From positions 203,886 through 267,885 of the forward strand of contig NZ_SORF01000002.1 in the NCBI RefSeq assembly GCF_004366795.1: a DNA stretch of 64,000 bases. The letters are read 5' to 3'. Shown piece by piece: positions 1-64,000 of the stretch; position 1 is the first letter of the stretch; each line of letters starts with the position of its first letter. The position numbers were made by a program, and so were the translations under genes. The notes under the pieces are model-generated. The model searched no databases. It was given only the letters and a program-made list of their open reading frames with translations, and had not been told where the DNA came from. The DNA comes from Alicyclobacillus sacchari (GTDB taxonomy: Bacteria; Bacillota; Bacilli; Alicyclobacillales; Alicyclobacillaceae).

Positions 1-341
1 TTGCCAAATGGGTCGTGAAGGTAAAAACGTTTTGCGCCTTCTAACGGTTCATCATCAATGACTTGAACACCTTTTTGGACTAGATATCGTCTGAGTTCAT
101 CCAGATGTTCCACACGGAGTGCTGGATGAGCTTTTTTAGCTGGAAGGAAGTTCGTTTGAACACCGATATGAACCTGGTGCCCACCACATTGAAACCATAC
201 ACCGCCACGCTTTTGTCGGTTTTCTGGCTTGGGGATCGCCGATCATCCTAATAGGTCACCAAAGAGCCTCCGTACCTCAGGCTCGCATCCTTCTGGAGCA
301 GCCAACTGAACATGATCAATGCCAGAGAACGTAAATGCCAT
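1..341 (-). pseudogene. VOC (glyoxalase/dioxygenase superfamily) protein, internal stop, 3' end outside window
   Basis: The reverse strand encodes a short single-domain VOC protein. The frame begins MAFTFSGIDHVQLAAPEG and continues with IPKPENRQKRGGVWFQCGG, HQVHIGV and FYLHDPFG, the usual order of metal-binding His/Glu blocks in small glyoxalase-like proteins. An in-frame TGA at 243-245 lies between LFGDLLG and SAIPKPE, where related proteins normally carry one ordinary residue. Alignment to the usual pattern continues without gap on both sides, so a single substitution is enough to explain it. An AAGAAGGGG ribosome binding site precedes the ATG at 341. The coding sequence leaves the window at position 1 before its stop. 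It is probably a recent pseudogene; a sequencing error cannot be excluded. Confidence 0.7.
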
Positions 342-372
342 ATTCATCCCCTTCTTAAAAAACCGCTAGCCT

Positions 373-1212
373 TCATATCCTTTGTTCCAGCCGTGCCACG
401 GTCACCAGTTCCAATACCCGTTGTGCCGTTTCCTCAATGGCGCGATCCGTAACGTCGATCAGCGGGCATCCGAGGTCACGTACGACGGTTTCCGCGTACA
501 ACAACTCTTCTTCGATCCGCCGCCTATCCGCATACTGGGCGTGCATGGGCAAGCCCATGTGACGCAGACGTTCACTCCGGATGCGGATCATGTTGTCCAC
601 GCGCATGGTAAAACCCACAATGCGGTCTCGAGAAATTTGCCGTAACTCGTCTGGAAGTCGCACTTCCGGTACCAAGGGTAAATTCGCGACACGCAAACCT
701 TTGTGTGCAAGAAAGACACTCACAGGTGTCTTCGATGTGCGAGACACGCCAAGTAAAACGATGTCCGCGTTTAACAATGCTCGCGGATCGCGCCCGTCAT
801 CCGCTTTCACCGCAAATTCGATAGCATCCACGCGCCTGAAATATTCGTCGTTGAGCGTATGCAGGAGCCCTGGCTGGCGCTTTGGGTGATCGTGAAACGT
901 ATCGATAAATGCCTGCATCATCGGTCCCATGATATCGACGACGCGAACGCCACGGCGAATGCTCTCCACTTTCATCATTTCGCGGAGCTCGGGCTGAACG
1001 AGCGTATATGCGATGAAGCCGCCGGACCGTTCAGCGGTTTCGACGACATCCCGAATTTCGTCCTCCGTCCGCAATTGTGCACATCGCACAATTTGCACGC
1101 GCCGCATATCAAATTGGTGGATGGCCGCCTGAACGACCGCTTCCGCCGTATCGCCAAGAGAATCGGAACACACATAAATGGTCTGCGCATCGGTACGCCG
1201 GGCCTCGCTCAT
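373..1212 (-). CDS. Pyruvate phosphate dikinase regulatory protein (PSRP/DUF299 family)
   Basis: Bifunctional serine/threonine kinase and Pi-dependent phosphorylase that inactivates and reactivates pyruvate phosphate dikinase by ADP-dependent phosphorylation of a threonine next to the catalytic histidine. About 279 residues, the family's usual size. The start IYVCSDSLGDTAEAVV and the P-loop-like GVSRTSKTP near residues 155-163 are family signatures. The frame is open to an ATG at 1230, but GGGGGA lies just inside that ATG, so 1212 (or 1218) is the better start. It overlaps the end of the CcpN-like gene, so translation is probably coupled. In Bacillus subtilis the same pair (ccpN-yqfL) is adjacent. 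Here the dikinase itself is first gene of the operon, which makes PPDK the obvious target. Confidence 0.9.
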   Translation of the reverse strand: MSEARRTDAQTIYVCSDSLGDTAEAVVQAAIHQFDMRRVQIVRCAQLRTEDEIRDVVETAERSGGFIAYTLVQPELREMMKVESIRRGVRVVDIMGPMMQAFIDTFHDHPKRQPGLLHTLNDEYFRRVDAIEFAVKADDGRDPRALLNADIVLLGVSRTSKTPVSVFLAHKGLRVANLPLVPEVRLPDELRQISRDRIVGFTMRVDNMIRIRSERLRHMGLPMHAQYADRRRIEEELLYAETVVRDLGCPLIDVTDRAIEETAQRVLELVTVARLEQRI

Positions 1213-1961
1213 CGCCATGTTGTCCCCCATTCTGCGACCAACCGTGCCAAGGTGGTCTTCGTAATACGCCCCACGACGAGCGGGCGCACATCCTCCCTAT
1301 CTTGTTTATGTACCACAGGCAGACTATCCACCTTGTATTCGATCATCCGCCTTGCGGCATCGACCACCCGATCTTCTGGCGTCACGGTCTCTATGTTCGG
1401 GTAACGCGTCATCACCATGCCAACCGGGAGTGTGGTGGCATTCGCATTGCCCAGTGTGAACTTAAGCATGTCTTTACGCGATACAACACCCTGAAGCCCA
1501 CCGTCGTCATCGGCCACAATGAGCCCTCCGACGTCTTCCAAAAACATCGTAATCACCGCGTCGTGCACCGTTGTCGTCTCCCTGACAATGACGGGCAACG
1601 ACTGGACGTCTGCGACGCGCAGGGTGTCCCACGGCGGTTTTTCGGCATCTGGACTCTCTTCGCCGAGAAAGTAGCCGACGCGCGGCTTCGCGTCGAGCTT
1701 CCCGAGCATGACGAGCAAGGACAAGTCGGATCGCAAGGTTGGGCGGCTGACACCGAGCATCTCTGCGAGTTGGTCGCCCGTTATCGGCTGGTGCGTTCGC
1801 ACGAGCCGCAAGATTTGCTGTTGACGAGGTGTGAGTTCGATGTATCTCAGCTCCTCCAACAACGTACGGCCTGGCACACGATCTGCCAGGCCGTCCAAGA
1901 TGGCCTCTTCGCCACCATTGTACACCATGTCTATCTGTCTTGATGCAAGCAAATTCCTCAA
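1209..1961 (-). CDS. CcpN-like transcriptional repressor (HTH plus two CBS domains)
   Basis: Predicted cytoplasmic repressor related to CcpN (YqzB), which represses gluconeogenic genes during growth on sugar. A winged helix at about residues 41-95 (LTPRQQQILRLV, ITGDQLAEMLGVSRPTLRSD, KPRVGYFLG) is followed by two CBS domains that probably sense nucleotides (LRVADVQSLPVIV through GVVSRKDMLKF; VMTRYPNIETVTPEDRVVDAARRM through LPVV). The longest frame starts with a TTG at 1961, four bases after the ppdK stop, and gives about 40 residues more than CcpN. A strong GGAGGAG at 1851-1857 sits just before the point where homology begins, but no ATG, GTG or TTG follows at normal spacing. The true start is therefore unresolved (1961, the ATG at 1928, or a rare codon near 1841). 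Operon position between ppdK and its regulator predicts control of that module. Confidence 0.85.
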   Translation of the reverse strand: MRNLLASRQIDMVYNGGEEAILDGLADRVPGRTLLEELRYIELTPRQQQILRLVRTHQPITGDQLAEMLGVSRPTLRSDLSLLVMLGKLDAKPRVGYFLGEESPDAEKPPWDTLRVADVQSLPVIVRETTTVHDAVITMFLEDVGGLIVADDDGGLQGVVSRKDMLKFTLGNANATTLPVGMVMTRYPNIETVTPEDRVVDAARRMIEYKVDSLPVVHKQDREDVRPLVVGRITKTTLARLVAEWGTTWR

Positions 1962-1964
1962 ACG

Positions 1965-4655
1965 TTAGCCGATCCGCTTGCGCTCCAAGGCCGCTTGTGC
2001 TGCCGCAATCCGTGCCACCGGGATGCGAAACGGCGAACAACTCACATAGTCGAGTCCAAGTTCCTCACAGAATGCAATCGACGCCGGGTCTCCTCCGTGT
2101 TCACCGCAGACGCCCGTCTTCAAATCGGGGCGGCGCGACTTACCCGACTCGACCGCCCATTGTATCAACCGTCCGACCCCGCGCGTGTCCAGCGTTTCAA
2201 ACGGATTTGAAGAGAGGATATCGCGATCGAAATAAACGTTGAGGAACTTGCCTTCAGCGTCGTCACGACTAAATGCGAATGTCATCTGTGTCAAATCGTT
2301 CGTTCCAAACGAGAAAAACGACGCATCTTCCGCAATTTCGTCCGCTGTTAACGCTGCCCGCGGCACCTCGATCATTGTTCCGATCCGAAAATCGACTGCC
2401 ACGCCAAGCTGCTCCATCACGGCCTGCCCCACCTGCTCCATGCGTTCGCGCAAGAGGCGCAGCTCCTTAGTGGAGCCGATGAGCGGAAGCATGATCTCCA
2501 ATTCGACATGGATGCCGCTTTTCATGGCTTGTGCCGCAGCGGTTACGATGGCTTCCATCTGCATGTCGTAAATCTCGGGATAGACGATGCCAAGGCGGGA
2601 ACCGCGCAGCCCCATCATGGGATTCGCTTCGCGCAGATAGCGCGCTTGGCGCAACAGTTGTTCGACTTTGTCGATTTCATTTGTGCTCGCTCCCTGTGTA
2701 CGCAACTGCTCGAGCCTTGTAGCCAATTCTTCTTCCCGCGGCAAAAACTCATGTAAGGGCGGATCGAGCAGGCGGATCGTGACAGGCAATCCGTCCATGG
2801 TGCGGAAAATCTCGGTGAAATCAGCGACTTGCAGCGGCAGCAGTTCGTCCAGCGCAGCCTTCCGCTCACTACTTTGGGTTGCCAGAATCATGCGCTGGAC
2901 GAGCGGCACCCGAGCAGGTGATAAAAACATATGTTCCGTCCGGCAGAGGCCGATGCCTTCCGCGCCAAATTCGCGCGCACGCCGCGCATCTTCAGGCGTA
3001 TCGGCATTCGCCCGAACGCGCAGGCGCCGAACTTGGTCGGCGATGGCGAGCAATTCGTTGAGTTCTTGGGCCATTTGCGCTTCGGCGAGCGTCCCCTGGC
3101 CGATGAACACCGTGCCGGTGCCGCCGTCGATCGAAACCCAATCGCCTTCCTGAAGCGTCGCCTCGCCGACACACACACTTCGTTGTGCCAACTCGATCCG
3201 CAAATCGTCGCAGCCGCAGACAGCGGGCTTGCCGATACCGCGCGCGACGACCGCCGCATGACTGGTCATCCCACCGTGCATCGTCACGACGCCTTCGGCT
3301 GCCAGCACACCATGAATGTCCTCGGGCGTCGTCTCCGGCCTCACCAAAATCACCCGCTCCCCGCGCGCTGCCCAATGAACGGCCGTATCGGCATCGAAGA
3401 CGATCCGCCCAATGGCTGCTCCGGGTGATGCTGGCAGGCCCTTTGTCAGAACCGTCAGCGAAGTGGTCGATTCCAACCGCCTGTACAGCAGTTGCCGCAA
3501 ATGTTGTGCGTCGACGCGCAGTAAAGCTTCTTGCGGTTGAATGAGTCCTTCGTGCACCATGTCGATCGCGATTTTGACTGCCGCCTGTGCCGTACGCTTG
3601 CCATTCCGCGTCTGAAGCACATATAACCTGCCACGCTCGACCGTGAACTCGACATCCTGCATGTCGCGAAACCGAGTTTCCAACTGATGTGCGACCTTGC
3701 TCAGAGCGCGGTAAACGCCGGGCATCTTCACTGCCAACTCCGCTATGGGTTGGGGTGTGCGAGTGCCCGCGACAACCTCTTCACCTTGCGCGTTGACAAG
3801 AAATTCACCAAATAGCGCGCGTTCGCCAGTGGCAGGGTGGCGCGTGAAGATCACGCCTGTTCCGCTGTCCTCGCCCATATTGCCGAAGACCATCGCTTGC
3901 ACGTTGACAGCGGTACCAAGATCCTCTGCAATCCCATGCAGCTTGTGGTATACGATCGCACGCTGGCTTCGCCACGAGCGAAACACCGCCTCAATGGCAA
4001 GTCGCAATTGCGTGTGCACATCCTGCGGGAACGGTTCACCGACGCGATCGGCATAAACGCGCAAGCATGTGGCGACAACTTCCTTCCAAGCGTCTGCCGA
4101 CAAATCGAGATCGCGTTTGCAATCATGGCGCGCTTTCGCACTCTGCAACACGTGTTCGAACGGATCGAGTGGTACCTGAAATACTACATTGGCAAACATT
4201 TGTACGAGCCGACGATAGGAGTCGTAGGCAAACGCAGGGTTTTGTGATTGATGCGCCAAAGCCCGAACGGTCGAATCGTTCAAGCCAAGATTGAGAATGG
4301 TGTCCATCATGCCTGGCATCGACACGGGCGCCCCTGAGCGCACAGAGACCAAGAGGGGTTGAAACGCATCGCCAAACCGCTTGCCCGCCGCTCGTTCGAG
4401 GCGAAGCATCGCCATGGAGACGTCGCCGAGTAGAAAGTCCGGCAAGCGTTCGCCTTGTTCCCAAAATGCCTGGCAGGCTTCGGTCGTGATTGTAAAGCCA
4501 GGGGGAACGGGCAGTCCCCACTGCACCATCTGCGCGAGATTGGCACCTTTGCCTCCCAGCCTTGCGCGCTCTCCGGGATCAGCCTGATCGAACGCATATA
4601 CCCAAATGGGATGCGCTTTCTGTTCTTGTGCGGCGACTTCGTCAATTCTCCCCAT
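1965..4655 (-). CDS. ppdK: Pyruvate, phosphate dikinase
   Basis: Reversibly converts pyruvate, ATP and Pi to phosphoenolpyruvate, AMP and PPi in the cytoplasm. Full length at 896 residues. The N-terminal ATP-grasp region shows LGGKGANLAQM and GVIFTRHPATGE. The central phosphohistidine domain has GGMTSHAAVVARG with predicted catalytic His466 and regulatory Thr464. The C-terminal PEP/pyruvate barrel includes SFGTNDLTQMTF and the active-site Cys in GVCGEHGGDP. The ATG at 4655 is preceded by GGAGGGCAGG. It is first in an operon with a CcpN-like repressor and the dedicated PPDK kinase/phosphorylase, and is divergent from glpX, which points to gluconeogenic use (PEP from pyruvate). Confidence 0.97.
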   Translation of the reverse strand: MGRIDEVAAQEQKAHPIWVYAFDQADPGERARLGGKGANLAQMVQWGLPVPPGFTITTEACQAFWEQGERLPDFLLGDVSMAMLRLERAAGKRFGDAFQPLLVSVRSGAPVSMPGMMDTILNLGLNDSTVRALAHQSQNPAFAYDSYRRLVQMFANVVFQVPLDPFEHVLQSAKARHDCKRDLDLSADAWKEVVATCLRVYADRVGEPFPQDVHTQLRLAIEAVFRSWRSQRAIVYHKLHGIAEDLGTAVNVQAMVFGNMGEDSGTGVIFTRHPATGERALFGEFLVNAQGEEVVAGTRTPQPIAELAVKMPGVYRALSKVAHQLETRFRDMQDVEFTVERGRLYVLQTRNGKRTAQAAVKIAIDMVHEGLIQPQEALLRVDAQHLRQLLYRRLESTTSLTVLTKGLPASPGAAIGRIVFDADTAVHWAARGERVILVRPETTPEDIHGVLAAEGVVTMHGGMTSHAAVVARGIGKPAVCGCDDLRIELAQRSVCVGEATLQEGDWVSIDGGTGTVFIGQGTLAEAQMAQELNELLAIADQVRRLRVRANADTPEDARRAREFGAEGIGLCRTEHMFLSPARVPLVQRMILATQSSERKAALDELLPLQVADFTEIFRTMDGLPVTIRLLDPPLHEFLPREEELATRLEQLRTQGASTNEIDKVEQLLRQARYLREANPMMGLRGSRLGIVYPEIYDMQMEAIVTAAAQAMKSGIHVELEIMLPLIGSTKELRLLRERMEQVGQAVMEQLGVAVDFRIGTMIEVPRAALTADEIAEDASFFSFGTNDLTQMTFAFSRDDAEGKFLNVYFDRDILSSNPFETLDTRGVGRLIQWAVESGKSRRPDLKTGVCGEHGGDPASIAFCEELGLDYVSCSPFRIPVARIAAAQAALERKRIG

Positions 4656-4745
4656 GACCTGCCCTCCATCTCGTTCAGCATGGAATTCTAAAGTGCATGA
4701 ATGGTTTGATACTATAGAGATAACACACTTTTAATTATGACGCAA

Positions 4746-4774
4746 TATTTACGATGTATCGTTGATTTTGACAA
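4746..4774 (-). promoter_or_regulatory. Candidate sigma-A promoter of the ppdK operon
   Basis: On the minus strand TTGTCA (4774-4769) is followed after 17 bases by TAAATA (4751-4746), about 90 bases upstream of the ppdK start. The -35 overlaps that of the opposite promoter. A sequence resembling a CcpN box as I recall its consensus (TRTGHYATAYW) lies just downstream: TGTGTTATCTC, 4727-4717, nine of eleven positions. Prediction from motif only. Confidence 0.45.
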
Positions 4775-4796
4775 CATTATGATGTCATAATAGAGA
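4768..4796 (+). promoter_or_regulatory. Candidate glpX promoter with palindromic operator in the spacer
   Basis: TTGACA at 4768-4773 is followed after 17 bases by a weak -10, TAGAGA (4791-4796). The spacer ends in TTATGATGTCATAA (4777-4790), two perfect 6-base arms around TG, a typical position for a repressor site. The rest of the 4656-4890 gap is AT-rich with no further gene. Confidence 0.4.
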
Positions 4797-4890
4797 ACAA
4801 AAGTATATCTCGTTTCTTAGGAACATTGTTCTTGTGCTGATGAGTAGTCAAAGCCCGCTGGGGTATAGCGTTCGGGAGGGAAATCGGAGC

Positions 4891-5859
4891 ATGGAGAGAG
4901 AATTGGCACTCGAGTTGGTTCGCGTAACGGAGGCCGCGGCGCTCGCATCCTGCGCATGGATTGGGCGTGGCCACAGCGACGGCGCTGACGGAGCTGCTAC
5001 CACAGCCATCCGGGAGATGTTGAAAACGGTGAATATTCGCGGCGTCGTGGTCATCGGCGAGGGCGAAATGGACGAAGCACCGATGCTTGCCCAAGGCGAA
5101 GAGGTGGGAAATGGACAAGGCCCGGCCGTCGACGTCGCCGTCGATCCGATAGAGGGAACCACGATGTTGGCGAAAGCCCTACCCAACGCCATGTCGGTCG
5201 CTGCCATCGCACCGCGAGGTCAACTGTTGGCTGCACCCGATATGTATATGGAAAAACTGGCTTGCGGGCCACGCCTTCGCGGCCTTCTTTCGCTCGACGC
5301 CCCTTTGTCCGTGACTCTGCAACAAGCCGCACAAGCGCTCGGAAAACCACTTCAAGAACTAACCGTTGCGATACTCGAGCGGGATCGGCATCGCGCACAT
5401 ATCGAACTGGCTCGCCGCCTTGGCGTGCGCGTCAAACTGCTTGCTGGCGGCGATGTGATTGGCGCCATTGCGACGGCGTTGCCGCGAGGCGGCACGGACC
5501 TGTATATCGGTTCCGGCGGTGCCCCAGAGGGCGTGCTTGCGGCGGTTGCGCTTCGTTGCCTCGGCGGCGACTTTCAAGGCCGCCTAGTTGTGCAGACACC
5601 AAACCAGCGCGAGCGATGCTTGCAGCTGGGCATCGAAGATCCCGCACGAACTTTGTCATTGCACGATCTCGCAGGACGTGATGACGCCATTTTCGCCGCG
5701 ACTGGCATTACCGATGGCGATTGGCTCAACGGCGTTACGCGCGAAGGCGACTACCTGCACACGCATTCGGTCGTGCTGCGCGCAGGCACTGGCACCATTC
5801 GCCATGTGAATGCAACCCATCATCGCCCTCTCCACGTTCGCCTAGCACAATTGGGATGA
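4891..5859 (+). CDS. glpX: Fructose-1,6-bisphosphatase class II
   Basis: Hydrolyses fructose 1,6-bisphosphate to fructose 6-phosphate, the committed step of gluconeogenesis; Mg/Mn-dependent and cytoplasmic. 322 residues, normal for GlpX. Family motifs are GEGEMDEAPML for metal and phosphate binding, VDPIEGTT of the inositol-phosphatase fold, and IGSGGAPEGVLAA near the substrate phosphate site. The frame is open further upstream, but the family start MERELALELVRVTEAAAL and the GGGAGGG site at 4874-4880 select the ATG at 4891. Divergent from the PPDK operon with overlapping promoter elements, which suggests joint regulation. Confidence 0.95.
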   Translation: MERELALELVRVTEAAALASCAWIGRGHSDGADGAATTAIREMLKTVNIRGVVVIGEGEMDEAPMLAQGEEVGNGQGPAVDVAVDPIEGTTMLAKALPNAMSVAAIAPRGQLLAAPDMYMEKLACGPRLRGLLSLDAPLSVTLQQAAQALGKPLQELTVAILERDRHRAHIELARRLGVRVKLLAGGDVIGAIATALPRGGTDLYIGSGGAPEGVLAAVALRCLGGDFQGRLVVQTPNQRERCLQLGIEDPARTLSLHDLAGRDDAIFAATGITDGDWLNGVTREGDYLHTHSVVLRAGTGTIRHVNATHHRPLHVRLAQLG

Positions 5860-5873
5860 AATGATCAAACAGC

Positions 5874-5906
5874 CTGCTTGCGGCCAACCAAGCCCGCCGC
5901 AAGCAG
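5874..5906. terminator. Bidirectional hairpin between convergent glpX and the aromatic operon
   Basis: A perfect 11-base inverted repeat, CTGCTTGCGGC (5874-5884) and GCCGCAAGCAG (5896-5906), lies between the two convergent stops. There is no clear T run on either side, so it may be a weak or factor-assisted terminator. Confidence 0.5.
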
Positions 5907-5921
5907 ACTGCCCTTACTCAA

Positions 5922-6791
5922 TCAACACGACATGTCCTTTGCCAGCAGGTGGATGGCATCCCGCGGTGAGTCATGACATGCCTTAGGCCACGCCTTTTGC
6001 CGCTCCGCCGACCAGTGCAAGCGTTTTGCAGCGCCCTCTGCCACAAGCGGTTCGACACCTGCGCTTGCCAACGTCCTTGCTGCTTCATCCATCTCGTGCG
6101 CCCGCCGTTGACCGTGCTGCATGTTGCGCTCGACGAGATACCATGCCAGCGAAGAAAGTTCGTGTTGTGGAAAGGATGCGTCAAGGGAAGCCAACATGTC
6201 ACCGGTGACCCCGTACATCTCCGCGGCGACAAGAGCCTCGATAAACAGGGCCTCAAGACCTTTGAGCACGGTACTGCGGCACATCTTCAAAGCCGCGCTC
6301 GAGCCAATCTCCCCGGCCAATACCCGAATGTTGCACCCATATGGGGTAAGCGCTGCCGCAAACGCCTCTGCCCCCGGCCCGTCTGTGACCATTGGTACAA
6401 GATGGCGATGTGGTCCAACGGCCGACATCACAGCGACTGAGGCATATAGCGCCTTCGGCTGTGCTTCGTTGACTAATTTGCCGATTTCGCGTTTTACCGC
6501 TGGTGAACAGGAATTGAGATCGGCATAAACTTGTCGGGGACTCAGGTAGGGCGCGACCGTGCGTGCCACATCGGCCGCAACGCTTGCGGTTACCATGGAC
6601 AACACCACATCCGCCTGTGTACAGACGTCTCTAGGACTGTCGACAAGCTGGACACGAGCCGCCCGTGCACGCTCCTCCATCGCGATGCTTCGCATCGCAT
6701 CATAGGCGATCATATTGGCAAGACCTGTTTCGCTTAGTCCAAGCGCGATGGTCGATGCCGCTTCACCAAAACCGATGAAACCAAGCCGCAT
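5922..6791 (-). CDS. NAD(P)-binding dehydrogenase, 6PGDH-like with DUF1932 C-terminal domain
   Basis: 289 residues. An N-terminal Rossmann fold opens with GFIGFGEAASTIALGL and has the SMVTASVAADVA loop of the 3-hydroxyisobutyrate/6-phosphogluconate dehydrogenase superfamily. The C-terminal half matches the DUF1932 (phosphogluconate dehydrogenase C-terminal-like) pattern, with KMCRSTVLKGLEALFIEAL in the place of the catalytic-lysine helix. GGGAGGG precedes the ATG at 6791, three bases after the ligK stop, so it is the last gene of the GntR-controlled operon. The substrate is unknown. From context it may oxidise a hydroxy-muconate semialdehyde or hemiacetal, the step done by the unrelated LigC in the protocatechuate 4,5 pathway, or reduce a keto acid product. 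That role is inference. Confidence 0.8.
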   Translation of the reverse strand: MRLGFIGFGEAASTIALGLSETGLANMIAYDAMRSIAMEERARAARVQLVDSPRDVCTQADVVLSMVTASVAADVARTVAPYLSPRQVYADLNSCSPAVKREIGKLVNEAQPKALYASVAVMSAVGPHRHLVPMVTDGPGAEAFAAALTPYGCNIRVLAGEIGSSAALKMCRSTVLKGLEALFIEALVAAEMYGVTGDMLASLDASFPQHELSSLAWYLVERNMQHGQRRAHEMDEAARTLASAGVEPLVAEGAAKRLHWSAERQKAWPKACHDSPRDAIHLLAKDMSC

Positions 6792-6794
6792 GGC

Positions 6795-7490
6795 TCAGCC
6801 CTCCCATTCGGATTGAGAGACCCAGATCACGCCCATCGCTTTTAGCTTTTCGCGCAGTCCGTAAATATCCAGTCCTAATTCGCGACTCTGCAGACGGGTG
6901 CGCGTCCTTTCCTCCTTTTCAATCCGTGCCTGTGCCAAGAGAGCAATCTCTGTCGCGCGTTCCTGCGGTACGCACACGACCCCGTCGGCATCCGCTACGA
7001 TGATATCACCAGGGCGCACCGTGACTCCTGCACAGACGATAGGCACGTTTACGCAACCAGGGGTCGCCTTCACCGTTCCCTGTGCACTGATCGCACGCGA
7101 CCACACCGGGAACTGTAACGCAGCCAATTCCTCCACGTCCCGCACACCTGCTTCCGTGATGAGCCCGGTGACGCCATGCGCTTTCATCGAAGTGGCGAGC
7201 AGTTCGCCAAACATGCCATCTGTCGACGGTGACGTGGTAGTGACGACGACAATGTCCCCCGGTTCGCAGACGTCGAGCGACGCATGAATCATTAAGTTGT
7301 CGCCAGGATGGCTTAAAACGGTGACCGCTGCGCCAAACGCTTTTGCGCCAGGATAAATTGGACGCATGTACGGGAACATGAGGCCACTCCGGCCCATGGC
7401 CTCGTGTAATGTCGCAACTGAATAGCTTCCAATCTGTTCAACAAGATCTTTGTTCGGTCGTCGGACGTCCGTTACAATGACAGGCTTCAT
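6795..7490 (-). CDS. ligK: 4-carboxy-4-hydroxy-2-oxoadipate aldolase-like protein (RraA/LigK/GalC family)
   Basis: Class II, divalent-metal aldolase predicted to split 4-carboxy-4-hydroxy-2-oxoadipate into pyruvate and oxaloacetate, and possibly 4-hydroxy-4-methyl-2-oxoglutarate. 231 residues, the LigK size. Family features are YSVATLHEAMGR near the N-terminus, PGDNLMIHASLD, the GVRDVEEL loop with the Arg-Asp pair used for substrate and metal binding, and DIIVADADGVVCVP. The ATG at 7490 overlaps the galB stop as ATGA, so the two are translationally coupled, as expected for consecutive enzymes. RraA-like regulators share the fold, but the LigK-type C-terminal helix and the galB neighbour favour the aldolase. 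Confidence 0.85.
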   Translation of the reverse strand: MKPVIVTDVRRPNKDLVEQIGSYSVATLHEAMGRSGLMFPYMRPIYPGAKAFGAAVTVLSHPGDNLMIHASLDVCEPGDIVVVTTTSPSTDGMFGELLATSMKAHGVTGLITEAGVRDVEELAALQFPVWSRAISAQGTVKATPGCVNVPIVCAGVTVRPGDIIVADADGVVCVPQERATEIALLAQARIEKEERTRTRLQSRELGLDIYGLREKLKAMGVIWVSQSEWEG

Positions 7491-8203
7491 ACAAACGCAC
7501 CTCCGACCGATGGGAAAACGCGTTGATAGGCCTCCGCGTACACGATGTCCTGCCCGGAATTGCGCCCCGCTTGCATGCCACGACGTTTCGCCACGTCGGT
7601 GTAGTACATCCACAGATGTTCTTGCGCTTGCATGCATTCCATAGCCTGCCGCTTTTTTTCGAAGACCGAGGTGATATCGAGGAGTAGATCGACGCGAAAC
7701 TGACACTGTTCCGGTTGATGCGGTTCAAAGGAGTACAATTGCGGTGCACCGATGGGTGGATGCTCCGATGGATATCCGTGCGCCTGTGCCAGAATGCGTG
7801 CTTCGCGAACCAGTTCCGCCGTGCGTGGGTGATCGGCGTTGTAGGGATCGACGAATGTGTGTGTCAGAATAATGTTCGGGCGATTTTCGCGAATTTCCTG
7901 AACCAAGTCGTTGCGAAGTTCCGGTGTAACATCGATGGGGTAATCGCCCACATCAAAGAACCGGATTTCTGCGCCCAAGATTGCCGCAGCCTGTTCCGCT
8001 TCGAAACGGCGCACAGATTTGATGTCCTCCAGACTCTTCCCTTCTTTCCACAGGCGGGCCGACTCGCCGCGCTCGCCAAAGGTCAAACACAGCACCCTCA
8101 CTTTCCAGCCCTGTGCACTGTGCAGCGCAATGGCACCACCTGACCGCCACACGAAATCTGCTGCATGGGCACTGACGACCAATAACGTTCCGGGTTGTGA
8201 CAT
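7487..8203 (-). CDS. galB: 4-oxalomesaconate hydratase, PIG-L family (GalB type)
   Basis: Hydrates 4-oxalomesaconate to 4-carboxy-4-hydroxy-2-oxoadipate in gallate and protocatechuate 4,5-type degradation. 238 residues. It resembles Pseudomonas putida GalB throughout: LLVVSAHAADFVWRSGGAIA, LTFGERGESARLW, FFDVGDYP, YSFEPHQPEQCQFR, LDITSVFEKK and the end NIVYAE/DIVYAEAYQRVFP. PIG-L enzymes bind a metal through the N-terminal AH-x-D region. AAGGAGG lies nine bases before the ATG at 8203; an upstream ATG at 8209 is too close to it. GalB is unrelated to LigJ, which does the same reaction in sphingomonads. Coupled to ligK by ATGA. Confidence 0.9.
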   Translation of the reverse strand: MSQPGTLLVVSAHAADFVWRSGGAIALHSAQGWKVRVLCLTFGERGESARLWKEGKSLEDIKSVRRFEAEQAAAILGAEIRFFDVGDYPIDVTPELRNDLVQEIRENRPNIILTHTFVDPYNADHPRTAELVREARILAQAHGYPSEHPPIGAPQLYSFEPHQPEQCQFRVDLLLDITSVFEKKRQAMECMQAQEHLWMYYTDVAKRRGMQAGRNSGQDIVYAEAYQRVFPSVGGAFV

Positions 8204-8263
8204 ATCCATTGTCCTCCTTCCACGCACTCAAAGCGGGAAAATAAGTGGGAAAGTTTTCTGGCC

Positions 8264-9169
8264 CTACAATGAAATCAAGCGGGCCGGATTGTCGACGAGC
8301 ATTTTGCGAACATCCGCTTCAGGAACAGATGCAGCGAGTAGTCTTGCGGCGTAATCCATGAGACCGTCCACGATGCCAGGATTCGTTTTTTGCCCAAGGT
8401 CTGTCGATAGCAACGTACGTTCCGGACCCACCGCATGGATTGCATCAAACAGCTGTTTCCAGTCACACTTGCTGGTGTAGAACGTCGTGTAGCAATGCTC
8501 GATGACTGCTCCCATCTCAGCAAGACGCACCTGATCTGCGATGGAAAGCGCCTGCGAAGGGAATAAGGCATGCGTGACAATCACGCGATCGACGCCAATT
8601 TCGCGAGCTGTTTCGACGACGGCGAAGATCTCATCACGAGCCAAGTGACCAGTGGCGAGTACCATTTTGTATTGGCGGATGAGTTCAAGGCACGCCTTCA
8701 CATCGTCGCGCACTTGTCCACGTTCATCGAGAACGGAAAGCGACGTGGGCTGGATGCCTTGCGCCCGTACCTCTTCCTGAATGCGCGCCCAGAACGGCAG
8801 ATGTGCGGCACCGCGTGCCTTTTGCTTCTCTGGGCTTTCATTGCTTGCATCGACGGTCGGCAACCAGACAATGCGTGCACCAGCACGCCCGGCGATATCG
8901 ACAGCGACCGGGTTGAAACCGCCAACCGTGTGATTCAGCGCGATCGTGCCGATGACGTCGACTCCCGGTACGACGGCGGACACGACTTTGGCTCGCTCAA
9001 CCGTTGGAAAATAGTGCGACTTTAGTGCAAAACCGCGCCAACCGACGGTGCTAAATTGGTGCGCCAGCGTCACGTCGTCGACGCTGCGCTCCACCAAGTC
9101 TGGCCAGACATGAACGTGTAAGTCGTAGGCCCCCGACAACAAGCGGATGATGTGTTCGGACTGGGACAT
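8264..9169 (-). CDS. DUF6282-type metal-dependent hydrolase (amidohydrolase-like)
   Basis: 301 residues with amidohydrolase-like metal motifs: YDLHVHVWPD near residue 16, LKSHYFP, LATGHLARDE, IVTHALFP and STDLGQKTNPG toward the end. It ends with DNPARLISL, a common closing motif in amidohydrolases. I recognise the family (DUF6282) but know of no characterised function. First gene of the operon with galB, ligK and the DUF1932 dehydrogenase. A GntR-type palindrome lies 50-60 bases upstream of the ATG at 9169. By position it could open the lactone 2-pyrone-4,6-dicarboxylate, the LigI step, or act as a tautomerase or decarboxylase. Inference only. Confidence 0.75.
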   Translation of the reverse strand: MSQSEHIIRLLSGAYDLHVHVWPDLVERSVDDVTLAHQFSTVGWRGFALKSHYFPTVERAKVVSAVVPGVDVIGTIALNHTVGGFNPVAVDIAGRAGARIVWLPTVDASNESPEKQKARGAAHLPFWARIQEEVRAQGIQPTSLSVLDERGQVRDDVKACLELIRQYKMVLATGHLARDEIFAVVETAREIGVDRVIVTHALFPSQALSIADQVRLAEMGAVIEHCYTTFYTSKCDWKQLFDAIHAVGPERTLLSTDLGQKTNPGIVDGLMDYAARLLAASVPEADVRKMLVDNPARLISL

Positions 9170-9219
9170 CGGATGAAACCGCCCTTCCTGAGAAATCGAA
9201 ATGCACTTTTGGCGACAAT

Positions 9220-9231
9220 ATTGTAGACAAT
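9220..9231. promoter_or_regulatory. GntR-type operator upstream of the DUF6282-galB-ligK operon
   Basis: ATTGTAGACAAT is a perfect 5-2-5 inverted repeat of the TTGT-n-ACAA type bound by FadR/FCD GntR regulators. On the minus strand it contains TACAAT, a good -10, so a bound repressor would cover the promoter. Similar boxes lie upstream of the dioxygenase gene at 10976-11003. Confidence 0.6.
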
Positions 9232-9260
9232 CCAAGCTGTGACGAAGAACACTTTCGAGG

Positions 9261-9938
9261 TCAGGGCCCTGACCTCATCTTGCGCAAGGTATCACAAACA
9301 TGAGACAGGTGCTTGCGCATCGCGTGCTCGGCGGCGTCCGCATCCCGCCCGGCAATGGCCTGCACAATGGCGGCGTGCTCCAAGAACGAGGGATGCGATC
9401 GGCCAGGGGCGAGAATGGTTCGATACTGGTAACGGACGTTTTGTGAGTTGAGCGTATCGAGCAGTCTGCGAGCGGTGGTATGGCGGGACATCTCGGCAAT
9501 TGATCGATGCAACCTGGCATTGCCTTCGGAATAGGAAACGAGATCTCCCTCTTCGAATTTTTCGCGCATCCAGCCCAAGAGCTCCTCCATTTTGGCAATC
9601 TCCTCATCGGTTGCACGCTCTGCCGCATAGCGGGCGATGATGCATTCCAACGCCATGCGTACCTCCAATATCTCGACTGCTTCTTCGTGGGACACGTGGC
9701 GCACGCGGGCGCCGCGATAGCGCTCGCGCTCAACCAGTCCCTCTTGTTCTAATCGCGCCAGCACCGTTCGCACCGTTGCCCGGCTTGCTCCAAGCCAACG
9801 TGCCAGATCCATTTCCACCAGTCGCTGCGCGGGCATGAGCGTGCCGTCGATAATGGCAGTCCGCAACTTTCGATAGCATTCATCTTCTGTGTACCCCTGG
9901 CTCTGCATCTCCAAGAGCCGGCACCGCCTTTCCGACAA
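9261..9938 (-). CDS. GntR-family transcriptional regulator, FadR/FCD subfamily
   Basis: 225 residues. The N-terminal winged helix (YRKLRTAIIDGTLMPAQRLVE, ARWLGASRATVRTVLARLEQEGLV) is followed by an FCD ligand domain (EILEVRMALECIIARYAAE, GNARLHRSIAEMS, HAAIVQAIAGRDADAAEHAMRKHL) with the His and Asp residues that usually bind a metal and a carboxylic acid. It lies between the dioxygenase and the hydrolase-aldolase genes, both preceded by matching palindromes, so it is probably the local repressor with an aromatic or dicarboxylic effector. The start is uncertain: a TTG at 9938 or an ATG at 9908, neither with a clear ribosome binding site. Confidence 0.9.
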   Translation of the reverse strand: MSERRCRLLEMQSQGYTEDECYRKLRTAIIDGTLMPAQRLVEMDLARWLGASRATVRTVLARLEQEGLVERERYRGARVRHVSHEEAVEILEVRMALECIIARYAAERATDEEIAKMEELLGWMREKFEEGDLVSYSEGNARLHRSIAEMSRHTTARRLLDTLNSQNVRYQYRTILAPGRSHPSFLEHAAIVQAIAGRDADAAEHAMRKHLSHVCDTLRKMRSGP

Positions 9939-9957
9939 CTTCTGCTTTTATGCACAG

Positions 9958-10905
9958 TTATACCACAGGCGTGCCATAGTGATGAAAGCTTTCCACGGTC
10001 TTGTTCCCCCAAGCCTGGCCACGTGCACGCTCTTCCTCTGTCCATGTGATGGGCTCCCAGTCAGGCGCAAGTACGAGATAACCGCCGGAGCAGATTTCGA
10101 TCCGGTTCCCCCCGGGCTCATACACATATACAAAGTACGTCTGATTGATTGCGTGCTTGCTCGGAGCGAACTCGATAAAGACACCAGCGTCGACAAAGAG
10201 ATCCGCCGCGCGCCAGATGGCCTCGTTGGTATCGACACGAAAGGCAATGTGGTGCAAGCGGCCGCGTGCCCCTGTGGCGTCTTGGGTGTAGACGAGATCG
10301 TATGATTTATTGGTACAACGGTACCACACGCCAGGACGACGCCCGTTGTTCAGTTGAATTTGCTCCGTTAAGCGCAGCCCTAGACACTTCTCGACAAAAT
10401 CGCCGTCTGCTTCGGCATGCGAGGATAAATAGTTTACATGGTCCATCGTCTTGACACCGACGCCGCGAGCTGTAAATTTCTGCGGCTGATTCTTAAGCGT
10501 TGGACGCAGATTTTCCGGTGGTCGGTAGTATTCTGTTTCATAATAGATCTCCATCAGGTGGCCGTCCGGCCCCTGGAATTGATATCCACGTCCATGGCCG
10601 ACATCGCCATCGTGCCATCGGCCGTCCACTCCTGCCTCCGTAATTGCCTGGACACGTCGTTCTAAAGCGGCCTCGCTTACGGTTCGAAGTGCCGTATGGC
10701 CGACACCCGCCCGTTCAGACTCCGTCAGTTTGACCGAATAGCGTTCATAGTCTCCAAAGCAACGCAAATAGACAGATTGCCCTTGCCGTGCGACTTCCTC
10801 CATACCTAAGATCTCACGGAAGAACCAGAGGCTTTCATCTGGCTTCGGAGTCAGTAGTTCAACGTGACCCACATGCGCAACATCGAAGCACAAGCCGTTT
10901 GTCAC
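9958..10905 (-). CDS. Type I (VOC) extradiol dioxygenase, catechol 2,3-dioxygenase-like
   Basis: Fe(II) ring-cleavage dioxygenase of 315 residues with two paired VOC modules. The predicted ligands are in the C-terminal module and its neighbours: HVNYLSSHAEADGDF, LHHIAFRVDTNEAI and GNRIEICSGGY. The N-terminal module keeps the HVGHVELL start. Start codon GTG at 10905 with AGGATGG upstream. It differs from the LigB-type dioxygenase PraA found later in the window. Nothing in the cluster looks like 2-hydroxymuconate processing, and the neighbours act on carboxylated C7-derived intermediates, so the substrate may be a carboxylated catechol such as protocatechuate, gallate or a relative rather than catechol. 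Substrate is inference. Confidence 0.88.
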   Translation of the reverse strand: MTNGLCFDVAHVGHVELLTPKPDESLWFFREILGMEEVARQGQSVYLRCFGDYERYSVKLTESERAGVGHTALRTVSEAALERRVQAITEAGVDGRWHDGDVGHGRGYQFQGPDGHLMEIYYETEYYRPPENLRPTLKNQPQKFTARGVGVKTMDHVNYLSSHAEADGDFVEKCLGLRLTEQIQLNNGRRPGVWYRCTNKSYDLVYTQDATGARGRLHHIAFRVDTNEAIWRAADLFVDAGVFIEFAPSKHAINQTYFVYVYEPGGNRIEICSGGYLVLAPDWEPITWTEEERARGQAWGNKTVESFHHYGTPVV

Positions 10906-10975
10906 ACCGTTTCACCATCCTGTCGCAGACCTCCGCCGTCTGCAAGGATTCAACATCCCTACAGTTGCTACTCAA

Positions 10976-11033
10976 TATTGTATGACAAAGATGTATACAA
11001 CATGATTCTGCACTTGCAAACGCCGTTTGTCAA
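10976..11033 (-). promoter_or_regulatory. Dioxygenase promoter with tandem GntR-like boxes
   Basis: On the minus strand TTGACA (11033-11028) is followed after 17 bases by CAGAAT (11010-11005). Just downstream lie GTTGTATACATC (minus strand, 11001-10990), with a perfect TGTATACA core, and TTGTATGACAA (10978-10988). Both resemble the perfect box at 9220-9231, so the same GntR protein probably controls both transcripts. The rest of 10906-11068 holds no gene. Confidence 0.5.
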
Positions 11034-11068
11034 CGCTTTCACCTGTATCTCGCAAGCAACGTCATAAA

Positions 11069-11103
11069 ATAGGCGACTGTCAGTTACATGGACAGTCGCC
11101 TAT
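11069..11103 (-). terminator. Rho-independent terminator of the pra operon
   Basis: Perfect 13-base stem, ATAGGCGACTGTC (11069-11081) with GACAGTCGCCTAT (11091-11103), 9-base loop. On the minus strand it is followed by TTTTAT, eight bases after the praH stop. Confidence 0.85.
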
Positions 11104-11111
11104 CTTACAAG

Positions 11112-12056
11112 TCATGCATTTGTCAGACCAAGCCAATCTCTGACTGACGCCTCTTCGGATGTGACGGGCGGCCAAGCCTTCAAATCAAATGGATAGTCCG
11201 ATCCGGGCAAAACCCGTTCTTTTCCCGCAGTGCTGCAAAGCAGTTGCAACGCCTCAGGCGACCACAACACACTGTCATACCAAAATCGCCGTATGTAGGC
11301 AGCCGGCTCGTCGTCCAGGCGCGCCTTCACCTGTGGCCAAACCTCATATCCTTTGTTCAGGCGCCCAAGTTGATACGGCAGAAAACCGCCGCCATGCGCA
11401 AGCAAGATGCGTGCATGCGGATATCGATCAAGATTGCCGCTTAGAATCAAATCGAGGGCACAAATCGTCGTTTCCCACGGAACGCCAATCAGATTGGGCA
11501 TCATCAGCTTTTGAATCCGCTTATCGGTATTTAACAGCGGGTGAATGAAGACGATAGCACCTAAACGGTCGGCAGTGGCCCACAATGTCGCGAAGCGCTC
11601 ATCACTCAAAGCAACGTCGCCGACTCCCGGGCCAATTATGGCGCCTTTCAGTCCTTGTGCCATGGCCCGTTCCAGTTGGTCGCAAGCTGCGTCCGGATCG
11701 TTTAACGAGAGCGTCGCCAAAGCCGATAGACGATCGCGATGGGCATCCACAAGGCGTACCAAAGCTTCGTTGTAGATCGCGGCAAGCTCGTTCGTCATGT
11801 CCGGCTCCGCTTCATAGAGGAACAACTGCGGAACCGGTGAGACAAGTGTATGTTCAATACCGCTTGCAGCCTGATCTGCAAGATACACATCGAGATCGTA
11901 AAATGCTCGTTTGAGCTCGAATGACCACTTGCCGCCAACCGTCAGAAACGGTTCTTTGTCAGGTGCTTTTTGTTCCCACACCGCCTCGATGGCTCCATTG
12001 GTCTTTAACCAGTCCAGGACCTCCGGCGGTATCCAATGCGAATGCACATCATACAT
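11112..12056 (-). CDS. praH: 5-carboxy-2-hydroxymuconate-6-semialdehyde decarboxylase (ACMSD-type amidohydrolase)
   Basis: Predicted to remove the carboxyl group from the 2,3-cleavage product of protocatechuate, giving 2-hydroxymuconate 6-semialdehyde. 314 residues in the ACMSD/gamma-resorcylate decarboxylase family of the amidohydrolase superfamily. Metal and active-site motifs are YDVHSHWIPPE at the start, VFIHPLLN in the middle, ILLAHGGGFLPY and the closing VLPGSDYPFD. GGAGGAGG precedes the ATG at 12056. Last gene of praABEGFDCH, the same place relative to praC as in Paenibacillus sp. JJ-1b (established there, from memory). The cluster context decides the substrate. Confidence 0.88.
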   Translation of the reverse strand: MYDVHSHWIPPEVLDWLKTNGAIEAVWEQKAPDKEPFLTVGGKWSFELKRAFYDLDVYLADQAASGIEHTLVSPVPQLFLYEAEPDMTNELAAIYNEALVRLVDAHRDRLSALATLSLNDPDAACDQLERAMAQGLKGAIIGPGVGDVALSDERFATLWATADRLGAIVFIHPLLNTDKRIQKLMMPNLIGVPWETTICALDLILSGNLDRYPHARILLAHGGGFLPYQLGRLNKGYEVWPQVKARLDDEPAAYIRRFWYDSVLWSPEALQLLCSTAGKERVLPGSDYPFDLKAWPPVTSEEASVRDWLGLTNA

Positions 12057-12082
12057 GCTGTATCCTCCTCCAGAAGCCGTGT

Positions 12083-12274
12083 TCAGGACGAGGAATCGGC
12101 CTTTGAAACGCCGCCAACCGCCCAGTTTGCTTTTGGCATTTCGTAGAGCAACACACGCACCGCATCCGGCTGAACGCCGAGCGTACGCACGACGGCGTCC
12201 GTCACTTCCTGGATAAGTGCTCGCTTGGTGTCGGCGGATCGACCCTCCAGAATGCTCATCTGCACTAACGGCAT
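12083..12274 (-). CDS. praC: 4-oxalocrotonate tautomerase
   Basis: Converts 2-hydroxymuconate to 2-oxo-3-hexenedioate. 63 codons, the size of classical 4-OT. After removal of Met the catalytic Pro1 begins PLVQMSILEGRS with the conserved Arg11; AVRVLLYEMPKANWAVGG carries the second arginine and the aromatic residue near position 50. An AAAGGGG site before the ATG at 12274 fixes this start; the frame is open further upstream but without signal. It lies between the decarboxylases praD and praH. Confidence 0.93.
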   Translation of the reverse strand: MPLVQMSILEGRSADTKRALIQEVTDAVVRTLGVQPDAVRVLLYEMPKANWAVGGVSKADSSS

Positions 12275-12342
12275 GTCACAAGCCCCTTTCGTAAAGCACA
12301 TACCCGTAAGGGGGCAAAATGAGCCCCCGAGAGTTGGAGAAT

Positions 12343-13116
12343 TCATTGACCGACAGACAGTTCGATCTCGCCCATTCCTTCAAAGGAGACAGAGATCTGA
12401 TCTCTGTCGTGAATGTAAATCGCTTCTGTAATGCCTCCTGTCAAGACGACCATACCAGGTTCCACGGCTTTTCCTATCCGACTTAACATCCGTACCTGTT
12501 CCACAACGGATCGCACCGGGTGACCGAGAACTGCGGCACCCGCACCGGTTTGCACGACTTCACCGTTACGCCGCATGACGACACCAACTTGGTCAAGTGC
12601 AATTTGGTAGGGCGCATAGGCCTGTTCGGCAAGATAAAACTTCGCGCTCGAGGCATTGTCGGCCACGACGTCGACGAGCGTGAAGGAAAAGTTTTTGTAA
12701 CGGCTGTCGATGATTTCGACAGCAGGAACCACACATTCGGTCGCAAGCCAGACGTCTCGCGGCAAAATCCTGTCTCCTTCGAGACGATGCTTGAAAATGA
12801 ACGCAAGTTCCGGCTCTACGCGCGGATGAATCAGCCCTGTTAGAGACACGTGAGGTTCATAGAGCTCCATCCCATCAAGCAGATGCCCAAAAATGGGCTC
12901 TTCGACACCAACCGATCGCTGCTTTGCCTTGCTCGTCAATCCCATCTTCCAACCGACGAGTTTTTGGCCAGCGTTCATGTATTGGCTCATGCAAATCTGT
13001 TGAATTTCATATGCATCGTCGACAGACAGCCCATCGTAACGAACTGTCAACTTTTCTAATTCGGTAGCGGATATTTGGTGTCGGTATAACTCGTCCGCAA
13101 TCGCCTGTAGATTCAT
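12343..13116 (-). CDS. praD: 4-oxalocrotonate decarboxylase
   Basis: Mg-dependent decarboxylation of 2-oxo-3-hexenedioate to 2-hydroxypenta-2,4-dienoate. 257 residues of the DmpH/MhpD hydratase-decarboxylase family: KLVGWKMGLTSKAKQ, EPIFGHLLDGM, RVEPELAFIF (metal Glu pair), VPAVEIIDSRYKNF and GAAVLGHPVRSV. The paralogue praE lies 2 kb upstream in the operon. These two families are hard to separate by eye; the call follows gene order (praF-D-C) and the KNFSFTLVDVVADN stretch typical of the decarboxylase. AGGAGG precedes the ATG at 13116. Confidence 0.88.
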   Translation of the reverse strand: MNLQAIADELYRHQISATELEKLTVRYDGLSVDDAYEIQQICMSQYMNAGQKLVGWKMGLTSKAKQRSVGVEEPIFGHLLDGMELYEPHVSLTGLIHPRVEPELAFIFKHRLEGDRILPRDVWLATECVVPAVEIIDSRYKNFSFTLVDVVADNASSAKFYLAEQAYAPYQIALDQVGVVMRRNGEVVQTGAGAAVLGHPVRSVVEQVRMLSRIGKAVEPGMVVLTGGITEAIYIHDRDQISVSFEGMGEIELSVGQ

Positions 13117-13149
13117 GGTTCCATCCTCCTAGGACTTGCCGCACAAAGC

Positions 13150-14169
13150 TCATGCCTGTCGATGTGCAATTTCATACGCGACGTCGACAATCATGTCTTC
13201 CTGGCCACCCACTACGCGTCGGTTACCGAGTTCTACCAGGACGTCGCGAACATCGACGGAAAATAGTTTGGCCGCGTGCTGTGCATGCAACAGGAAGCTC
13301 GAATAGACCCCTGCGTAACCAAGCGTGAGCGCTGTGCGGTCCGTGATGATGGGCCGATGCATGCGCGGGCGTACAACGTCTTCCGCGGCGTCCATGGCCG
13401 GATAAAGCGAAACACCCGTATCGATACCGCACTTCTCGCATGCCGCGACAAACACCTCGAGCGGCGTGTTGCCAGCACCTGCACCCAATCCGCCGAGGCT
13501 TGCATCGATGCGATACGCCCCTTCCTCGACCGCCGCGATAGAGTTGGCAACGGAGACGCCGAGATTGTTATGGGCGTGGAATCCCACTTGCACTTCGTCC
13601 GGCAGTGCGCTGCGCAGTGCAGACACCTTGCGGCGCACTTCGTCCATCAGCATGGCGCCGGCGGAGTCGACGATGTAGACAGCGTGCGCCCCATACGTCG
13701 CCATTTTTCTCGCTTCCTCCACCAGCCTATCCACGTCGGTCATGTGAGACATCATGAGAAATCCAACCACGTCCAGGCCCAACTTGCGTCCCTCTTCGAT
13801 ATGTTGCGCCGAGATGTCCGCCTCGGTCGAATGCGTCGCCACCCGCACGCCGCGAATGCCGTACTCGACCGCGTGCTTCAAGTCCTCCACGGTGCCGATG
13901 CCAGGCAACAGGAGCGCAACGACTTTCGCGTTCTGCACTGACGAGCAAACAGCCTGGAGGTAATCTGCTTCCTCTTCCTTCGCAAAGCCGTACTGCACAG
14001 AACTTCCGCCCAAACCGTCGCCATGGGCCGCTTCAATCAGGGCAACGCCCGTGCCGTCGAGCGCCGACGCAATTGCGCGGGCATCCTCGACGCTGAACTG
14101 GTGGCGCACGGCATGCATCCCGTCGCGGAGGGTGACGTCTGTCACTTCAATCCGATATTTGTACGCCAT
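13150..14169 (-). CDS. praF: 4-hydroxy-2-oxovalerate aldolase
   Basis: Mn-dependent retro-aldol cleavage of 4-hydroxy-2-oxovalerate to pyruvate and acetaldehyde, the latter channelled to PraG. 339 residues, DmpG/BphI family. A HMGL-like barrel starts VTLRDGMHAVRH (catalytic Arg and metal Asp), then DSAGAMLMDEV, the metal histidines in GFHAHNNLGVSVANS, and GLGAGAGNTPLEVFVA. The C-terminal communication domain holds LLHAQHAAKLFSVDVRDVLVELGNRRVVGGQEDM. AGGAGG precedes the ATG at 14169. Directly downstream of its partner praG. Confidence 0.96.
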   Translation of the reverse strand: MAYKYRIEVTDVTLRDGMHAVRHQFSVEDARAIASALDGTGVALIEAAHGDGLGGSSVQYGFAKEEEADYLQAVCSSVQNAKVVALLLPGIGTVEDLKHAVEYGIRGVRVATHSTEADISAQHIEEGRKLGLDVVGFLMMSHMTDVDRLVEEARKMATYGAHAVYIVDSAGAMLMDEVRRKVSALRSALPDEVQVGFHAHNNLGVSVANSIAAVEEGAYRIDASLGGLGAGAGNTPLEVFVAACEKCGIDTGVSLYPAMDAAEDVVRPRMHRPIITDRTALTLGYAGVYSSFLLHAQHAAKLFSVDVRDVLVELGNRRVVGGQEDMIVDVAYEIAHRQA

Positions 14170-14181
14170 GTCTGTTCCTCC

Positions 14182-15066
14182 TCACTGGCTGACCGCAGCG
14201 CGATGTTTGGCATACTCTTCGGCAAATTTGACCGCGGCTGCTGTCATGATGTCGAGATTGCCCGCATAAACCGGCAGGTAATCGCCGAGTCCTTCCACTT
14301 CAATCGAAATGCTCACCAGATTGTCGCGGAAAATAGGCTCCCGGTTGAGGCGATAGCCTGGCACGTAGGTTTGCACGTGCTGCACCATCTCGTGGATGGA
14401 GGCAAGCACTTTGTCTTTCACGTCGTCCGCCGTTTCGTCCATCAAACAGTAGATGGTGTCGCGCATTAAAATCGGTGGCTCGGCCGGGTTGAGAATAATG
14501 ATGGCCTTGCCTCGGCGAGCCCCGCCAATCGTCTCAATGGCACGCGAGGTCGTCTCCGTGAATTCGTCGATGTTGGCGCGCGTCCCTGGACCGGCGCTTT
14601 TGCTTGAAATCGTCGCCACGATTTCAGCATACGAAACGCCGACGACGCGGCTGACCGCATGCACAATCGGAACGGTCGCCTGGCCTCCGCAGGTCACCAT
14701 GTTCACGTTCGGCGAATCCAGGTGCTCTTGCAGATTGACCGCCGCGATCACGTATGGTCCGCGTGCGGCTGGCGTCAGGTCGATGGCCTGAATACCCGCT
14801 TCTCGCAATAACTTGGCATGGCGCACATGCGCCTTCGCACTTGTCGCGTCAAACACGACGTCCGGACGTATGCCCGCGTTCAGGATGGCAGCCAGGCCTT
14901 CCGCTGACACTTCCAGACCGGCGTGTTTGGCGCGGCGCAACCCGTCGGATTCCGGATCAATCCCGATCATCCAACGCGGTTCAATCCATTCGCTGCGCTG
15001 TAATTTGATCATCAAGTCGGTACCAATATTGCCCGATCCGACAATGGCAGCCGCAAGTTTTGGCAT
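14182..15066 (-). CDS. praG: Acetaldehyde dehydrogenase (acylating)
   Basis: Oxidises channelled acetaldehyde with CoA and NAD to acetyl-CoA. 294 residues, DmpF/BphJ type. The NAD fold opens [19 protein letters not shown]; the active-site Cys is in [36 protein letters not shown] and [10 protein letters not shown] are family blocks. It forms a bifunctional complex with PraF, whose gene follows after 12 bases. GGGGGTGACC precedes the ATG at 15066. Confidence 0.96.
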
Positions 15067-15099
15067 ACCTGGTCACCCCCATAGAAAATAAGAAGCCGA

Positions 15100-15882
15100 T
15101 CACTTCGCCATCGTCAGTTCAACCCGGCCGAGGCGACCGAACGAAAGGAGAATGTGATCGCCTGCGCACACCGGCACCGCGGCACTAACAGCACCTGACA
15201 GCACGATGTCGCCTGCGCGCAGGGTTGTACCAAGGGAAGACAGCCTATTCGCGAGCCACGCCACAGCCGCCGCCGGATGGCCCATGACCGCAGCGCCTGC
15301 GCCTGTCTCCGCGACCTCGCCGTTGATTTTGAGCACGGCACCACACGTCGTCAGATTCGCTTGACCTATCGGCGTCGGCTCGTCTCCGAGGACGAAGCAG
15401 CCAGCGGACGCATTGTCCGCAATCGTGTCAGCAAGCCGGATTTGCCAATCGGCAATGCGGCTATCAATCACTTCAATCGCCGGTACGACCGCACGCGTCG
15501 CGCGTAGGACGGCGTAGACGTCCACGTTCGGACCGGGCAGATCTTCCGCGAGTAAAAACGCCAGTTCGGGTTCCACCTTTGGTTGTATCAGCGGGAAGTC
15601 GACGACATCTCCGGATTGATACTGCATCGATGCGAATAAGTGGCCAAAATCCGGCTCGCTAACGCCAAGCATCTGCTGCATCGGCTTACTCGTAAGGCCA
15701 ATTTTGTGGCCGACGATCCGGTCACCCGCTTGTCGCTTAGTCTCGACGTTCATCAACTGCACTTGGTACGCCGTCTCCATCGACATGTCCGGAAACCGCT
15801 CCGTCAGCGGCGGAATCGCGCGCAATGCGCGCTCCGCCGCAGAAAGTTCTGCCGCCAAATCCTGCACTCGATATTCCGCCAT
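15100..15882 (-). CDS. praE: 2-hydroxypenta-2,4-dienoate hydratase
   Basis: Hydrates 2-hydroxypenta-2,4-dienoate to 4-hydroxy-2-oxovalerate. 260 residues from the ATG at 15882; GTG 15891 and ATG 15888 are open alternatives, but AGGTG is best spaced for 15882. Family blocks match those of praD: GDRIVGHKIGLTSKPMQQM, EPDFGHLF, KVEPELAFLLA, VPAIEVIDSRIADW and GAAVMGHPAAAV. Assignment as hydratase rather than decarboxylase rests on its place between praB and praG. Confidence 0.88.
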   Translation of the reverse strand: MAEYRVQDLAAELSAAERALRAIPPLTERFPDMSMETAYQVQLMNVETKRQAGDRIVGHKIGLTSKPMQQMLGVSEPDFGHLFASMQYQSGDVVDFPLIQPKVEPELAFLLAEDLPGPNVDVYAVLRATRAVVPAIEVIDSRIADWQIRLADTIADNASAGCFVLGDEPTPIGQANLTTCGAVLKINGEVAETGAGAAVMGHPAAAVAWLANRLSSLGTTLRAGDIVLSGAVSAAVPVCAGDHILLSFGRLGRVELTMAK

Positions 15883-15895
15883 CTCCATCACCTCA

Positions 15896-17332
15896 TCACA
15901 GCTTGATGCAGACGTTTTTCAGCTCGGAGAAGAACTCGAAGCTGTGCACGCCGCCCTCACGGCCGATGCCGCTCTGTTTCATGCCGCCAAACGGAGTGCG
16001 CAAATCGCGCAGGAACCACGTGTTCACCCAGATGATTCCGGCCTCGATCTCGCCGGCAACACGGTGAGCGCGCTTTAGGTTCGATGTCCAGATGGTCGCC
16101 GCCAATCCATAGCTCGTATCGTTCGCTGCAGCAATCACCTCTTCTTCAGTGTCAAACGGCTGGATGGTGACGACCGGGCCAAACACCTCCTGACGGGTGA
16201 TCTCGCAGGAAGCATCGACGTCAACAATAATGGTCGGCTCAAAGAACGCGCCCTTCGTCAGATGTTCTGGACGTTTGCCACCAATGAGCACGCGCCCCCC
16301 CTGCTCGATTGCGCGCTGCACAAAACCTTCGACGCGTTCCAGGTGTTCTTGGGAGATGAGAGCACCGACGTTCGTGTTCGGATCAAGCGGATCGCCCACG
16401 ACCAATTGCGACGTCTTCTCGACAAGACCCGCGACAAACTTGTCATAAAGCGGGCGCTCCACGTAAATCCGCGATCCGCAGAGACAGACTTCGCCTTGAT
16501 TGACAAAGCTCGAGCGGATGGTCGTCGTCAGGGCGTCTTCGAGATCGCAATCGGCAAACACGATGTTCGGATTCTTGCCGCCTAGTTCCAACGATAGCCG
16601 CTTGAGCGACGAGGAGGCAGCCTTCATCACAGCCTTACCCGTCGTCGTCTCGCCCGTCAGAGAGATGAGATCGACATCTGGGTGCTCGGTCAACGCCGAG
16701 CCGGCCGCGTCCGGGCCAAAGCCGTGTACGACGTTGACAACGCCGTCGGGCACGCCCGCTTTTTGGCAAATTTCAGCCAGCTTGGTCGCCGTCATCGGCG
16801 TCAGTTCAGCTGGCTTGATGACACATGTGTCTCCAGCCGCCAAGCACGGCGCCACTTTCCACGTCAGCAGAAACAGCGGCAGGTTCCACGGCGAGATCAA
16901 GCCTGCAACGCCGACCGGCCGGCGCAGGGCATAGTTCAGTGCCACGCCCTCCATTTCGAATGTCTCGGTGCTCATACCCTTGACGAAGTCGGCAAAGAAC
17001 CGGAAGTTGTAGGCTGAACGTGGAATGTCGAGGCTTTTAGCCAAAGATAACGGCTTCCCGGTATCCATGGTCTCGAGCAGTGCAAGCTCTTCCAAATTTT
17101 CTTCAATCAAATTTGCAATACGGTGCATGATGGCAGCTCGCTCAGCGGCAGGCGTCTTCCCCCATGTCTTGAATGCCCGCCGCGCGGCGGCGACAGCGCG
17201 ATCAATTTCGGCTCTTCCGCCCTCAGCGACCACACCAATCTTGTCGCCAGTTGCTGGATTGATATTGTCAAACGTGCGGCCGTTCTCAGACGCACAGAAC
17301 TTGCCATCGATAAAATGCAATACGTTTTCCAT
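15896..17332 (-). CDS. praB: 2-hydroxymuconate 6-semialdehyde dehydrogenase
   Basis: NAD-dependent oxidation of 2-hydroxymuconate 6-semialdehyde to 2-hydroxymuconate. 478 residues, aldehyde dehydrogenase superfamily. Motifs: GLISPWNLPLFLLTWKVAP for cofactor binding, SLTGETTTGKAVM, catalytic Glu in LSLELGGKNPNIV, catalytic Cys in NQGEVCLCGSRIYV and closing PFGGMKQSGIGREGG. GAGGGAGAAGC precedes the ATG at 17332; an upstream in-frame ATG at 17386 has no ribosome binding site. Second gene of the pra operon. Confidence 0.94.
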   Translation of the reverse strand: MENVLHFIDGKFCASENGRTFDNINPATGDKIGVVAEGGRAEIDRAVAAARRAFKTWGKTPAAERAAIMHRIANLIEENLEELALLETMDTGKPLSLAKSLDIPRSAYNFRFFADFVKGMSTETFEMEGVALNYALRRPVGVAGLISPWNLPLFLLTWKVAPCLAAGDTCVIKPAELTPMTATKLAEICQKAGVPDGVVNVVHGFGPDAAGSALTEHPDVDLISLTGETTTGKAVMKAASSSLKRLSLELGGKNPNIVFADCDLEDALTTTIRSSFVNQGEVCLCGSRIYVERPLYDKFVAGLVEKTSQLVVGDPLDPNTNVGALISQEHLERVEGFVQRAIEQGGRVLIGGKRPEHLTKGAFFEPTIIVDVDASCEITRQEVFGPVVTIQPFDTEEEVIAAANDTSYGLAATIWTSNLKRAHRVAGEIEAGIIWVNTWFLRDLRTPFGGMKQSGIGREGGVHSFEFFSELKNVCIKL

Positions 17333-17402
17333 CGCTTCTCCCTCACCTGTACCCTCGTTGTGGTAGTCTAGATAGCGTTCGGCCATCGCGAGCTGCGATA
17401 CA

Positions 17403-18215
17403 TCAACCGGCGTCCTGGTAACGAATCGTCAACACCGGATTGCCCGATCCCGATGACGGCCCGTAGCCGTGCAGCTCGCCCGTAAATTGTTTGCGCAGGA
17501 CACCGAGCAAGACGGCGACATGACGGCCACCCGACTCGACCCCTGCCGCACGCACGTACGATGGCAGCATCGAAACGGCGGACGTTTTATCGCCCTTCAC
17601 CAGGTACTGACAAAACTCGCGATCCAGCGCCTGTTCCGTGATATTTGGCCACAATTCCGGTCCGCGGCCGAGATTATGCGCCAAGGCGCCACTTGCCAAA
17701 AAGACGATCCGCAGTGGACTTTGCAGAAATACTTCGCCTATGACTTCGCCCCAGCGTATGGACTCGTCGATGGATGCCGCCCAGCAGACGGATAAATCGA
17801 CAACTGGAATATCACGGCGGTTTAATAGGTACCGCAGAGGTACGACCGTGCCGTAATCCCAGACGTAGGTCGGATCGTCGATACCGACGACCTGCAGACC
17901 CGCCGCCTTGCCTGCATCCACCAGCTGGCGGCCGAGTTCCGAATGACCTGGGTGATCATATGGAACGTCGGTGATTAAATCCGGACATTCGACCGCGGTC
18001 AAAATACCTTGATGCCTCGGTGTAATGTCGACATAATGGATGAAGCTAGACATCCAGTGGCACGAGATGATGACAACGACATCGGGATTCACTGCGTCGA
18101 TCAAGTCGGCGCACTTGAGCATGGCGTCGACCATCGGCTTTTGAAATTCGGGAATGCGATCCCGGTGGCAGATGCGCGGTGTATGCGGCGTGATCATCGC
18201 CAGTTCAAGACTCAT
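17403..18215 (-). CDS. praA: Protocatechuate 2,3-dioxygenase (LigB-type extradiol dioxygenase)
   Basis: Predicted to open the ring of protocatechuate between C2 and C3, giving 5-carboxy-2-hydroxymuconate-6-semialdehyde. 270 residues of the class III (LigB) fold. Candidate Fe(II) and acid-base residues are in MITPHTPRICH, VIISCHWM, TYVWDYGTVVPLRYLL and FLASGALAHNLGRGPELWP. GGGAGGAAATC precedes the ATG at 18215. First gene of praABEGFDCH and divergent from the IclR gene praR, the arrangement described for Paenibacillus sp. JJ-1b. Substrate comes from that context. Confidence 0.88.
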   Translation of the reverse strand: MSLELAMITPHTPRICHRDRIPEFQKPMVDAMLKCADLIDAVNPDVVVIISCHWMSSFIHYVDITPRHQGILTAVECPDLITDVPYDHPGHSELGRQLVDAGKAAGLQVVGIDDPTYVWDYGTVVPLRYLLNRRDIPVVDLSVCWAASIDESIRWGEVIGEVFLQSPLRIVFLASGALAHNLGRGPELWPNITEQALDREFCQYLVKGDKTSAVSMLPSYVRAAGVESGGRHVAVLLGVLRKQFTGELHGYGPSSGSGNPVLTIRYQDAG

Positions 18216-18426
18216 GGCGATTTCCTCCCTCGTTTACAAATCGGTGTGCTGACAACCATCGTCAACATGGTCCGCACGGTCAGCCGCGACGCTTTGGGTG
18301 GAAAGCTTCGGGTTCATCGTAGCACAGGCGCAAACGGTTACAACACGTCGCTGTTTCTCTATGCGGAACATGCGAAGACCATGTCAAACCAAATCCATCA
18401 ACCGCCCAGGATTGGAGGCGACACGT
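18216..18426. promoter_or_regulatory. praA-praR divergent control region
   Basis: For praA on the minus strand, TTGTAA (18343-18338), 16 bases, then TACGAT (18321-18316) preceded by TGC is a plausible extended -10 promoter. Further up, ACATG-N7-CATGT (18368-18384) is a perfect spaced inverted repeat and a candidate PraR site; it overlaps a TTGACA at 18387-18382. I see no clear praR promoter and no gene in this stretch. Confidence 0.4.
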
Positions 18427-19212
18427 ATGGAGCGTCAGGCAGCAGACTATCGAACGCTGTCATCGCTGAAGAACGCTTTGCATGCTCTGAAATGTTTCAC
18501 AACCGACGAGCCGGAACTGGGCATCACACAGATTGCCGAAAAGCTCGGATTGTCAAAAAGTACTGTCCACCGCGTGATGACCACGCTGGCGGAGGAAGGT
18601 TTCGCGCGGCGTGACGAATCGACGCACCGATACCGGTTGGGCCTTTCGGTGCTCAGTCTTGGCGGCATTATTATGTCGAATCTTGAAATATGCCGCGAAG
18701 GGCAACACCTCCTTGAGGAGTTCGTCAATCGATTTGACGAAACCGTCCATCTGGCGGTTCTTGAAGACTACGCCACCGTGTACGTCAGCAAGTTGGAGTG
18801 CAAACACCCCGTGCAAATCGCAACCCATCTGGGGCGGAAAAATCCGCTGCACTGCACGAGCTCCGGCAAGGTCATTCTCGCCTATCAGGACAGCGCAATG
18901 ATCGAAGAAGTGATTCAACGTGGGCTGAGCCCCATGACGCCCAACACCATCACCAACCCAGATCAGCTTCGGCAGGTTTTGGCGCAGATTCGAAACGACG
19001 GATACGCTTTCAGCCGAAGTGAATTGCGCGAGGGCGTGCATTCCGTCGCCGCACCTGTGCGCGATTACACGCGGCAGGTCATTGGCGCCGTCACCGCGGT
19101 CGGTCCTGCCGCTCGATTCACCGACGAAAAGATGAAGTCGCTCGCAAAGACGCTCATCTCCATCAGCAAGGAAATCTCCAGTCGGCTCGGCTATTACGAG
19201 CGAACACGCTGA
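18427..19212 (+). CDS. praR: IclR-family transcriptional regulator of the pra genes
   Basis: 261 residues. An N-terminal winged helix (SLKNALHALKCF, LGITQIAEKLGLSKSTVHRVMTTLAEEGF) precedes an IclR effector domain (HLAVLEDYATVYVSKLE, HCTSSGKVILAY, GYAFSRSELREGVHSVAAPV). IclR proteins PobR and PcaU control 4-hydroxybenzoate and protocatechuate genes elsewhere, and praR of JJ-1b is in this family. GGAGG at 18414-18418 selects the ATG at 18427; the frame is open further upstream without a signal. Divergent from praA and convergent with praI, five bases away. Confidence 0.92.
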   Translation: MERQAADYRTLSSLKNALHALKCFTTDEPELGITQIAEKLGLSKSTVHRVMTTLAEEGFARRDESTHRYRLGLSVLSLGGIIMSNLEICREGQHLLEEFVNRFDETVHLAVLEDYATVYVSKLECKHPVQIATHLGRKNPLHCTSSGKVILAYQDSAMIEEVIQRGLSPMTPNTITNPDQLRQVLAQIRNDGYAFSRSELREGVHSVAAPVRDYTRQVIGAVTAVGPAARFTDEKMKSLAKTLISISKEISSRLGYYERTR

Positions 19213-19216
19213 TGGT

Positions 19217-22374
<3,158 letters not shown>

Positions 22375-22475
22375 CAGAACGACCTCCTGCGGCGGCCCCA
22401 GTCAATCGGGCACCCCGACTGCGAATTTGAACTGTCGCTCTGATTCTAGCACAACATGCCGCATCTGGCAGCGAA

Positions 22476-23867
22476 CTATGAACGTCCCGCCGCCAGACGC
22501 CAATCCGCACATCGTTGCACAAACTGGGCGGCCATCTCTGGATGCGACGGAAAGTAGATGTGCGTATAGCCAGCGATTACGCTGCCCTGGCTAAACCCTT
22601 CCAGACGCCGCTTTTCACCCTGATGGATCACATAAGCCGGCGGCAGGCTAGCTTCCGCGGACATGATTCGCGAGTAGTGAAATTCGTGTCCACGTACCCG
22701 TCCACCCACATCTTCAAGAAAGCTGCCCGGAGCCATTTCGAATTCACGGTAACCAAAACCAGCCAAGCGCTCGGTCATCTCCACAGTCACCGGGAGCACA
22801 CCAGCCATGTCGAAGCGATTTCCCGACGTGTCAACGATGGCGTCGGCGAGCAACATCATGCCACCGCACTCTGCCCATACTGGAATGCCCGCCTCCACTG
22901 CGGATCGCAGGCTTGCGAAGGCCTGATCCGCCTTTGCCAAGCGCTCCAGAAACACCTCCGGGAACCCACCACCAAGATACAACCCGTCAGCCGCCCAGGG
23001 CACCGGTTCGTTGTCCAGCGGGCGAAATGGCAACAATTTAGCGCCATAAAAGCGCAGCAAATCGAGATTCTCCTGATAGTAAAAGTTGAACGCCTCATCG
23101 TGTGCGATCGCAATGGTTGCCTTCTCTGCGGAAGCGGCCTGCAGAAACACTTGCGGTGCCTGCGGGATCCAAAGGTTCGCTGCCTGAGCAAGCCGCGATA
23201 CGGCCGCGATGTCCACCGTCTGTATCAGATTTGCGGCGAGCCCATCTAACCATTCGTCGAGACTTCCCTGCTCCGCCGCAGGAACCAATCCAAGATGCCG
23301 CTCAGGAAGCGTTGCATCCGCGTATGGAGGTAGATAGCCAACCACTGGCACGCCGCACGACGACTCAATCGCCGTCCGCACCAGATCAAAATGCCCTGCG
23401 CCCGCAACCCGATTTGCGATCACGCCAGCAATCTTGACCTTTGGATCAAACGTTTGAAAGCCGTGCACGACGGCGGCGGCACTTCGAGCGCTGGCTGCCG
23501 CGTCGATGACGAGCAGCACCGGAGCTTCGAGCAACGTACAAACGGCCGCGGTACTCCCGGTATTGGACAGCGCATCCTTGCCATCAAACAGCCCCATCAC
23601 GCCTTCAATGATGGAGATATCGCAACTGCGACTCGCGCGATCGAATATTTCGCGCACGATGTCGGGAGCAGCCATCCAACTGTCGAGGTTGTAACTCGCT
23701 CGCCCGGTTGCGACCGCGTGATACGAAGGATCGATATAATCCGGCCCAACTTTAAAGCCCTGAACGCGCAGTCCGGTTTGGGACAATGCGCGCATCAGGG
23801 CAATGGAAATCGTCGTCTTGCCGACACCGCTGTGGGTTCCGGCAACCACCAAACGAGGGCGATTCAT
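22476..23867 (-). CDS. cbiA: Cobyrinate a,c-diamide synthase
   Basis: ATP- and glutamine-dependent amidation of the a and c carboxylates of cobyrinic acid in cobalamin synthesis. 463 residues. The N-terminal dethiobiotin-synthetase-like domain has the P-loop GTHSGVGKTT and FKVGPDYIDPSYH; EGVMGLFDG is the second nucleotide block. The C-terminal class I glutamine amidotransferase has the nucleophile in WAECGGMMLL and the His region HIYFPSHPEM. GGAGG precedes the ATG at 23867. No other cobalamin biosynthesis gene is in the window and I saw no cobalamin riboswitch nearby; it may serve salvage or belong to a pathway elsewhere. Confidence 0.94.
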   Translation of the reverse strand: MNRPRLVVAGTHSGVGKTTISIALMRALSQTGLRVQGFKVGPDYIDPSYHAVATGRASYNLDSWMAAPDIVREIFDRASRSCDISIIEGVMGLFDGKDALSNTGSTAAVCTLLEAPVLLVIDAAASARSAAAVVHGFQTFDPKVKIAGVIANRVAGAGHFDLVRTAIESSCGVPVVGYLPPYADATLPERHLGLVPAAEQGSLDEWLDGLAANLIQTVDIAAVSRLAQAANLWIPQAPQVFLQAASAEKATIAIAHDEAFNFYYQENLDLLRFYGAKLLPFRPLDNEPVPWAADGLYLGGGFPEVFLERLAKADQAFASLRSAVEAGIPVWAECGGMMLLADAIVDTSGNRFDMAGVLPVTVEMTERLAGFGYREFEMAPGSFLEDVGGRVRGHEFHYSRIMSAEASLPPAYVIHQGEKRRLEGFSQGSVIAGYTHIYFPSHPEMAAQFVQRCADWRLAAGRS

Positions 23868-23902
23868 GATAAAACCTCCGTGCTTGCCGCAAAGTGATCA
23901 GA

Positions 23903-24640
23903 TCACCGATAACCGCGGCTCCACTTGTAGTATTGCACAGCCGGGCGGTACACGCACATGAGCAACCCGACGATGGCAACAAAACGAAACAGTGGCACGA
24001 TCGCGTTGCAAGCCACGAAGACGAGCATCGCGAAGTATTGTTCGCCAATGATAAAGCCGCGAAATGGGACAAAGCTCCGCAGGCGCTGCGCTCGTCCAAA
24101 GCCACTCACTGGCTCGGCTTCGGTTGAAGTCGTCGACGTCAACGAGGCACCGTCGGCAGTTGCCGCAAGTGCTCGTGGCTTGAAGTGTATCTGCCCGTAA
24201 TATTCGAGCAAGTACAGGCTGAACAAAGCGATCACAGCCCATTTCCAAACGGTCAAATCGCGATCGTGAAAGCGGGTGTAGCCATAAGCCAGACTGAAGT
24301 AAATGGCGAACTCCTTAATGCGATCCGAAACTTGGTCGAGCCAACCACCAATGGGCGAAAACTCTTGTTTATAGCGAGCCAGTTGGCCATCCGCGCAATC
24401 GAACACGTAGGAGACCTGAACGAGCACGAGCCCTGCAACGACGTATGAACGGACACCAACTGCAAAACCCACGCATCCGACTAGACATAAAAACATGGAA
24501 AAAAGCGTGATTTCATTCGGTTTGATACGCGTGTTGCGAATCAGGTACACCAGGCGAATGGAAAGCGGATAGTAAATGTAATTGGTCCAGATATCGATGG
24601 GCCGCTTTGCGCACGCATTGATCTTAGCCAATTCAGACAT
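23903..24640 (-). CDS. CDP-alcohol phosphotransferase-family membrane enzyme
   Basis: 245 residues, several membrane segments (around residues 44-62, 66-80, 130-150, 200-235). The catalytic signature D-x2-D-G-x2-A-R-x8-G-x3-D-x3-D is perfect from Asp81 to Asp106 (DCADGQLAR, GGWLDQVSD). The family joins a CDP-activated group to an alcohol in the membrane. GAGGAGGAGAGC precedes the ATG at 24640, eight bases inside the upstream nucleotidyltransferase gene, so the two are coupled. The pair resembles inositol-phosphate cytidylyltransferase plus di-myo-inositol-phosphate phosphate synthase, or a cytidylyltransferase plus polar-lipid synthase. The exact substrate cannot be told from sequence. Confidence 0.88.
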   Translation of the reverse strand: MSELAKINACAKRPIDIWTNYIYYPLSIRLVYLIRNTRIKPNEITLFSMFLCLVGCVGFAVGVRSYVVAGLVLVQVSYVFDCADGQLARYKQEFSPIGGWLDQVSDRIKEFAIYFSLAYGYTRFHDRDLTVWKWAVIALFSLYLLEYYGQIHFKPRALAATADGASLTSTTSTEAEPVSGFGRAQRLRSFVPFRGFIIGEQYFAMLVFVACNAIVPLFRFVAIVGLLMCVYRPAVQYYKWSRGYR

Positions 24641-25385
24641 GCGTGCTCTCCTCCTCGTTGTCGACCAAATGCCGTACAACTTGCTCTGTCGCAAACGCAT
24701 AGTCTTCAGGGAAGTCGATCTCGACGCAAGGCAATCCCGTGATATCGACAGGGATCATATCGGACTTATCGGCCATGGCATCAAGGGCATACTCGAAAAA
24801 CTTCATTTCGTTCCCAGCGACGGCGAGATCCAGCACCTGCTGCCGAAACCGTCGCACGAAGTCACCCGTAAATTTTGCAACGCCGATAAACTCGCCTTCA
24901 CAAATGTCCGGATTCAGGTGCTTTCCAATTTCGGAAATCCGACCGTCTCGGACGATGACCTTGACTTCTTCGTCCCGGCACTGCTTTTTATCAATTGCCA
25001 GAAAACCGCCAACAAGACCTGGCGCGAGGCGTTGCAGGATGCGCTTGTCATACACGACATCCGCATTCATATAGTAAAAGTCGCCATCCCAAACCAACAT
25101 CGCCTCTTTGAGCGAAAACAACGTGTTGGTACGGTCGAATGCCAAGTTCTCGACATAGCGCACCGAAAATGACGGATGGTGATTTGCAATATGTTCTTGA
25201 ATCATCTCTTTCCGGTAACCCACGACGACAATCAAGTCTTGCACACCAACGGATTGCAGCGCTTCGAGCTGCCAATCCAAAATGGCCTTCGGTCCGACAG
25301 GAAGCAGGCACTTTGGCCGATCTTCCGTCAACGGTCGCAAACGACTTGACATGCCGGCGGCCAAGATTATTGCAGTCGGTTGCAT
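24633..25385 (-). CDS. NTP-transferase, sugar/alcohol-phosphate cytidylyltransferase-like
   Basis: 250 residues of the nucleotidyltransferase (GT-A like) superfamily. The activation loop is LAAGMSSRLRPLTEDRPKCLLPV. DRTNTLFSLKEAM and YMNADVVYD (metal Asp) follow the pattern of LicC- and IPCT-type cytidylyltransferases; VEIDFPEDYAFA near the end supplies the second metal Asp. GGGGGA precedes the ATG at 25385. Coupled to the CDP-alcohol phosphotransferase, which suggests it makes the CDP-linked donor (CDP-inositol, CDP-choline-like or a CDP-phosphonate). Confidence 0.85.
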   Translation of the reverse strand: MQPTAIILAAGMSSRLRPLTEDRPKCLLPVGPKAILDWQLEALQSVGVQDLIVVVGYRKEMIQEHIANHHPSFSVRYVENLAFDRTNTLFSLKEAMLVWDGDFYYMNADVVYDKRILQRLAPGLVGGFLAIDKKQCRDEEVKVIVRDGRISEIGKHLNPDICEGEFIGVAKFTGDFVRRFRQQVLDLAVAGNEMKFFEYALDAMADKSDMIPVDITGLPCVEIDFPEDYAFATEQVVRHLVDNEEESTHV

Positions 25386-25685
25386 ATGAAAGATTCCCCC
25401 ATGAATCGACAGGTTTCTGTTTATCTAGCGATCTCAGCAACAAGACCGATAAATTACTATAATTCACACTGCCTCAAAAAAGGCTCAATTTTTAAGGCTA
25501 AAGGGATACAGACTGCTCGTACCTCCAATTGGTTCGACCGCGATCCTCTTCATATGGTGGCCAGCACTCGATGAAAAACACGAACCGTGTCGAATATGGC
25601 GCAAATCCGCTCGCCGGTCAACATGATAATGACGTCATGACAACCTTTGATTTGACAAAGTACAACGGTTTTTTTGACAATTTGA
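25386..25685. other. AT-rich intergenic stretch upstream of glnA
   Basis: No convincing gene. It holds a perfect 10-base palindrome ATGACGTCAT (25629-25638), several A/T runs that could act as UP elements, and two TTGACA hexamers on the plus strand (25651-25656 and 25674-25679) without good -10 partners. The promoter of the minus-strand nucleotidyltransferase must also lie here; TATAGT near 25458 on the minus strand is a possible -10. Confidence 0.5.
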
Positions 25686-25738
25686 TGTCAGCTTTTCTAA
25701 CACAAAACATTGACGCATCTCTCTTATATTTCTATAAT
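25686..25738 (+). promoter_or_regulatory. glnA promoter with GlnR-type operator
   Basis: TGTCAGCTTTTCTAACA (25686-25702) fits the GlnR/TnrA consensus TGTNA-N7-TNACA exactly. Eight bases on begins a near-ideal sigma-A promoter: TTGACG (25710-25715), 17 bases, TATAAT (25733-25738). A GlnR site just upstream of the -35 is the arrangement used to repress glnRA under nitrogen excess in Bacillus. Confidence 0.75.
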
Positions 25739-25785
25739 GTTTGAAGTCAGAAGCAGATACGTTCGTACTTAGGAGGAGTGGACCT

Positions 25786-27207
25786 TTGACACCACGCGAC
25801 GTTTTGGAATTGATGAAGCAGCATCATGTCGAAATGGTCGATTTTCGCATTGTTGACGTACCGGGCCGTCAACATCACGTAACCATACCGGCAGTTGAAG
25901 TGGATGAAGAAATGCTGACTCATGGCATCGCTTTCGATGGATCCAGCATTCAAGGGTTCCGTGGCATCGAAGACAGCGACATGGTCATGCGACCTGTCTT
26001 GGAGACCGCGTTTGTCGATCCGTTCATGGCAGTGCCGACTTTGGCCGTATCTTGTAGTGTGTTCGAGCCTAACGGCACACGTTTCGAACGCGATCCCCGC
26101 TATATCGCCGAGAAAGCGGAAGCGTATCTCGCGTCGAGCGGCATTGCGACCACGGCATATTTTGGACCTGAACTCGAATTCTTTATTTTTGACGACGTTC
26201 GCTTCGAGTCGACCAATCGTGGCGCATTTTACGCGGTCGATTCTGAGGAAGCGATGTGGAACACGGGAAATGGTGAGAAGAATCTCGGCTATCAAGTGAA
26301 AAACAAAGGCGGTTACTTCCCTGTTCCTCCCATCGATACGCAACAGGACATTCGTACAGAGATGGTCAAGGAATTGATGAACGCAGGCATCCGCGTGGAG
26401 CGGCACCATCATGAGGTCGCAACCGCAGGTCAAGCGGAAATCAACTTCCGTTTCAATACGCTTACACGTACGGCTGACACGGTGATGACGTATAAGTACA
26501 TCATTCGCAACGTCGCGCGGAAATACGGAAAAACGGTCACATTTATGCCGAAACCGGTATTTGGCGATAATGGATCGGGTATGCACGTTCACCAAAGTTT
26601 ATTTGACGGTGACACGCCGCTCTTCTTTGAACAAGATCGGTATGGAAACATGAGTGATATCGCGCTTCACTATATCGCCGGCATTTTGCATCACGCGCCT
26701 GCAATTTTGGCCTTTTCAAACCCAAGCACGAATTCTTACAAGCGCTTGGTCCCGGGTTATGAAGCGCCTGTCAATTTGGTCTTCTCAAAAGGCAACCGCA
26801 GCGCTGCCGTTCGTGTACCGGTTGCGGTGGTCTCGCCGAAGACCGCACGCATCGAGTTCCGCACACCGGACTGCACGGCCAACCCGTATCTCGCGTTTGC
26901 AGCCATGCTGATGGCTGGCATTGACGGTATCCGCCGCAAACTGGATCCAACTGCACTTGGGTATGGGCCCATCAACAAGAACATCTACGAACTGAGCCCA
27001 GAAGAAAAGGCGAACATTCGCAGTGTTCCTGGTTCCCTAGAAGAGTCCTTACAAGCTCTGGAGGCGGATTACGAGTTCCTGCTCGAAGGCGGCGTCTTCA
27101 CAAAAGACTTCATTCAGGCTTGGATCGACTTCAAGCGCACGAACGAAGTTGCCCCCATGCACCTGCGTCCGCATCCGTACGAGTTCCAACTGTATTACGA
27201 TCTGTGA
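25786..27207 (+). CDS. glnA: Glutamine synthetase type I, beta-like
   Basis: Makes glutamine from glutamate, ammonia and ATP; cytoplasmic dodecamer. 473 residues. Blocks: HGIAFDGSSIQGF, ELEFFIF, AGQAEINFRFNTL, the ATP-binding KPVFGDNGSGMHVHQS and NRSAAVRVP. The length and the KNIYELSPEE segment, with Tyr401 where E. coli has its adenylylated Tyr397, place it nearer GSI-beta than the 444-residue GSI-alpha of Bacillus. Start is TTG at 25786 behind AGGAGGAGTGG; the frame is open to 25741 but that is upstream of the site. No glnR gene beside it. Confidence 0.95.
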   Translation: MTPRDVLELMKQHHVEMVDFRIVDVPGRQHHVTIPAVEVDEEMLTHGIAFDGSSIQGFRGIEDSDMVMRPVLETAFVDPFMAVPTLAVSCSVFEPNGTRFERDPRYIAEKAEAYLASSGIATTAYFGPELEFFIFDDVRFESTNRGAFYAVDSEEAMWNTGNGEKNLGYQVKNKGGYFPVPPIDTQQDIRTEMVKELMNAGIRVERHHHEVATAGQAEINFRFNTLTRTADTVMTYKYIIRNVARKYGKTVTFMPKPVFGDNGSGMHVHQSLFDGDTPLFFEQDRYGNMSDIALHYIAGILHHAPAILAFSNPSTNSYKRLVPGYEAPVNLVFSKGNRSAAVRVPVAVVSPKTARIEFRTPDCTANPYLAFAAMLMAGIDGIRRKLDPTALGYGPINKNIYELSPEEKANIRSVPGSLEESLQALEADYEFLLEGGVFTKDFIQAWIDFKRTNEVAPMHLRPHPYEFQLYYDL

Positions 27208-27230
27208 TCCCACATACATGTCGTTCGCAA

Positions 27231-27263
27231 ACCACCCGCCATTCAAATGGCGGGTGGTTTTTC
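27231..27263 (+). terminator. glnA terminator
   Basis: ACCACCCGCCA (27231-27241) pairs with TGGCGGGTGGT (27248-27258), 6-base loop, followed by TTTTCT. 24 bases after the glnA stop. Confidence 0.92.
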
Positions 27264-27311
27264 TGTCCGCGCACCCAGCGCGCATCCGTCTTCGTCCGAT
27301 GGAAGGTTGGA

Positions 27312-27839
27312 TTAGCGGTGCATAAGCGGAGCCAAGGCGCAAAGCAACGCATCGCGGAACATGTCCGCACGGCGAACAGCGCCCTGTGTCAAGATGCCAA
27401 TGGTCCCTTCCTGCTTGCGAACCCCATGCCTTCCGGCCCACGCGTCGATCACATCGCCCAGTTCCCTGCCCTTGTCCAATTCGATCGCGATATCATAAGG
27501 AAGTGGCAGCCTTAATCCCCCACCTAAACCCTCTTGTCCTGACGTGGTGATTGCACATGCCCAATTACACAAAAACATGCCCCACTCTGTTCTTTGAATG
27601 CCCCCTTCTAGCCCAATACCGACATCCGCCTGCCCTTGCTGCAGGGCAGCCTGTGCCCGATTGCGAGCCCCCTGTAGCGTCTCTGTGTCTGTCTGTGGTT
27701 GCGGCGATACCCCCGACGGCACATCGACGGGAACGATTTCAACAGCTATAGAAAGTGCTGCAAACGCCAGCTCCACCGCCTGTATTTTCGCTGGATTGGT
27801 CGATCCAATCGCAATCTTCCGGTTGTTCCACATCTCCAT
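27312..27839 (-). CDS. DUF84-family inosine/xanthosine triphosphatase (YjjX-like)
   Basis: House-cleaning NTPase predicted to hydrolyse ITP and XTP. 175 residues, typical. Motifs: IAIGSTNPAKIQAVELAF (substrate Lys and Asn), VPSGVSPQPQTDTETLQGARNRA split over two blocks, GIGLEGGIQ, and the closing GILTQGAVRRADMFRDAL. AGGGAGG precedes the ATG at 27839; an inner ATG lies at 27833. Divergent from the FAD oxidoreductase gene. Confidence 0.9.
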   Translation of the reverse strand: MEMWNNRKIAIGSTNPAKIQAVELAFAALSIAVEIVPVDVPSGVSPQPQTDTETLQGARNRAQAALQQGQADVGIGLEGGIQRTEWGMFLCNWACAITTSGQEGLGGGLRLPLPYDIAIELDKGRELGDVIDAWAGRHGVRKQEGTIGILTQGAVRRADMFRDALLCALAPLMHR

Positions 27840-27986
27840 ATTCGATCCTCCCTGTCGACTCGGCCATCGTCCATTGTAGCATGGACGTACCCTACTCTTT
27901 CTCTTACAGCCTCCCAGCCGATATTCGCGAAACCAAGATTGCGGTATGATAGACATGCGTTTTTCCTACTCAGGAGGTTGCGATTG

Positions 27987-29252
27987 TTGAATACCGAAAC
28001 GCTTCGATATGATGTGGTCATCGTCGGCGGCGGCAGCGCCGGCGTGGCAGCGGCGGTGGGTGCCGCCAGCTTAGGAGCGAAGACGCTGCTCCTTGAGAAA
28101 AATCCATACTTTGGCGGTGCGGCCACACATTCGTCCGTGCTCACCATCTGTGGTTTTTTTGCACAGCAAGATCCCTTGCTGCAAGTGGTGGGAGGCGTTG
28201 GTCAAAAATTCCTCGACAAACTGCGCGAGTTAGGGCAATACGACGGACCGATCCGCAATCCGGGGTCCGGCAACGTGATCGTTCCACTCGACGGCGAAAC
28301 CACCAAATATGCATTCGATCAGCTGGTGTTAGAGGCTGGTGTGACACCGCGTTTACACACAACCGTGATTGGAGCCGAGGTCGACCATCAGGGATGTGTC
28401 CGCTCCATCACCTGTTTTCAGCACGGCGGCACATTTCGAATCGAGGCCAAGGCTTTCGTGGACGCAAGTGGAGAAGCGGACTTGGCTGCATTTTGCGGCA
28501 ACGAGGTGCGTTTTGGCGATAATGAAGGTCACGTTCAGGCGGGGACGCTCGTCATGCAGTTTGGCGGTGTTTCCCCTGACATTGCACTCCACCGCCATCA
28601 GTTCACCGCAGCCATTTGGCAAGCAAAGCGCGCTGGCGTTGAAGATTTGACCAAGGATAGAGGAATGGTTGTCCGCTTAGCAGGGTCCCATCATGTGCTC
28701 GCGTTGTTTGCAGACGAACGGGTTGATGGACTGGACAGCGCAAGTTTGACGGCGGCGGAAATGTCCGCGCGTCGTCAAGCCTGGGCCTACCTCGATGCCT
28801 TTCGCAAATACGTTCCTGGCTTTAAAGACGCGTTTCTCGTACAGACCGGCCCAGCCATCGGTGTGCGCGAAACGCGGCACATTCATGGCGAATACCGGTT
28901 GGCTGGCGAAGAAGCGCTGGCAGGCGCCCGCTTTCCAGATGCCGTGGCACGTGGCGGCTGGCCCGTCGAGATTCACGAGCCTGGTGAAGCGGCCCGTTAC
29001 AGACACATTCAAGATAAGTCGTATTATGAGATACCCCTGCGTTCGCTCAAGGCCAAACATCTTGAGAATCTTTGGTGTGCGGGAAGAGTTATTGATTGCG
29101 ATCCGATTGCGTTCGCATCGGCGCGCGTGATGGGTACCGCGTTCGCGACAGGGCACGCTGCCGGCATTGCTGCGGCTTTGTACGCGGAAATCGGCGAGGC
29201 GAACCCTGCCGACGTGCGCAACGAGCTGATTCGACAAGACGCCATTGTGTAA
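27987..29252 (+). CDS. FAD-dependent oxidoreductase
   Basis: 421 residues. The N-terminal dinucleotide fold is YDVVIVGGGSAGVAAAVGAA, then LLLEKNPYFGGAATHSSV as in FAD_oxidored (PF12831-like) proteins. SGEADLAAF and the C-terminal LWCAGRVIDCDPIAFASARV complete the FAD site. No signal peptide. The substrate is not evident; the family includes tricarballylate-type and xanthan-lyase-associated dehydrogenases. AGGAGG at 27972-27977 serves TTG 27987 (or 27984); there is no ATG nearby. Possible -10 TATGAT at 27945-27950. Followed by a good terminator, so a single-gene unit. Confidence 0.82.
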   Translation: MNTETLRYDVVIVGGGSAGVAAAVGAASLGAKTLLLEKNPYFGGAATHSSVLTICGFFAQQDPLLQVVGGVGQKFLDKLRELGQYDGPIRNPGSGNVIVPLDGETTKYAFDQLVLEAGVTPRLHTTVIGAEVDHQGCVRSITCFQHGGTFRIEAKAFVDASGEADLAAFCGNEVRFGDNEGHVQAGTLVMQFGGVSPDIALHRHQFTAAIWQAKRAGVEDLTKDRGMVVRLAGSHHVLALFADERVDGLDSASLTAAEMSARRQAWAYLDAFRKYVPGFKDAFLVQTGPAIGVRETRHIHGEYRLAGEEALAGARFPDAVARGGWPVEIHEPGEAARYRHIQDKSYYEIPLRSLKAKHLENLWCAGRVIDCDPIAFASARVMGTAFATGHAAGIAAALYAEIGEANPADVRNELIRQDAIV

Positions 29253-29256
29253 CATG

Positions 29257-29292
29257 AAGGGCGCAGCGGTTATAAGCCACTGCGCCCTTTTT
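29257..29292. terminator. Bidirectional terminator between the oxidoreductase and Nramp genes
   Basis: GGGCGCAG (29259-29266) pairs with CTGCGCCC (29280-29287), extended by an inner GG/CC after one mismatch. T run TTTTT follows on the plus strand; AA precedes. Lies between convergent stops. Confidence 0.8.
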
Positions 29293-29304
29293 CTCTACAA
29301 ATTG

Positions 29305-30579
29305 CTATACGATCAACTGGATGCCCATATATAGGCCGAATACCATGATGATAACCGAGATCGTACGCACAACATGCTTGTAGATGCCTTGCATTCGCCA
29401 CTCTTTGGGCAACGCCTTCGCCTCGAGCAGCAATAAGAACCCTAGGACAATGGGTAACAGCAACGAATTCATCACTTCGGTGTCAACTGCCAGGTTGATC
29501 AGATTGATGCCGCTGAAAACCAGGATGGCACCGCCGATGTGTACACAGGTGTAAATCGTATAAAATCCTTTGGCCTCATGCCACTTCGCGTTCACGCTGT
29601 GGCGAATGCCTGTGACCTCGCCAATCCCCCAGGCGCCCGCCAGGGAGACCACGAGCGCCGCGACAAAGCTTGCACCGAGCATGCCCATACCGAAAATCAA
29701 CTTGGCTCCAACAGGCCCGAGAAACGGCATGAGACCGTGGGAAATTTGTGTCACCGTCGACAGCGGTTGCGAAGGATTTACACGTCCCACCGTCGCCGCA
29801 ATCATGATGACGACGGCAAGCATGACCACCTGCGTGACAATCGATCCGACGAGCGTATCCACCCGTGCAAGTTTGAGATGCTCTTTGGTCATCCGCCTAT
29901 CGACGACTGCCGATTGTTGATAGAAGATCATCCACGGCATGATCACTGCGCCCACGTTTGCCGCGAGCAGAAAAATATAGCTCGAATGGCCAAGTGGAAT
30001 GGTCGCAAGTCCCCGTAGCAAGGCATGCCCAGAGGGATGAGCCATGATGGCCGCAGGAACGAGCAACAGTTCAAACAACCCCATGGCGATGCCGATCCGC
30101 TCGACGCGTTTATAACTCCCAGTAAGTCCTAGAACAATCAACAAAATCGTCGCCACTGAAACCGAGTAGTCCGGAGAAATGCCAAACAATTCACCAACCC
30201 CGGCGATCCCGGCGAACTCGGTCACGAGTGCGCCGATAGCCGAGAGGAACAGCGTCGACACAGAAATCCACGCCCACCCTCGACCGAAGTGCTTCCGAAT
30301 GAGTTCTCCATGCCCTTGCCCCGTGATGGTGCCCAAACGGACGGTGATTTCTTGCACCAAATAGACAATGGGAATCAATACGAGTTGCGGCAGAACCATC
30401 GAATATCCCCATTCAGCCCCAGACTGCGCGGCCGTGATGATGCAACCTGCATCCGTATTCGCCAGCATAACGATGACGCCAGGCCCAAACATAGCAAGCA
30501 TGCGGAGCAAACGCCGCATGCGCGAATGTTTCGGAGAGACCTGCGATATCATGAGCGATTCTGTATGATGATTCATCAT
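29305..30579 (-). CDS. Divergent Nramp-family divalent metal transporter
   Basis: 424 residues with about 11 membrane helices, LeuT-like fold, proton- or ion-coupled metal uptake. Helix 1 reads NTDAGCIITAAQSG (Asp43 to Cys46), where canonical Nramps have DPGN. Helix 6 keeps the Ala211/Met214 pair but reads AVIMPWMIFYQQ, with Trp in place of the MPH histidine. This matches the divergent Nramp-related branch more than MntH, and metal choice (Mn, Mg or other) is open. AAGGGG precedes two ATGs (30579, 30576). A DtxR-like box lies upstream. Confidence 0.85.
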   Translation of the reverse strand: MMNHHTESLMISQVSPKHSRMRRLLRMLAMFGPGVIVMLANTDAGCIITAAQSGAEWGYSMVLPQLVLIPIVYLVQEITVRLGTITGQGHGELIRKHFGRGWAWISVSTLFLSAIGALVTEFAGIAGVGELFGISPDYSVSVATILLIVLGLTGSYKRVERIGIAMGLFELLLVPAAIMAHPSGHALLRGLATIPLGHSSYIFLLAANVGAVIMPWMIFYQQSAVVDRRMTKEHLKLARVDTLVGSIVTQVVMLAVVIMIAATVGRVNPSQPLSTVTQISHGLMPFLGPVGAKLIFGMGMLGASFVAALVVSLAGAWGIGEVTGIRHSVNAKWHEAKGFYTIYTCVHIGGAILVFSGINLINLAVDTEVMNSLLLPIVLGFLLLLEAKALPKEWRMQGIYKHVVRTISVIIMVFGLYMGIQLIV

Positions 30580-30652
30580 GATGACCCCTTGCTATCGCGG
30601 CACGATGTTGGTTTATGATATTGAATGTCGAATGTTTGTATGTCCTTGACAC

Positions 30653-30671
30653 TGTAGTTAGTCTAACCTAA
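30653..30671. promoter_or_regulatory. DtxR/MntR-family operator-like box
   Basis: TGTAGTTAGTCTAACCTAA matches the DtxR/IdeR consensus TTAGGTTAGSCTAACCTAA at 15 of 19 positions (consensus from memory). It lies within TAGTTAG-N6-CTAACTA (30655-30674), between the divergent Nramp and csaA genes. It overlaps a possible Nramp promoter (minus strand TTGTAA, 18 bases, TAGACT), where a metal-loaded repressor would block transcription. Confidence 0.6.
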
Positions 30672-30717
30672 CTAGAAACCTGATTACAATAGTCAACTAT
30701 GTGAGGTGGCTGAAAAG

Positions 30718-31047
30718 ATGGCGACGATCGACGATTTTCAAAAATTGGACATACGCGTTGGCACCATCATTCAAGCGAAGAATTTCCCAGAGGCGCGTAA
30801 ACCAGCCATTCAGTTGCGCATTGATTTTGGCGATCTCGGTAGCAAATGGTCGAGCGCTCAGATTACGCGCAGATATGACACAGATACGTTGGTGGGACGG
30901 CAAGTTGTCGCGGTCGTGAATCTTCCTCCCCGCCGCATCGCGGACTTTGTCTCGGAGGTTTTGGTACTCGGGGGCATTCCAGAGGAAGGTGACGTCGTCT
31001 TGCTTCAACCAGACTGCGTGATCCCAAACGGCACACCTATCGCCTGA
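30718..31047 (+). CDS. csaA: CsaA tRNA-binding domain chaperone-like protein
   Basis: 109 residues, homodimeric OB-fold related to the tRNA-binding domain of Arc1/MetRS; Bacillus CsaA assists protein export. Close to B. subtilis CsaA throughout: IDDFQKLDIRVGTI, FPEARKPAIQL, SSAQITRRY, VVAVVNLPPRRIA and GDVVLLQPD. AGGTGG precedes the ATG at 30718; a GTG at 30706 overlaps that site. No secretion gene neighbours. Confidence 0.93.
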   Translation: MATIDDFQKLDIRVGTIIQAKNFPEARKPAIQLRIDFGDLGSKWSSAQITRRYDTDTLVGRQVVAVVNLPPRRIADFVSEVLVLGGIPEEGDVVLLQPDCVIPNGTPIA

Positions 31048-31066
31048 TGGTGATAGGTGTGCCGTT
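31027..31066. terminator. Hairpin spanning the csaA stop codon
   Basis: A perfect 15-base inverted repeat, AACGGCACACCTATC (31027-31041) and GATAGGTGTGCCGTT (31052-31066), encloses the csaA TGA in its loop region. No long T run on either side. Probably a bidirectional terminator for csaA and the convergent lipase-like gene. Confidence 0.6.
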
Positions 31067-31074
31067 GCGAGTTG

Positions 31075-32031
31075 TCACATGGACGTTCTGCTATGTTCGA
31101 TATTCGCCGCAACGGTTGTCGATGGCGTCGAACCGGGGTAAAAGTAACCATAGAAATCGTACATTTGGTGGCGGTCATATACCGACTCGTCAGGATTCGG
31201 ATTGGGAATGTCGATTTCAATGCCAAGCGATGAACCATAATGACTGAATACATCGCCATCAAAATGATAGTCCTTGACGACAGACGCTTCTTGTAATTTT
31301 GGTTGGAAGCCTGTACCTATCGAATTAAATACAGTGACGCCATCAATTTTCCAATTGGTGTACGCGTTGCGTTCGTCCAGGTAAACTTTCTGGGCGAGCC
31401 ATCCGCCCATCGAATGACCGGTCAAAATGACACGCCCAGACGGGACGTTGGCTTCTGAGCAGACCCGCTTGAAAAATTGCTCCGCCGGCTGTAATTGTTC
31501 AATCATATTCGGCACGCTCAAGTAAATCCCGGCGTCGGCCACCAAGTCCATGACGTTGTCGGTACCCCGATATGCAATGACAACTGTATTTCCACGCTGA
31601 AAAGCGACGGCGTAGAAACCTAAACTTGCTTCCAAATCATCAACAGCAAGGATTTTCCATCCAGCGAGATCGGAAAAAAAGAAGCTGTTTGCTTGATCAT
31701 AAGAAAGATGCCAGTCGATTTGATTCACCTTATCGACCTGCTGATAGATGCCAGGGGGACCCTGTTTGACAGCTGCCAAGTCTTCCAATGTGAGTAGCGA
31801 ATCACCCACGTATGCGTCGAGATTGGAATACGACAGATCCGTCATCTTCATCAACACGCCGTCATAGACGTCGCCTGTCTGCTGGAGTTGCGCATCCGTG
31901 TTCATGTGGACGTCCGGTTCTGGCACCGATTTGACGACTGCATTTACGGTTAAGAAGCGAAATGGAATAACGAGCAGCACAGACGCCACACTAAAGGCCA
32001 GCAGGCGTTTCCAATACGATACGGACTTCAT
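31075..32031 (-). CDS. Secreted or membrane-anchored lipase-like alpha/beta hydrolase
   Basis: 318 residues. N-terminal signal or anchor: KRLLAFSVASVLLVIPFRF after a charged MKSVSYW. Lipase (class 3 style) motifs: VVIAYRGTDNVMDLVADAG as the oxyanion strand, nucleophile in ILTGHSMGGWLAQKV (GxSxG), Asp in YHFDGDVFSHYG and a C-terminal His-rich end. Predicted extracytoplasmic esterase or lipase. GAGGAGTGGAGC precedes the ATG at 32031; the frame is open further upstream. Extended -10 TATACT lies about 50 bases upstream. Confidence 0.82.
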   Translation of the reverse strand: MKSVSYWKRLLAFSVASVLLVIPFRFLTVNAVVKSVPEPDVHMNTDAQLQQTGDVYDGVLMKMTDLSYSNLDAYVGDSLLTLEDLAAVKQGPPGIYQQVDKVNQIDWHLSYDQANSFFFSDLAGWKILAVDDLEASLGFYAVAFQRGNTVVIAYRGTDNVMDLVADAGIYLSVPNMIEQLQPAEQFFKRVCSEANVPSGRVILTGHSMGGWLAQKVYLDERNAYTNWKIDGVTVFNSIGTGFQPKLQEASVVKDYHFDGDVFSHYGSSLGIEIDIPNPNPDESVYDRHQMYDFYGYFYPGSTPSTTVAANIEHSRTSM

Positions 32032-32079
32032 GCGCTCGCTCCACTCCTCACTTTCGTGCGCCAATATGCCACGTGTCAC

Positions 32080-32088
32080 AGTATACCA
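32080..32088 (-). promoter_or_regulatory. Extended -10 promoter element for the lipase-like gene
   Basis: TGG-TATACT on the minus strand (TATACT at 32085-32080) about 50 bases before the start. No good -35 at normal spacing, as is common for extended -10 promoters. Confidence 0.35.
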
Positions 32089-32247
32089 CATGTTGTCCAC
32101 CGGAACGACGCCATACACGATACACCATCCGATATACATTTTCCCATGTTTCGACACGTATAAACACAAAGATGGCCGATCTGTCATGGAACGACGAATC
32201 GACCGCGATGAGTATTCAGCAAAGCGTCTATACACGCCGCGTCGCTG

Positions 32248-32487
32248 CTATATATGAAATTTGCGCGTCTTAGATAGAAGTCGGTCAGAAAGTAGTTGAG
32301 AATCGAGGAAATCCCGAGGACTGATGGTTGGCGTGACGACAGTACTATCTGCGGCAAAGGTTAAAAACAAGCGCTTGGGTTTGCCATATTCCGCAATGAC
32401 GCTCGACTTGGTCATGCCGTGACGCGTCATGCAATGTACCGATGTGAGCTCCTGGAGCAACTCATTGCAAATCGGACAGGTGACCAT
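32248..32487 (-). CDS. Small putative zinc-finger protein
   Basis: 79 residues, unrecognised. The N-terminus has a C2H2-like set, Cys4, Cys7, His18 and His23 (CPIC, SVHCMTRHGMTK), followed by SSVIAEYGKPK, a pattern seen after zinc knuckles in phage and MucR-like proteins (H-x4-HG ... YG). The rest is low in recognisable features. GGGGGAA lies seven bases before the ATG at 32487, which supports real translation. It stands alone between the lipase-like gene and murF. Confidence 0.6.
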   Translation of the reverse strand: MVTCPICNELLQELTSVHCMTRHGMTKSSVIAEYGKPKRLFLTFAADSTVVTPTISPRDFLDSQLLSDRLLSKTRKFHI

Positions 32488-32710
32488 CTAGCATTCCCCC
32501 TAACTCGCCAAGACCATCGAAAACCGGGCGAAGATCTGAACGCAGCAGACACCAAGTTGTATATCTATAGTTTATCGAAAAAACAGACGAACATATACAG
32601 AATTTTTGTTAATCTTTTATGACTTATAATCCATATTTATCCGACCATGGTGAACTGCGGCATTTTCTGTGTTGATCGGTAAACGGCCCGCAAAGGGGCC
32701 GTTTCTGACA
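32488..32710. terminator. Intergenic stretch with the murF terminator hairpin at 32681-32704
   Basis: AAACGGCC (32681-32688) pairs with GGCCGTTT (32697-32704) just past the murF stop; the T residues are in the stem. The remaining 190 bases are AT-rich and probably hold the promoter of the small zinc-finger gene. No gene seen. Confidence 0.55.
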
Positions 32711-34084
32711 TCACATCTTGGTCTCTTGAGTCAGGGCCGCAACAATGCGCTCCAATTGCATTCCCCGGGACGCCTTGACCAAAACGGTCCCCGCCTCAGG
32801 CAACCAAGACGCCAGTGCATTAAGTGCACCTTCTACCGTCGGTATGTGCAAAACGTGCGGCACGCCGGCTGAGGTCGCAGCATCGGCAATCCAGTTTGCC
32901 ATCTGCCCTACTGCCAACAGCCTATCGACACCAAACTTTCCTGCCACTTCGCCGACCTCCTTGTGCCCAGATGCGGCGTGATCGCCAAGTTCATACATAT
33001 CGCCAAGCACGGCAATACGCTGACCTGGCGGTGCGACGTGATGTAACACCTCAAGACTCGCCCGCATCGACGATGGACTCGCATTATAGCAGTCGTCGAT
33101 CACGGTCAAGCGGGGACCCTTCAGGATTCGCAAGCGTCCTGTCGACGCCTCGACACAAGCGAGCGGTGCGACCATGTCGTCGAGCTTGAGGCCGACGGTA
33201 AGTCCGACCGCGATCGCGGCGAGCGCGTTGGCGACATTATGCACACCAAAGGTCGGGATATGAAACGACTGCTCCTCGTTACGCCAGTGCACGCGAAAAT
33301 GCATCCCGTCTTGTGACCACCTGACATCATCGGCGCGCACGTCTGCGTCGTCCGCAAATCCATACCAAGTGATGGGAGCTGGCGATTTCGATGCGATTCG
33401 ACGCAGCCATGGATCGTCTCGATTGAGAATCCCTGTGCCGTGAACAGGCAGCGCCTCGAGCAACTCCCCTTTCGCCCTTGCGATGCCCTCTTGGCTGCCG
33501 AGCAACTCGATATGACTGTATCCAATATTGGTGATCACCCCGATGTTGGGCTTGGCAATTTCGCACAGACGCATAATTTGACCAAATCCACGCATCCCCA
33601 TCTCCAGAACGATGGAACGGTGTCGAGCTTGCCGCTGTAGAATGGTTAGGGGTAAGCCCAATTCGTTGTTTCGGTTGGCGGGTGTAAAGAGACAATCCCC
33701 CATGGCTCCCAGCACCGCGGCAACCATCTCCTTCGTCGTCGTCTTGCCGTTGCTGCCCGTAATGCCGACGACCGGGCCCGAGAACTGTTTGCGCTCATGC
33801 TCAGCCATCGTCTGTACGGCCGAAAGTGCATCTCGCACGCGCAGGACGGAACCGCCAGTGCCCTTGACGTCTTCTGTGACAATCGCTACACTGGCTCCGC
33901 GAGAAAACGCGTCTTCGACAAACTGGTGGCCATTCACGCGCTGCCCGACGAATGCGACAAACGCATCTTGATACTGCACTTCGCGGTGATCGACGGTGAC
34001 GCCGGTGACCACGGCATTCGAGGCGCCTGCTACGTCGTCGCAAGCGAGCAGACGGCACAGTTCTTCAACAGAAATGGGTGTCAT
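32711..34084 (-). CDS. murF: UDP-MurNAc-tripeptide:D-Ala-D-Ala ligase
   Basis: Adds D-Ala-D-Ala to the UDP-MurNAc-tripeptide in peptidoglycan synthesis; cytoplasmic. 457 residues, normal. Mur ligase features: the N-terminal TGVTVDHREVQYQDAFVAF substrate domain, P-loop VGITGSNGKTTTKEMV, NRNNELGLP, EMGMRGFGQI, HNVANALAA and DDCYNASPSSMRASL. AGGAATGG precedes the ATG at 34084. Divergent from ddl, whose product is its substrate. Confidence 0.97.
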   Translation of the reverse strand: MTPISVEELCRLLACDDVAGASNAVVTGVTVDHREVQYQDAFVAFVGQRVNGHQFVEDAFSRGASVAIVTEDVKGTGGSVLRVRDALSAVQTMAEHERKQFSGPVVGITGSNGKTTTKEMVAAVLGAMGDCLFTPANRNNELGLPLTILQRQARHRSIVLEMGMRGFGQIMRLCEIAKPNIGVITNIGYSHIELLGSQEGIARAKGELLEALPVHGTGILNRDDPWLRRIASKSPAPITWYGFADDADVRADDVRWSQDGMHFRVHWRNEEQSFHIPTFGVHNVANALAAIAVGLTVGLKLDDMVAPLACVEASTGRLRILKGPRLTVIDDCYNASPSSMRASLEVLHHVAPPGQRIAVLGDMYELGDHAASGHKEVGEVAGKFGVDRLLAVGQMANWIADAATSAGVPHVLHIPTVEGALNALASWLPEAGTVLVKASRGMQLERIVAALTQETKM

Positions 34085-34132
34085 ACGTCCATTCCTTTCG
34101 CAAGTTCATTTAAATCAAAGGAGTTGCGGCTC

Positions 34133-35272
34133 GTGTCAGGTAAACGCATGAAAGTTGGCGTGATTTTTGGTGGAAAGTCGGGAGAGCATGAGGTTTCCCT
34201 GCAGTCCGCGAAGTCTGTAATGGATGCCCTAGATCCTCTTCAGTATACCATTGTTCCCATCGGTATCACGAGGGATGGGCGTTGGCAGGTCGGGAAAGGC
34301 GCTATCAAAGCCTTGGAAACGGCCAAGGTGGCCGAAAGCAAGGGAACAACGCAATCTCCCAAAAACTATATCAACTCGACCGTCGGCGGACTGACCCCTG
34401 CCTCAACGACTCGATCTGTGGATATGTTACCGCCTGCGCTTGTGAACGAAATTGATGTTGCCATACCGGTTTTGCATGGCACATACGGCGAGGATGGCTC
34501 GATACAAGGACTGCTAGAGTTGGTTGGCGTTCCATACGTCGGTGCAGGCATTCTCGCTTCCGCTGTTGGCCTGGACAAAATCGTAATGAAACAGATGTTT
34601 GCGGCAGTAGGAATTCCTCAGGTACGATATGTCGCCTTTACCCGTAGTCAGTGGCGAACCAATCCAGAAGAACTGCTTGACCTGGTAGAACGACAACTCG
34701 CCTACCCTTGTTTTGTGAAACCGGCCAATCTCGGTTCCAGTGTCGGCATTTCGAAAGTGAAGTCGCGCGAACAACTGGCGGAAGCGATTGCTTTGGCGGC
34801 TCAGTACGATCGCAAGATGATCGTCGAGCAAGGGCTCGATGTTCGCGAAATCGAGGTTGCGGTGCTCGGCAACGATAGGCCGATGGTTTCGGTCGCAGGC
34901 GAGATCATCCCTTCCAACGAATTCTATGACTATGAAGCCAAGTATGTAGGCGGCCATTCAAAGCTGATCATTCCCGCCGAACTGTCGGATGAACAACGCG
35001 AGAAGGTTGAACACTATGCCGTGGCAGCGTTCCAAGCCATCGATTGCTCCGGCTTGGCTCGCGTGGACTTTTTCATCGAGCGTGCGACCGGCCGTGTGTT
35101 GGTGAATGAAATTAACACCATGCCGGGCTTTACTCGCTACAGTATGTATCCTAAGCTATGGGAAGCAAGCGGCATGTCGTATGGGAAGCTCCTTGATCAT
35201 CTGATTCAGCTTGCGCTGGAGCGTCACGCCGAGCGCGAACAGACGGTTCACACGTACGAAAAGCACGACTAA
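34133..35272 (+). CDS. ddl: D-alanine-D-alanine ligase
   Basis: ATP-grasp ligase making D-Ala-D-Ala for MurF. 379 residues, the long (VanA-like clade) size. Motifs: GVIFGGKSGEHEVSLQSA, LHGTYGEDGSIQGLLE, the FVKPANLGSSVGISKV nucleotide loop, and the metal-binding NEINTMPGFTRYSMYPKLW. AAAGGAG lies nine bases before the GTG at 34133; an ATG at 34148 is an alternative. The 48-base gap to murF holds both ribosome binding sites. Confidence 0.96.
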   Translation: MSGKRMKVGVIFGGKSGEHEVSLQSAKSVMDALDPLQYTIVPIGITRDGRWQVGKGAIKALETAKVAESKGTTQSPKNYINSTVGGLTPASTTRSVDMLPPALVNEIDVAIPVLHGTYGEDGSIQGLLELVGVPYVGAGILASAVGLDKIVMKQMFAAVGIPQVRYVAFTRSQWRTNPEELLDLVERQLAYPCFVKPANLGSSVGISKVKSREQLAEAIALAAQYDRKMIVEQGLDVREIEVAVLGNDRPMVSVAGEIIPSNEFYDYEAKYVGGHSKLIIPAELSDEQREKVEHYAVAAFQAIDCSGLARVDFFIERATGRVLVNEINTMPGFTRYSMYPKLWEASGMSYGKLLDHLIQLALERHAEREQTVHTYEKHD

Positions 35273-35298
35273 ACGGCATGACACCACTCACAAACAAA

Positions 35299-35338
35299 CA
35301 CAAAAGGCTGGTACCTGAATCGGTACCAGCCTTTTGTG
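35299..35338. terminator. Bidirectional terminator between ddl and dnaD
   Basis: A perfect 17-base stem from 35299-35315 (ending GGCTGGTACC) with 35322-35338 (starting GGTACCAGCC), 6-base loop; the stem carries AAAA and TTTT ends so it works in both directions. Confidence 0.9.
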
Positions 35339-35343
35339 TGCCA

Positions 35344-36114
35344 TCAGCCATCCGGAAATAACTGATAAAAGTTAGCATATCGCTCGTCTCGCACAGAGTC
35401 CTTATCCGTTGTCTTCGATTTCGCAGGCGCTGTCGTTTTGTTTCGAGGTCCAGCATTCGACTTGCGCCCGGAATCGACTTCACCTCGCCCGGACTTGTCC
35501 CTGTACTGTTGTCGATAAGTATCTAAATCTTGCCGAGACTGGATATTGTGGCGCTGCCAGTCATACAAGATGCGATCGATATACCGAAAACTATATTTAT
35601 TGGCCAGCACCGACTCCTTGAGCGCCTCGATGACTAGCCATTCTGGATAGCCATTTTCGCCAAGCCAAGTACGTAACTGATCACACTCCATCGCTGAAAG
35701 AGGCCTGCCAAACTCCTCTTCGAACAGCGTCAGAGGGTCTTTGCGGAACTGGCGAGCTTCCTTCTTCGAGGATTTGCCGCGGATTCTATCCCATAACGGC
35801 TGCAAGTCAAAATATGTGACATGCGCTCCGTGTTCGTCGAATTTCTCGCCAATCGCAAGATATCCTTCAAGCACCAGGCGCTCGACACAGCCCATCACTT
35901 CTTTGCTCGACATACCACACAAATCTCCGAGGTCCTGCGGCGAGAGCTCGGTTGTGCCGCGCACTTGGCCATTGGCCAAGATTTGCAACAGCACCACCAA
36001 TTCATGCGCATGCAAGCCGATGTGAGCGTGTGTCGTAAGGAGATCGTATGGGACTGCCACGAAGGGGGTGCTTAAAAAGTCGCCGTTCGCAATATGTCGA
36101 CCCGATGGCTGCAT
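35344..36114 (-). CDS. dnaD: DnaD-family primosome protein
   Basis: Replication restart and initiation factor working with DnaA, DnaB and DnaI. 256 residues. An N-terminal winged helix (HAHELVVLLQIL, SPQDLGDLCGMSSKEVMGCVERL) precedes a DnaB_2/DnaD C-terminal domain (FEEEFGRPLSAMECDQL, YSFRYIDRILYDWQRHNI). The tail is basic and probably disordered. GGGGGA before the ATG at 36114 sets the start. Follows asnS by 23 bases, the gene pair known from B. subtilis; nth is absent downstream. Confidence 0.92.
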   Translation of the reverse strand: MQPSGRHIANGDFLSTPFVAVPYDLLTTHAHIGLHAHELVVLLQILANGQVRGTTELSPQDLGDLCGMSSKEVMGCVERLVLEGYLAIGEKFDEHGAHVTYFDLQPLWDRIRGKSSKKEARQFRKDPLTLFEEEFGRPLSAMECDQLRTWLGENGYPEWLVIEALKESVLANKYSFRYIDRILYDWQRHNIQSRQDLDTYRQQYRDKSGRGEVDSGRKSNAGPRNKTTAPAKSKTTDKDSVRDERYANFYQLFPDG

Positions 36115-36137
36115 CTTCGCAATCCCCCTTGTCGTTG

Positions 36138-37433
36138 TTACGGATACAACCGATAAAGCGTCCGCGGGAACGCGATTGCCTCGCGGATGTGTTCCAAGCC
36201 GCAAATCCAGGCGACCGTTCGCTCCAATCCCAATCCGAAACCGGAGTGTGGAACCGATCCATATCGGCGCAAATCCAGGTACCAGGCATACGTGTCTGCA
36301 GGCAAACGATGCTCTTCAAATCGCGTCTTGAGCAGGTCATAGTCGGCGATGCGCTGGCTGCCACCAACAATTTCTCCGTAGCCCTCCGGAGCGAGCATGT
36401 CCGCACACAGAACAACCTCAGGGCGCAGCGGATCTGGCTGCATGTAAAATGCCTTGATCTTCGTCGGATAGCGCTCGATGAACAGCGGTTGATCGTACTG
36501 CCCTGCGAGTGCCGTCTCGTGGGGCGCGCCAAAATCGTCGCCCCACTGGATGTCAAAACCGTTGTTGTGCAACCACGCGATGGCGTCATCGTAGCTTATC
36601 CTCGGAAATTGACCGGGGACTTTGGCCAACTTTGCGACGTCGCGGCCGAGTGTGTGTAATTCCGCTTCGCAGTGATCCAACACATGCTGAACGATATGCG
36701 AAACCAATTGTTCCTGGATGCGCAGGTTTTCGTCGTGATCGACATACGCCATCTCTGGCTCGACCATCCAGAACTCGATCAAATGGCGACGCGTCTTTGA
36801 CTTCTCAGCTCGGAAACAGGGGCCGAATGAATATACGCGCCCGAGCGACATCGCTGCCGCCTCCATGTACATCTGACCACTTTGTGTTAAATACGCCTCT
36901 TCGTCGAAGTATTTGGTCTGAAACAATTCCGTCGTGTCTTCACAGGATGAGGGCGTCAAAATGGGCGGATCGACACGTGTGAAACCGCGGTTGTCGAGAA
37001 AATCGAAAATGGCGCGCTGCACCTCGGCGCGAATGCGCATGATGGCGCGTTGGCGCGGGACCCTGATCCAAAGGTGGCGATGATCCATCAGAAAATCCAC
37101 GCCATGCTCCTTGTGCGTAATCGGATACTCCTGCGCCATCTGGACGATCTCGATGTCTTGTACGTCCACTTCATACCCGCCCGGTGCGCGTTCGTCTGCA
37201 CGCACAGAACCGGTCACACGACAAGACGATTCCTGCGTCAACATACCGCTATGCTCAAATACCTCAGGCGTAACCGCCGACTTGACGACGACGCACTGAA
37301 CCAGGCCTGTCCCATCGCGAACCTGTAGAAAGTGAATCTTACCACTGGACCGCTTGTTGTACAGCCACCCTTCAATCGTGACTGACGATCCGACATGTTG
37401 ATGTAATTGGCCGATGTTCACAACTTGGGCCAC
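36138..37433 (-). CDS. asnS: Asparaginyl-tRNA synthetase
   Basis: Class IIb synthetase charging tRNA-Asn. 431 residues. The N-terminal OB fold ([25 protein letters not shown]) binds the anticodon; class II motif 2 is [21 protein letters not shown] in two blocks, and motif 3 is [15 protein letters not shown]. The frame is open to 37508, but GAGGGAA sits before a GTG at 37433, giving [15 protein letters not shown], the family's normal length. Upstream ATG 37448 overlaps that ribosome binding site. Part of a minus-strand run with the FtsH-like protease and dnaD. Confidence 0.96.
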
Positions 37434-37555
37434 ACACGTTCCCTCCATGGGCCTGTTACGCCCGATACTCGTACCGATTATAACAAAAAAATAGACCCGA
37501 CAGTCCACCGAAGGAACAATCGGGTGTGTCGATCCACTGCGGCTCGATATCGAAC

Positions 37556-39091
37556 TTACATCGTTGGTGCTGCCTCAATTCCCTGCGTGACATTCGCAAC
37601 AGCCGCCGACGTCAACACCTGCGGCTGCATACTCTGCATCCATCGGCGGAACTCGGAGCCATCGACACTCTCCTCGCGCACAACATGCTCTGCAAACCGC
37701 TCGATGTCGCTGCGATACGGTTGCAGGATATCTCGTGTAATCCGCTCTTGTTCAGCGAGGATATGGCGGACCTCTTTCTCTAAGATCTGCTCCGGCAGGT
37801 GCTCCTCATCGACGATGCCCAACCGTGACAAACCGCAGCGCACCATCGTACGAGCGAGTGAAGATGCCTGCACAAAGTCGTTCTGCGCACCGGTACTGCG
37901 ATTGCCATAATGCAGTTCTTCGGCCAAGCATCCCGCCAGCGCGACATTGATCTGCTGGGCCAACTGTTCTTTCGTGTAGAGATACTGGTCGTCTTCCGGG
38001 ATTTGCCGGACAAAGCCAAGGGCATTTCCGCGCGGGGCGATCGTGATGTGAGAGACCGTTCCTGGCCGCATCAACTCACTGACAATGGCGTGACCGAGTT
38101 CATGCACAGCAACACGACGCAACTCTTCGTCGGTCGGACGACGCCCTGTTTTCTCGCCCATCAACACTTTATCAACGGCGTCGCGAAACATCTCCTGAGT
38201 CACCTGCTGCTCATTGCGGCGCAGTGCAATGATGGCCGCTTCATTGACCAAGGCCTCAAGTTGCGCACCGGAGAATCCGTATGTCTCGCGAGCAATATGT
38301 TCTAGGTCAACGTCCTTGGCAAGTGGTTTGTTCCGTGTCAAAATGCGCAAGATGTGGAGACGACCTTCTTTATCCGGCAGATCCACTTTGATTTGGCGAT
38401 CAAACCGACCAGGGCGCAACAATGCAGAATCGAGTATATCGGGTCGGTTCGTCGCAGCCATCACCAATACGAACGGACTTTGGGTCGTGCTCATGCCGTC
38501 CATCTCTGTAAGCAGTTGGTTCAGAGTCTGATCGTATTCCTGATGGCTGTGCTGGCCTCGCTTACCGCCGACGACATCGATCTCGTCGACAAAAATGATG
38601 GCACTGTCCTTGTTTTCGCGCTTTGCCAATGCCCGTGCGCGACGGAACAAATCGCGTACACGTTGCGCACCCACACCGACGTACATTTCGACAAACTCGG
38701 AGCCTGAAGCAGATAAAAAGACAGAATCGGTATACGTCGCTGCCGCTTTGGCCATCAAGGTCTTGCCCGTTCCCGGGGGGCCAGTCAACAAGATGCCCTT
38801 AATCGGGCGAATGCCGAGCGATTGGATACGATCCCGGTACCGCAAAAAGTCGAGTGCCTCTTTGAGCTCGTGCTTCGCCGATTCCTGCCCGCCAATTTCT
38901 TCGAACGAAATGCTGGGCCGAGCGGCTGCTTCGCGAGCGGCGGGTGCTGCAGCGTTGCGACGGTCCATCACCACCCACAAGAGAACGCCCAAGCCGATGA
39001 GGAAGAGAATAGGTAAAATTTGCACGACGTGTAACATGCCCAGAAACGCGAGAACGGCGATCCCGACGCCAATCAACCACTCCTTAATCAT
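37556..39091 (-). CDS. Short FtsH-like membrane AAA+ zinc protease
   Basis: 511 residues against about 640 for FtsH. Two close N-terminal membrane helices ([34 protein letters not shown]) have almost no extracytoplasmic loop. The AAA domain has Walker A GPPGTGKT (104-111), Walker B IIFVDEID and second region of homology [20 protein letters not shown]. The M41 protease has HELGH near residue 335 and the third zinc ligand in STGAQNDF, so it should be active. The ATG at 39091 overlaps the previous stop as TGATG. It looks like a second FtsH-type paralogue rather than the housekeeping enzyme. Confidence 0.88.
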
Positions 39092-39630
39092 CACGATGAA
39101 GCACCCCCTTGATGTATGGTATATGGGATGACGCGATATAGATAATGGTCGCCTTTGGCCAATTGAACGTAGATGTATTGGTTATCCATCGTAATACGCG
39201 CCTCAATACCGTCTTTTGAGGCGAGTTGATTGACCTCGGATACCATTTGCGTGTAATTTTCTTTCGCAATGCCCTCTTGAATGTAAAATTCGAACGAGCT
39301 CTCGAATATTTGTGTCAGTGAGCCCTCACGTGCATCTGTCAGGCGAACCGTCACATCGCTCCCGAGTCGATTTTCGATCTCGTTGGAAATATCGTGATAG
39401 GTCTCCTGTAAATCTCCGTTCTTGAGCTTTTGAAATGGGCCGAGTTGAACTTGCACGATGTCGGGGCTTCCCGTTGAGATGTCTACCGTCTGTACGCCAG
39501 CGACAGACTGCAGGCTGCGCTTGAGAGGATTCAACAGATTATAGTGTTGGTACGCCTGCCAGCCGCCGAACAAGATCGCAAGAACTACGACGGCGACGAC
39601 AAAAATCGGCAACAATCGAACACGGGACAA
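39091..39630 (-). CDS. Single-pass membrane protein coupled to the FtsH-like protease
   Basis: 179 residues, family not recognised. An N-terminal anchor LLPIFVVAVVVLAILFGGW follows a basic start; the remainder is a predicted extracytoplasmic domain of alternating strands and helices (SLQSVAGVQTVDISTG, NEIENRLGSDVTVRLTD, FYIQEGIAKENYTQM, YIYVQLAKGDHYLYRVIPY). Start is a TTG at 39630 with AAAGGGGCGAG upstream. The stop overlaps the protease start by one base (TGATG), so the two are made together. It may be an adaptor or an external domain supplied in trans to the short protease. Inference. Confidence 0.7.
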   Translation of the reverse strand: MSRVRLLPIFVVAVVVLAILFGGWQAYQHYNLLNPLKRSLQSVAGVQTVDISTGSPDIVQVQLGPFQKLKNGDLQETYHDISNEIENRLGSDVTVRLTDAREGSLTQIFESSFEFYIQEGIAKENYTQMVSEVNQLASKDGIEARITMDNQYIYVQLAKGDHYLYRVIPYTIHQGGASS

Positions 39631-39668
39631 GTGACTCGCCCCTTTCTACATGATTTGTGGCCGAAACC

Positions 39669-39697
39669 ATTATATCATGCACCCGAACGTGTGTTCA
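39669..39697 (-). promoter_or_regulatory. Strong candidate promoter for the FtsH-like operon
   Basis: On the minus strand TGAACA (39697-39692), 17 bases, then TATAAT (39674-39669) preceded by TGA, an extended -10. It lies 40-70 bases upstream of the TTG at 39630. Confidence 0.65.
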
Positions 39698-39726
39698 GGC
39701 GTACATTCTTCCCACGCTTCCATATC

Positions 39727-40236
39727 TCATTGTGATTGCAGTTGATATTTCCATAATACGCGTCCGGTCACCGCATCGAGATACAGAAACGTCAACTTTG
39801 AGCCAATCGTTCCTTTAAGCTCATAAACGAGGTGTTGGCTCGCAGGTAACGTATCCGCCGCCTCAGCCGTCACATAGCCAAGCGATGACGCTTGCAGTTG
39901 TAGACCATACGACTTAGCTTTGGCTGCCACTTTGCCTGGTGAAAGGATATTCGCAGCCGGAACCGCATACGACTCGTTGGTTTCGGGCAGGTAAAAGGCA
40001 TACCATTCGCGATGAAACGCGTCCGTTCCCTGGAATACATCCTCAAGTCCCGACGCGGTGAACACGTGATACGCTTGCAGGCGATCAATCGGCGTGTGAT
40101 CCAACACAAATTGGGCCGCCGTCTGTTCTGCTGCCCAGTTTGTCGATAAGTTGCGCCATAGCCAGGCGACTACCGCAGCCCCCAGCATGATGAAGATGGC
40201 AGGTACAGTAAACGCCCATACTTTCCAATTCTTCAT
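39727..40236 (-). CDS. ypmB: YpmB/TseB-like membrane protein (DUF5590)
   Basis: 169 residues. One N-terminal anchor (VWAFTVPAIFIMLGAAVVAWLW in two parts) and an extracytoplasmic domain ending in LTFLYLDAVTGRVLWKYQL, the closing PepSY-like strand of YpmB. B. subtilis YpmB/TseB affects cell-wall elongation with PBP2A. The ATG at 40236 overlaps the ypmA stop as ATGA. The ypmA-ypmB order matches Bacillus, where they lie near dinG, asnS and dnaD; here asnS and dnaD are 3 kb away. Confidence 0.8.
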   Translation of the reverse strand: MKNWKVWAFTVPAIFIMLGAAVVAWLWRNLSTNWAAEQTAAQFVLDHTPIDRLQAYHVFTASGLEDVFQGTDAFHREWYAFYLPETNESYAVPAANILSPGKVAAKAKSYGLQLQASSLGYVTAEAADTLPASQHLVYELKGTIGSKLTFLYLDAVTGRVLWKYQLQSQ

Positions 40237-40412
40237 TCGAGGTCAGTCCGATACAGCGTGATCTGCATTTTATCCGGCGATCCTTCCGATTTCGCCAGCC
40301 CGAAAATGACGTCTTTGTCCTTTAGATTTCGATTCAAAAAATCAATCAACAGGTAGAGATCCTCTGATTTGTCGCATACGTGGGTCGCATAAACATGCAG
40401 TTTCGATTCCAA
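40233..40412 (-). CDS. ypmA: DUF4264 protein YpmA
   Basis: 59 residues of unknown function, similar to B. subtilis YpmA: HVYATHVCDKSEDLYLLIDF, LNRNLKDKDVIFGLA and MQITLYRT. Start is uncertain. The ATG at 40424 has no ribosome binding site, while GGTGG lies five bases before a TTG at 40412 that gives the family length. Coupled to ypmB by ATGA. Follows surE by about 20 bases. Confidence 0.82.
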   Translation of the reverse strand: MESKLHVYATHVCDKSEDLYLLIDFLNRNLKDKDVIFGLAKSEGSPDKMQITLYRTDLE

Positions 40413-40433
40413 CAGTTCCACCATCCGTGTTGA

Positions 40434-41192
40434 TCAAATTTCATTCGTCCATTGTGACAGAAACGATTCGTCCGTAAATCGATATCGCAGCGGGGTCATG
40501 CTGATCCGACCGGATCGGACAACCCCAAGATCGACTGAACCGTCTCCAATTTCATCGATCATATCTCCACCATAACGATAAACTTGCTGGCCGTCGGCGT
40601 CCAGTTCCGGCGTAAAGACATCGTGGTACCGCCGCACGCCCAGCTTCGTCCAAACGGCATCCTCCTGCCTCCACATCCGACCCTCGCCCACATATGGGAT
40701 ATTGACACTGACAAAGGTATCCGCAGGAAAATCGATGGGCATAAGCATGCGCACGATTTCGGCACTCGCCTGTGCAGCAGACGAAAAATCGAACGGCGGG
40801 CCGACGTGTGAAAGCGCGATGGCCTTTACACCTTGCAGCGCCGCTTCGCCAGCAATCGCGACCGTGCCGGAATACAAGACGTCCGTCGCCAAATTGGCCC
40901 CTGCATTGATGCCGGAAAGGACTAAATCAAACGGCATTTCCGGATGGATGGTCGCCAACGCCCACTTGCAGCAATCGACAGGCGTGCCGGACACGGCATA
41001 GGCGGCACGCGCACCTGTAACTTGCACTTGTTCGACGCGCAACCTGCGGTGAAGGCTAATTCCGTGGCTGGAAGCGCTACGCTGCCGATCCGGCGCCACC
41101 ACGATGACTTCCCCAATGTGTGACGCCATTTTTGTCAGGGCCGCGAGCCCTTGTGCTTGCACGCCGTCGTCATTACTGATCAGTATGCGCAT
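40434..41192 (-). CDS. surE: 5'/3'-nucleotidase SurE
   Basis: Metal-dependent nucleoside monophosphatase linked to stress survival. 252 residues. Metal site ISNDDGVQAQGL at the N-terminus, SASSHGISLHR, SGINAGANLATDVLYSGTV with the conserved Asn, and SVNIPY. GGAGAGGAGAC before the ATG at 41192 sets the start. Leads a short run with ypmA and ypmB. Confidence 0.95.
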   Translation of the reverse strand: MRILISNDDGVQAQGLAALTKMASHIGEVIVVAPDRQRSASSHGISLHRRLRVEQVQVTGARAAYAVSGTPVDCCKWALATIHPEMPFDLVLSGINAGANLATDVLYSGTVAIAGEAALQGVKAIALSHVGPPFDFSSAAQASAEIVRMLMPIDFPADTFVSVNIPYVGEGRMWRQEDAVWTKLGVRRYHDVFTPELDADGQQVYRYGGDMIDEIGDGSVDLGVVRSGRISMTPLRYRFTDESFLSQWTNEI

Positions 41193-41279
41193 GCAATGTC
41201 TCCTCTCCTGCCATGAATCATGCAACATACGGCCTGTTGCCCTGCCCATACTACAAGTACTTCAGCGGGAGGTGGTGTT

Positions 41280-41459
41280 ATGACAACGGGTAACCACCCG
41301 CGCGAGGTTGAGCCAGCGCGGACAAGGCAGACAATTGCCGAATGGGAACAGACCTACTGGATGTACGCTTTGGTCGAACACGCCGTCTCCCACTGTTGTG
41401 ATGACCTTCGCCTGCGCACAGGTGAACCGACTGCGCCATGGCCGCGAGCCGACGCCTGA
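41280..41459 (+). CDS. Small hypothetical protein
   Basis: 59 residues, not recognised. A strong GGGAGGTGG lies a few bases before the ATG at 41280, which makes translation likely. Sequence MTTGNHPREVEPARTR then AEWEQTYWMYALVEHAVSHCC, a predicted amphipathic helix with two adjacent Cys, then a charged end. Divergent from surE and convergent with mtaD (stop to stop 20 bases). Confidence 0.55.
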   Translation: MTTGNHPREVEPARTRQTIAEWEQTYWMYALVEHAVSHCCDDLRLRTGEPTAPWPRADA

Positions 41460-41479
41460 GCATCCTGTCGGCTCGGCCC

Positions 41480-42790
41480 TTACGCTTGCAACAGCGACCG
41501 CAATCGATTGACTTCATACGCCACTCGCTCTGTGTCAATGGCGAGCGGCTCGCCGTTTTGTACGACCAATTCACCAGCGACGATCACGTCGCGCACGTCG
41601 TCGGCCCCCACGGCATAGACGACGTCGGACAGCAAGTTGTGCTGTGGCAGCATGCGTGGCGATTTCCCATCGAGCAGCACCATATCGCATGGGGAACCGA
41701 CTCGCAAGACACCCGCCCCGTGCGGCTGAAAACAGGCGGTCGCCCCCATTTCCGTCGCCATACGAAACGCCGTCGCTGCGTTCACGCATTGTGCATCTTC
41801 ATGGATGCCCTTGTGCAGCGTGGCAGCAAGGCGCATTTCCTCAAACATATCTAGGTTGTTGTTACTCGCTGCCCCGTCCGTGCCAAGTCCGACAGTCAAA
41901 CCGCGCTCCAGCATTCGCGGCAACGGCGCCACCCCAGACCCCAGCTTCAAATTGCTTTGCGGGTTGTGGGCCACATGCACGCCATGCACACGCATGATCT
42001 CGATATCGTCGTCCGTGACGTGAACGCAGTGCGCAGCGAGCGTGGGTATTTGAAATAATCCCGCGCGCTCTGCCAGCGCAATGGGTGTTAATCCGGAATT
42101 CGCCAAACAATCATCAACCTCGACTCGCGTTTCGGAGAGGTGGATTTGCAATCCGACACCCAATTCCGACGCAAGCTCCGCAATGTCATGCAAATAATCT
42201 TCCGGACATGTATACGGTGCATGAGGCCCCAGTGTAACCTGAATGCGCCCCTCGCAAGCCTGATGCCAATTCGCAACAAAATCGCGACTGCGCCGAATGC
42301 CGTTTTCCCGCCCCGTGTCATCGAGACCGACGACGCCAACTGACAATACGCCCCGCATGCCAGACTCGGCTACCGCCTGCGCCGCGCGATCCATCATCAT
42401 GTACATATCGGTATAGGTCGTGGTACCCGAGGTCAGCATTTCCCAAGTTGCAAGTAACGTTCCCCAATAAATGCATTCCTCAGTCAAACGCGCTTCGATA
42501 GGGAAAATCCGATCGTGCAACCACGACATGAGCGGCATGTCGTCGCCAGCACCACGCAACAGCGTCATGGCGGCGTGACCGTGCGTATTGACAAGCCCAG
42601 GTATCGCCACGCGATCCCCTTTGCGCAACCAACGTTCGACGCGCTGCCCTGGTTTGGGGACGTATGAACCGACCCCGATTTCGCGTATGATGCCGCCTTC
42701 GACGACAAAATGCACCGGTTCCGTATACACCGTATCGGCGTCGATCACAGCCTGACCAACTTCGATCACGGTGACCTTCGACTCTGTCAT
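41480..42790 (-). CDS. mtaD: 5-methylthioadenosine/S-adenosylhomocysteine deaminase
   Basis: Amidohydrolase deaminating MTA and SAH to the inosine analogues. 436 residues. Zinc site: PGLVNTHGHAAMTLLRG, QIHLSETRVEVDDC, LAAHCVHVTDDDI and VGLGTDGAASNNNLDMFEEM. AAAGGGAGC before the ATG at 42790 sets the start. Last gene of mtnP-mtnA-mtaD, 32 bases after mtnA, which supports MTA as substrate over guanine or other amidohydrolase substrates. Confidence 0.9.
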   Translation of the reverse strand: MTESKVTVIEVGQAVIDADTVYTEPVHFVVEGGIIREIGVGSYVPKPGQRVERWLRKGDRVAIPGLVNTHGHAAMTLLRGAGDDMPLMSWLHDRIFPIEARLTEECIYWGTLLATWEMLTSGTTTYTDMYMMMDRAAQAVAESGMRGVLSVGVVGLDDTGRENGIRRSRDFVANWHQACEGRIQVTLGPHAPYTCPEDYLHDIAELASELGVGLQIHLSETRVEVDDCLANSGLTPIALAERAGLFQIPTLAAHCVHVTDDDIEIMRVHGVHVAHNPQSNLKLGSGVAPLPRMLERGLTVGLGTDGAASNNNLDMFEEMRLAATLHKGIHEDAQCVNAATAFRMATEMGATACFQPHGAGVLRVGSPCDMVLLDGKSPRMLPQHNLLSDVVYAVGADDVRDVIVAGELVVQNGEPLAIDTERVAYEVNRLRSLLQA

Positions 42791-42822
42791 GTGTAATTGC
42801 TCCCTTTTGACACTCGCTCCAT

Positions 42823-43854
42823 TTATGCACCATGGCGTCCGGCCATTTCGGCGAGCGACTCTATGTAAGGTGGTTTGGCCACACCGCATTCGGTGATGAT
42901 ACCCGTAATCAGTGCCCCTGGCGTTACGTCAAAAGCCAAGTGCCGCGCCGATGCGCCAATGGGCGCGATGGGCCGCCCGAACATATGCGTGACTTCGTTT
43001 GCATGCCTTTCTTCAATCGGAATGTCTCGCCCCGTTGCGGTTGCGAGATCGAGCGTCGTGGTCGGAGCCGCGACGTAAAACGGGATACCGTGATACTGGG
43101 CGAGCACGGCGAGCGTGTAGGTGCCAATCTTGTTCGCCGTATCTCCGTTGCGCGCAATTCTATCCGCGCCAACCACCACCGCGTCCACCCAGCCTTGCGC
43201 CATCGCGTATCCCGCCGTGGAGTCGGTGATAATGTCGAACGGGATGCCCTCTTCCGCAAGTTCATACGCCGTCAAACGCGCCCCTTGCAAGTACGGGCGC
43301 GTCTCGTCGACATAGACGTGACGCAGTGTTCCCCGCTCGTGCAACGCCCGGATCACGCCCAGTGCTGTACCATACTCAACGGTGGCCAACGATCCCGTAT
43401 TGCAATGTGTCAGGATGTGACCGCCATGTTGCCCGATCACGTCGGCACCGAAGGCACCGATGCGGCGATTGGTCGCCACGTCTGCGTCAGCGATGGCCAC
43501 AGCCTTGGCGTATAACGCATCCGCCAACGCATCATCGCCGGTCTGCGTGAGAACCGAGAGCATCTCATCGAGCGCCTGTGCCAAGTTGACCGCCGTCGGA
43601 CGCGCAGAACGCAACCGTTTCGCGGCCTCCAGAAGCTTCTCGCGCAATTGGGAATCCCCTTGTAAACGGCGTGCTTCTGCGGCCAATCCAAATGCGGCAG
43701 CGGCACCGATGGCAGGAGCTCCGCGCACCTTCATATCGCGAATCGCAGCAGCAACTTCGTCCGCTGACGTAAACTTTTCCCACACCGTTTCGTGCGGCAG
43801 TTTGGTTTGGTCGAGCAGCTCGACTTCGCCCGGCGCGAAACGAATTGCCCTCAT
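42823..43854 (-). CDS. mtnA: Methylthioribose-1-phosphate isomerase
   Basis: Isomerises 5-methylthioribose 1-phosphate to methylthioribulose 1-phosphate. 343 residues. Motifs: DMKVRGAPAIGAAAAFGLA, catalytic Cys in LTHCNTGSLATVEYGTALG, catalytic Asp in VVVGADRIARNGDTANKIGTY (two blocks) and FYVAAPTTTLD. GGAGGATGG precedes the ATG at 43854, which overlaps the mtnP stop as ATGA. Related ribose-1,5-bisphosphate isomerases and eIF2B subunits are excluded by the neighbours. Confidence 0.95.
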   Translation of the reverse strand: MRAIRFAPGEVELLDQTKLPHETVWEKFTSADEVAAAIRDMKVRGAPAIGAAAAFGLAAEARRLQGDSQLREKLLEAAKRLRSARPTAVNLAQALDEMLSVLTQTGDDALADALYAKAVAIADADVATNRRIGAFGADVIGQHGGHILTHCNTGSLATVEYGTALGVIRALHERGTLRHVYVDETRPYLQGARLTAYELAEEGIPFDIITDSTAGYAMAQGWVDAVVVGADRIARNGDTANKIGTYTLAVLAQYHGIPFYVAAPTTTLDLATATGRDIPIEERHANEVTHMFGRPIAPIGASARHLAFDVTPGALITGIITECGVAKPPYIESLAEMAGRHGA

Positions 43855-44654
43855 TGGCCATCCTCCCCAACGAGCGGTTGCTGCCCCCCAACAGCCTGTT
43901 TGCAAGCGCACGTACGCTCACCTGTATCGTTCGCGATCCAGGTAAAAAACAACTGGCGAATCTTATCGACGTTTGCGCGCATCGACGCTACCACTTCTTC
44001 ATGCGTCAACGGCTGTCCTGCAAATCCGGCGGCCCAATTCGTCACCATGCACACCGTCGCATAGCACAATTCAGCTTCTTTCGCGAGTACCGCCTCCGGC
44101 ATGCTGGTCATTCCCACCAGATCCCCGCCAAAGCGCGCATACATACCGATTTCCGCCTTTGTCTCAAAGCGCGGCCCTTCGGAGCAAACGTAGACTCCAC
44201 CATGATGCACTGCGACGCCAAGACCTACCGCTGTATCCCGGAGACCATGGCGTATTCGTGCACAATAAGGATCTGAAAGATCGACGTGAACTACCGGTCC
44301 CTCATCAAAAAACGTTGAAACCCTGCCCTTTGTCATGTCGATCACGTCGTCGACAATGACCAAATCGCCAGGGCGAAAGCGGCGATTTAAAGAACCAACG
44401 GCTGCTGTCGCAAGCACTTGTTCGACACCGAGCTGCTTTAATGCCATGATGTTTGCACGGTAATTTACGCGATGCGGTGGCGTATTGTGTTTTGTGCCAT
44501 GGCGAGCTAAAAATGCAATTTGTTTGCCTTGATATTCTCCGATGGTCGCAAGTGCGTCGCCGTACGGCGTATGTATCGTCTGTTCTTCAGCGTTTGCCAA
44601 ATCGCCGGCCTGATAGACGCCGGTTCCCCCGATGATGGCGTACGTAATGGACAT
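43851..44654 (-). CDS. mtnP: S-methyl-5'-thioadenosine phosphorylase
   Basis: Phosphorolysis of MTA to adenine and methylthioribose 1-phosphate, the substrate of MtnA. 267 residues, MTAP/PNP family: IIGGTGVYQAG, FLARHGTKHNTPPHRVNYRAN in two blocks (phosphate site), EGPRFETKAEIGMYARFGGDLVGMTSMPE in parts, and NWAAGF. GAGGAGTGACC precedes the ATG at 44654. The C-terminal tail ERTCACKQAVGG is unusually Cys-rich. Cotranslated with mtnA. Confidence 0.93.
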   Translation of the reverse strand: MSITYAIIGGTGVYQAGDLANAEEQTIHTPYGDALATIGEYQGKQIAFLARHGTKHNTPPHRVNYRANIMALKQLGVEQVLATAAVGSLNRRFRPGDLVIVDDVIDMTKGRVSTFFDEGPVVHVDLSDPYCARIRHGLRDTAVGLGVAVHHGGVYVCSEGPRFETKAEIGMYARFGGDLVGMTSMPEAVLAKEAELCYATVCMVTNWAAGFAGQPLTHEEVVASMRANVDKIRQLFFTWIANDTGERTCACKQAVGGQQPLVGEDGQ

Positions 44655-44713
44655 ACAGGGTCACTCCTCACATTTCCTGTCCACGATTATACTTGACCAA
44701 ACGCCTCTTGTCG

Positions 44714-45628
44714 TCATAACTGACAGTTTAACATCGCAGCGACCGTTTCGGCGCTTGCTGCGGTGACGCCTTCCGTCATCAAATCGCCAAACCGATGCAG
44801 GCGGCCAGGTACGTTGCGAATCGTGAAATCCCGGGGCGAACACCCATCCTCCAGCTCCGCCCACAGGATCGGCGTCGAGACAGTCGCCCACGGCGTCGCC
44901 CGCACGCTGTAGGCAGCAATGAGGGTGCGCGTGGGACCATGCTGGGGAGCGTCGACGTAGACCTTGTCCCCTCGATCTTTGACCAGACGCGCCGTCGTTG
45001 CGATATCTGGCCAGCGCCCCTCGACATACCGCGCGACAAACTGGACGATGCGCCGCGAATCTTCATACGCTATCGGTTCGGCCAGCGGCACAAACACCTG
45101 TAAACCGGATGCGCCGGATGTCTTGACGACACTTGGCAAGGCCAGTCCTGCCAAGGTTTCGCGCAACGATAACGCCGCTTTTCGCACCTTCTCGAAATCC
45201 GACGTGTCACTCGGATCGAGATCGAAGGACAAAACGCACGGCCGTGGATCGGACAAGCGGTGCAACTCGGCGTGAAACTCGATGGCGCCGAGATTGGCAT
45301 AAAACAGCAAAGTGGCGACGTCCTCGATCACGATTTCCCGCCTGCCGTCCCCCACTTCCCGATACGGGATGTACGACGGTGCGCCTTGTGGCACATGCCG
45401 CTGGTAAAAGCGGTGTCCGGCGATGCCGTCGGGACAGCGCACGAGTGTAATGCGGCGATCCCGAAGGTGACCGAGGAGATACGGTGCCATTTGGACAAGA
45501 TATTTGAGGTACGTAAGCTTTGTGGCTGGTGGATCTGTGAACAAGAGCTTATCAGGATGCGTGATGCGCACTGGCGCTTCGGCTTCAAGAATGAGCGGTT
45601 GCAAATCGCCTTCCTCCTCGCACGCCAT
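44714..45628 (-). CDS. LigD-type primase-polymerase (stand-alone NHEJ polymerase)
   Basis: 304 residues of the archaeo-eukaryotic primase fold as in the LigD polymerase domain. RITHPDKLLF and LTYLKYLVQMAPYLLGHLRDRRITLVRCPDG in parts mark the N-terminus; the catalytic pair is Asp136/Asp138 in LSFDLDPSD; VVKTSGASGLQVFVPL replaces the usual SGxxGLH His with Gln; KDRGDKVYVDAPQH holds the third acid region. It extends and fills DNA ends in Ku-dependent repair. GGGGGT precedes the ATG at 45628. Divergent from a separate ligase gene; there is no fused ligase or phosphoesterase domain. Confidence 0.9.
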   Translation of the reverse strand: MACEEEGDLQPLILEAEAPVRITHPDKLLFTDPPATKLTYLKYLVQMAPYLLGHLRDRRITLVRCPDGIAGHRFYQRHVPQGAPSYIPYREVGDGRREIVIEDVATLLFYANLGAIEFHAELHRLSDPRPCVLSFDLDPSDTSDFEKVRKAALSLRETLAGLALPSVVKTSGASGLQVFVPLAEPIAYEDSRRIVQFVARYVEGRWPDIATTARLVKDRGDKVYVDAPQHGPTRTLIAAYSVRATPWATVSTPILWAELEDGCSPRDFTIRNVPGRLHRFGDLMTEGVTAASAETVAAMLNCQL

Positions 45629-45679
45629 AGCGTACCCCCCATCTTTCTGTACAAAACAGTCCTGAAAGGGGCCGCGTTG

Positions 45680-46627
45680 ATGAAGCTATTCCGGCCGTTT
45701 GAGCCTGTGCAGACTGACGAACTTCCAACCGGAACAAATTGGATTGGTCAAGTCAAGTGGGATGGCGTGCGCATCGTTGCCCATGCGCGCGACGGAGCAG
45801 TAAACTTGGTCAATCGCCATGGTCGAAGCCGCAACCAGGCGTATCCGGAACTCGCGGCCGCCCTCGCTCCGCTTGTTCGCCAGGACTGTGTCCTTGACGG
45901 CGAAGTCGTCGCATTTGCCGGTGGCAAACCATCATTTTATCACGTTCTTCGGCGCGATCGCGCCCGACGCCCCGCCGATGTGGACGCCCTGCGAAGACAA
46001 CTGCCCATTGTCTACATGGTGTTTGACATCGTTTGGGCGAGGGGCCGCCCCTTGCACCACTTACCCTTGGCAGACCGACAAGAGCGTCTACGTACCCTTC
46101 TTGAGGAGAACGACTTGGTACGTCTCGTCGCCAGCGAGCGCGCCCTCGAAAGTTTATGGATTGCCGTTTGTGAAATGGGTATGGAAGGAATTGTCGTCAA
46201 AGATGTGACGAGCACATATGAGTTTGGCGGGAAGGACAAGCGCTGGCAGAAACGGAAGCATCGCCGCAATGCGGCGGCCGTCATCTGCGGAGTGACGATG
46301 AAAGACGGGCGATCCAGCGCCCTGTTGCTCGGTCTCCACGACGAACGTGGCCGACTTCACTATATTGGCCGCGCAGGCCCTGGCGCTTTGGGCACTCGCC
46401 AATGGGGCGAACTGGTTCACAAGGCACTTGCCCACCCCTCCGCACATTGCCCGTGCACGGTCTTGCCATCGCGCATTCCACGCGACATCATCTGGACGTT
46501 ACCCATCATCCCTGTCAAGGTATCGTTTCTTGAATGGACGCCCGACGGTACCTTGCGCCAACCTTTGCTTGAAGGCGTGCTCGAGATCGATCCTGGAATG
46601 TGTACGATAGATGCCGCAGACCAATAG
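45680..46627 (+). CDS. ATP-dependent DNA ligase, LigD ligase-domain type
   Basis: 315 residues. Adenylation motif I VKWDGVR with Lys26, LVNRHGRSRNQAYPEL, motif III CVLDGEVVAF, YMVFDIVWARG, motif IV EGIVVKD and motif V KRWQKRKH, followed by an OB domain (LLGLHDERGRLHYIGRAGPG, IIPVKVSFLEWTPDGTLRQP with motif VI-like end). AAAGGGG precedes the ATG at 45680; the frame is open further upstream through the polymerase gene's 5' region. Between the polymerase and Ku genes, so an NHEJ ligase. Confidence 0.92.
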   Translation: MKLFRPFEPVQTDELPTGTNWIGQVKWDGVRIVAHARDGAVNLVNRHGRSRNQAYPELAAALAPLVRQDCVLDGEVVAFAGGKPSFYHVLRRDRARRPADVDALRRQLPIVYMVFDIVWARGRPLHHLPLADRQERLRTLLEENDLVRLVASERALESLWIAVCEMGMEGIVVKDVTSTYEFGGKDKRWQKRKHRRNAAAVICGVTMKDGRSSALLLGLHDERGRLHYIGRAGPGALGTRQWGELVHKALAHPSAHCPCTVLPSRIPRDIIWTLPIIPVKVSFLEWTPDGTLRQPLLEGVLEIDPGMCTIDAADQ

Positions 46628-46641
46628 CGTCAAGCAAACCG

Positions 46642-46669
46642 AAAAACCGGCATGTTCGAAACATGCCGG
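46642..46669 (-). terminator. Ku gene terminator
   Basis: CCGGCATGTT (46647-46656) pairs with AACATGCCGG (46660-46669); on the minus strand TTTTTC follows. Between the convergent ligase and Ku genes. Confidence 0.82.
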
Positions 46670-46685
46670 CATCGTCAGATTGGCT

Positions 46686-47504
46686 TCATGAGGACTTGCG
46701 CTTCTTGCGCTTTGGCTCCGCGCCGGACTTTTGCGCCATTTTGATGCTCTTTTGTAAGGCTTCCATCAGGCTGATGACATCCGCTGAAGCGGGCGCTGTT
46801 GCTGGTGTTTGGATGACTGCATCTGCGTGGGCTCGTTTTTGCTCGACGAGTTGCTCGATCGCTGCCCTGCGCTCGTCGACAAACTGCGTTGGATCAAACG
46901 GCTTGGCGAGTTGATCGATGAGTTGCACGGCGACTTTCAGCTCGTCCTCGGCAACGGGCACAGGATCTCCCGCATAGGGCAGTTCTGCCCGCGAGCGGAT
47001 ATCCTGTGGCCAAACGAGCGAGTGCGCGACGAGGGTTTCGTCAACAACGCGAATGCATGCCATCGTCTCGGTCGCACGCAACACCATCCTGGCGATGGCC
47101 ACTTTGCTCGTGTCTCGCAATGCGGCGACGAGCAGCGCGTACGCTTTGCGGCCGCTCGCTTCGGGTGCCAAATAATAGGACGCATCGAAGTAAATCGGAT
47201 CGATCTCTGCCGCGTTTGTGAACTGCACAATATCGATGGTTTGTGACCGCGTCTTATCCAGTGCGGCCAGTTCTTCTTCGTCCACCACGACATACTGACC
47301 TTTGGCGTATTCAAAGCCCTTAACGATGTCAGCGGGTTCGACGTCCACCTGACAAATTGGACAACGTTTTTGATACGCAATCGGCGATTTACACGTTTTG
47401 TGTAACTGCCGAAAGTGAACGCTCTGCGACTCGGTCGCCTTGTACATGCGCACAGGCACATTGACGAGGCCAAAGCTGACGGAGCCGCGCCACATCGTAT
47501 GCAT
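46686..47504 (-). CDS. ku: DNA end-binding protein Ku
   Basis: Homodimeric ring loading on DNA double-strand ends and recruiting the polymerase and ligase. 272 residues. MWRGSVSFGLVNVPVRMYKATE is the conserved bacterial Ku start (in two blocks); KRCPICQ, VVVDEEELAAL, IYFDASYYLAPE and ALLVAALRDTSKVAIARMV follow. The C-terminal tail is basic (PKRKKRKSS), usual for DNA binding. GGAGGTGATGG precedes the ATG at 47504. Convergent with its ligase. Confidence 0.96.
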   Translation of the reverse strand: MHTMWRGSVSFGLVNVPVRMYKATESQSVHFRQLHKTCKSPIAYQKRCPICQVDVEPADIVKGFEYAKGQYVVVDEEELAALDKTRSQTIDIVQFTNAAEIDPIYFDASYYLAPEASGRKAYALLVAALRDTSKVAIARMVLRATETMACIRVVDETLVAHSLVWPQDIRSRAELPYAGDPVPVAEDELKVAVQLIDQLAKPFDPTQFVDERRAAIEQLVEQKRAHADAVIQTPATAPASADVISLMEALQKSIKMAQKSGAEPKRKKRKSS

Positions 47505-47539
47505 GCCATCACCTCCAGACAAACCGCCGCAATCTGTCC

Positions 47540-50407
47540 CTAGCTTGATTGACGGGCGGATCGAATATGCTTATCCGATTCTAAAGATGATCCCAAAAAC
47601 GCCTCAATTTGTGCTAAGATATCCCGTTCCGGAGCAACGATGGGCCGAACTCCTGGCAACGACTGTACGAACGCAGTTCCGTAACGCTGGGTGACCAAGC
47701 GCTTGTCGTAGACCACGACGACACCCTTGTCCTGCCGCGTGCGGATGAGGCGGCCAAAACCCTGGCGAAAGCGCACGACGGCTTCCGGCAAGCTTGAGGA
47801 CCAAAATGGACTGGCTCCCGCCTGCTCGATTTTTTCGTGGCGCGCTTGGGTAACCGGATGGGTCGGTGGCGCAAACGGCAAGCGAACGATGACCAAGGTC
47901 GTCAGCTGATCGCCAGGCAGGTCGATGCCCTCCCAAAACGATTGCGCACCAAACATGACGCTCTCCGGTTGATTGCGAAATGCTTCCAGGATGGCCGCGC
48001 GACTGCCGTCCACGTCCTGTGCAAACAACGGCATACCAGCCTGACGTAGCGGTTGCCGAAGGATGTGTGCGGTCTCCTTCAACATCTGGTGGCTCGTGAA
48101 CAAAGCCAAAAGCCTCCCGCGGCTCGCGCGGGCCAATTGTAAGAGTGAGTCGCCCAGCCACAGCGCTGCTTCTTCGGCAGCCATCTTCGCAAGCTCGGGC
48201 ACGTCGCTTGGCACGCACAAACGAGCTTGGGTTCCATAGTGGAACGGTGATGCTACCGATGCACTGAGCAGTTTTCCCGCACCGGCTGCCGCGGATAATC
48301 CGAGTTGCCGCGTCACATAGTCGAAACTGCCGCGTACCGACAAGGTGGCCGAAGTCAAAATGACGCGGTCCAGCGGATCGAACAAGGCTTTTTGCAAAGT
48401 CTCGGACACATCGATGGGCGCTTTGTGTACGCTCCAGCGCGAGCGTGTCCCACCTCGGCGCTCGACCCATGTCACCATGCCTGGCAGATCCTCCACGGTA
48501 CTCGCGAGTAACCGTACGCCGTCCAGCCACGTGCCAAGAAATCCGGCGGCGTCGACGATGCGGCCTGCTTCGTCGTCCGTTGCCGCACCCTTGACGAGTT
48601 CCTGCAAGGTCTGGCGCAGACGGTCCAACCCGGCCAGCGGCACCTCCGCCTCCGCCAAAGCCGTGACAAATCCTTTGTAGGCGTCCGTCTCCTGCCACTC
48701 AGGCGTCAAACGAAACTCCGTTTTGCCTTCAGGCACCAGCGATCCGACATGCGTAAACGCCGCATCGAGCGCCTGTTGCACAGCCTCGACCCATTCGCTC
48801 GCGAGCTGTAATTTTTCGACGATACCACTAGGCGTCGTGTGCGAGTCAGTCAGGCGGTTGGCCAGTTCCGGCAGCACGCCATGCTTGCCGCGATCCCGGG
48901 TCAGCCGATGCGCAAGCGACGCAAGTTGTGCGCTGTGCACCTCACTGCCAAGATGCGATGTCGCCTGTTCCTCGAGGTGATGAGCCTCGTCGATCACCAA
49001 CGCGCCGTACTTGGGCAATACCCTGTGATCCGCCTTTAAATCCGACATCAACAGCGAGTGGTTGGTGACGACAAGATGCGCGTTCTGTGCGGTGGCCTTG
49101 GCGCGAAAATAGTAGCAAGGATGGAAAAAAGGGCAACGCTTGTTTACGCATGACTCGGTCTCGCTTTGCACCCGGGTCCAAATATGGCTTGGCACAGAAC
49201 TTGCCGAAAGGTTCTCGCGCGTACCATCCTTGGTCTCGGTCAGCCAAACGAGCATCGACATCATGCTCTCGATATCGTGTTGCGGGCTCACAAATGTCAG
49301 TAAGGATGATTCCGTGCGTACCTTGCGTAGACACACGTAGTTGCGCCTGCCTTTTTGCACGGCGAGGCGGAGCATGCCGCCAAACAACCGCTGCAGAGTC
49401 GGAAAATCGCGCCGCTCGATCTGATCCTGCAATGCGATGGTATGGGTGCTGACCACGACAGGTTCACCACTGGTCAAGGCATACATCGCCGCAGGCACAA
49501 GGTAGGCCATCGATTTACCGGTGCCCGTTCCGGCCTCGACCAAAGCATGCTTGCCCTCGGCAAAGGCTTGGCCGACCTTCTCCAACATTTCGAGCTGCCC
49601 CTTGCGCGGCTCGTAGCCGTCGAGAATCTGGCTCAGCGCCCCGCCCGGTTCGAGCAAAGCCCGCGCGCGATTCGCGATGTCTTCCACGCGAAATGGTTCT
49701 AAGGAAGCGCCCTGTGACAGGATATCGTCGGCCCCTTCCCCACTGGGTTTCGTGAAAGCGAGACCATCGCGCTCGACAATCTTGTCTTGGCCAGCGACGG
49801 CATCGGTTGGCACGCCATCGATCACGGCGCGGAACCAATCAGCGGTGGCAGGCGAGTACAACGCGGCCATTTGACTCAACCTATCGAGCACAGAGATTGG
49901 CAGTTTTTGCGCCTTCTCGGCCAAGCGCACAAGCAGTTTGGCCGTCGCCTGCGCATCTGCCAAGGCCCTGTGTTCAGCCGTTCGCTCAATGGATAAGCGT
50001 CGGGCCAAATACTCGAGGCGATGACTGTGCAGGCGCGGTGCCAGCACGCGCCCCAGATTCAAGGTGCAAACCCCGTCTCCTGAAGCCAAATGATATCCGG
50101 CCTGTTCAGACTTGCGCTGTAAAAAAGCTCGGTCGAAGGGCAAGTTGTGTGCCACGATGGGTACCTCTCCGATAAACGCCAACAGCGCCGGGATGACATC
50201 AGTCAACGCCGGCGCATGCTCGACCATAGCCAACGAAATTCCAGTCAATGCTTCAATGTCAGGCGGTATAGGCCGAGATGGACGAACGAACGTCTGATAC
50301 ATGTCGACGATCTCGCCATTCACCAGCCGCACAGCGCCAATTTCCAAGATATCGTCGGCGACCGGATCCAATCCCGTCGTTTCGATGTCCACCACTACAT
50401 AATGCAC
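47540..50407 (-). CDS. dinG: DinG-family helicase with N-terminal 3'-5' exonuclease domain
   Basis: 955 residues. An N-terminal DnaQ-type DEDDh exonuclease (VVVDIETTGLDPVADD, IVAHNLPFDRAFLQ, EHRALADAQATAKLL) precedes an XPD/DinG superfamily 2 helicase (Walker A VEAGTGTGKSMAYLVPAA, VIDEAHHLEEQ, QSFWEGIDLPGDQL, GFGRLIRTRQD). Between Walker A and DEAH are four Cys in NYVCLRK and SCVNKRCPFFHPC, spaced like the iron-sulfur site of XPD. GTG start at 50407 with GGGGTG upstream. Next to the TPR-birA run; acts in DNA repair or replication-fork processing. Confidence 0.93.
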   Translation of the reverse strand: MHYVVVDIETTGLDPVADDILEIGAVRLVNGEIVDMYQTFVRPSRPIPPDIEALTGISLAMVEHAPALTDVIPALLAFIGEVPIVAHNLPFDRAFLQRKSEQAGYHLASGDGVCTLNLGRVLAPRLHSHRLEYLARRLSIERTAEHRALADAQATAKLLVRLAEKAQKLPISVLDRLSQMAALYSPATADWFRAVIDGVPTDAVAGQDKIVERDGLAFTKPSGEGADDILSQGASLEPFRVEDIANRARALLEPGGALSQILDGYEPRKGQLEMLEKVGQAFAEGKHALVEAGTGTGKSMAYLVPAAMYALTSGEPVVVSTHTIALQDQIERRDFPTLQRLFGGMLRLAVQKGRRNYVCLRKVRTESSLLTFVSPQHDIESMMSMLVWLTETKDGTRENLSASSVPSHIWTRVQSETESCVNKRCPFFHPCYYFRAKATAQNAHLVVTNHSLLMSDLKADHRVLPKYGALVIDEAHHLEEQATSHLGSEVHSAQLASLAHRLTRDRGKHGVLPELANRLTDSHTTPSGIVEKLQLASEWVEAVQQALDAAFTHVGSLVPEGKTEFRLTPEWQETDAYKGFVTALAEAEVPLAGLDRLRQTLQELVKGAATDDEAGRIVDAAGFLGTWLDGVRLLASTVEDLPGMVTWVERRGGTRSRWSVHKAPIDVSETLQKALFDPLDRVILTSATLSVRGSFDYVTRQLGLSAAAGAGKLLSASVASPFHYGTQARLCVPSDVPELAKMAAEEAALWLGDSLLQLARASRGRLLALFTSHQMLKETAHILRQPLRQAGMPLFAQDVDGSRAAILEAFRNQPESVMFGAQSFWEGIDLPGDQLTTLVIVRLPFAPPTHPVTQARHEKIEQAGASPFWSSSLPEAVVRFRQGFGRLIRTRQDKGVVVVYDKRLVTQRYGTAFVQSLPGVRPIVAPERDILAQIEAFLGSSLESDKHIRSARQSS

Positions 50408-50487
50408 GTTGGGCGTTCACCCCGAATCCCCGAGTTCAACGTTCTACGCCCTATTGTAGCAAACCGGTCTGGGCTTGGACACAACGC

Positions 50488-51792
50488 TCAACGGATTGGC
50501 ACCGATTGCTGTTTTGCAGAACCTTCACCAACCAAGGGCTCTTTTTCACGAGCCAACATCTGCTGATAACGGCGAGCGAGCATACGTGACGTGGCGTGAG
50601 GCGAGGCCACCACTTGTTCGAAAAACATCTCGGCCTCCTCAATTCGCCCGCGACGCATCGCAAGCCGCCCTGCAAGTAAAGAAACAACAGGAGGAAATTG
50701 GTTTCGGCGCATGAGCTGTCCTTGCATGATGGCTTCTGCCCGCGCTTCTCCTCCTTGCAAGTACGCGCAGACGGCGAGCATCATCGCGGCATCGTCGCGG
50801 TTTCTCTCCAGTGTTAAACATTGTTTACAGAAAGAGGATGCACGCCCGATCTCGCCATCGGCAAAAGCACACAGTCCCAACAGATAATACCCCGTTGCAG
50901 CGACGCTTGGATCGTGCAAGCACCGCCGTGCCAACGTTATGGCGTCTTGCCTTCGCCCTGCGGCAATCAGCAAAGAGGACAACAATTGCACAAGGCGTGC
51001 GGACTCCACGGATGCCGTCGCGACTTGCGAACAAAGGTCGCCCGCGCCTTCGCGATCGCCAGCCAATAAGGTCGCAAGTGCCAAGCCGAGCAGCGACTCG
51101 AGTTCTTCGCGGCGTTGATATGCACGGGCAAAACAGCGTTGGGCGAACGCCCACTGGCGAAGCCGCAAGTGGCAAACGCCGAGGTTGTACCACGTGTCCG
51201 CCTTGTCTGCGTCGGTGTCAAGGAGATCGAACAGCTGATCGATGGCTGACTGCCAATCGCCCTTGGTCGCGGCCAATTGCACGCCAACCTCGAGTACGGC
51301 CTGTCGTTCGATGACATCTGCTACTCGTGTTGCGGCTTCCAGCAACATGGTCTCTGCCTCTGCCAAGCGACCGTTGGCAAGATGACTCAGCGCAAGATAG
51401 ATGCGCAGGCCCGCAGACTCGTCGCCCTCTTGTGCGACCGCCTTGCCGAGGGATCGAGCCGCTTGCTCGAACATGTGGAGGTCGTAGTAAGCGAGGCCCT
51501 TGCGCAGTTCGCAGGCTTCAGAAAATTGCCAAGCTGCGAGATCGTCCGCCATCGCCATGCCGCTGAACCAACTGACGCCGTTTGCGGTCTGCTCCGACAG
51601 GCTCAAATCTGCGTACGTCTGTTCAATCAATTCATCCAATTCCATCCACGCGTCAAGGGCCTGATTGGCCAACTGGCGCAACGATCCTAAGGCATCGATC
51701 AATTGCTCTCGCTGTTGCCCCGTCGCCGACGGCAACAGCGTCCGCAGTTCGGCGATCGCCTGTACAATGGCGTCAAACTCCACATAATGCAC
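50488..51792 (-). CDS. Tetratricopeptide repeat protein
   Basis: 434 residues of helical repeats, no membrane segment. TPR-like units include LRKGLAYYDLHMFEQAARSL, RIYLALSHLANGRLAEAETM, DTWYNLGVCHLRLRQWAFAQ and SLLAGRLAMRRGRIEEAEMF. Function unknown; probably a scaffold. Two starts compete: an ATG at 51870 overlapping the birA stop as ATGA, with a poor site, and a GTG at 51792 behind AAGGGGGA, chosen here. It occupies the place where Bacillus has panBCD between birA and dinG. Confidence 0.78.
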   Translation of the reverse strand: MHYVEFDAIVQAIAELRTLLPSATGQQREQLIDALGSLRQLANQALDAWMELDELIEQTYADLSLSEQTANGVSWFSGMAMADDLAAWQFSEACELRKGLAYYDLHMFEQAARSLGKAVAQEGDESAGLRIYLALSHLANGRLAEAETMLLEAATRVADVIERQAVLEVGVQLAATKGDWQSAIDQLFDLLDTDADKADTWYNLGVCHLRLRQWAFAQRCFARAYQRREELESLLGLALATLLAGDREGAGDLCSQVATASVESARLVQLLSSLLIAAGRRQDAITLARRCLHDPSVAATGYYLLGLCAFADGEIGRASSFCKQCLTLERNRDDAAMMLAVCAYLQGGEARAEAIMQGQLMRRNQFPPVVSLLAGRLAMRRGRIEEAEMFFEQVVASPHATSRMLARRYQQMLAREKEPLVGEGSAKQQSVPIR

Positions 51793-51866
51793 AGATCTTC
51801 CCCCTTGTTCCACTGTGCCTAGCGTCTGTAAAGGGGCGTCAATTATGCACAAACTCGCATCTAGGG

Positions 51867-52871
51867 TCATCGCAGATGCTCGCTTTCGGAAAACAGCACC
51901 TCGCCGCTGTGGAGGCGGCGCACATCGCCATGTGCAAGCTTGACCAACAGGCTTCCCTGATCATCGACATCAATGGCCGTCCCACGCACGATCTCGTTGC
52001 CCACCGCAACTTCGACACTGCGTCCCATCGTCTCGCAATGTGCTAGCCATTCGCCGCGGACGCTTGCAAACCCCTCACCTGATGCAAGCAGCCGATACAA
52101 CTTGTCTAGTTCCGTCAGGATGGTAGCAAGCACGCGCGGCCGCTCTATGGCAAAACCACACGCACTGAAAATGGTGGTCGCGCGGTGTCGAATGTCCGCC
52201 GGGAGCCTTTCTTCCGGAAAGTTGGCGTTGATGCCGATACCAATCACGGCGTGATCGACCCATTCCCCGTCCGCTCGCATTTGCGCGAGAATGCCGCAAA
52301 CCTTTTTTCCAGCGACCAAGATGTCGTTTGGCCATTTGATGTCTGCAGGGACACCGATTTCGGCAAGTGCTCGTCGCACGGCAAGACTGGCGAGCAATGT
52401 GAGATCGGGTGCCTGATTGAGCGCACACGGTTGGCGTATGAGCACGCTGAACCACATACCGCCCTGCGGCGACACCCAGGATCGCTCGCGCCTGCCCTTG
52501 CCGCCGGTCTGCACGGCCGCCGTTACGACAGCGCCATGCGGCAGGCCTTTGGCAGCCCAGTCGAGCGCAGTGGCGTTCGTCGATGCGCGTTCAGCCGCCC
52601 AGAACAACGGCCGCCCGAACGCAACCGCGAGCGGTAGATGAGGATCTACGAGCGGTGCCATCAGTTCGTCAGGAATGGTGACGGCACGATACCCAACGCG
52701 GGGAGACGCCGCGAATACAAAACCGACCTGCTCAAGCGATTTGATCTGTTTCCAGATGGCCGTGCGCGAAAGCCCGAGAGTGTGGCTCATTTCCTCTCCC
52801 GACACGGGACCCGATGCCTTTGCGAACATCTCAACCAGGCGATCCCGCACGGGATTTTCCTCAAAGTTCAT
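51867..52871 (-). CDS. birA: Biotin-[acetyl-CoA-carboxylase] ligase and biotin repressor
   Basis: 334 residues. The N-terminal winged helix (GPVSGEEMSHTLGLSRTAIWKQIKSLE in parts) makes it a likely repressor of biotin genes; the catalytic domain has the biotinyl-AMP loop GGKGRRERSWVSPQGG, IKWPNDILVAGKKVCGIL and GIGINAN, with a C-terminal SH3-like domain (DVDDQGSLLVKLAHGDVRRL). AAAGGGGAA precedes the ATG at 52871, 11 bases inside the cca end, as in Bacillus where cca-birA are adjacent. Confidence 0.95.
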   Translation of the reverse strand: MNFEENPVRDRLVEMFAKASGPVSGEEMSHTLGLSRTAIWKQIKSLEQVGFVFAASPRVGYRAVTIPDELMAPLVDPHLPLAVAFGRPLFWAAERASTNATALDWAAKGLPHGAVVTAAVQTGGKGRRERSWVSPQGGMWFSVLIRQPCALNQAPDLTLLASLAVRRALAEIGVPADIKWPNDILVAGKKVCGILAQMRADGEWVDHAVIGIGINANFPEERLPADIRHRATTIFSACGFAIERPRVLATILTELDKLYRLLASGEGFASVRGEWLAHCETMGRSVEVAVGNEIVRGTAIDVDDQGSLLVKLAHGDVRRLHSGEVLFSESEHLR

Positions 52872-54123
52872 GGCTGATTCCCCTTTCCGCACGCAGCCGC
52901 GCGAGTTCACGATCCGCCCGCGCCAACAACACTTCGCGCTCATTTGCGACTTCACGAGCAAGCACCGCCTGGCTGAGATCCTGCAACAACCTCCCAATCT
53001 CCCGGCCCTCGGCACCAAGCGCCTGCAATTCCCGCCCGCTCACGGCGAGATCGGCCAAGCTCCACAACGGCTGCTCCTCGATGGCGCGCCAGGCGCCGCG
53101 AACGACGTCCGGCGTATCGGCAAACAGCCAGGCACATGCGCGTGCGGCTGCTCTGGCAACTTCGGGATCGGCGGCAAACAGTTCCTCGACCGACCATGCC
53201 TGGTTTGGATCGCGCAAGAGCCGTTGCATCAGTGTCGCGGCAGCGCGCAACCACAGGGCATGCCGCCGCCCTAACGCAAACTTCAGTGCCGCTTGGTAAA
53301 CGTGCTCGGGGCCATCGTCGACCATGGCATACCACAAGGCGAGCGCTGCCAGACCGGTAGGTGGGACCGCGTCCACACGCGCCTTTCTGAGCCGTTTGCC
53401 AACCGCTTCGATGGCCGTCGACAACACGGCGAGCGGGCCGCCGATGGCTTGCCATAGCGGGCAAGTTGCCAAAAGATCGATTCGCCGATGCCAAGGGCCC
53501 TCAAGCAGCCGCAATAGCTCTTGTCCGATGCGCTCTTTGGCGACTGGGCGAATTGCATCGCATACCTGCCAGAGGGCAGTTTGGGTCGAAGGGGCGAGAT
53601 CGAGGTCGTACGTGACCGCAAAGCGCAAAGCGCGCATCAGACGCAGTCCATCTTCGCGAAACCGCCGCTGCGGATCGCCGACGCAAGCCAAGCGGCCGCG
53701 CTGCAAGTCTCTGAGCCCGCCAAACGGATCGAGCAATTCGCCGTTCATGGTTAGCGCCATCGCGTTCATGGTAAAGTCACGTCGTGCCAAGTCGGATTCC
53801 AAGCATCCTTCGAACACGACGTATTGCGGGCGCCTGCCGTCGAGATACGGACCATCCGAACGAAACGTCGTCACTTCAATCCAGCCATCTTTGGTACCAA
53901 CCGCCACTGTGCCGTGGCGGATGCCCGTGTCGATGGTGTGGTCAAAGAGGCGTTTGACCTCCTCCGGGCGGGCGCTTGTCGCGACGTCGAGATCGTGTGG
54001 GAGGCGCCCCAGCACAATATCGCGCACCGCCCCCCCTACCAGATAGCTGTCGTGTCCGGCAGCGGCGAGCGCCGCGAGAACTGGCTGTACGGCAGGGGGG
54101 ACAGGCCATCGCGTGTCTGTCAT
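52861..54123 (-). CDS. cca: CCA tRNA nucleotidyltransferase
   Basis: Adds or repairs the 3' CCA of tRNAs. 420 residues, class II nucleotidyltransferase. Head domain YLVGGAVRDIVLGRLPHDLDVATSA (in parts, catalytic DxD), RRDFTMNAMAL, RFREDGLRLMRALRFA; the helical C-terminal tail reads ALKFALGRRHALWLRAA. GAGGT precedes the ATG at 54123, which overlaps the bshA stop as ATGA; ATG 54132 is too close to that site. Frame open further upstream without support. Confidence 0.95.
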   Translation of the reverse strand: MTDTRWPVPPAVQPVLAALAAAGHDSYLVGGAVRDIVLGRLPHDLDVATSARPEEVKRLFDHTIDTGIRHGTVAVGTKDGWIEVTTFRSDGPYLDGRRPQYVVFEGCLESDLARRDFTMNAMALTMNGELLDPFGGLRDLQRGRLACVGDPQRRFREDGLRLMRALRFAVTYDLDLAPSTQTALWQVCDAIRPVAKERIGQELLRLLEGPWHRRIDLLATCPLWQAIGGPLAVLSTAIEAVGKRLRKARVDAVPPTGLAALALWYAMVDDGPEHVYQAALKFALGRRHALWLRAAATLMQRLLRDPNQAWSVEELFAADPEVARAAARACAWLFADTPDVVRGAWRAIEEQPLWSLADLAVSGRELQALGAEGREIGRLLQDLSQAVLAREVANEREVLLARADRELARLRAERGISHEL

Positions 54124-55238
54124 GAACTGCATACCTCGCGGTAGAGATGTTCGTACTCTGCTACTTTGTCTGCGATATGAAAATGTTCGATGGCACGTCT
54201 TCGCGCCGCTTCGGCGAATTGTTGATACAGATTTCCATCCGTCAAGAGGTGGACGGCGTTTGCCGCCATCTCGTCCACGTCGCCAACGGCTGATAAAAAT
54301 CCAGTCTGCCCGTGCAAGACGACTTCCGGGATACCGCCTGCAAACGTGCCAATGACCGGAATTTGACAAGCCATGGCTTCGAGTGCGACGAGGCCGAAGC
54401 TCTCCTTCGAGGACGGCAGCAAGAGTAAATCCGCAGCCGCGACGAGTGGAGCAACCTCGTCCTGCCTGCCGAGAAAGTCCACCTTATCTCCCAAGTTTAG
54501 CCGTTCGACTTGGCCGCGCGCCTCATTGGACTCCGGCCCTTCCCCGACCAGCACGAGCCGCGCGGGCACCTGTGCCTGCACGCGCGCGAAGACGTCGATC
54601 ACGTCTTGGATTCGTTTGACGGGGCGAAAGTTTGAAATATGTAAGAGCACACGCTCACCCGGTCGCGCGAGCGATCTTCGGACCGACTGCCCGCACTTGG
54701 GTTGGAAGACCTCGGGATCGATAAAATTGTAGACGCAACGAATCGCCTTGGTGGTCTCAAACAGTTCGCGCGTCTGTCCAATCAAACTCTCACTGACGGC
54801 GGTCACCGCGTCGCTTCGCTCGATACCGAGCTTGATCACCTGTTTGAGGCTTGTGTCCTGAGCCAAAACAGTTACATCCGTGCCGTGTAGCGTCGTGACC
54901 ACCTTGACCGGATGGTTGGCCATTTCCTGCGCCAGATGAGCACACACGGCAAACGGGAGCGCATAGTGGGCGTGAAGAACGTCCAATCGATATTCGTCGA
55001 TCACCCTCGCCATCAATGCGGCCAAGGAGAAATCGTACGGCGGCGTGCGCAAAACAGGATACGTGACCGTATCCATCTGATGTATGTAGACATGCTCCAC
55101 GAACGTGCCGAGTCGAAACGGTATATCCGTGACGATGAAATGGACCTCGTGTCCACGTTTGGCAAGAGCCTTGCCTAACTCCGTCGCAACCGCACCGGAT
55201 CCACCCACCGTTGGGTAGCAACTGATTCCGATCCGCAC
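54120..55238 (-). CDS. bshA: N-acetyl-alpha-D-glucosaminyl L-malate synthase
   Basis: First step of bacillithiol synthesis: GlcNAc from UDP-GlcNAc onto L-malate. 372 residues, GT4 family. IGISCYPTVGGSGAVATELG at the N-terminus, HAHYALPFAVCAHLA, TLHGTDVTVLAQD, HISNFRPVKRIQDVI and the donor motif PSSKESFGLVALEAMAC are BshA-typical. GGGGGGAG precedes the GTG at 55238. In B. subtilis mgsA and bshB1 lie between dapB and bshA; both are missing here, so the deacetylase must be elsewhere. Confidence 0.93.
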   Translation of the reverse strand: MRIGISCYPTVGGSGAVATELGKALAKRGHEVHFIVTDIPFRLGTFVEHVYIHQMDTVTYPVLRTPPYDFSLAALMARVIDEYRLDVLHAHYALPFAVCAHLAQEMANHPVKVVTTLHGTDVTVLAQDTSLKQVIKLGIERSDAVTAVSESLIGQTRELFETTKAIRCVYNFIDPEVFQPKCGQSVRRSLARPGERVLLHISNFRPVKRIQDVIDVFARVQAQVPARLVLVGEGPESNEARGQVERLNLGDKVDFLGRQDEVAPLVAAADLLLLPSSKESFGLVALEAMACQIPVIGTFAGGIPEVVLHGQTGFLSAVGDVDEMAANAVHLLTDGNLYQQFAEAARRRAIEHFHIADKVAEYEHLYREVCSS

Positions 55239-55285
55239 AACGCTCCCCCCTTTTCTTCGACCGCGATGAGGTTCCTCCGTTGGAC

Positions 55286-56011
55286 CTACCAAAGCAGGTG
55301 TTCCAGACCATAGAGAACCTGGTTAAGCTCGATCACCTTGCGACACGCGAGGATGACGCCAGGCATAAAGCTTTCGCGACTTAACGAGTCGTGGCGAATC
55401 GTCAACGTTTCACCGACGCCCCCGAATATCACTTCCTGGTGCGCAACGAGTCCAGGCAGGCGCACACTATGGATCGGCACGTCGTAGTCGACGCCCATCG
55501 CGTCTCGTGTGCGCAACGAAGTCCCAGATGGCATGTCCAGTTTTTGCGCGTGGTGAAGTTCAATGATTTCCGCACGCTCCATCCAGTGTGCGGCCTCTTT
55601 TGCAAACCGCATCATCAACAGTGCGCCAATCGCGAAGTTCGGGCAAATCAGCCCGCCAAGTGACGACTTAGATGCCGTTGCTTGCCAACGCACAATATCA
55701 GCGTCACTGTAGCCAGTCGCACCGACCACTGGCCGGACGTTCGATGCGATGGCGAGATCGACATGCTGCACAACAGCGCTTGGCGTCGTCAAATCCAGCC
55801 AGACGTCTGGTTGTTCCGTATCAATGAGCGTTTGCGGGTCGCTATAAACTTGCCCGAACCTCTCCAATTGCGCTTGTACATCGTCACTCGCGCGATGTAC
55901 AAGCAAACCGGCGATGGCAAGACCATCCGCTGCTGTTATGGCCTGCACCGCCGTACTACCCATGCGTCCCGTCGCACCGGCGATGGCGACGCGTATTGGA
56001 TGCCCTGTCAC
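55286..56011 (-). CDS. dapB: 4-hydroxy-tetrahydrodipicolinate reductase
   Basis: NAD(P)H reduction in the lysine/diaminopimelate and dipicolinate pathway. 241 residues from the GTG at 56011, slightly short. IRVAIAGATGRMGSTAVQAI is the cofactor fold; VVGATGYSDADI; the catalytic block is IELHHAQKLDMPSGTSLRTRDAM in parts. AGGAAAG lies before the GTG; ATGs at 56050 and 56059 are alternatives, all inside the preceding TPR gene, which it overlaps by about 56 bases. Same order (mazG-like, dapB, bshA, cca, birA) as Bacillus. Confidence 0.93.
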   Translation of the reverse strand: MTGHPIRVAIAGATGRMGSTAVQAITAADGLAIAGLLVHRASDDVQAQLERFGQVYSDPQTLIDTEQPDVWLDLTTPSAVVQHVDLAIASNVRPVVGATGYSDADIVRWQATASKSSLGGLICPNFAIGALLMMRFAKEAAHWMERAEIIELHHAQKLDMPSGTSLRTRDAMGVDYDVPIHSVRLPGLVAHQEVIFGGVGETLTIRHDSLSRESFMPGVILACRKVIELNQVLYGLEHLLW

Positions 56012-56441
56012 AGCTTCTTTCCTCGCTCTCTGAATGACTGATTGGAGCATGTCTTGCATCAGCCCCAACCGTGGCGAGCAACTGGCTCGCTTCTGGATTG
56101 AGCGGATCGAGCACGGCTGCGTGGGCGAGTAAGCGAGTGGCCCAAGCGTGACGTCCCCGCACGATGGCGCGGCGGGCGACGGCAACGAGCCGCGACGCAT
56201 GCACAGATTGCCAGTGCTCAGCGTAGAATCGGTTGCCTGCGGCAATCTGGGCGGCCTTTCTAGCCCAATGGTCAGCCAAACGCAATCGATCGTTGCGACG
56301 TGCCGTGATCGATCCGCGATAATACAGTTCCGGGTTTCCTGGGTTCGCCAAAATGGCGCGTGCGAACGCATCGAGCGCTGCGTCATATAATCCTAGATAA
56401 ACGTACGCATACGCCGATTGAACAAACCGCTTCTCGTCCAT
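55956..56441 (-). CDS. Small TPR-like protein
   Basis: 161 residues, helical repeats: FVQSAYAYVYLGLYDAALDAFARAIL (parts), NPELYYRGSITARRNDRL, HAWATRLLAHAAVLDPLNPEASQLL. The C-terminal 35 residues are Ser/Arg-rich and overlap dapB in another frame, so the last part may be under dual constraint or simply non-conserved. GGAGGTGATTTCC precedes the ATG at 56441. Function unknown. Confidence 0.7.
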   Translation of the reverse strand: MDEKRFVQSAYAYVYLGLYDAALDAFARAILANPGNPELYYRGSITARRNDRLRLADHWARKAAQIAAGNRFYAEHWQSVHASRLVAVARRAIVRGRHAWATRLLAHAAVLDPLNPEASQLLATVGADARHAPISHSESEERSCDRASNTRRHRRCDGTHG

Positions 56442-56510
56442 GGAAATCACCTCCGTCCATCGTACGGAGGCATGCCGGACAAGGTGTGTACCACTGCCTA
56501 AAACCGCTGG

Positions 56511-56843
56511 TTAAAGCTGTTTCGGATCCTCAATGCGCGTCCAGCGATCTTTATCGCGCGTTTCAAACTTCTCCATGACCGCCATAAACGCCTTCTCCAT
56601 GTCGATCTCCAGCCTATTGGCAAGACAGGTAAGGACGAACAACAGATCTCCCAATTCAAGTGCGATATCGCCTTCCGGTTCGTCTTGCTTCTTTGGCTTC
56701 TCGCCATAGTGATGGTTGATCTCCCGTGCCAGCTCGCCCAACTCCTCGGCCAACCGAACAACCAGCGTCATCGGCTGAAAGTAACCTTCGCGAAATTGAC
56801 GGATGTACTCGTCCACGCGGGTCTGTACTTCCTGCAGTTGCAT
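56511..56843 (-). CDS. MazG-like nucleotide pyrophosphohydrolase (YpjD type)
   Basis: 110 residues. EELGELAREI and ELGDLLFVLTCLAN form the four-acid Mg site of the MazG superfamily; TRIEDPKQL at the end. Predicted to hydrolyse aberrant nucleoside triphosphates. AAGGGGGGAGGG precedes the ATG at 56843. Like ypjD in B. subtilis it leads the dapB-bshA-cca-birA run. Confidence 0.92.
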   Translation of the reverse strand: MQLQEVQTRVDEYIRQFREGYFQPMTLVVRLAEELGELAREINHHYGEKPKKQDEPEGDIALELGDLLFVLTCLANRLEIDMEKAFMAVMEKFETRDKDRWTRIEDPKQL

Positions 56844-56979
56844 CGTCCCTCCCCCCTTGACTCTTCATTATAACGGACAAGCCTGCCCAAACATAAAAGT
56901 GCCTGCTTGTCATAAGCATGTAAGGACGATTTTGGACCAGCCCGGCATGCCGACTGGTTGCCAAGAAGGAGTGAATCGT

Positions 56980-58251
56980 TTGGTCAAAGAAAAAAAGGGG
57001 CGAGTTTTCACGGTCATCCTGGCGACCATGGCTGTCATCTTTACGCTCGCCCTCGTCGTCTATCCGAAAGCAGGCTATGAAGCGGGTATGGAAGGATTGA
57101 AAGTCTGTTGGGAGATTATCATCCCGTCGCTACTCCCGTTTTTCATCGTCTCCGAGTTGTTGTTGGGCTTGGGCGTGGTAAGAGGCTTTGGCGTGTTACT
57201 CGAACCTCTCATGCGTCCGTTGTTCAGCGTTCCTGGCGTTGGCGCGTTCGCCCTGTCCATGGGATTAGCCGCGGGTTACCCGATGGACGCCGTGATCACC
57301 GCCCGCTTCCGTGAGACGAACCAATGCACAAGAATTGAAGGGGAGCGGTTGCTTGCCTTCACGAACACGGCCGATCCGCTGTTTATGTTTGGCGCGGTCG
57401 CGGTCGGTATGTTCAAGTCGCCAGCCCTGGGCGGTCTGCTCGCTCTGGCACACTATATTTCATCTTTTCTCGTGGGCGTGGCATTTAAGTTTTGGGGCCG
57501 CAAGGATCCCACGCATCTGAAAGAGGTGCAGGAGCGTGGGGAGATCCGCGCCAAAGGCAACATCCTGGTGCGTGCGTTCCACGAAATGTTGGCGGCGCGC
57601 GAACAGGATGGTCGTCCTTTTGGCAAACTGCTGGGCAATGCCGTGAGTGAGTCGGTCCAGACCATTCTCATGATCTCCGGGTTTATTGTGTTTTTCGCGG
57701 TGCTCATCGAAATCCTTCACATCAGCGGCATCATGGCCGTGATCGGATGGCCGGTCGCTCTGATTTACCACGTATTCCACATCCACGGCGGGCTCGTAGG
57801 ACCGACCCTGGCTGGAGCGCTCGAACTGGACATCGGCAGTGCCCAAGCCGCAGCCGTCCATGCGCCGCTGTTGCAGCGCCTCGCCCTTGTCAGCGGCATT
57901 ATCGCCTGGAGTGGCCTGAGCGTACATGCGCAGGTAGCAAGCGTATTAACCAACACCGACATTCGCATGAAACCGTATTTTATCGCGCGTTTTCTACACG
58001 CATTTCTTGCCGCGCTCATCACGGTTGTTCTCTATCTGTCTGGCATGGGTCGCGAAGCCGCACGCGCCATGGCCCCTCTGACAGAGCGCACGGCCGTCAT
58101 GACGGCGGAAGGAACGCACTCGTTTTGGCAAATTGCATCGTCTGGCCTATCTCTGTGGTTGATAGGATTGGTCGTCTTGCTTGCGTGCTCGTTTGTCTTC
58201 GCAATGGCAAAGCGCCTGCGCATCATCCGCTTTTACGCACGCATCAAGTAA
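56980..58251 (+). CDS. ylbJ: YlbJ-like sporulation integral membrane protein
   Basis: 423 residues, about 9-10 membrane helices. SLLPFFIVSELLLGLGVVRGFGVLLEPLMRPLF (in parts), MGLAAGYPMDAVITARFRE, LAFTNTADPLFMFGAVAVGMF and the C-terminal AWSGLSVHAQVAS are typical of YlbJ, needed for spore cortex formation; the nucleoside-recognition (Gate) fold suggests transport. Start TTG at 56980 with AAGGAG upstream; a GTG at 56971 is too close. Divergent from the mazG-like gene. Confidence 0.88.
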   Translation: MVKEKKGRVFTVILATMAVIFTLALVVYPKAGYEAGMEGLKVCWEIIIPSLLPFFIVSELLLGLGVVRGFGVLLEPLMRPLFSVPGVGAFALSMGLAAGYPMDAVITARFRETNQCTRIEGERLLAFTNTADPLFMFGAVAVGMFKSPALGGLLALAHYISSFLVGVAFKFWGRKDPTHLKEVQERGEIRAKGNILVRAFHEMLAAREQDGRPFGKLLGNAVSESVQTILMISGFIVFFAVLIEILHISGIMAVIGWPVALIYHVFHIHGGLVGPTLAGALELDIGSAQAAAVHAPLLQRLALVSGIIAWSGLSVHAQVASVLTNTDIRMKPYFIARFLHAFLAALITVVLYLSGMGREAARAMAPLTERTAVMTAEGTHSFWQIASSGLSLWLIGLVVLLACSFVFAMAKRLRIIRFYARIK

Positions 58252-58311
58252 TCTGCCAAGCGCACCAAACAACACGTCCAACGCGTTGCACTGAAACAGC
58301 ATCCGCATACG

Positions 58312-58344
58312 AAACCGGCGCTCAGGTGACGAGTCGCCGGTTTT
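58312..58344 (+). terminator. ylbJ terminator
   Basis: AAACCGGCG (58312-58320) pairs with CGCCGGTTT (58335-58343), 14-base loop, ending in TTTT. 60 bases past the ylbJ stop. Confidence 0.8.
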
Positions 58345-58436
58345 CGCATGGCTATTCAAGCGTAAAAAGCGGAACACTTGGACGTAAAGCCACACGCTCA
58401 GGATCCGCGTGCGCCAGCGCACCATCGCGCAGCGAA

Positions 58437-58471
58437 AGGCGAACCTAGGGAGATTTTCCCCAGGTTCGCCT
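58437..58471 (-). terminator. uppP terminator
   Basis: AGGCGAACCT (58437-58446) pairs with AGGTTCGCCT (58462-58471) with further inner GGG/CCC pairing. On the minus strand TTTC follows. The 90 bases between this and the ylbJ terminator show nothing recognisable. Confidence 0.75.
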
Positions 58472-58496
58472 GCCTGGCCACGGATGCCGTGTATAC

Positions 58497-59306
58497 TTAG
58501 TGCAAAAGCGGCGGAAACCAGCGGTGACCGACCAACTGATCGTATAGAATGAAAGCCGCAATGGCGAACGTGTACACGGCGAACACGCGCATTTTGCAAC
58601 GCGCCACCAACCACGTCGTCCAGCGAACGGAAAAATACCCTGCGACCGCCGCCGCCAGTGCGCCCAAAAGCATTTCCCCCCACGGCAAGTTCAACGCCTG
58701 CGCAGGTGCCTCGACAATATCATCCAGCTTGACCAGTGTGCCACCGAGAATCGCCGGGATCGACAACAAGAAGGAAAAACGTGTCGCTGCCATGCGGTCC
58801 ATTCCGCGCCACAATCCGCCGGCGATGGTCAACCCGGAACGGGATAGTGCTGGCAAAATCGCGATGCCCTGCAGTGTGCCGATCCAAAGGCTGTCGGCCA
58901 GTGACATCGACGACTCCGTCTTTGGCCCGGCCTGAATGGAGTCGATCCACCACAAGATGATGCCCGTGACCACGAATTCGAGACCAATCGTCACGCCCGA
59001 CTCAAACAGGTTGTCAAACCATTCTTCACACAGTGCTCCAATCACGGCAGTTGGCAGCAACGCCACCAGCACCATCCACGTCACGCGAGACCTCGGATGC
59101 TTCCACAACCAAATGACCTCTTTGCGCATTGCGTATGCCACTGCCGCCAACGTTCCGATGTGCAGAAGCAGGATGAACAAGGTATCCTGTTCCACTTGCA
59201 CGTGCATCAGTTTTTCAAACAAGACAATATGGCCGGAACTGCTGATGGGCAAAAATTCCGTGATCCCTTGCACAATTCCCATGATCACTGCTTGAAGTGC
59301 GGTCAT
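58497..59306 (-). CDS. uppP: Undecaprenyl-diphosphatase
   Basis: Integral membrane phosphatase recycling the undecaprenyl carrier for cell-wall synthesis; overexpression gives bacitracin tolerance (BacA). 269 residues, about 8 helices. Motifs VQGITEFLPISSSGHIVLFEKL (parts) and GIAILPALSRSGLTIAGGLWRG supply the catalytic Glu, Ser and Arg. AAGGAGGATG precedes the ATG at 59306. Divergent from the YkvI-like gene. Confidence 0.95.
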   Translation of the reverse strand: MTALQAVIMGIVQGITEFLPISSSGHIVLFEKLMHVQVEQDTLFILLLHIGTLAAVAYAMRKEVIWLWKHPRSRVTWMVLVALLPTAVIGALCEEWFDNLFESGVTIGLEFVVTGIILWWIDSIQAGPKTESSMSLADSLWIGTLQGIAILPALSRSGLTIAGGLWRGMDRMAATRFSFLLSIPAILGGTLVKLDDIVEAPAQALNLPWGEMLLGALAAAVAGYFSVRWTTWLVARCKMRVFAVYTFAIAAFILYDQLVGHRWFPPLLH

Positions 59307-59482
59307 CCCAACATCCTCCTTGCGCGCCGCCGCAGCGCGAATGTACGGTCTATTCGGTCCAACCCGCCCAGGCTTGGACACGCAGTAGATGTATATTGGC
59401 GGCCCGCTTGGAACATGTCCACGAGGTCATGATTCTGCGAGTGTGTCCATATACATGCAGAAGGATTTGGGAGGGATGGACA

Positions 59483-60526
59483 ATGCGATCGCGATGGCTG
59501 ACCTTGCAGGTTGCATGCGTATACATTGGCACGGTCGTAGGTGCGGGCTTTGCTTCGGGGCGGGAAATCTACCAATTTTTCGCGCAGTACGGCATTGTCG
59601 CCTACGCATCCATCGGGCTTGTCACCCTCCTGTTCGCTTGGCTGGGTTATCGTTTGATGGCCTTGGGCGCAAAACTCGGCGCCCAATCATTTCGCGATCT
59701 GACCACCTACGTGTTCCCGCCGCGGCTTGCACAGGCGATGGACGGCGTGGTTTTGATGATGTTGTTTGGCACAACCGTGGCCATGCTCGCAGGCACAGGA
59801 GAACTGTTTCGCGAACGCCTTGGCCTGCCGTTTTCGTTCGGCGTGGCAGTTGGCATCGTGGTCACGATGTGGACGATGATGTTTGGCATGAATGGGTTGC
59901 TGAAAGTCAATAGCTTTATCGTACCGTCGCTGACGGCGTTTGTCCTGTTTGTCACGCTACACACTGCCATGTACGGAGACGGCTTTGCACATGCGTTGCA
60001 CCCACCGGGAATCGCGAACCAATTCGGGCTGCCGGTATGGGTAAACGCACTGCTGTACGCCGCGTTGAACATCGGTTTGTCCATTGGAGTACTCGTTCCG
60101 TTAGGGGGCCAAATCCGCTCCCGCAAAGTGCTCTCGCAAGGAGCCCTGCTTGGGGCACTTGGATTAGGCGGTCTACTTGCCTGTGTCGCCTTCTGCCTGT
60201 TCGCCTACATGCCCGGGATTCGTGCATACGCCATTCCGATGGGCTATATTGCCGCGCAGTTTCCGACATGGCTGACAGCCCTGTTCATCGCCGTCCTCTT
60301 TGGGGAAATATACTCGACTCTCGTCGGCAACATCTACAGCATGGCGGCCACCATCGCGCGATCGCGCCGTCAAGTATTGCTGGCAAGTCTTGTCACGCTT
60401 GTCGTGGCAGGACTGTTGAGCCACTTCGGCTTCCGCGCCATCGTTGCATATGCGTATACCGCATTCGGCTGGATCTCGCTCTGGTTCTTGACCATGCTGA
60501 TCATTGCGCGTGTGCGATTGCGGTAA
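59483..60526 (+). CDS. YkvI-family membrane protein (APC-like transporter)
   Basis: 347 residues, about 10 membrane helices. The start VACVYIGTVVGAGFASGREIYQFFAQYG has the unwound helix 1 (GTVVGAGFASG) of the APC/LeuT fold. MMLFGTTVAMLAGTGELFRE and YSTLVGNIYSMAATI follow the YkvI pattern. Substrate unknown. GGGAGGGATGG precedes the ATG at 59483. The frame is open upstream to 59297 without support. Confidence 0.85.
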   Translation: MRSRWLTLQVACVYIGTVVGAGFASGREIYQFFAQYGIVAYASIGLVTLLFAWLGYRLMALGAKLGAQSFRDLTTYVFPPRLAQAMDGVVLMMLFGTTVAMLAGTGELFRERLGLPFSFGVAVGIVVTMWTMMFGMNGLLKVNSFIVPSLTAFVLFVTLHTAMYGDGFAHALHPPGIANQFGLPVWVNALLYAALNIGLSIGVLVPLGGQIRSRKVLSQGALLGALGLGGLLACVAFCLFAYMPGIRAYAIPMGYIAAQFPTWLTALFIAVLFGEIYSTLVGNIYSMAATIARSRRQVLLASLVTLVVAGLLSHFGFRAIVAYAYTAFGWISLWFLTMLIIARVRLR

Positions 60527-60547
60527 ATTGCCCCAAACCCGTATAAT
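60518..60547 (+). promoter_or_regulatory. Candidate promoter of the YitT-family gene
   Basis: TTGCGG (60518-60523), 18 bases, TATAAT (60542-60547). The -35 overlaps the end of the YkvI-like gene. Confidence 0.5.
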
Positions 60548-60607
60548 ACCATGGAACTCGGGTGACATTGTCTCGGTGACGAGCGATGTATCAAAGGAGT
60601 CCAGAGG

Positions 60608-61480
60608 ATGGTTCAAAAATCGATCCAATGGTTCATGATTGTCCTTGGCGCATTCATTTATTCCCTAGGTCTTAATGGCTTTCTTGTCGCCAACCACCTC
60701 GCGGAAGGCGGCTTCGTCGGTGTCTCGTTGCTGCTCTTGTACAAGTTGCATATTCAGGTTGGCGTGTCGTTCTTCATCTTGAACATTCCGTTGCTCATCG
60801 TCGCGTGGCGCTTGTTCGGGCATGAATTCGTCCTCAAAACGGCACTCGGGGTCATTGGTGTGTCGGTATTTAGTGAAGCGACGAGGCGTCTCCAAGTGCC
60901 GACACACGACCCACTACTCGCCGCGCTCTACGCCGGCGTGATTACAGGAATTGGCCTTGGCCTCATCTTTCGCACGGGCGGAACGACCGGCGGTTCCGAC
61001 ATCATCGCGCGCATCCTTCGCCATTACCGAGGGCTGGGCATGGGCAAAACGCTCTTTGCCATCGACTTTATCGTCATTCTGCTTGTCATGGTGATCATCG
61101 GCAAGGAAGTCGCGATGTACTCATTGGTCGCGTTGTTTGTGTCAAGCCGCGTGATCGATTTCGTTATTGAAGGGGCTTCGAGTGGACGGGCGGTCATGAT
61201 TGTGTCGGACAAACACGAGGAAATTGCCGACGAAATTCACAAACAGTTGGATCGCGGTACAACGTTACTGCAGGCGCGCGGCGGCTACACGGGCACTGCC
61301 CGACAGGTCATCTATTGTGTCGTGTCGCGCGAAGAAGTGATGCGCGTACAACGAATTATCTCCATGATCGATCCAACTGCGTTCGTGACCGTGAACCCTG
61401 TGCACGAAGTGCTCGGAGAAGGCTTTACATACGACAGCGAACCCTCGTCGATCTCGCGCCGCCGCCGCAAATTGTTTTAA
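60608..61480 (+). CDS. YitT-family membrane protein (DUF161/DUF2179)
   Basis: 290 residues. Five or so membrane helices in the first 190 residues (FMIVLGAFIYSLGLNGFLV, GVSFFILNIPLLIVAWRLFG, LYAGVITGIGLGLIFRTGGTTGGSDI), then a cytosolic DUF2179 domain (GRAVMIVSDKHEEIADEIH, TTLLQARGGYTG, VIYCVVSREEVMRVQRII). Related to YpjC, which in Bacillus lies near ypjD-dapB. Function unknown. AAAGGAG precedes the ATG at 60608. Confidence 0.9.
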   Translation: MVQKSIQWFMIVLGAFIYSLGLNGFLVANHLAEGGFVGVSLLLLYKLHIQVGVSFFILNIPLLIVAWRLFGHEFVLKTALGVIGVSVFSEATRRLQVPTHDPLLAALYAGVITGIGLGLIFRTGGTTGGSDIIARILRHYRGLGMGKTLFAIDFIVILLVMVIIGKEVAMYSLVALFVSSRVIDFVIEGASSGRAVMIVSDKHEEIADEIHKQLDRGTTLLQARGGYTGTARQVIYCVVSREEVMRVQRIISMIDPTAFVTVNPVHEVLGEGFTYDSEPSSISRRRRKLF

Positions 61481-61532
61481 CAAGTAGCTGTAGCGTCAGC
61501 CGTTCGCAGCAAGTGCCGGATGATCACGAAAA

Positions 61533-61558
61533 AGGTGTCCAGCTGCCGCCGGACACCT
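61533..61558 (-). terminator. ypiB terminator
   Basis: AGGTGTCC (61533-61540) pairs with GGACACCT (61551-61558), 10-base loop. On the minus strand TTTTTCG follows; 33 bases after the ypiB stop. Confidence 0.8.
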
Positions 61559-61590
61559 GCATGGCACGGATGTCGTTTTATCACAATACG

Positions 61591-62163
61591 TTAAAAAGAT
61601 GTAGCGGCTGTCAGCTCGCCTTGGTCAAAAGCGATGAGGCGCTGGCTTGCGATGAGAAACGCCGCCCGGTCGCCAGAGTCCAGCGCGTCGTCGACTGCGC
61701 GCATTAATTCCTCCCGGCGGTGTGCGCGCAAGGCCTGGTCAATGACCCACTCGGCCTGCAAGGACAGCATTTCGCGAATCGCCGGGTCCATGTCGGTGCG
61801 CACAGGTTCTTCGAGAACCGACGCAAACTCAGGGCAGGATGAACGGTCTTTGAAGAATAGTCCTACATAGATGTCTTCATCTGGGTGCTGATACAGATCC
61901 ATAAACGCCTGTTCTACGTCGGTTGTCACCGGCTTATTGCGGCGATAGTAGCGGAAAGGAGCGACATGCACACACGTTGTCGAGACGACGATGACGCGCG
62001 AAAAGTGACGGAAGTTATCGACGAAATGAACGCGTTGCAACACGTTTTCACGCGTCATCATATAGCGCAGCAGCATTTCCGCCTCACGACTTTGCAAATC
62101 GTAATTGGCCAGAAACCAGCGCAGAAAATGTTTCTTTTCAGCAACGGTCACGATGGTTCCCAT
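61591..62163 (-). CDS. ypiB: UPF0302 protein YpiB
   Basis: 190 residues, similar to B. subtilis YpiB: TVAEKKHFLRWFLANYDL, REAEMLLRYMM, VHFVDNFRHFSRVIVVST, VAPFRYYRRN and DEDIYVGLFF. The C-terminal part holds the IDEAL-like region RREELMRAVDDALDSGDRAAFLIASQRL in parts. GGAGGAGAATGG precedes the ATG at 62163 (ATG 62169 is too close). Bacillus YpiB is linked to envelope control; role here unproven. Confidence 0.85.
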   Translation of the reverse strand: MGTIVTVAEKKHFLRWFLANYDLQSREAEMLLRYMMTRENVLQRVHFVDNFRHFSRVIVVSTTCVHVAPFRYYRRNKPVTTDVEQAFMDLYQHPDEDIYVGLFFKDRSSCPEFASVLEEPVRTDMDPAIREMLSLQAEWVIDQALRAHRREELMRAVDDALDSGDRAAFLIASQRLIAFDQGELTAATSF

Positions 62164-62316
62164 AGCCATTCTCCTCCCTGCTTCACGAAGTCTCCGAAGC
62201 GTCCAGCGAGCAGCACCAGCAAACTTAAGAATTGTTTGTTCATTCTATTCGGTGGCTTTGCCTTCTTTTCCTGCACTCGTCGCTTTTTCACGAGTTTGCA
62301 AAAGTGCCGTGGCCAT
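62164..62316. other. Gap between the XPB N-terminal gene and ypiB
   Basis: No supported gene. A 32-codon frame (62148-62246, minus strand) with a hydrophobic start lacks a ribosome binding site and overlaps ypiB. The ypiB ribosome binding site is at the left end. Confidence 0.5.
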
Positions 62317-63702
62317 TTACGAGCCGATCCCGGCCGCATGGATACCTCCTCGTCCCCCCCACTCCGCGAGCATGCGGTCGACGTTGGCAGGTATCGGTGC
62401 CATCCCACGCGTGGCCAACAACGCACGCCACGCCTCGAAATCTCGCCCAAGCGACAAGCCTCGTTCGACCGTCCTGTCGAGGATGCGATAAACGCGCAGT
62501 GCCCCGCTGCTCTTCAACTCCGCAAATTCGGCAATTTGAGCCTCCATGCGGGCATCTGGCAGCATCACGACGATCTCAAAGTTAGGCTGCACAACCAGAG
62601 CCGCTTGCTGGTAAGTTAGCTCGTCTGGCAAATCGGCTTCGTCCTGTGTTAGTAATTCTTGACCGAGTTTCGTGATTTGAAACCATCGCTCCCCCGATTC
62701 GTCATCATATCCAAGTCTCGCCACGCCCAGGTGGATTAACATCTTCACGATTCGCTTATCCCACACGTCCTTCGGTTCGTCGTAATAGAAGGCTTTCACC
62801 TGCGGTGCACAAACCGCGTACAGGGAGGCGCTTGAAGTCCAGTCGTCCGCCAGCAGCAAGATGGTCGCGATGATATCGTAGAGGCGCGGGATGGGACGCC
62901 GATACGTCCGCATATAAAACTGCAACAGCCTTCGCAATTGTGCCTTGCGTCCCAGCGAGAGAAAATCGGACAGGCGAGCGGGATCGACGGTCAACCGTTC
63001 ATCTTGGCGCTCGACGACCATCCCTTCGTCATAGGCGAAGTCGTACAGCAGCGCGAGGCGATCCGGGTAATCGTACGTGCGGCGCCCATAGCCAAACCGC
63101 CATTGTGGCAGCTCGGTGGGCTCCTCGACCTCAAAGAGTTCCATCAACTGTAGCACGTGCCGTTTATACATGGCTCCGCTCGCCGTCAATCGCACGTCGC
63201 GCTGTTGCACGTACTGTAACAAGGTGTGCAGATCGTTGAGCGCCGCCATTCCTTCATCCACTTGCACGAGCGGATCGTCCCCACGTACCTGAATCTCACC
63301 GCGCCAGTGGCGATGGAAATGTTCCCGCAAAGCGATTTGCATATCCTTGGGGACGATGTAACTGTGCCGACGCGGAGAGTCGTTTTGCAAAAACAACCAG
63401 CCTTGCGATAAAGCCCGCTTGAGACAGTGGGATGTATCGTCGCCAGCAAACGCCAGGAGATATTCCATTTCCTCCTTGGCAAACGTGTTGCGTCTATGCA
63501 AGGCGATCCGCCTGAGCGAAACGCCCCATTCTTCGTGCCACCTGTCGAATTGTTCGGCCAGACATAGAGGATTTCGCAGCGACTCCAAAATCGACTGCAC
63601 GAGATCGAGCTTCGAGTACATCGTGCACGATAGCTGCAAGCTCCGGGCAATGGCTTGCAACGTTGAAATGGAAGCATGATTTAGGCACTCACTCAGTCGC
63701 AT
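62317..63702 (-). CDS. XPB/Ssl2 N-terminal-like, helicase-associated protein
   Basis: 461 residues. The layout follows the helicase XPB/Ssl2 N-terminal family (PF13625-like): an N-terminal helical region (LSECLNHASISTLQAIARSL, WGVSLRRIALHRRNTFAKEEMEYLL), a middle region, and a C-terminal VVQPNFEIVVMLPDARMEAQIAEFAEL with VYRILDRTVERGLSLGRDFEAW. No helicase motifs. Overlaps the end of the XPB helicase gene by 10 bases, so the pair is coupled and probably forms one machine for DNA repair or transcription. Confidence 0.78.
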   Translation of the reverse strand: MRLSECLNHASISTLQAIARSLQLSCTMYSKLDLVQSILESLRNPLCLAEQFDRWHEEWGVSLRRIALHRRNTFAKEEMEYLLAFAGDDTSHCLKRALSQGWLFLQNDSPRRHSYIVPKDMQIALREHFHRHWRGEIQVRGDDPLVQVDEGMAALNDLHTLLQYVQQRDVRLTASGAMYKRHVLQLMELFEVEEPTELPQWRFGYGRRTYDYPDRLALLYDFAYDEGMVVERQDERLTVDPARLSDFLSLGRKAQLRRLLQFYMRTYRRPIPRLYDIIATILLLADDWTSSASLYAVCAPQVKAFYYDEPKDVWDKRIVKMLIHLGVARLGYDDESGERWFQITKLGQELLTQDEADLPDELTYQQAALVVQPNFEIVVMLPDARMEAQIAEFAELKSSGALRVYRILDRTVERGLSLGRDFEAWRALLATRGMAPIPANVDRMLAEWGGRGGIHAAGIGS

Positions 63703-64000
63703 AGGCTCCAGCCTCCCTTGTACAGTTCATCGATCGCGAGAATTTCATAGCTGTATCCTTGTTCAACTAGGTAACTCTGACGGTGAAAAGCGCGTTTGAC
63801 CTCCACCGTGTCATCGCTCACAAGAGAGTAGAACACCGCCCGCTTGCCGTTCGGACGGAGAATCCGTCCAAGCCGTTGCGCCTCTTCCTGACGAGAACCA
63901 AATAAGCCCGATATTTGTACAGCGACCGTCGCCGCTGGCAGGTCGATGGCCACATTCGCCACCCTTGAGACGATCAGGACAGGCATACGACCCGCGCGAA
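63693..64000 (-). CDS. XPB-type DNA repair helicase, C-terminal end (cut by window)
   Basis: Only the last 102 or so codons are inside the window. Reading in from the edge: RAGRMPVLIVSRVANVAIDLP, then QISGLFGSRQEEAQRLGRILRP, the superfamily 2 motif V and VI of archaeal and bacterial XPB, then FYSLVSDDTVEVKRAFHRQSYLVEQGY with its C-terminal end. An inner ATG at 63986 is not the start, because conserved sequence continues upstream of it. XPB helicases are 3'-5' translocases for nucleotide excision repair or transcription. Its start lies beyond 64000. Confidence 0.88.
   Translation of the reverse strand, partial: RAGRMPVLIVSRVANVAIDLPAATVAVQISGLFGSRQEEAQRLGRILRPNGKRAVFYSLVSDDTVEVKRAFHRQSYLVEQGYSYEILAIDELYKGGWSLCD

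Follow-up and report, generated by a model that had tools for sequence, protein, structure and literature searches.

The window, by which we mean the whole stretch of 64,000 nucleotides of Alicyclobacillus sacchari DNA that was analysed, contains ppdK, ccpN and the PSRP gene in this order on the minus strand and a divergent glpX on the plus strand, as revealed by its open reading frames and profile searches. The preliminary description had placed PPDK, a CcpN-like repressor and the PPDK kinase/phosphorylase together with glpX divergent from them, and all four genes were indeed found on these strands. The product of ppdK (1965-4655, minus strand), a pyruvate phosphate dikinase, scored 1293 bits with TIGR01828 (cut-off 843) and matched the PPDK structures 9pzl and 1kbl with an E of about 1e-293. 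It carries the motifs T464-S465-H466 (TSH) and C850-GEHGG, so that H466 and C850 are both there, and Thr464, named earlier as the target residue, is correctly numbered, being the first residue of the TSH at 464-466. The YqfL-family protein PSRP (PPDK/PEP synthase regulatory kinase-pyrophosphorylase; 373-1230, minus strand) scored 302 bits with NF003742 (cut-off 225) and 318 bits with PF03618, likewise placing it in the family. It matched the chloroplast PDRP structure 5d0n (E 4e-45) and has a P-loop-like GVSRTSKTP from residue 161 on; with the profile for PpsR of PEP synthase (NF049928) it reached 135.5 bits against a cut-off of 350. The class II fructose-1,6-bisphosphatase GlpX (322 aa; 4891-5859, plus strand) most likely starts at ATG 4891, behind GGGAGG, rather than at GTG 4834; its longer ORF scored 426 bits with PF03320 and 374 bits with TIGR00330 (cut-off 259.3), and it matched the glpX structure 1ni9 (E 3e-86). 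Beyond glpX the profile searches of the window also found a ring-cleavage-type cluster.

The CcpN-like ORF as called spans 1209-1961 on the minus strand. Its top NCBIfam match is CcpN (NF053704) with 244 bits, which does not reach the curated cut-off of 260 bits for the equivalog, and this was counted against the model given below. On the other side, it has a PF08279 helix-turn-helix and two PF00571 (CBS) stretches, the CBS pair matches the YqzB structure 3fv6 (E 2e-32), and PSRP is its neighbour, the two frames sharing 22 nt. The protein belongs to a divergent subclade. Its start is most likely ATC at 1841 (AUC in the message), giving 210 aa (1209-1841), as a Shine-Dalgarno sequence, GGAGGAG (1851-1857, minus strand), can be read 9 nt upstream. 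In S. aureus, ccpN has been assigned an AUA start by Ribo-Ret, with conservation as far as B. subtilis according to the excerpted text of the report (2026, PMC13009471). A non-AUG start after a strong Shine-Dalgarno is common to both genes; in the window it is a prediction, with AUC as the codon, and such starts are likewise observed in silico in many Bacillota. A non-AUG start of ccpN is thus already published, and the predicted AUC would be an extension of that work.

The gap between ppdK and glpX is 235 bp long (4656-4890) and holds two conserved elements which are proposed here as CcpN operators. Site A, AATTATGACGCAA (4733-4745), overlaps TTGCGT, a -35-like hexamer of ppdK on the minus strand, and 12 of its 13 positions are invariant in an alignment of 9 genomes. 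Site B, the 16-base palindrome ATTATGATGTCATAAT (4776-4791), overlaps CATAAT, a -10-like hexamer of glpX on the plus strand; its core TGATGTCATAAT (4780-4791) is invariant in 9 genomes, and a run of 12 was reached in 0 of 20000 column shuffles. A -35-like TTGATT for glpX (4762-4767, plus strand), whose promoter role is judged by eye, lies 18 nt before CATAAT, and its TTGA is invariant in 9 genomes. The gap between ppdK and ccpN has a conserved TACAAT in the 9-locus alignment (1917-1922, minus strand; read by eye, coordinates counted by hand). It could be the -10 of an internal promoter ahead of ccpN, which would partly uncouple ccpN from site A, and this possibility was counted against the model. 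The CcpN box of B. subtilis has the consensus TRTGHYATAYW. No match to it was found in 4656-4890, even at one mismatch. An exact box lies upstream of ccpN in 21/25 phylum sets, as against 1.2% in shuffled controls, and another precedes the detached ppdK of genome G017. It is scarce in the relatives L042-L064 (2/23 exact, 6/23 at one mismatch), which again was counted against the model. Scanning of the genome gave 11 matches to site B at up to one mismatch, compared with 2 for a reversed-pattern control, and 41 matches to site A at up to two mismatches, compared with 24. Among the 7 match loci inspected there was no convincing further CcpN target. At L227 (a perfect site B), L230, L235, L239 and L265 the site falls within an open frame; L234, which also spans the second match on contig C10, looks by eye like a CRISPR repeat array; and at L231 the site lies between frames ahead of a transporter-like ORF, which was judged unconvincing.

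The same four-gene arrangement exists in 8/14 other genomes of the genus (L032-L039), and the layout is therefore more than chance. In five of the other six (G001, G004, G007, G008 and G012) the three genes form a set of different order, and G005 gave no PSRP or PPDK match. A survey of ccpN-yqfL neighbourhoods for ppdK, proposed in the preliminary description, revealed that all three genes are together in 82/90 genomes of the phylum sample that have CcpN and a PPDK whose position is listed, a count which uses a 5-kb limit and leaves out G152 (genes within about 5.5 kb) and G130 (which has PPDK). The order is ccpN–PSRP–ppdK in 79 of these 82; in two sets scored as PSRP–ccpN–ppdK (G079 and G157) ccpN is flanked by PSRP on either side, and the window order is the sole one of its kind. 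PSRP lies next to ccpN in 114/118 CcpN genomes of the sample. The conserved locus reads era–recO–(glyQS)–ccpN–PSRP–[ppdK]–dnaG–rpoD. It holds ppdK in the family members G016, G020 and G021, and no ppdK was seen in 80/80 named loci of Bacillus type that were examined. The window set was not found between recO/glyS and dnaG, and in the 8 same-layout relatives none of era, recO, dnaG and rpoD was found within 11-16 kb. According to PMC8100219 (excerpted text), every bacterium that has PPDK also has DUF299. This is not borne out in the phylum, where PSRP was found in 119 of 176 genomes with PPDK; the count comes from a typing of 175 of them, the remaining one, G097, being without PSRP.

We propose that these genes constitute a gluconeogenesis unit, controlled by CcpN repression through the two sites in the gap and by PSRP switching of PPDK, and we give this explanation as a whole a probability of about 0.7. 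CcpN would be produced at a low level from a ppdK–ccpN–PSRP operon. When sugar is plentiful, it would sit on both sites and repress both promoters. When sugar is scarce, ppdK and glpX would be co-expressed, PPDK making PEP from pyruvate and GlpX carrying out the later irreversible step. PSRP, translated from the same message, would phosphorylate Thr464 of PPDK with ADP and dephosphorylate it with Pi, and PPDK would thereby also come under the control of energy charge. We infer that sites A and B are CcpN operators, although they are off the B. subtilis consensus. It could be argued that they belong to another regulator or are mere promoter elements, CcpN acting elsewhere, as both overlap -35/-10-like hexamers which would be conserved anyway and the gap lacks the consensus box. 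However, a 16-base palindrome is longer than a -10. Moreover TGATGTCATAA was found upstream of genes of the module in the 8 relatives with the window layout and also in L040, which has another gene order and a CcpN of the same subclade, and in none of the remaining 185 of 194 loci. L041 carries CGATGTCATAA; its CcpN, like that of L040, falls in the subclade of the window CcpN and has the same changed recognition-helix residues. An origin of the sites in something other than CcpN binding is thus rather unlikely.

The direction of the PPDK reaction has also to be considered. PPDK can operate in the pyruvate direction. If it worked mainly toward pyruvate and ATP, in a PPi-linked glycolysis, CcpN and PSRP would tune glycolysis and not gluconeogenesis. 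No pyruvate kinase match at 1e-60 was found in 16/199 phylum genomes, and two of the genomes with PPDK and PSRP, G093 and G132, are without such a match, as this reading would have it. The window genome, however, has a pyruvate kinase and no match for ATP-PEPCK, and a single gap lies upstream of both ppdK and glpX, the latter coding for a gluconeogenic enzyme; a glycolytic role is improbable. Since there is no ATP-PEPCK match, the PPDK search gave no row resembling PEP synthase and a pyruvate kinase is present, PPDK is likely to be the PEP maker of this genome. The preliminary description had further seen in the window the ancestral logic of the ccpN-yqfL pair, so that the window would be the direct survivor of an ancestral ccpN–yqfL–ppdK operon from which Bacillus lost ppdK. 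The logic itself is supported, as genomes with both CcpN and PPDK usually have the three genes together and the Bacillus-type pair occupies the syntenic locus. The window as its ancestral form is not supported, as its order and place differ from the usual set, which is at dnaG in the three family members, and in the trees both its CcpN and its PSRP fall with G062 (ccpN–PSRP–glpX), apart from the dnaG-locus copies of the family (SH-aLRT 99). These are quick trees with SH-aLRT support only and several long-branched rows; L192 and L193 were taken as ppdK-linked in them through a tblastn match, the PPDK search listing none there. Direct survival is accordingly quite improbable. Because its order is unlike the rest of the 82 and because of the grouping with G062, the window copy is derived: it has moved and been reordered, with a CcpN subclade and probable operators of its own. 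The gluconeogenesis unit would have come from the widespread ccpN–PSRP–ppdK set, often found between recO/glyS and dnaG. Plausibly ppdK was an ancestral partner, lost in Bacillus-type lineages, as suggested by the 82/90 sets, by the Bacillus-type pair at a ppdK-holding locus and by the box before ccpN.

In B. subtilis the genes for CcpN (YqzB) and YqfL are adjacent and the targets of CcpN lie elsewhere in the genome; ATP and ADP act there as effectors of CcpN. Homologues of both proteins are in the window; the difference is in PPDK, which had been described as absent from B. subtilis, and indeed none scored over the cut-off in the B. subtilis control row of the PPDK search. The known CcpN targets there are gapB and pckA, which it represses (as cited in PMC3616900). 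In Lactobacillales, CcpN is predicted to control ppdK, itself and fbp (Ravcheev 2013, PMC3616900), which resembles the control of ppdK and a bisphosphatase proposed here; in the excerpted text the bisphosphatase gene is named fbp, whereas in the window it is glpX, having one gap in common with ppdK. In Enterococcus faecalis, EF1024 (ppdK), EF1025 (CcpN homologue) and EF1026 (PPPase-domain protein) are adjacent (PMC7028823), with ccpN followed by the PSRP gene as in the window and with ppdK divergent from ccpN; in the excerpted text EF1025 is studied in connection with DivIVA and cell shape rather than with gluconeogenesis. In Listeria monocytogenes a DUF299 protein reportedly controls PPDK (Tolentino 2013, cited in PMC8100219), a switch which for the window PPDK is proposed only. 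The idea is thus largely known, both CcpN–ppdK–bisphosphatase control (PMC3616900) and PSRP–PPDK (PMC8100219) being in print.

New leads are the probable AUC start of ccpN and the finding that the PSRP copies of genomes in the taxonomic order go along with PPDK and with the pyruvate kinase tail that carries TSH. For YqfL without PPDK, the TSH motif of PykA has already been proposed as an alternative target (PMC9009071). The link between YqfL and pyruvate kinase is not clean: PSRP is missing in 7/120 phylum genomes with a seen pyruvate kinase tail and present in 10/42 without it, 37/199 genomes being unassigned as to the tail, and B. subtilis T537A has no growth defect (PMC11834443). A tentative reading, which we consider possible but doubtful, is that PSRP/YqfL switches two targets at the PEP–pyruvate node, namely PPDK and the PEPut TSH tail of pyruvate kinase. 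Lineages with two targets would often keep two PSRPs, beside ppdK and dnaG, and the window clade would have retained only the ppdK-linked pair after joint loss of the tail and of the PSRP at the dnaG locus.

Our data put the ccpN–yqfL pair of Bacillus in context, as it looks like a remnant after loss of ppdK, a gene which in other Bacillota is found at this locus. They offer a testable answer to the role of YqfL without PPDK. In this taxonomic order the number of PSRPs per genome follows the TSH targets, which predicts the enzyme modified by each copy. The window gap with its two candidate sites would provide a compact test of joint CcpN repression of ppdK and the bisphosphatase gene.

The preliminary description had placed ppdK, a CcpN-like repressor gene and the PSRP gene (PPDK regulatory kinase-pyrophosphorylase, YqfL or DUF299 family) together, divergent from glpX, and this arrangement was borne out; Pfam and NCBIfam agreed on the identities of all four genes. 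On the minus strand are ppdK (1965-4655; TIGR01828, 1293 bits), PSRP (373-1230; PF03618, 318 bits; NF003742, 302 bits) and, between them, the CcpN-like gene, which scored 244 bits with NF053704 in the NCBIfam profile search, below the cut-off of 260; the PSRP and CcpN frames overlap by 22 nt. For glpX (TIGR00330, 374 bits), on the plus strand, the most likely start is ATG 4891, preceded by GGGAGG. Solved relatives of the four products are PPDK structures (E about 1e-293), chloroplast PDRP (4e-45), the YqzB CBS pair 3fv6 (2e-32) and a GlpX (3e-86), respectively for PPDK, PSRP, CcpN-like protein and GlpX. PPDK contains T464-S465-H466, the T being the Thr464 named earlier as phosphorylation site, and C850 within CGEHGG. 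In the ppdK–ccpN gap TACAAT (1917-1922) is kept in nine loci and is a possible internal promoter for ccpN–PSRP.

A survey of ccpN–yqfL neighbourhoods showed that ppdK usually lies with the pair in sampled genomes that have both CcpN and PPDK. The phylum sample comprised 199 genomes, of which 118 have a CcpN match (E≤1e-25), 176 a PPDK match (E≤1e-150) and 130 a PSRP match (E≤1e-20). PSRP lies on the same strand within 5 kb of ccpN in 114 of the 118; leaving aside 10 CcpN genomes without PPDK and 18 whose PPDK has no listed position, all three genes are together in 82 of 90. The order is ccpN–PSRP–ppdK in 79 sets, PSRP–ccpN–ppdK in two, which both carry another PSRP after ccpN, and ppdK–ccpN–PSRP in the window only. 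Of the eight exceptions, six have ppdK away from ccpN (G084, G085, G103, G119, G121, G142), one (G152) lies just beyond the 5-kb limit, and in G166 ppdK adjoins ccpN and PSRP is missing. In the taxonomic order of the window 19 of 41 genomes have PPDK above cut-off, with ppdK adjoining ccpN and PSRP in 18 and on a separate contig in the other (G017). Parts of this system are published: a Lactobacillales regulon in which CcpN is predicted to act on ppdK, ccpN and fbp (PMC3616900), the EF1024-1026 layout (PMC7028823), frequent closeness of duf299 to peps or ppdk (PMC2817694), regulation of Listeria PPDK (PMC8100219) and sigma-L control of Listeria ccpN/yqfL (PMC8066629). PMC8100219 also states that DUF299 is present in all bacteria with PPDK; our sample does not bear this out, as PSRP had no match in 57 of the 176 PPDK-bearing genomes. 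An additional, highly divergent PSRP occurs in six phylum genomes (L212-L217); in the tree it sits beyond a branch of 2.69, and tblastn gave no match to ppdK, ccpN or dnaG within about 6.8 kb.

For gene order, 194 loci were fetched and compared by tblastn; the query genes were chosen by eye and later confirmed by Pfam. The 80 named loci, the best 80 of 579 confirmed matches to a Bacillus-type first sequence and mostly Bacillaceae and Caryophanaceae, represent one side of the phylum. In all 80, dnaG–rpoD comes after ccpN–PSRP, and tblastn showed no ppdK; era and recO lie upstream in 74 and recO alone in one, while five or six have neither, owing to a short flank or other genes. In three members of the window's family (G016, G020, G021) ppdK sits between PSRP and dnaG at this same locus, and in 21 of 30 phylum loci with 1.5-kb flanks glyS or recO precedes ccpN and ppdK follows PSRP. 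A shared locus with and without ppdK supports loss of an ancestral ppdK in Bacillus-type lineages; its gain elsewhere is a formal alternative. The ancestral ccpN–yqfL–ppdK logic proposed earlier is consistent with the locus in general, as judged by dnaG-locus synteny, but not with the window copy, which is derived by its gene order and trees. In the PSRP tree (104 rows) the six window-clade rows group with G062 (support 99). The 55-row CcpN tree places them with G007, G012 and G062 (99) and outside a family group that contains the dnaG-locus copies (99). G062 has the order ccpN–PSRP–glpX and no PPDK match in the phylum search (E≤1e-150). The PPDK tree gives the window clade a long branch next to the remaining family and order members (97), so the regulators and PPDK may have different histories. 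glpX is near the set in other lineages too (L063, L222-L224), and a GAPDH gene (PF02800 in L040) is divergent in L040, L041 and L060. The window's module belongs to a widespread and partly published system, of which it is a reordered form.

Between ppdK and glpX, 59 of the 235 gap positions do not vary across nine genomes. The longest invariant run, TGATGTCATAAT (4780-4791), is 12 long, which none of 20000 column shuffles reached, and the next is TGACGCAA (4738-4745). They lie in two candidate CcpN operators: site A (4733-4745) overlaps TTGCGT, a -35-like element of ppdK, and site B (4776-4791) overlaps the -10-like CATAAT of glpX, which follows TTGATT by 18 nt (promoters called by eye). TGATGTCATAA occurs upstream of a module gene in the eight same-layout relatives (L032-L039) and L040 and is absent there from the other 185 of 194 loci; the L041 counterpart is CGATGTCATAA. 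The CcpN recognition helix (RPTLRSDL in the window, KPTIRFDL in L040 and L041, RPTIRSDL in L188, RATLRPDL in most others listed) varies in step with the candidate operator sequence. Exact matches to the B. subtilis CcpN consensus TRTGHYATAYW were sought within 150 nt before ccpN and found in 21 of 25 phylum sets (shuffled controls 1.2%), 18 of 80 named pairs, the best 80 of 579 (2.1%), two of 23 relatives (0.9%) and one of 14 others (1.8%); one also precedes the detached ppdK of G017. The ppdK–glpX gap of the window has no match to the consensus, exact or with one mismatch, and elsewhere in the window 20 one-mismatch matches against 13.4 expected are near chance. Thus CcpN probably controls the ccpN–PSRP–ppdK set broadly, and the window's CcpN subclade probably uses changed sites, if A and B are CcpN sites. 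None of seven site matches read in the window's genome was a convincing further target. Contig C10 of this genome carries, at about 48.5 kb (L234), a repeat array that looks CRISPR-like by eye; its repeat is similar to the candidate operator sequence.

Where PPDK is absent, PSRP (YqfL) may have another target: a DUF299 kinase, possibly YqfL, has been proposed for the TSH motif of PykA, its replication role being 'under investigation' (PMC9009071). PPDK, PSRP and pyruvate kinase searches were cross-read by eye in the 41 order genomes, the tail counts including one gene split in two frames (G037). PPDK without the TSH-bearing pyruvate kinase tail occurs in nine, each with one PSRP, within the ppdK operon; the tail without PPDK in 20, 19 with one PSRP, the other being G040 (73% complete), with none; both in ten, with two PSRPs in six and one in four; and neither in two (G005, G019), which have no PSRP. 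TSH is present in all eight tails read, out of 30. PSRP copy number follows the presence of PPDK and the TSH-bearing tail in this order. In the phylum sample, PSRP occurs without PPDK in 11 genomes; the tail is present in nine of these, absent from G062 and unassigned in G214. Against a YqfL–tail link stand exceptions in the same sample (seven of 120 genomes with a tail lack PSRP, and ten of 42 without one have it), common descent, and the lack of a growth defect with T537A in B. subtilis (PMC11834443).

The window's genome has one pyruvate kinase, no match to ATP-PEPCK and nothing PEP synthase-like among its PPDK search results, where the two rows besides PPDK fall in one 597-aa EI-like frame. 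Past glpX (5922-9235) lie DUF1932, LigK-type aldolase, PIG-L and DUF6282 genes, kept in all eight same-layout relatives. LigK-type aldolases yield pyruvate and oxaloacetate, and these genes resemble the last part of an aromatic ring-cleavage pathway giving both, which would feed PPDK.

The window's ccpN has ATC at 1841 (minus strand) behind GGAGGAG; TTG codons farther upstream have no clear Shine-Dalgarno by eye. The first conserved codon in 147 loci, a few genomes being counted twice, is ATC in 88, ATA in 29, ATG in 14, GTG, TTG and ATT in five each and CTG in one, and in 19 neither ATG, GTG nor TTG occurs upstream of it as far as the preceding stop. In another 74 phylum loci the motif located the codon in 63 and not in the other 11; the 63 have ATC and ATT in 18 each, ATG in 12, GTG in 10, ATA in four and TTG in one, with the usual start absent in 14. 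S. aureus ccpN initiates at AUA, at about 10% of AUG in poor medium and up to 30% in rich, and its non-AUG start is described as conserved as far as B. subtilis (PMC13009471). Our survey is an in silico extension of that result, and ccpN appears to start at AUC, AUA or AUU behind a strong Shine-Dalgarno across much of the phylum.
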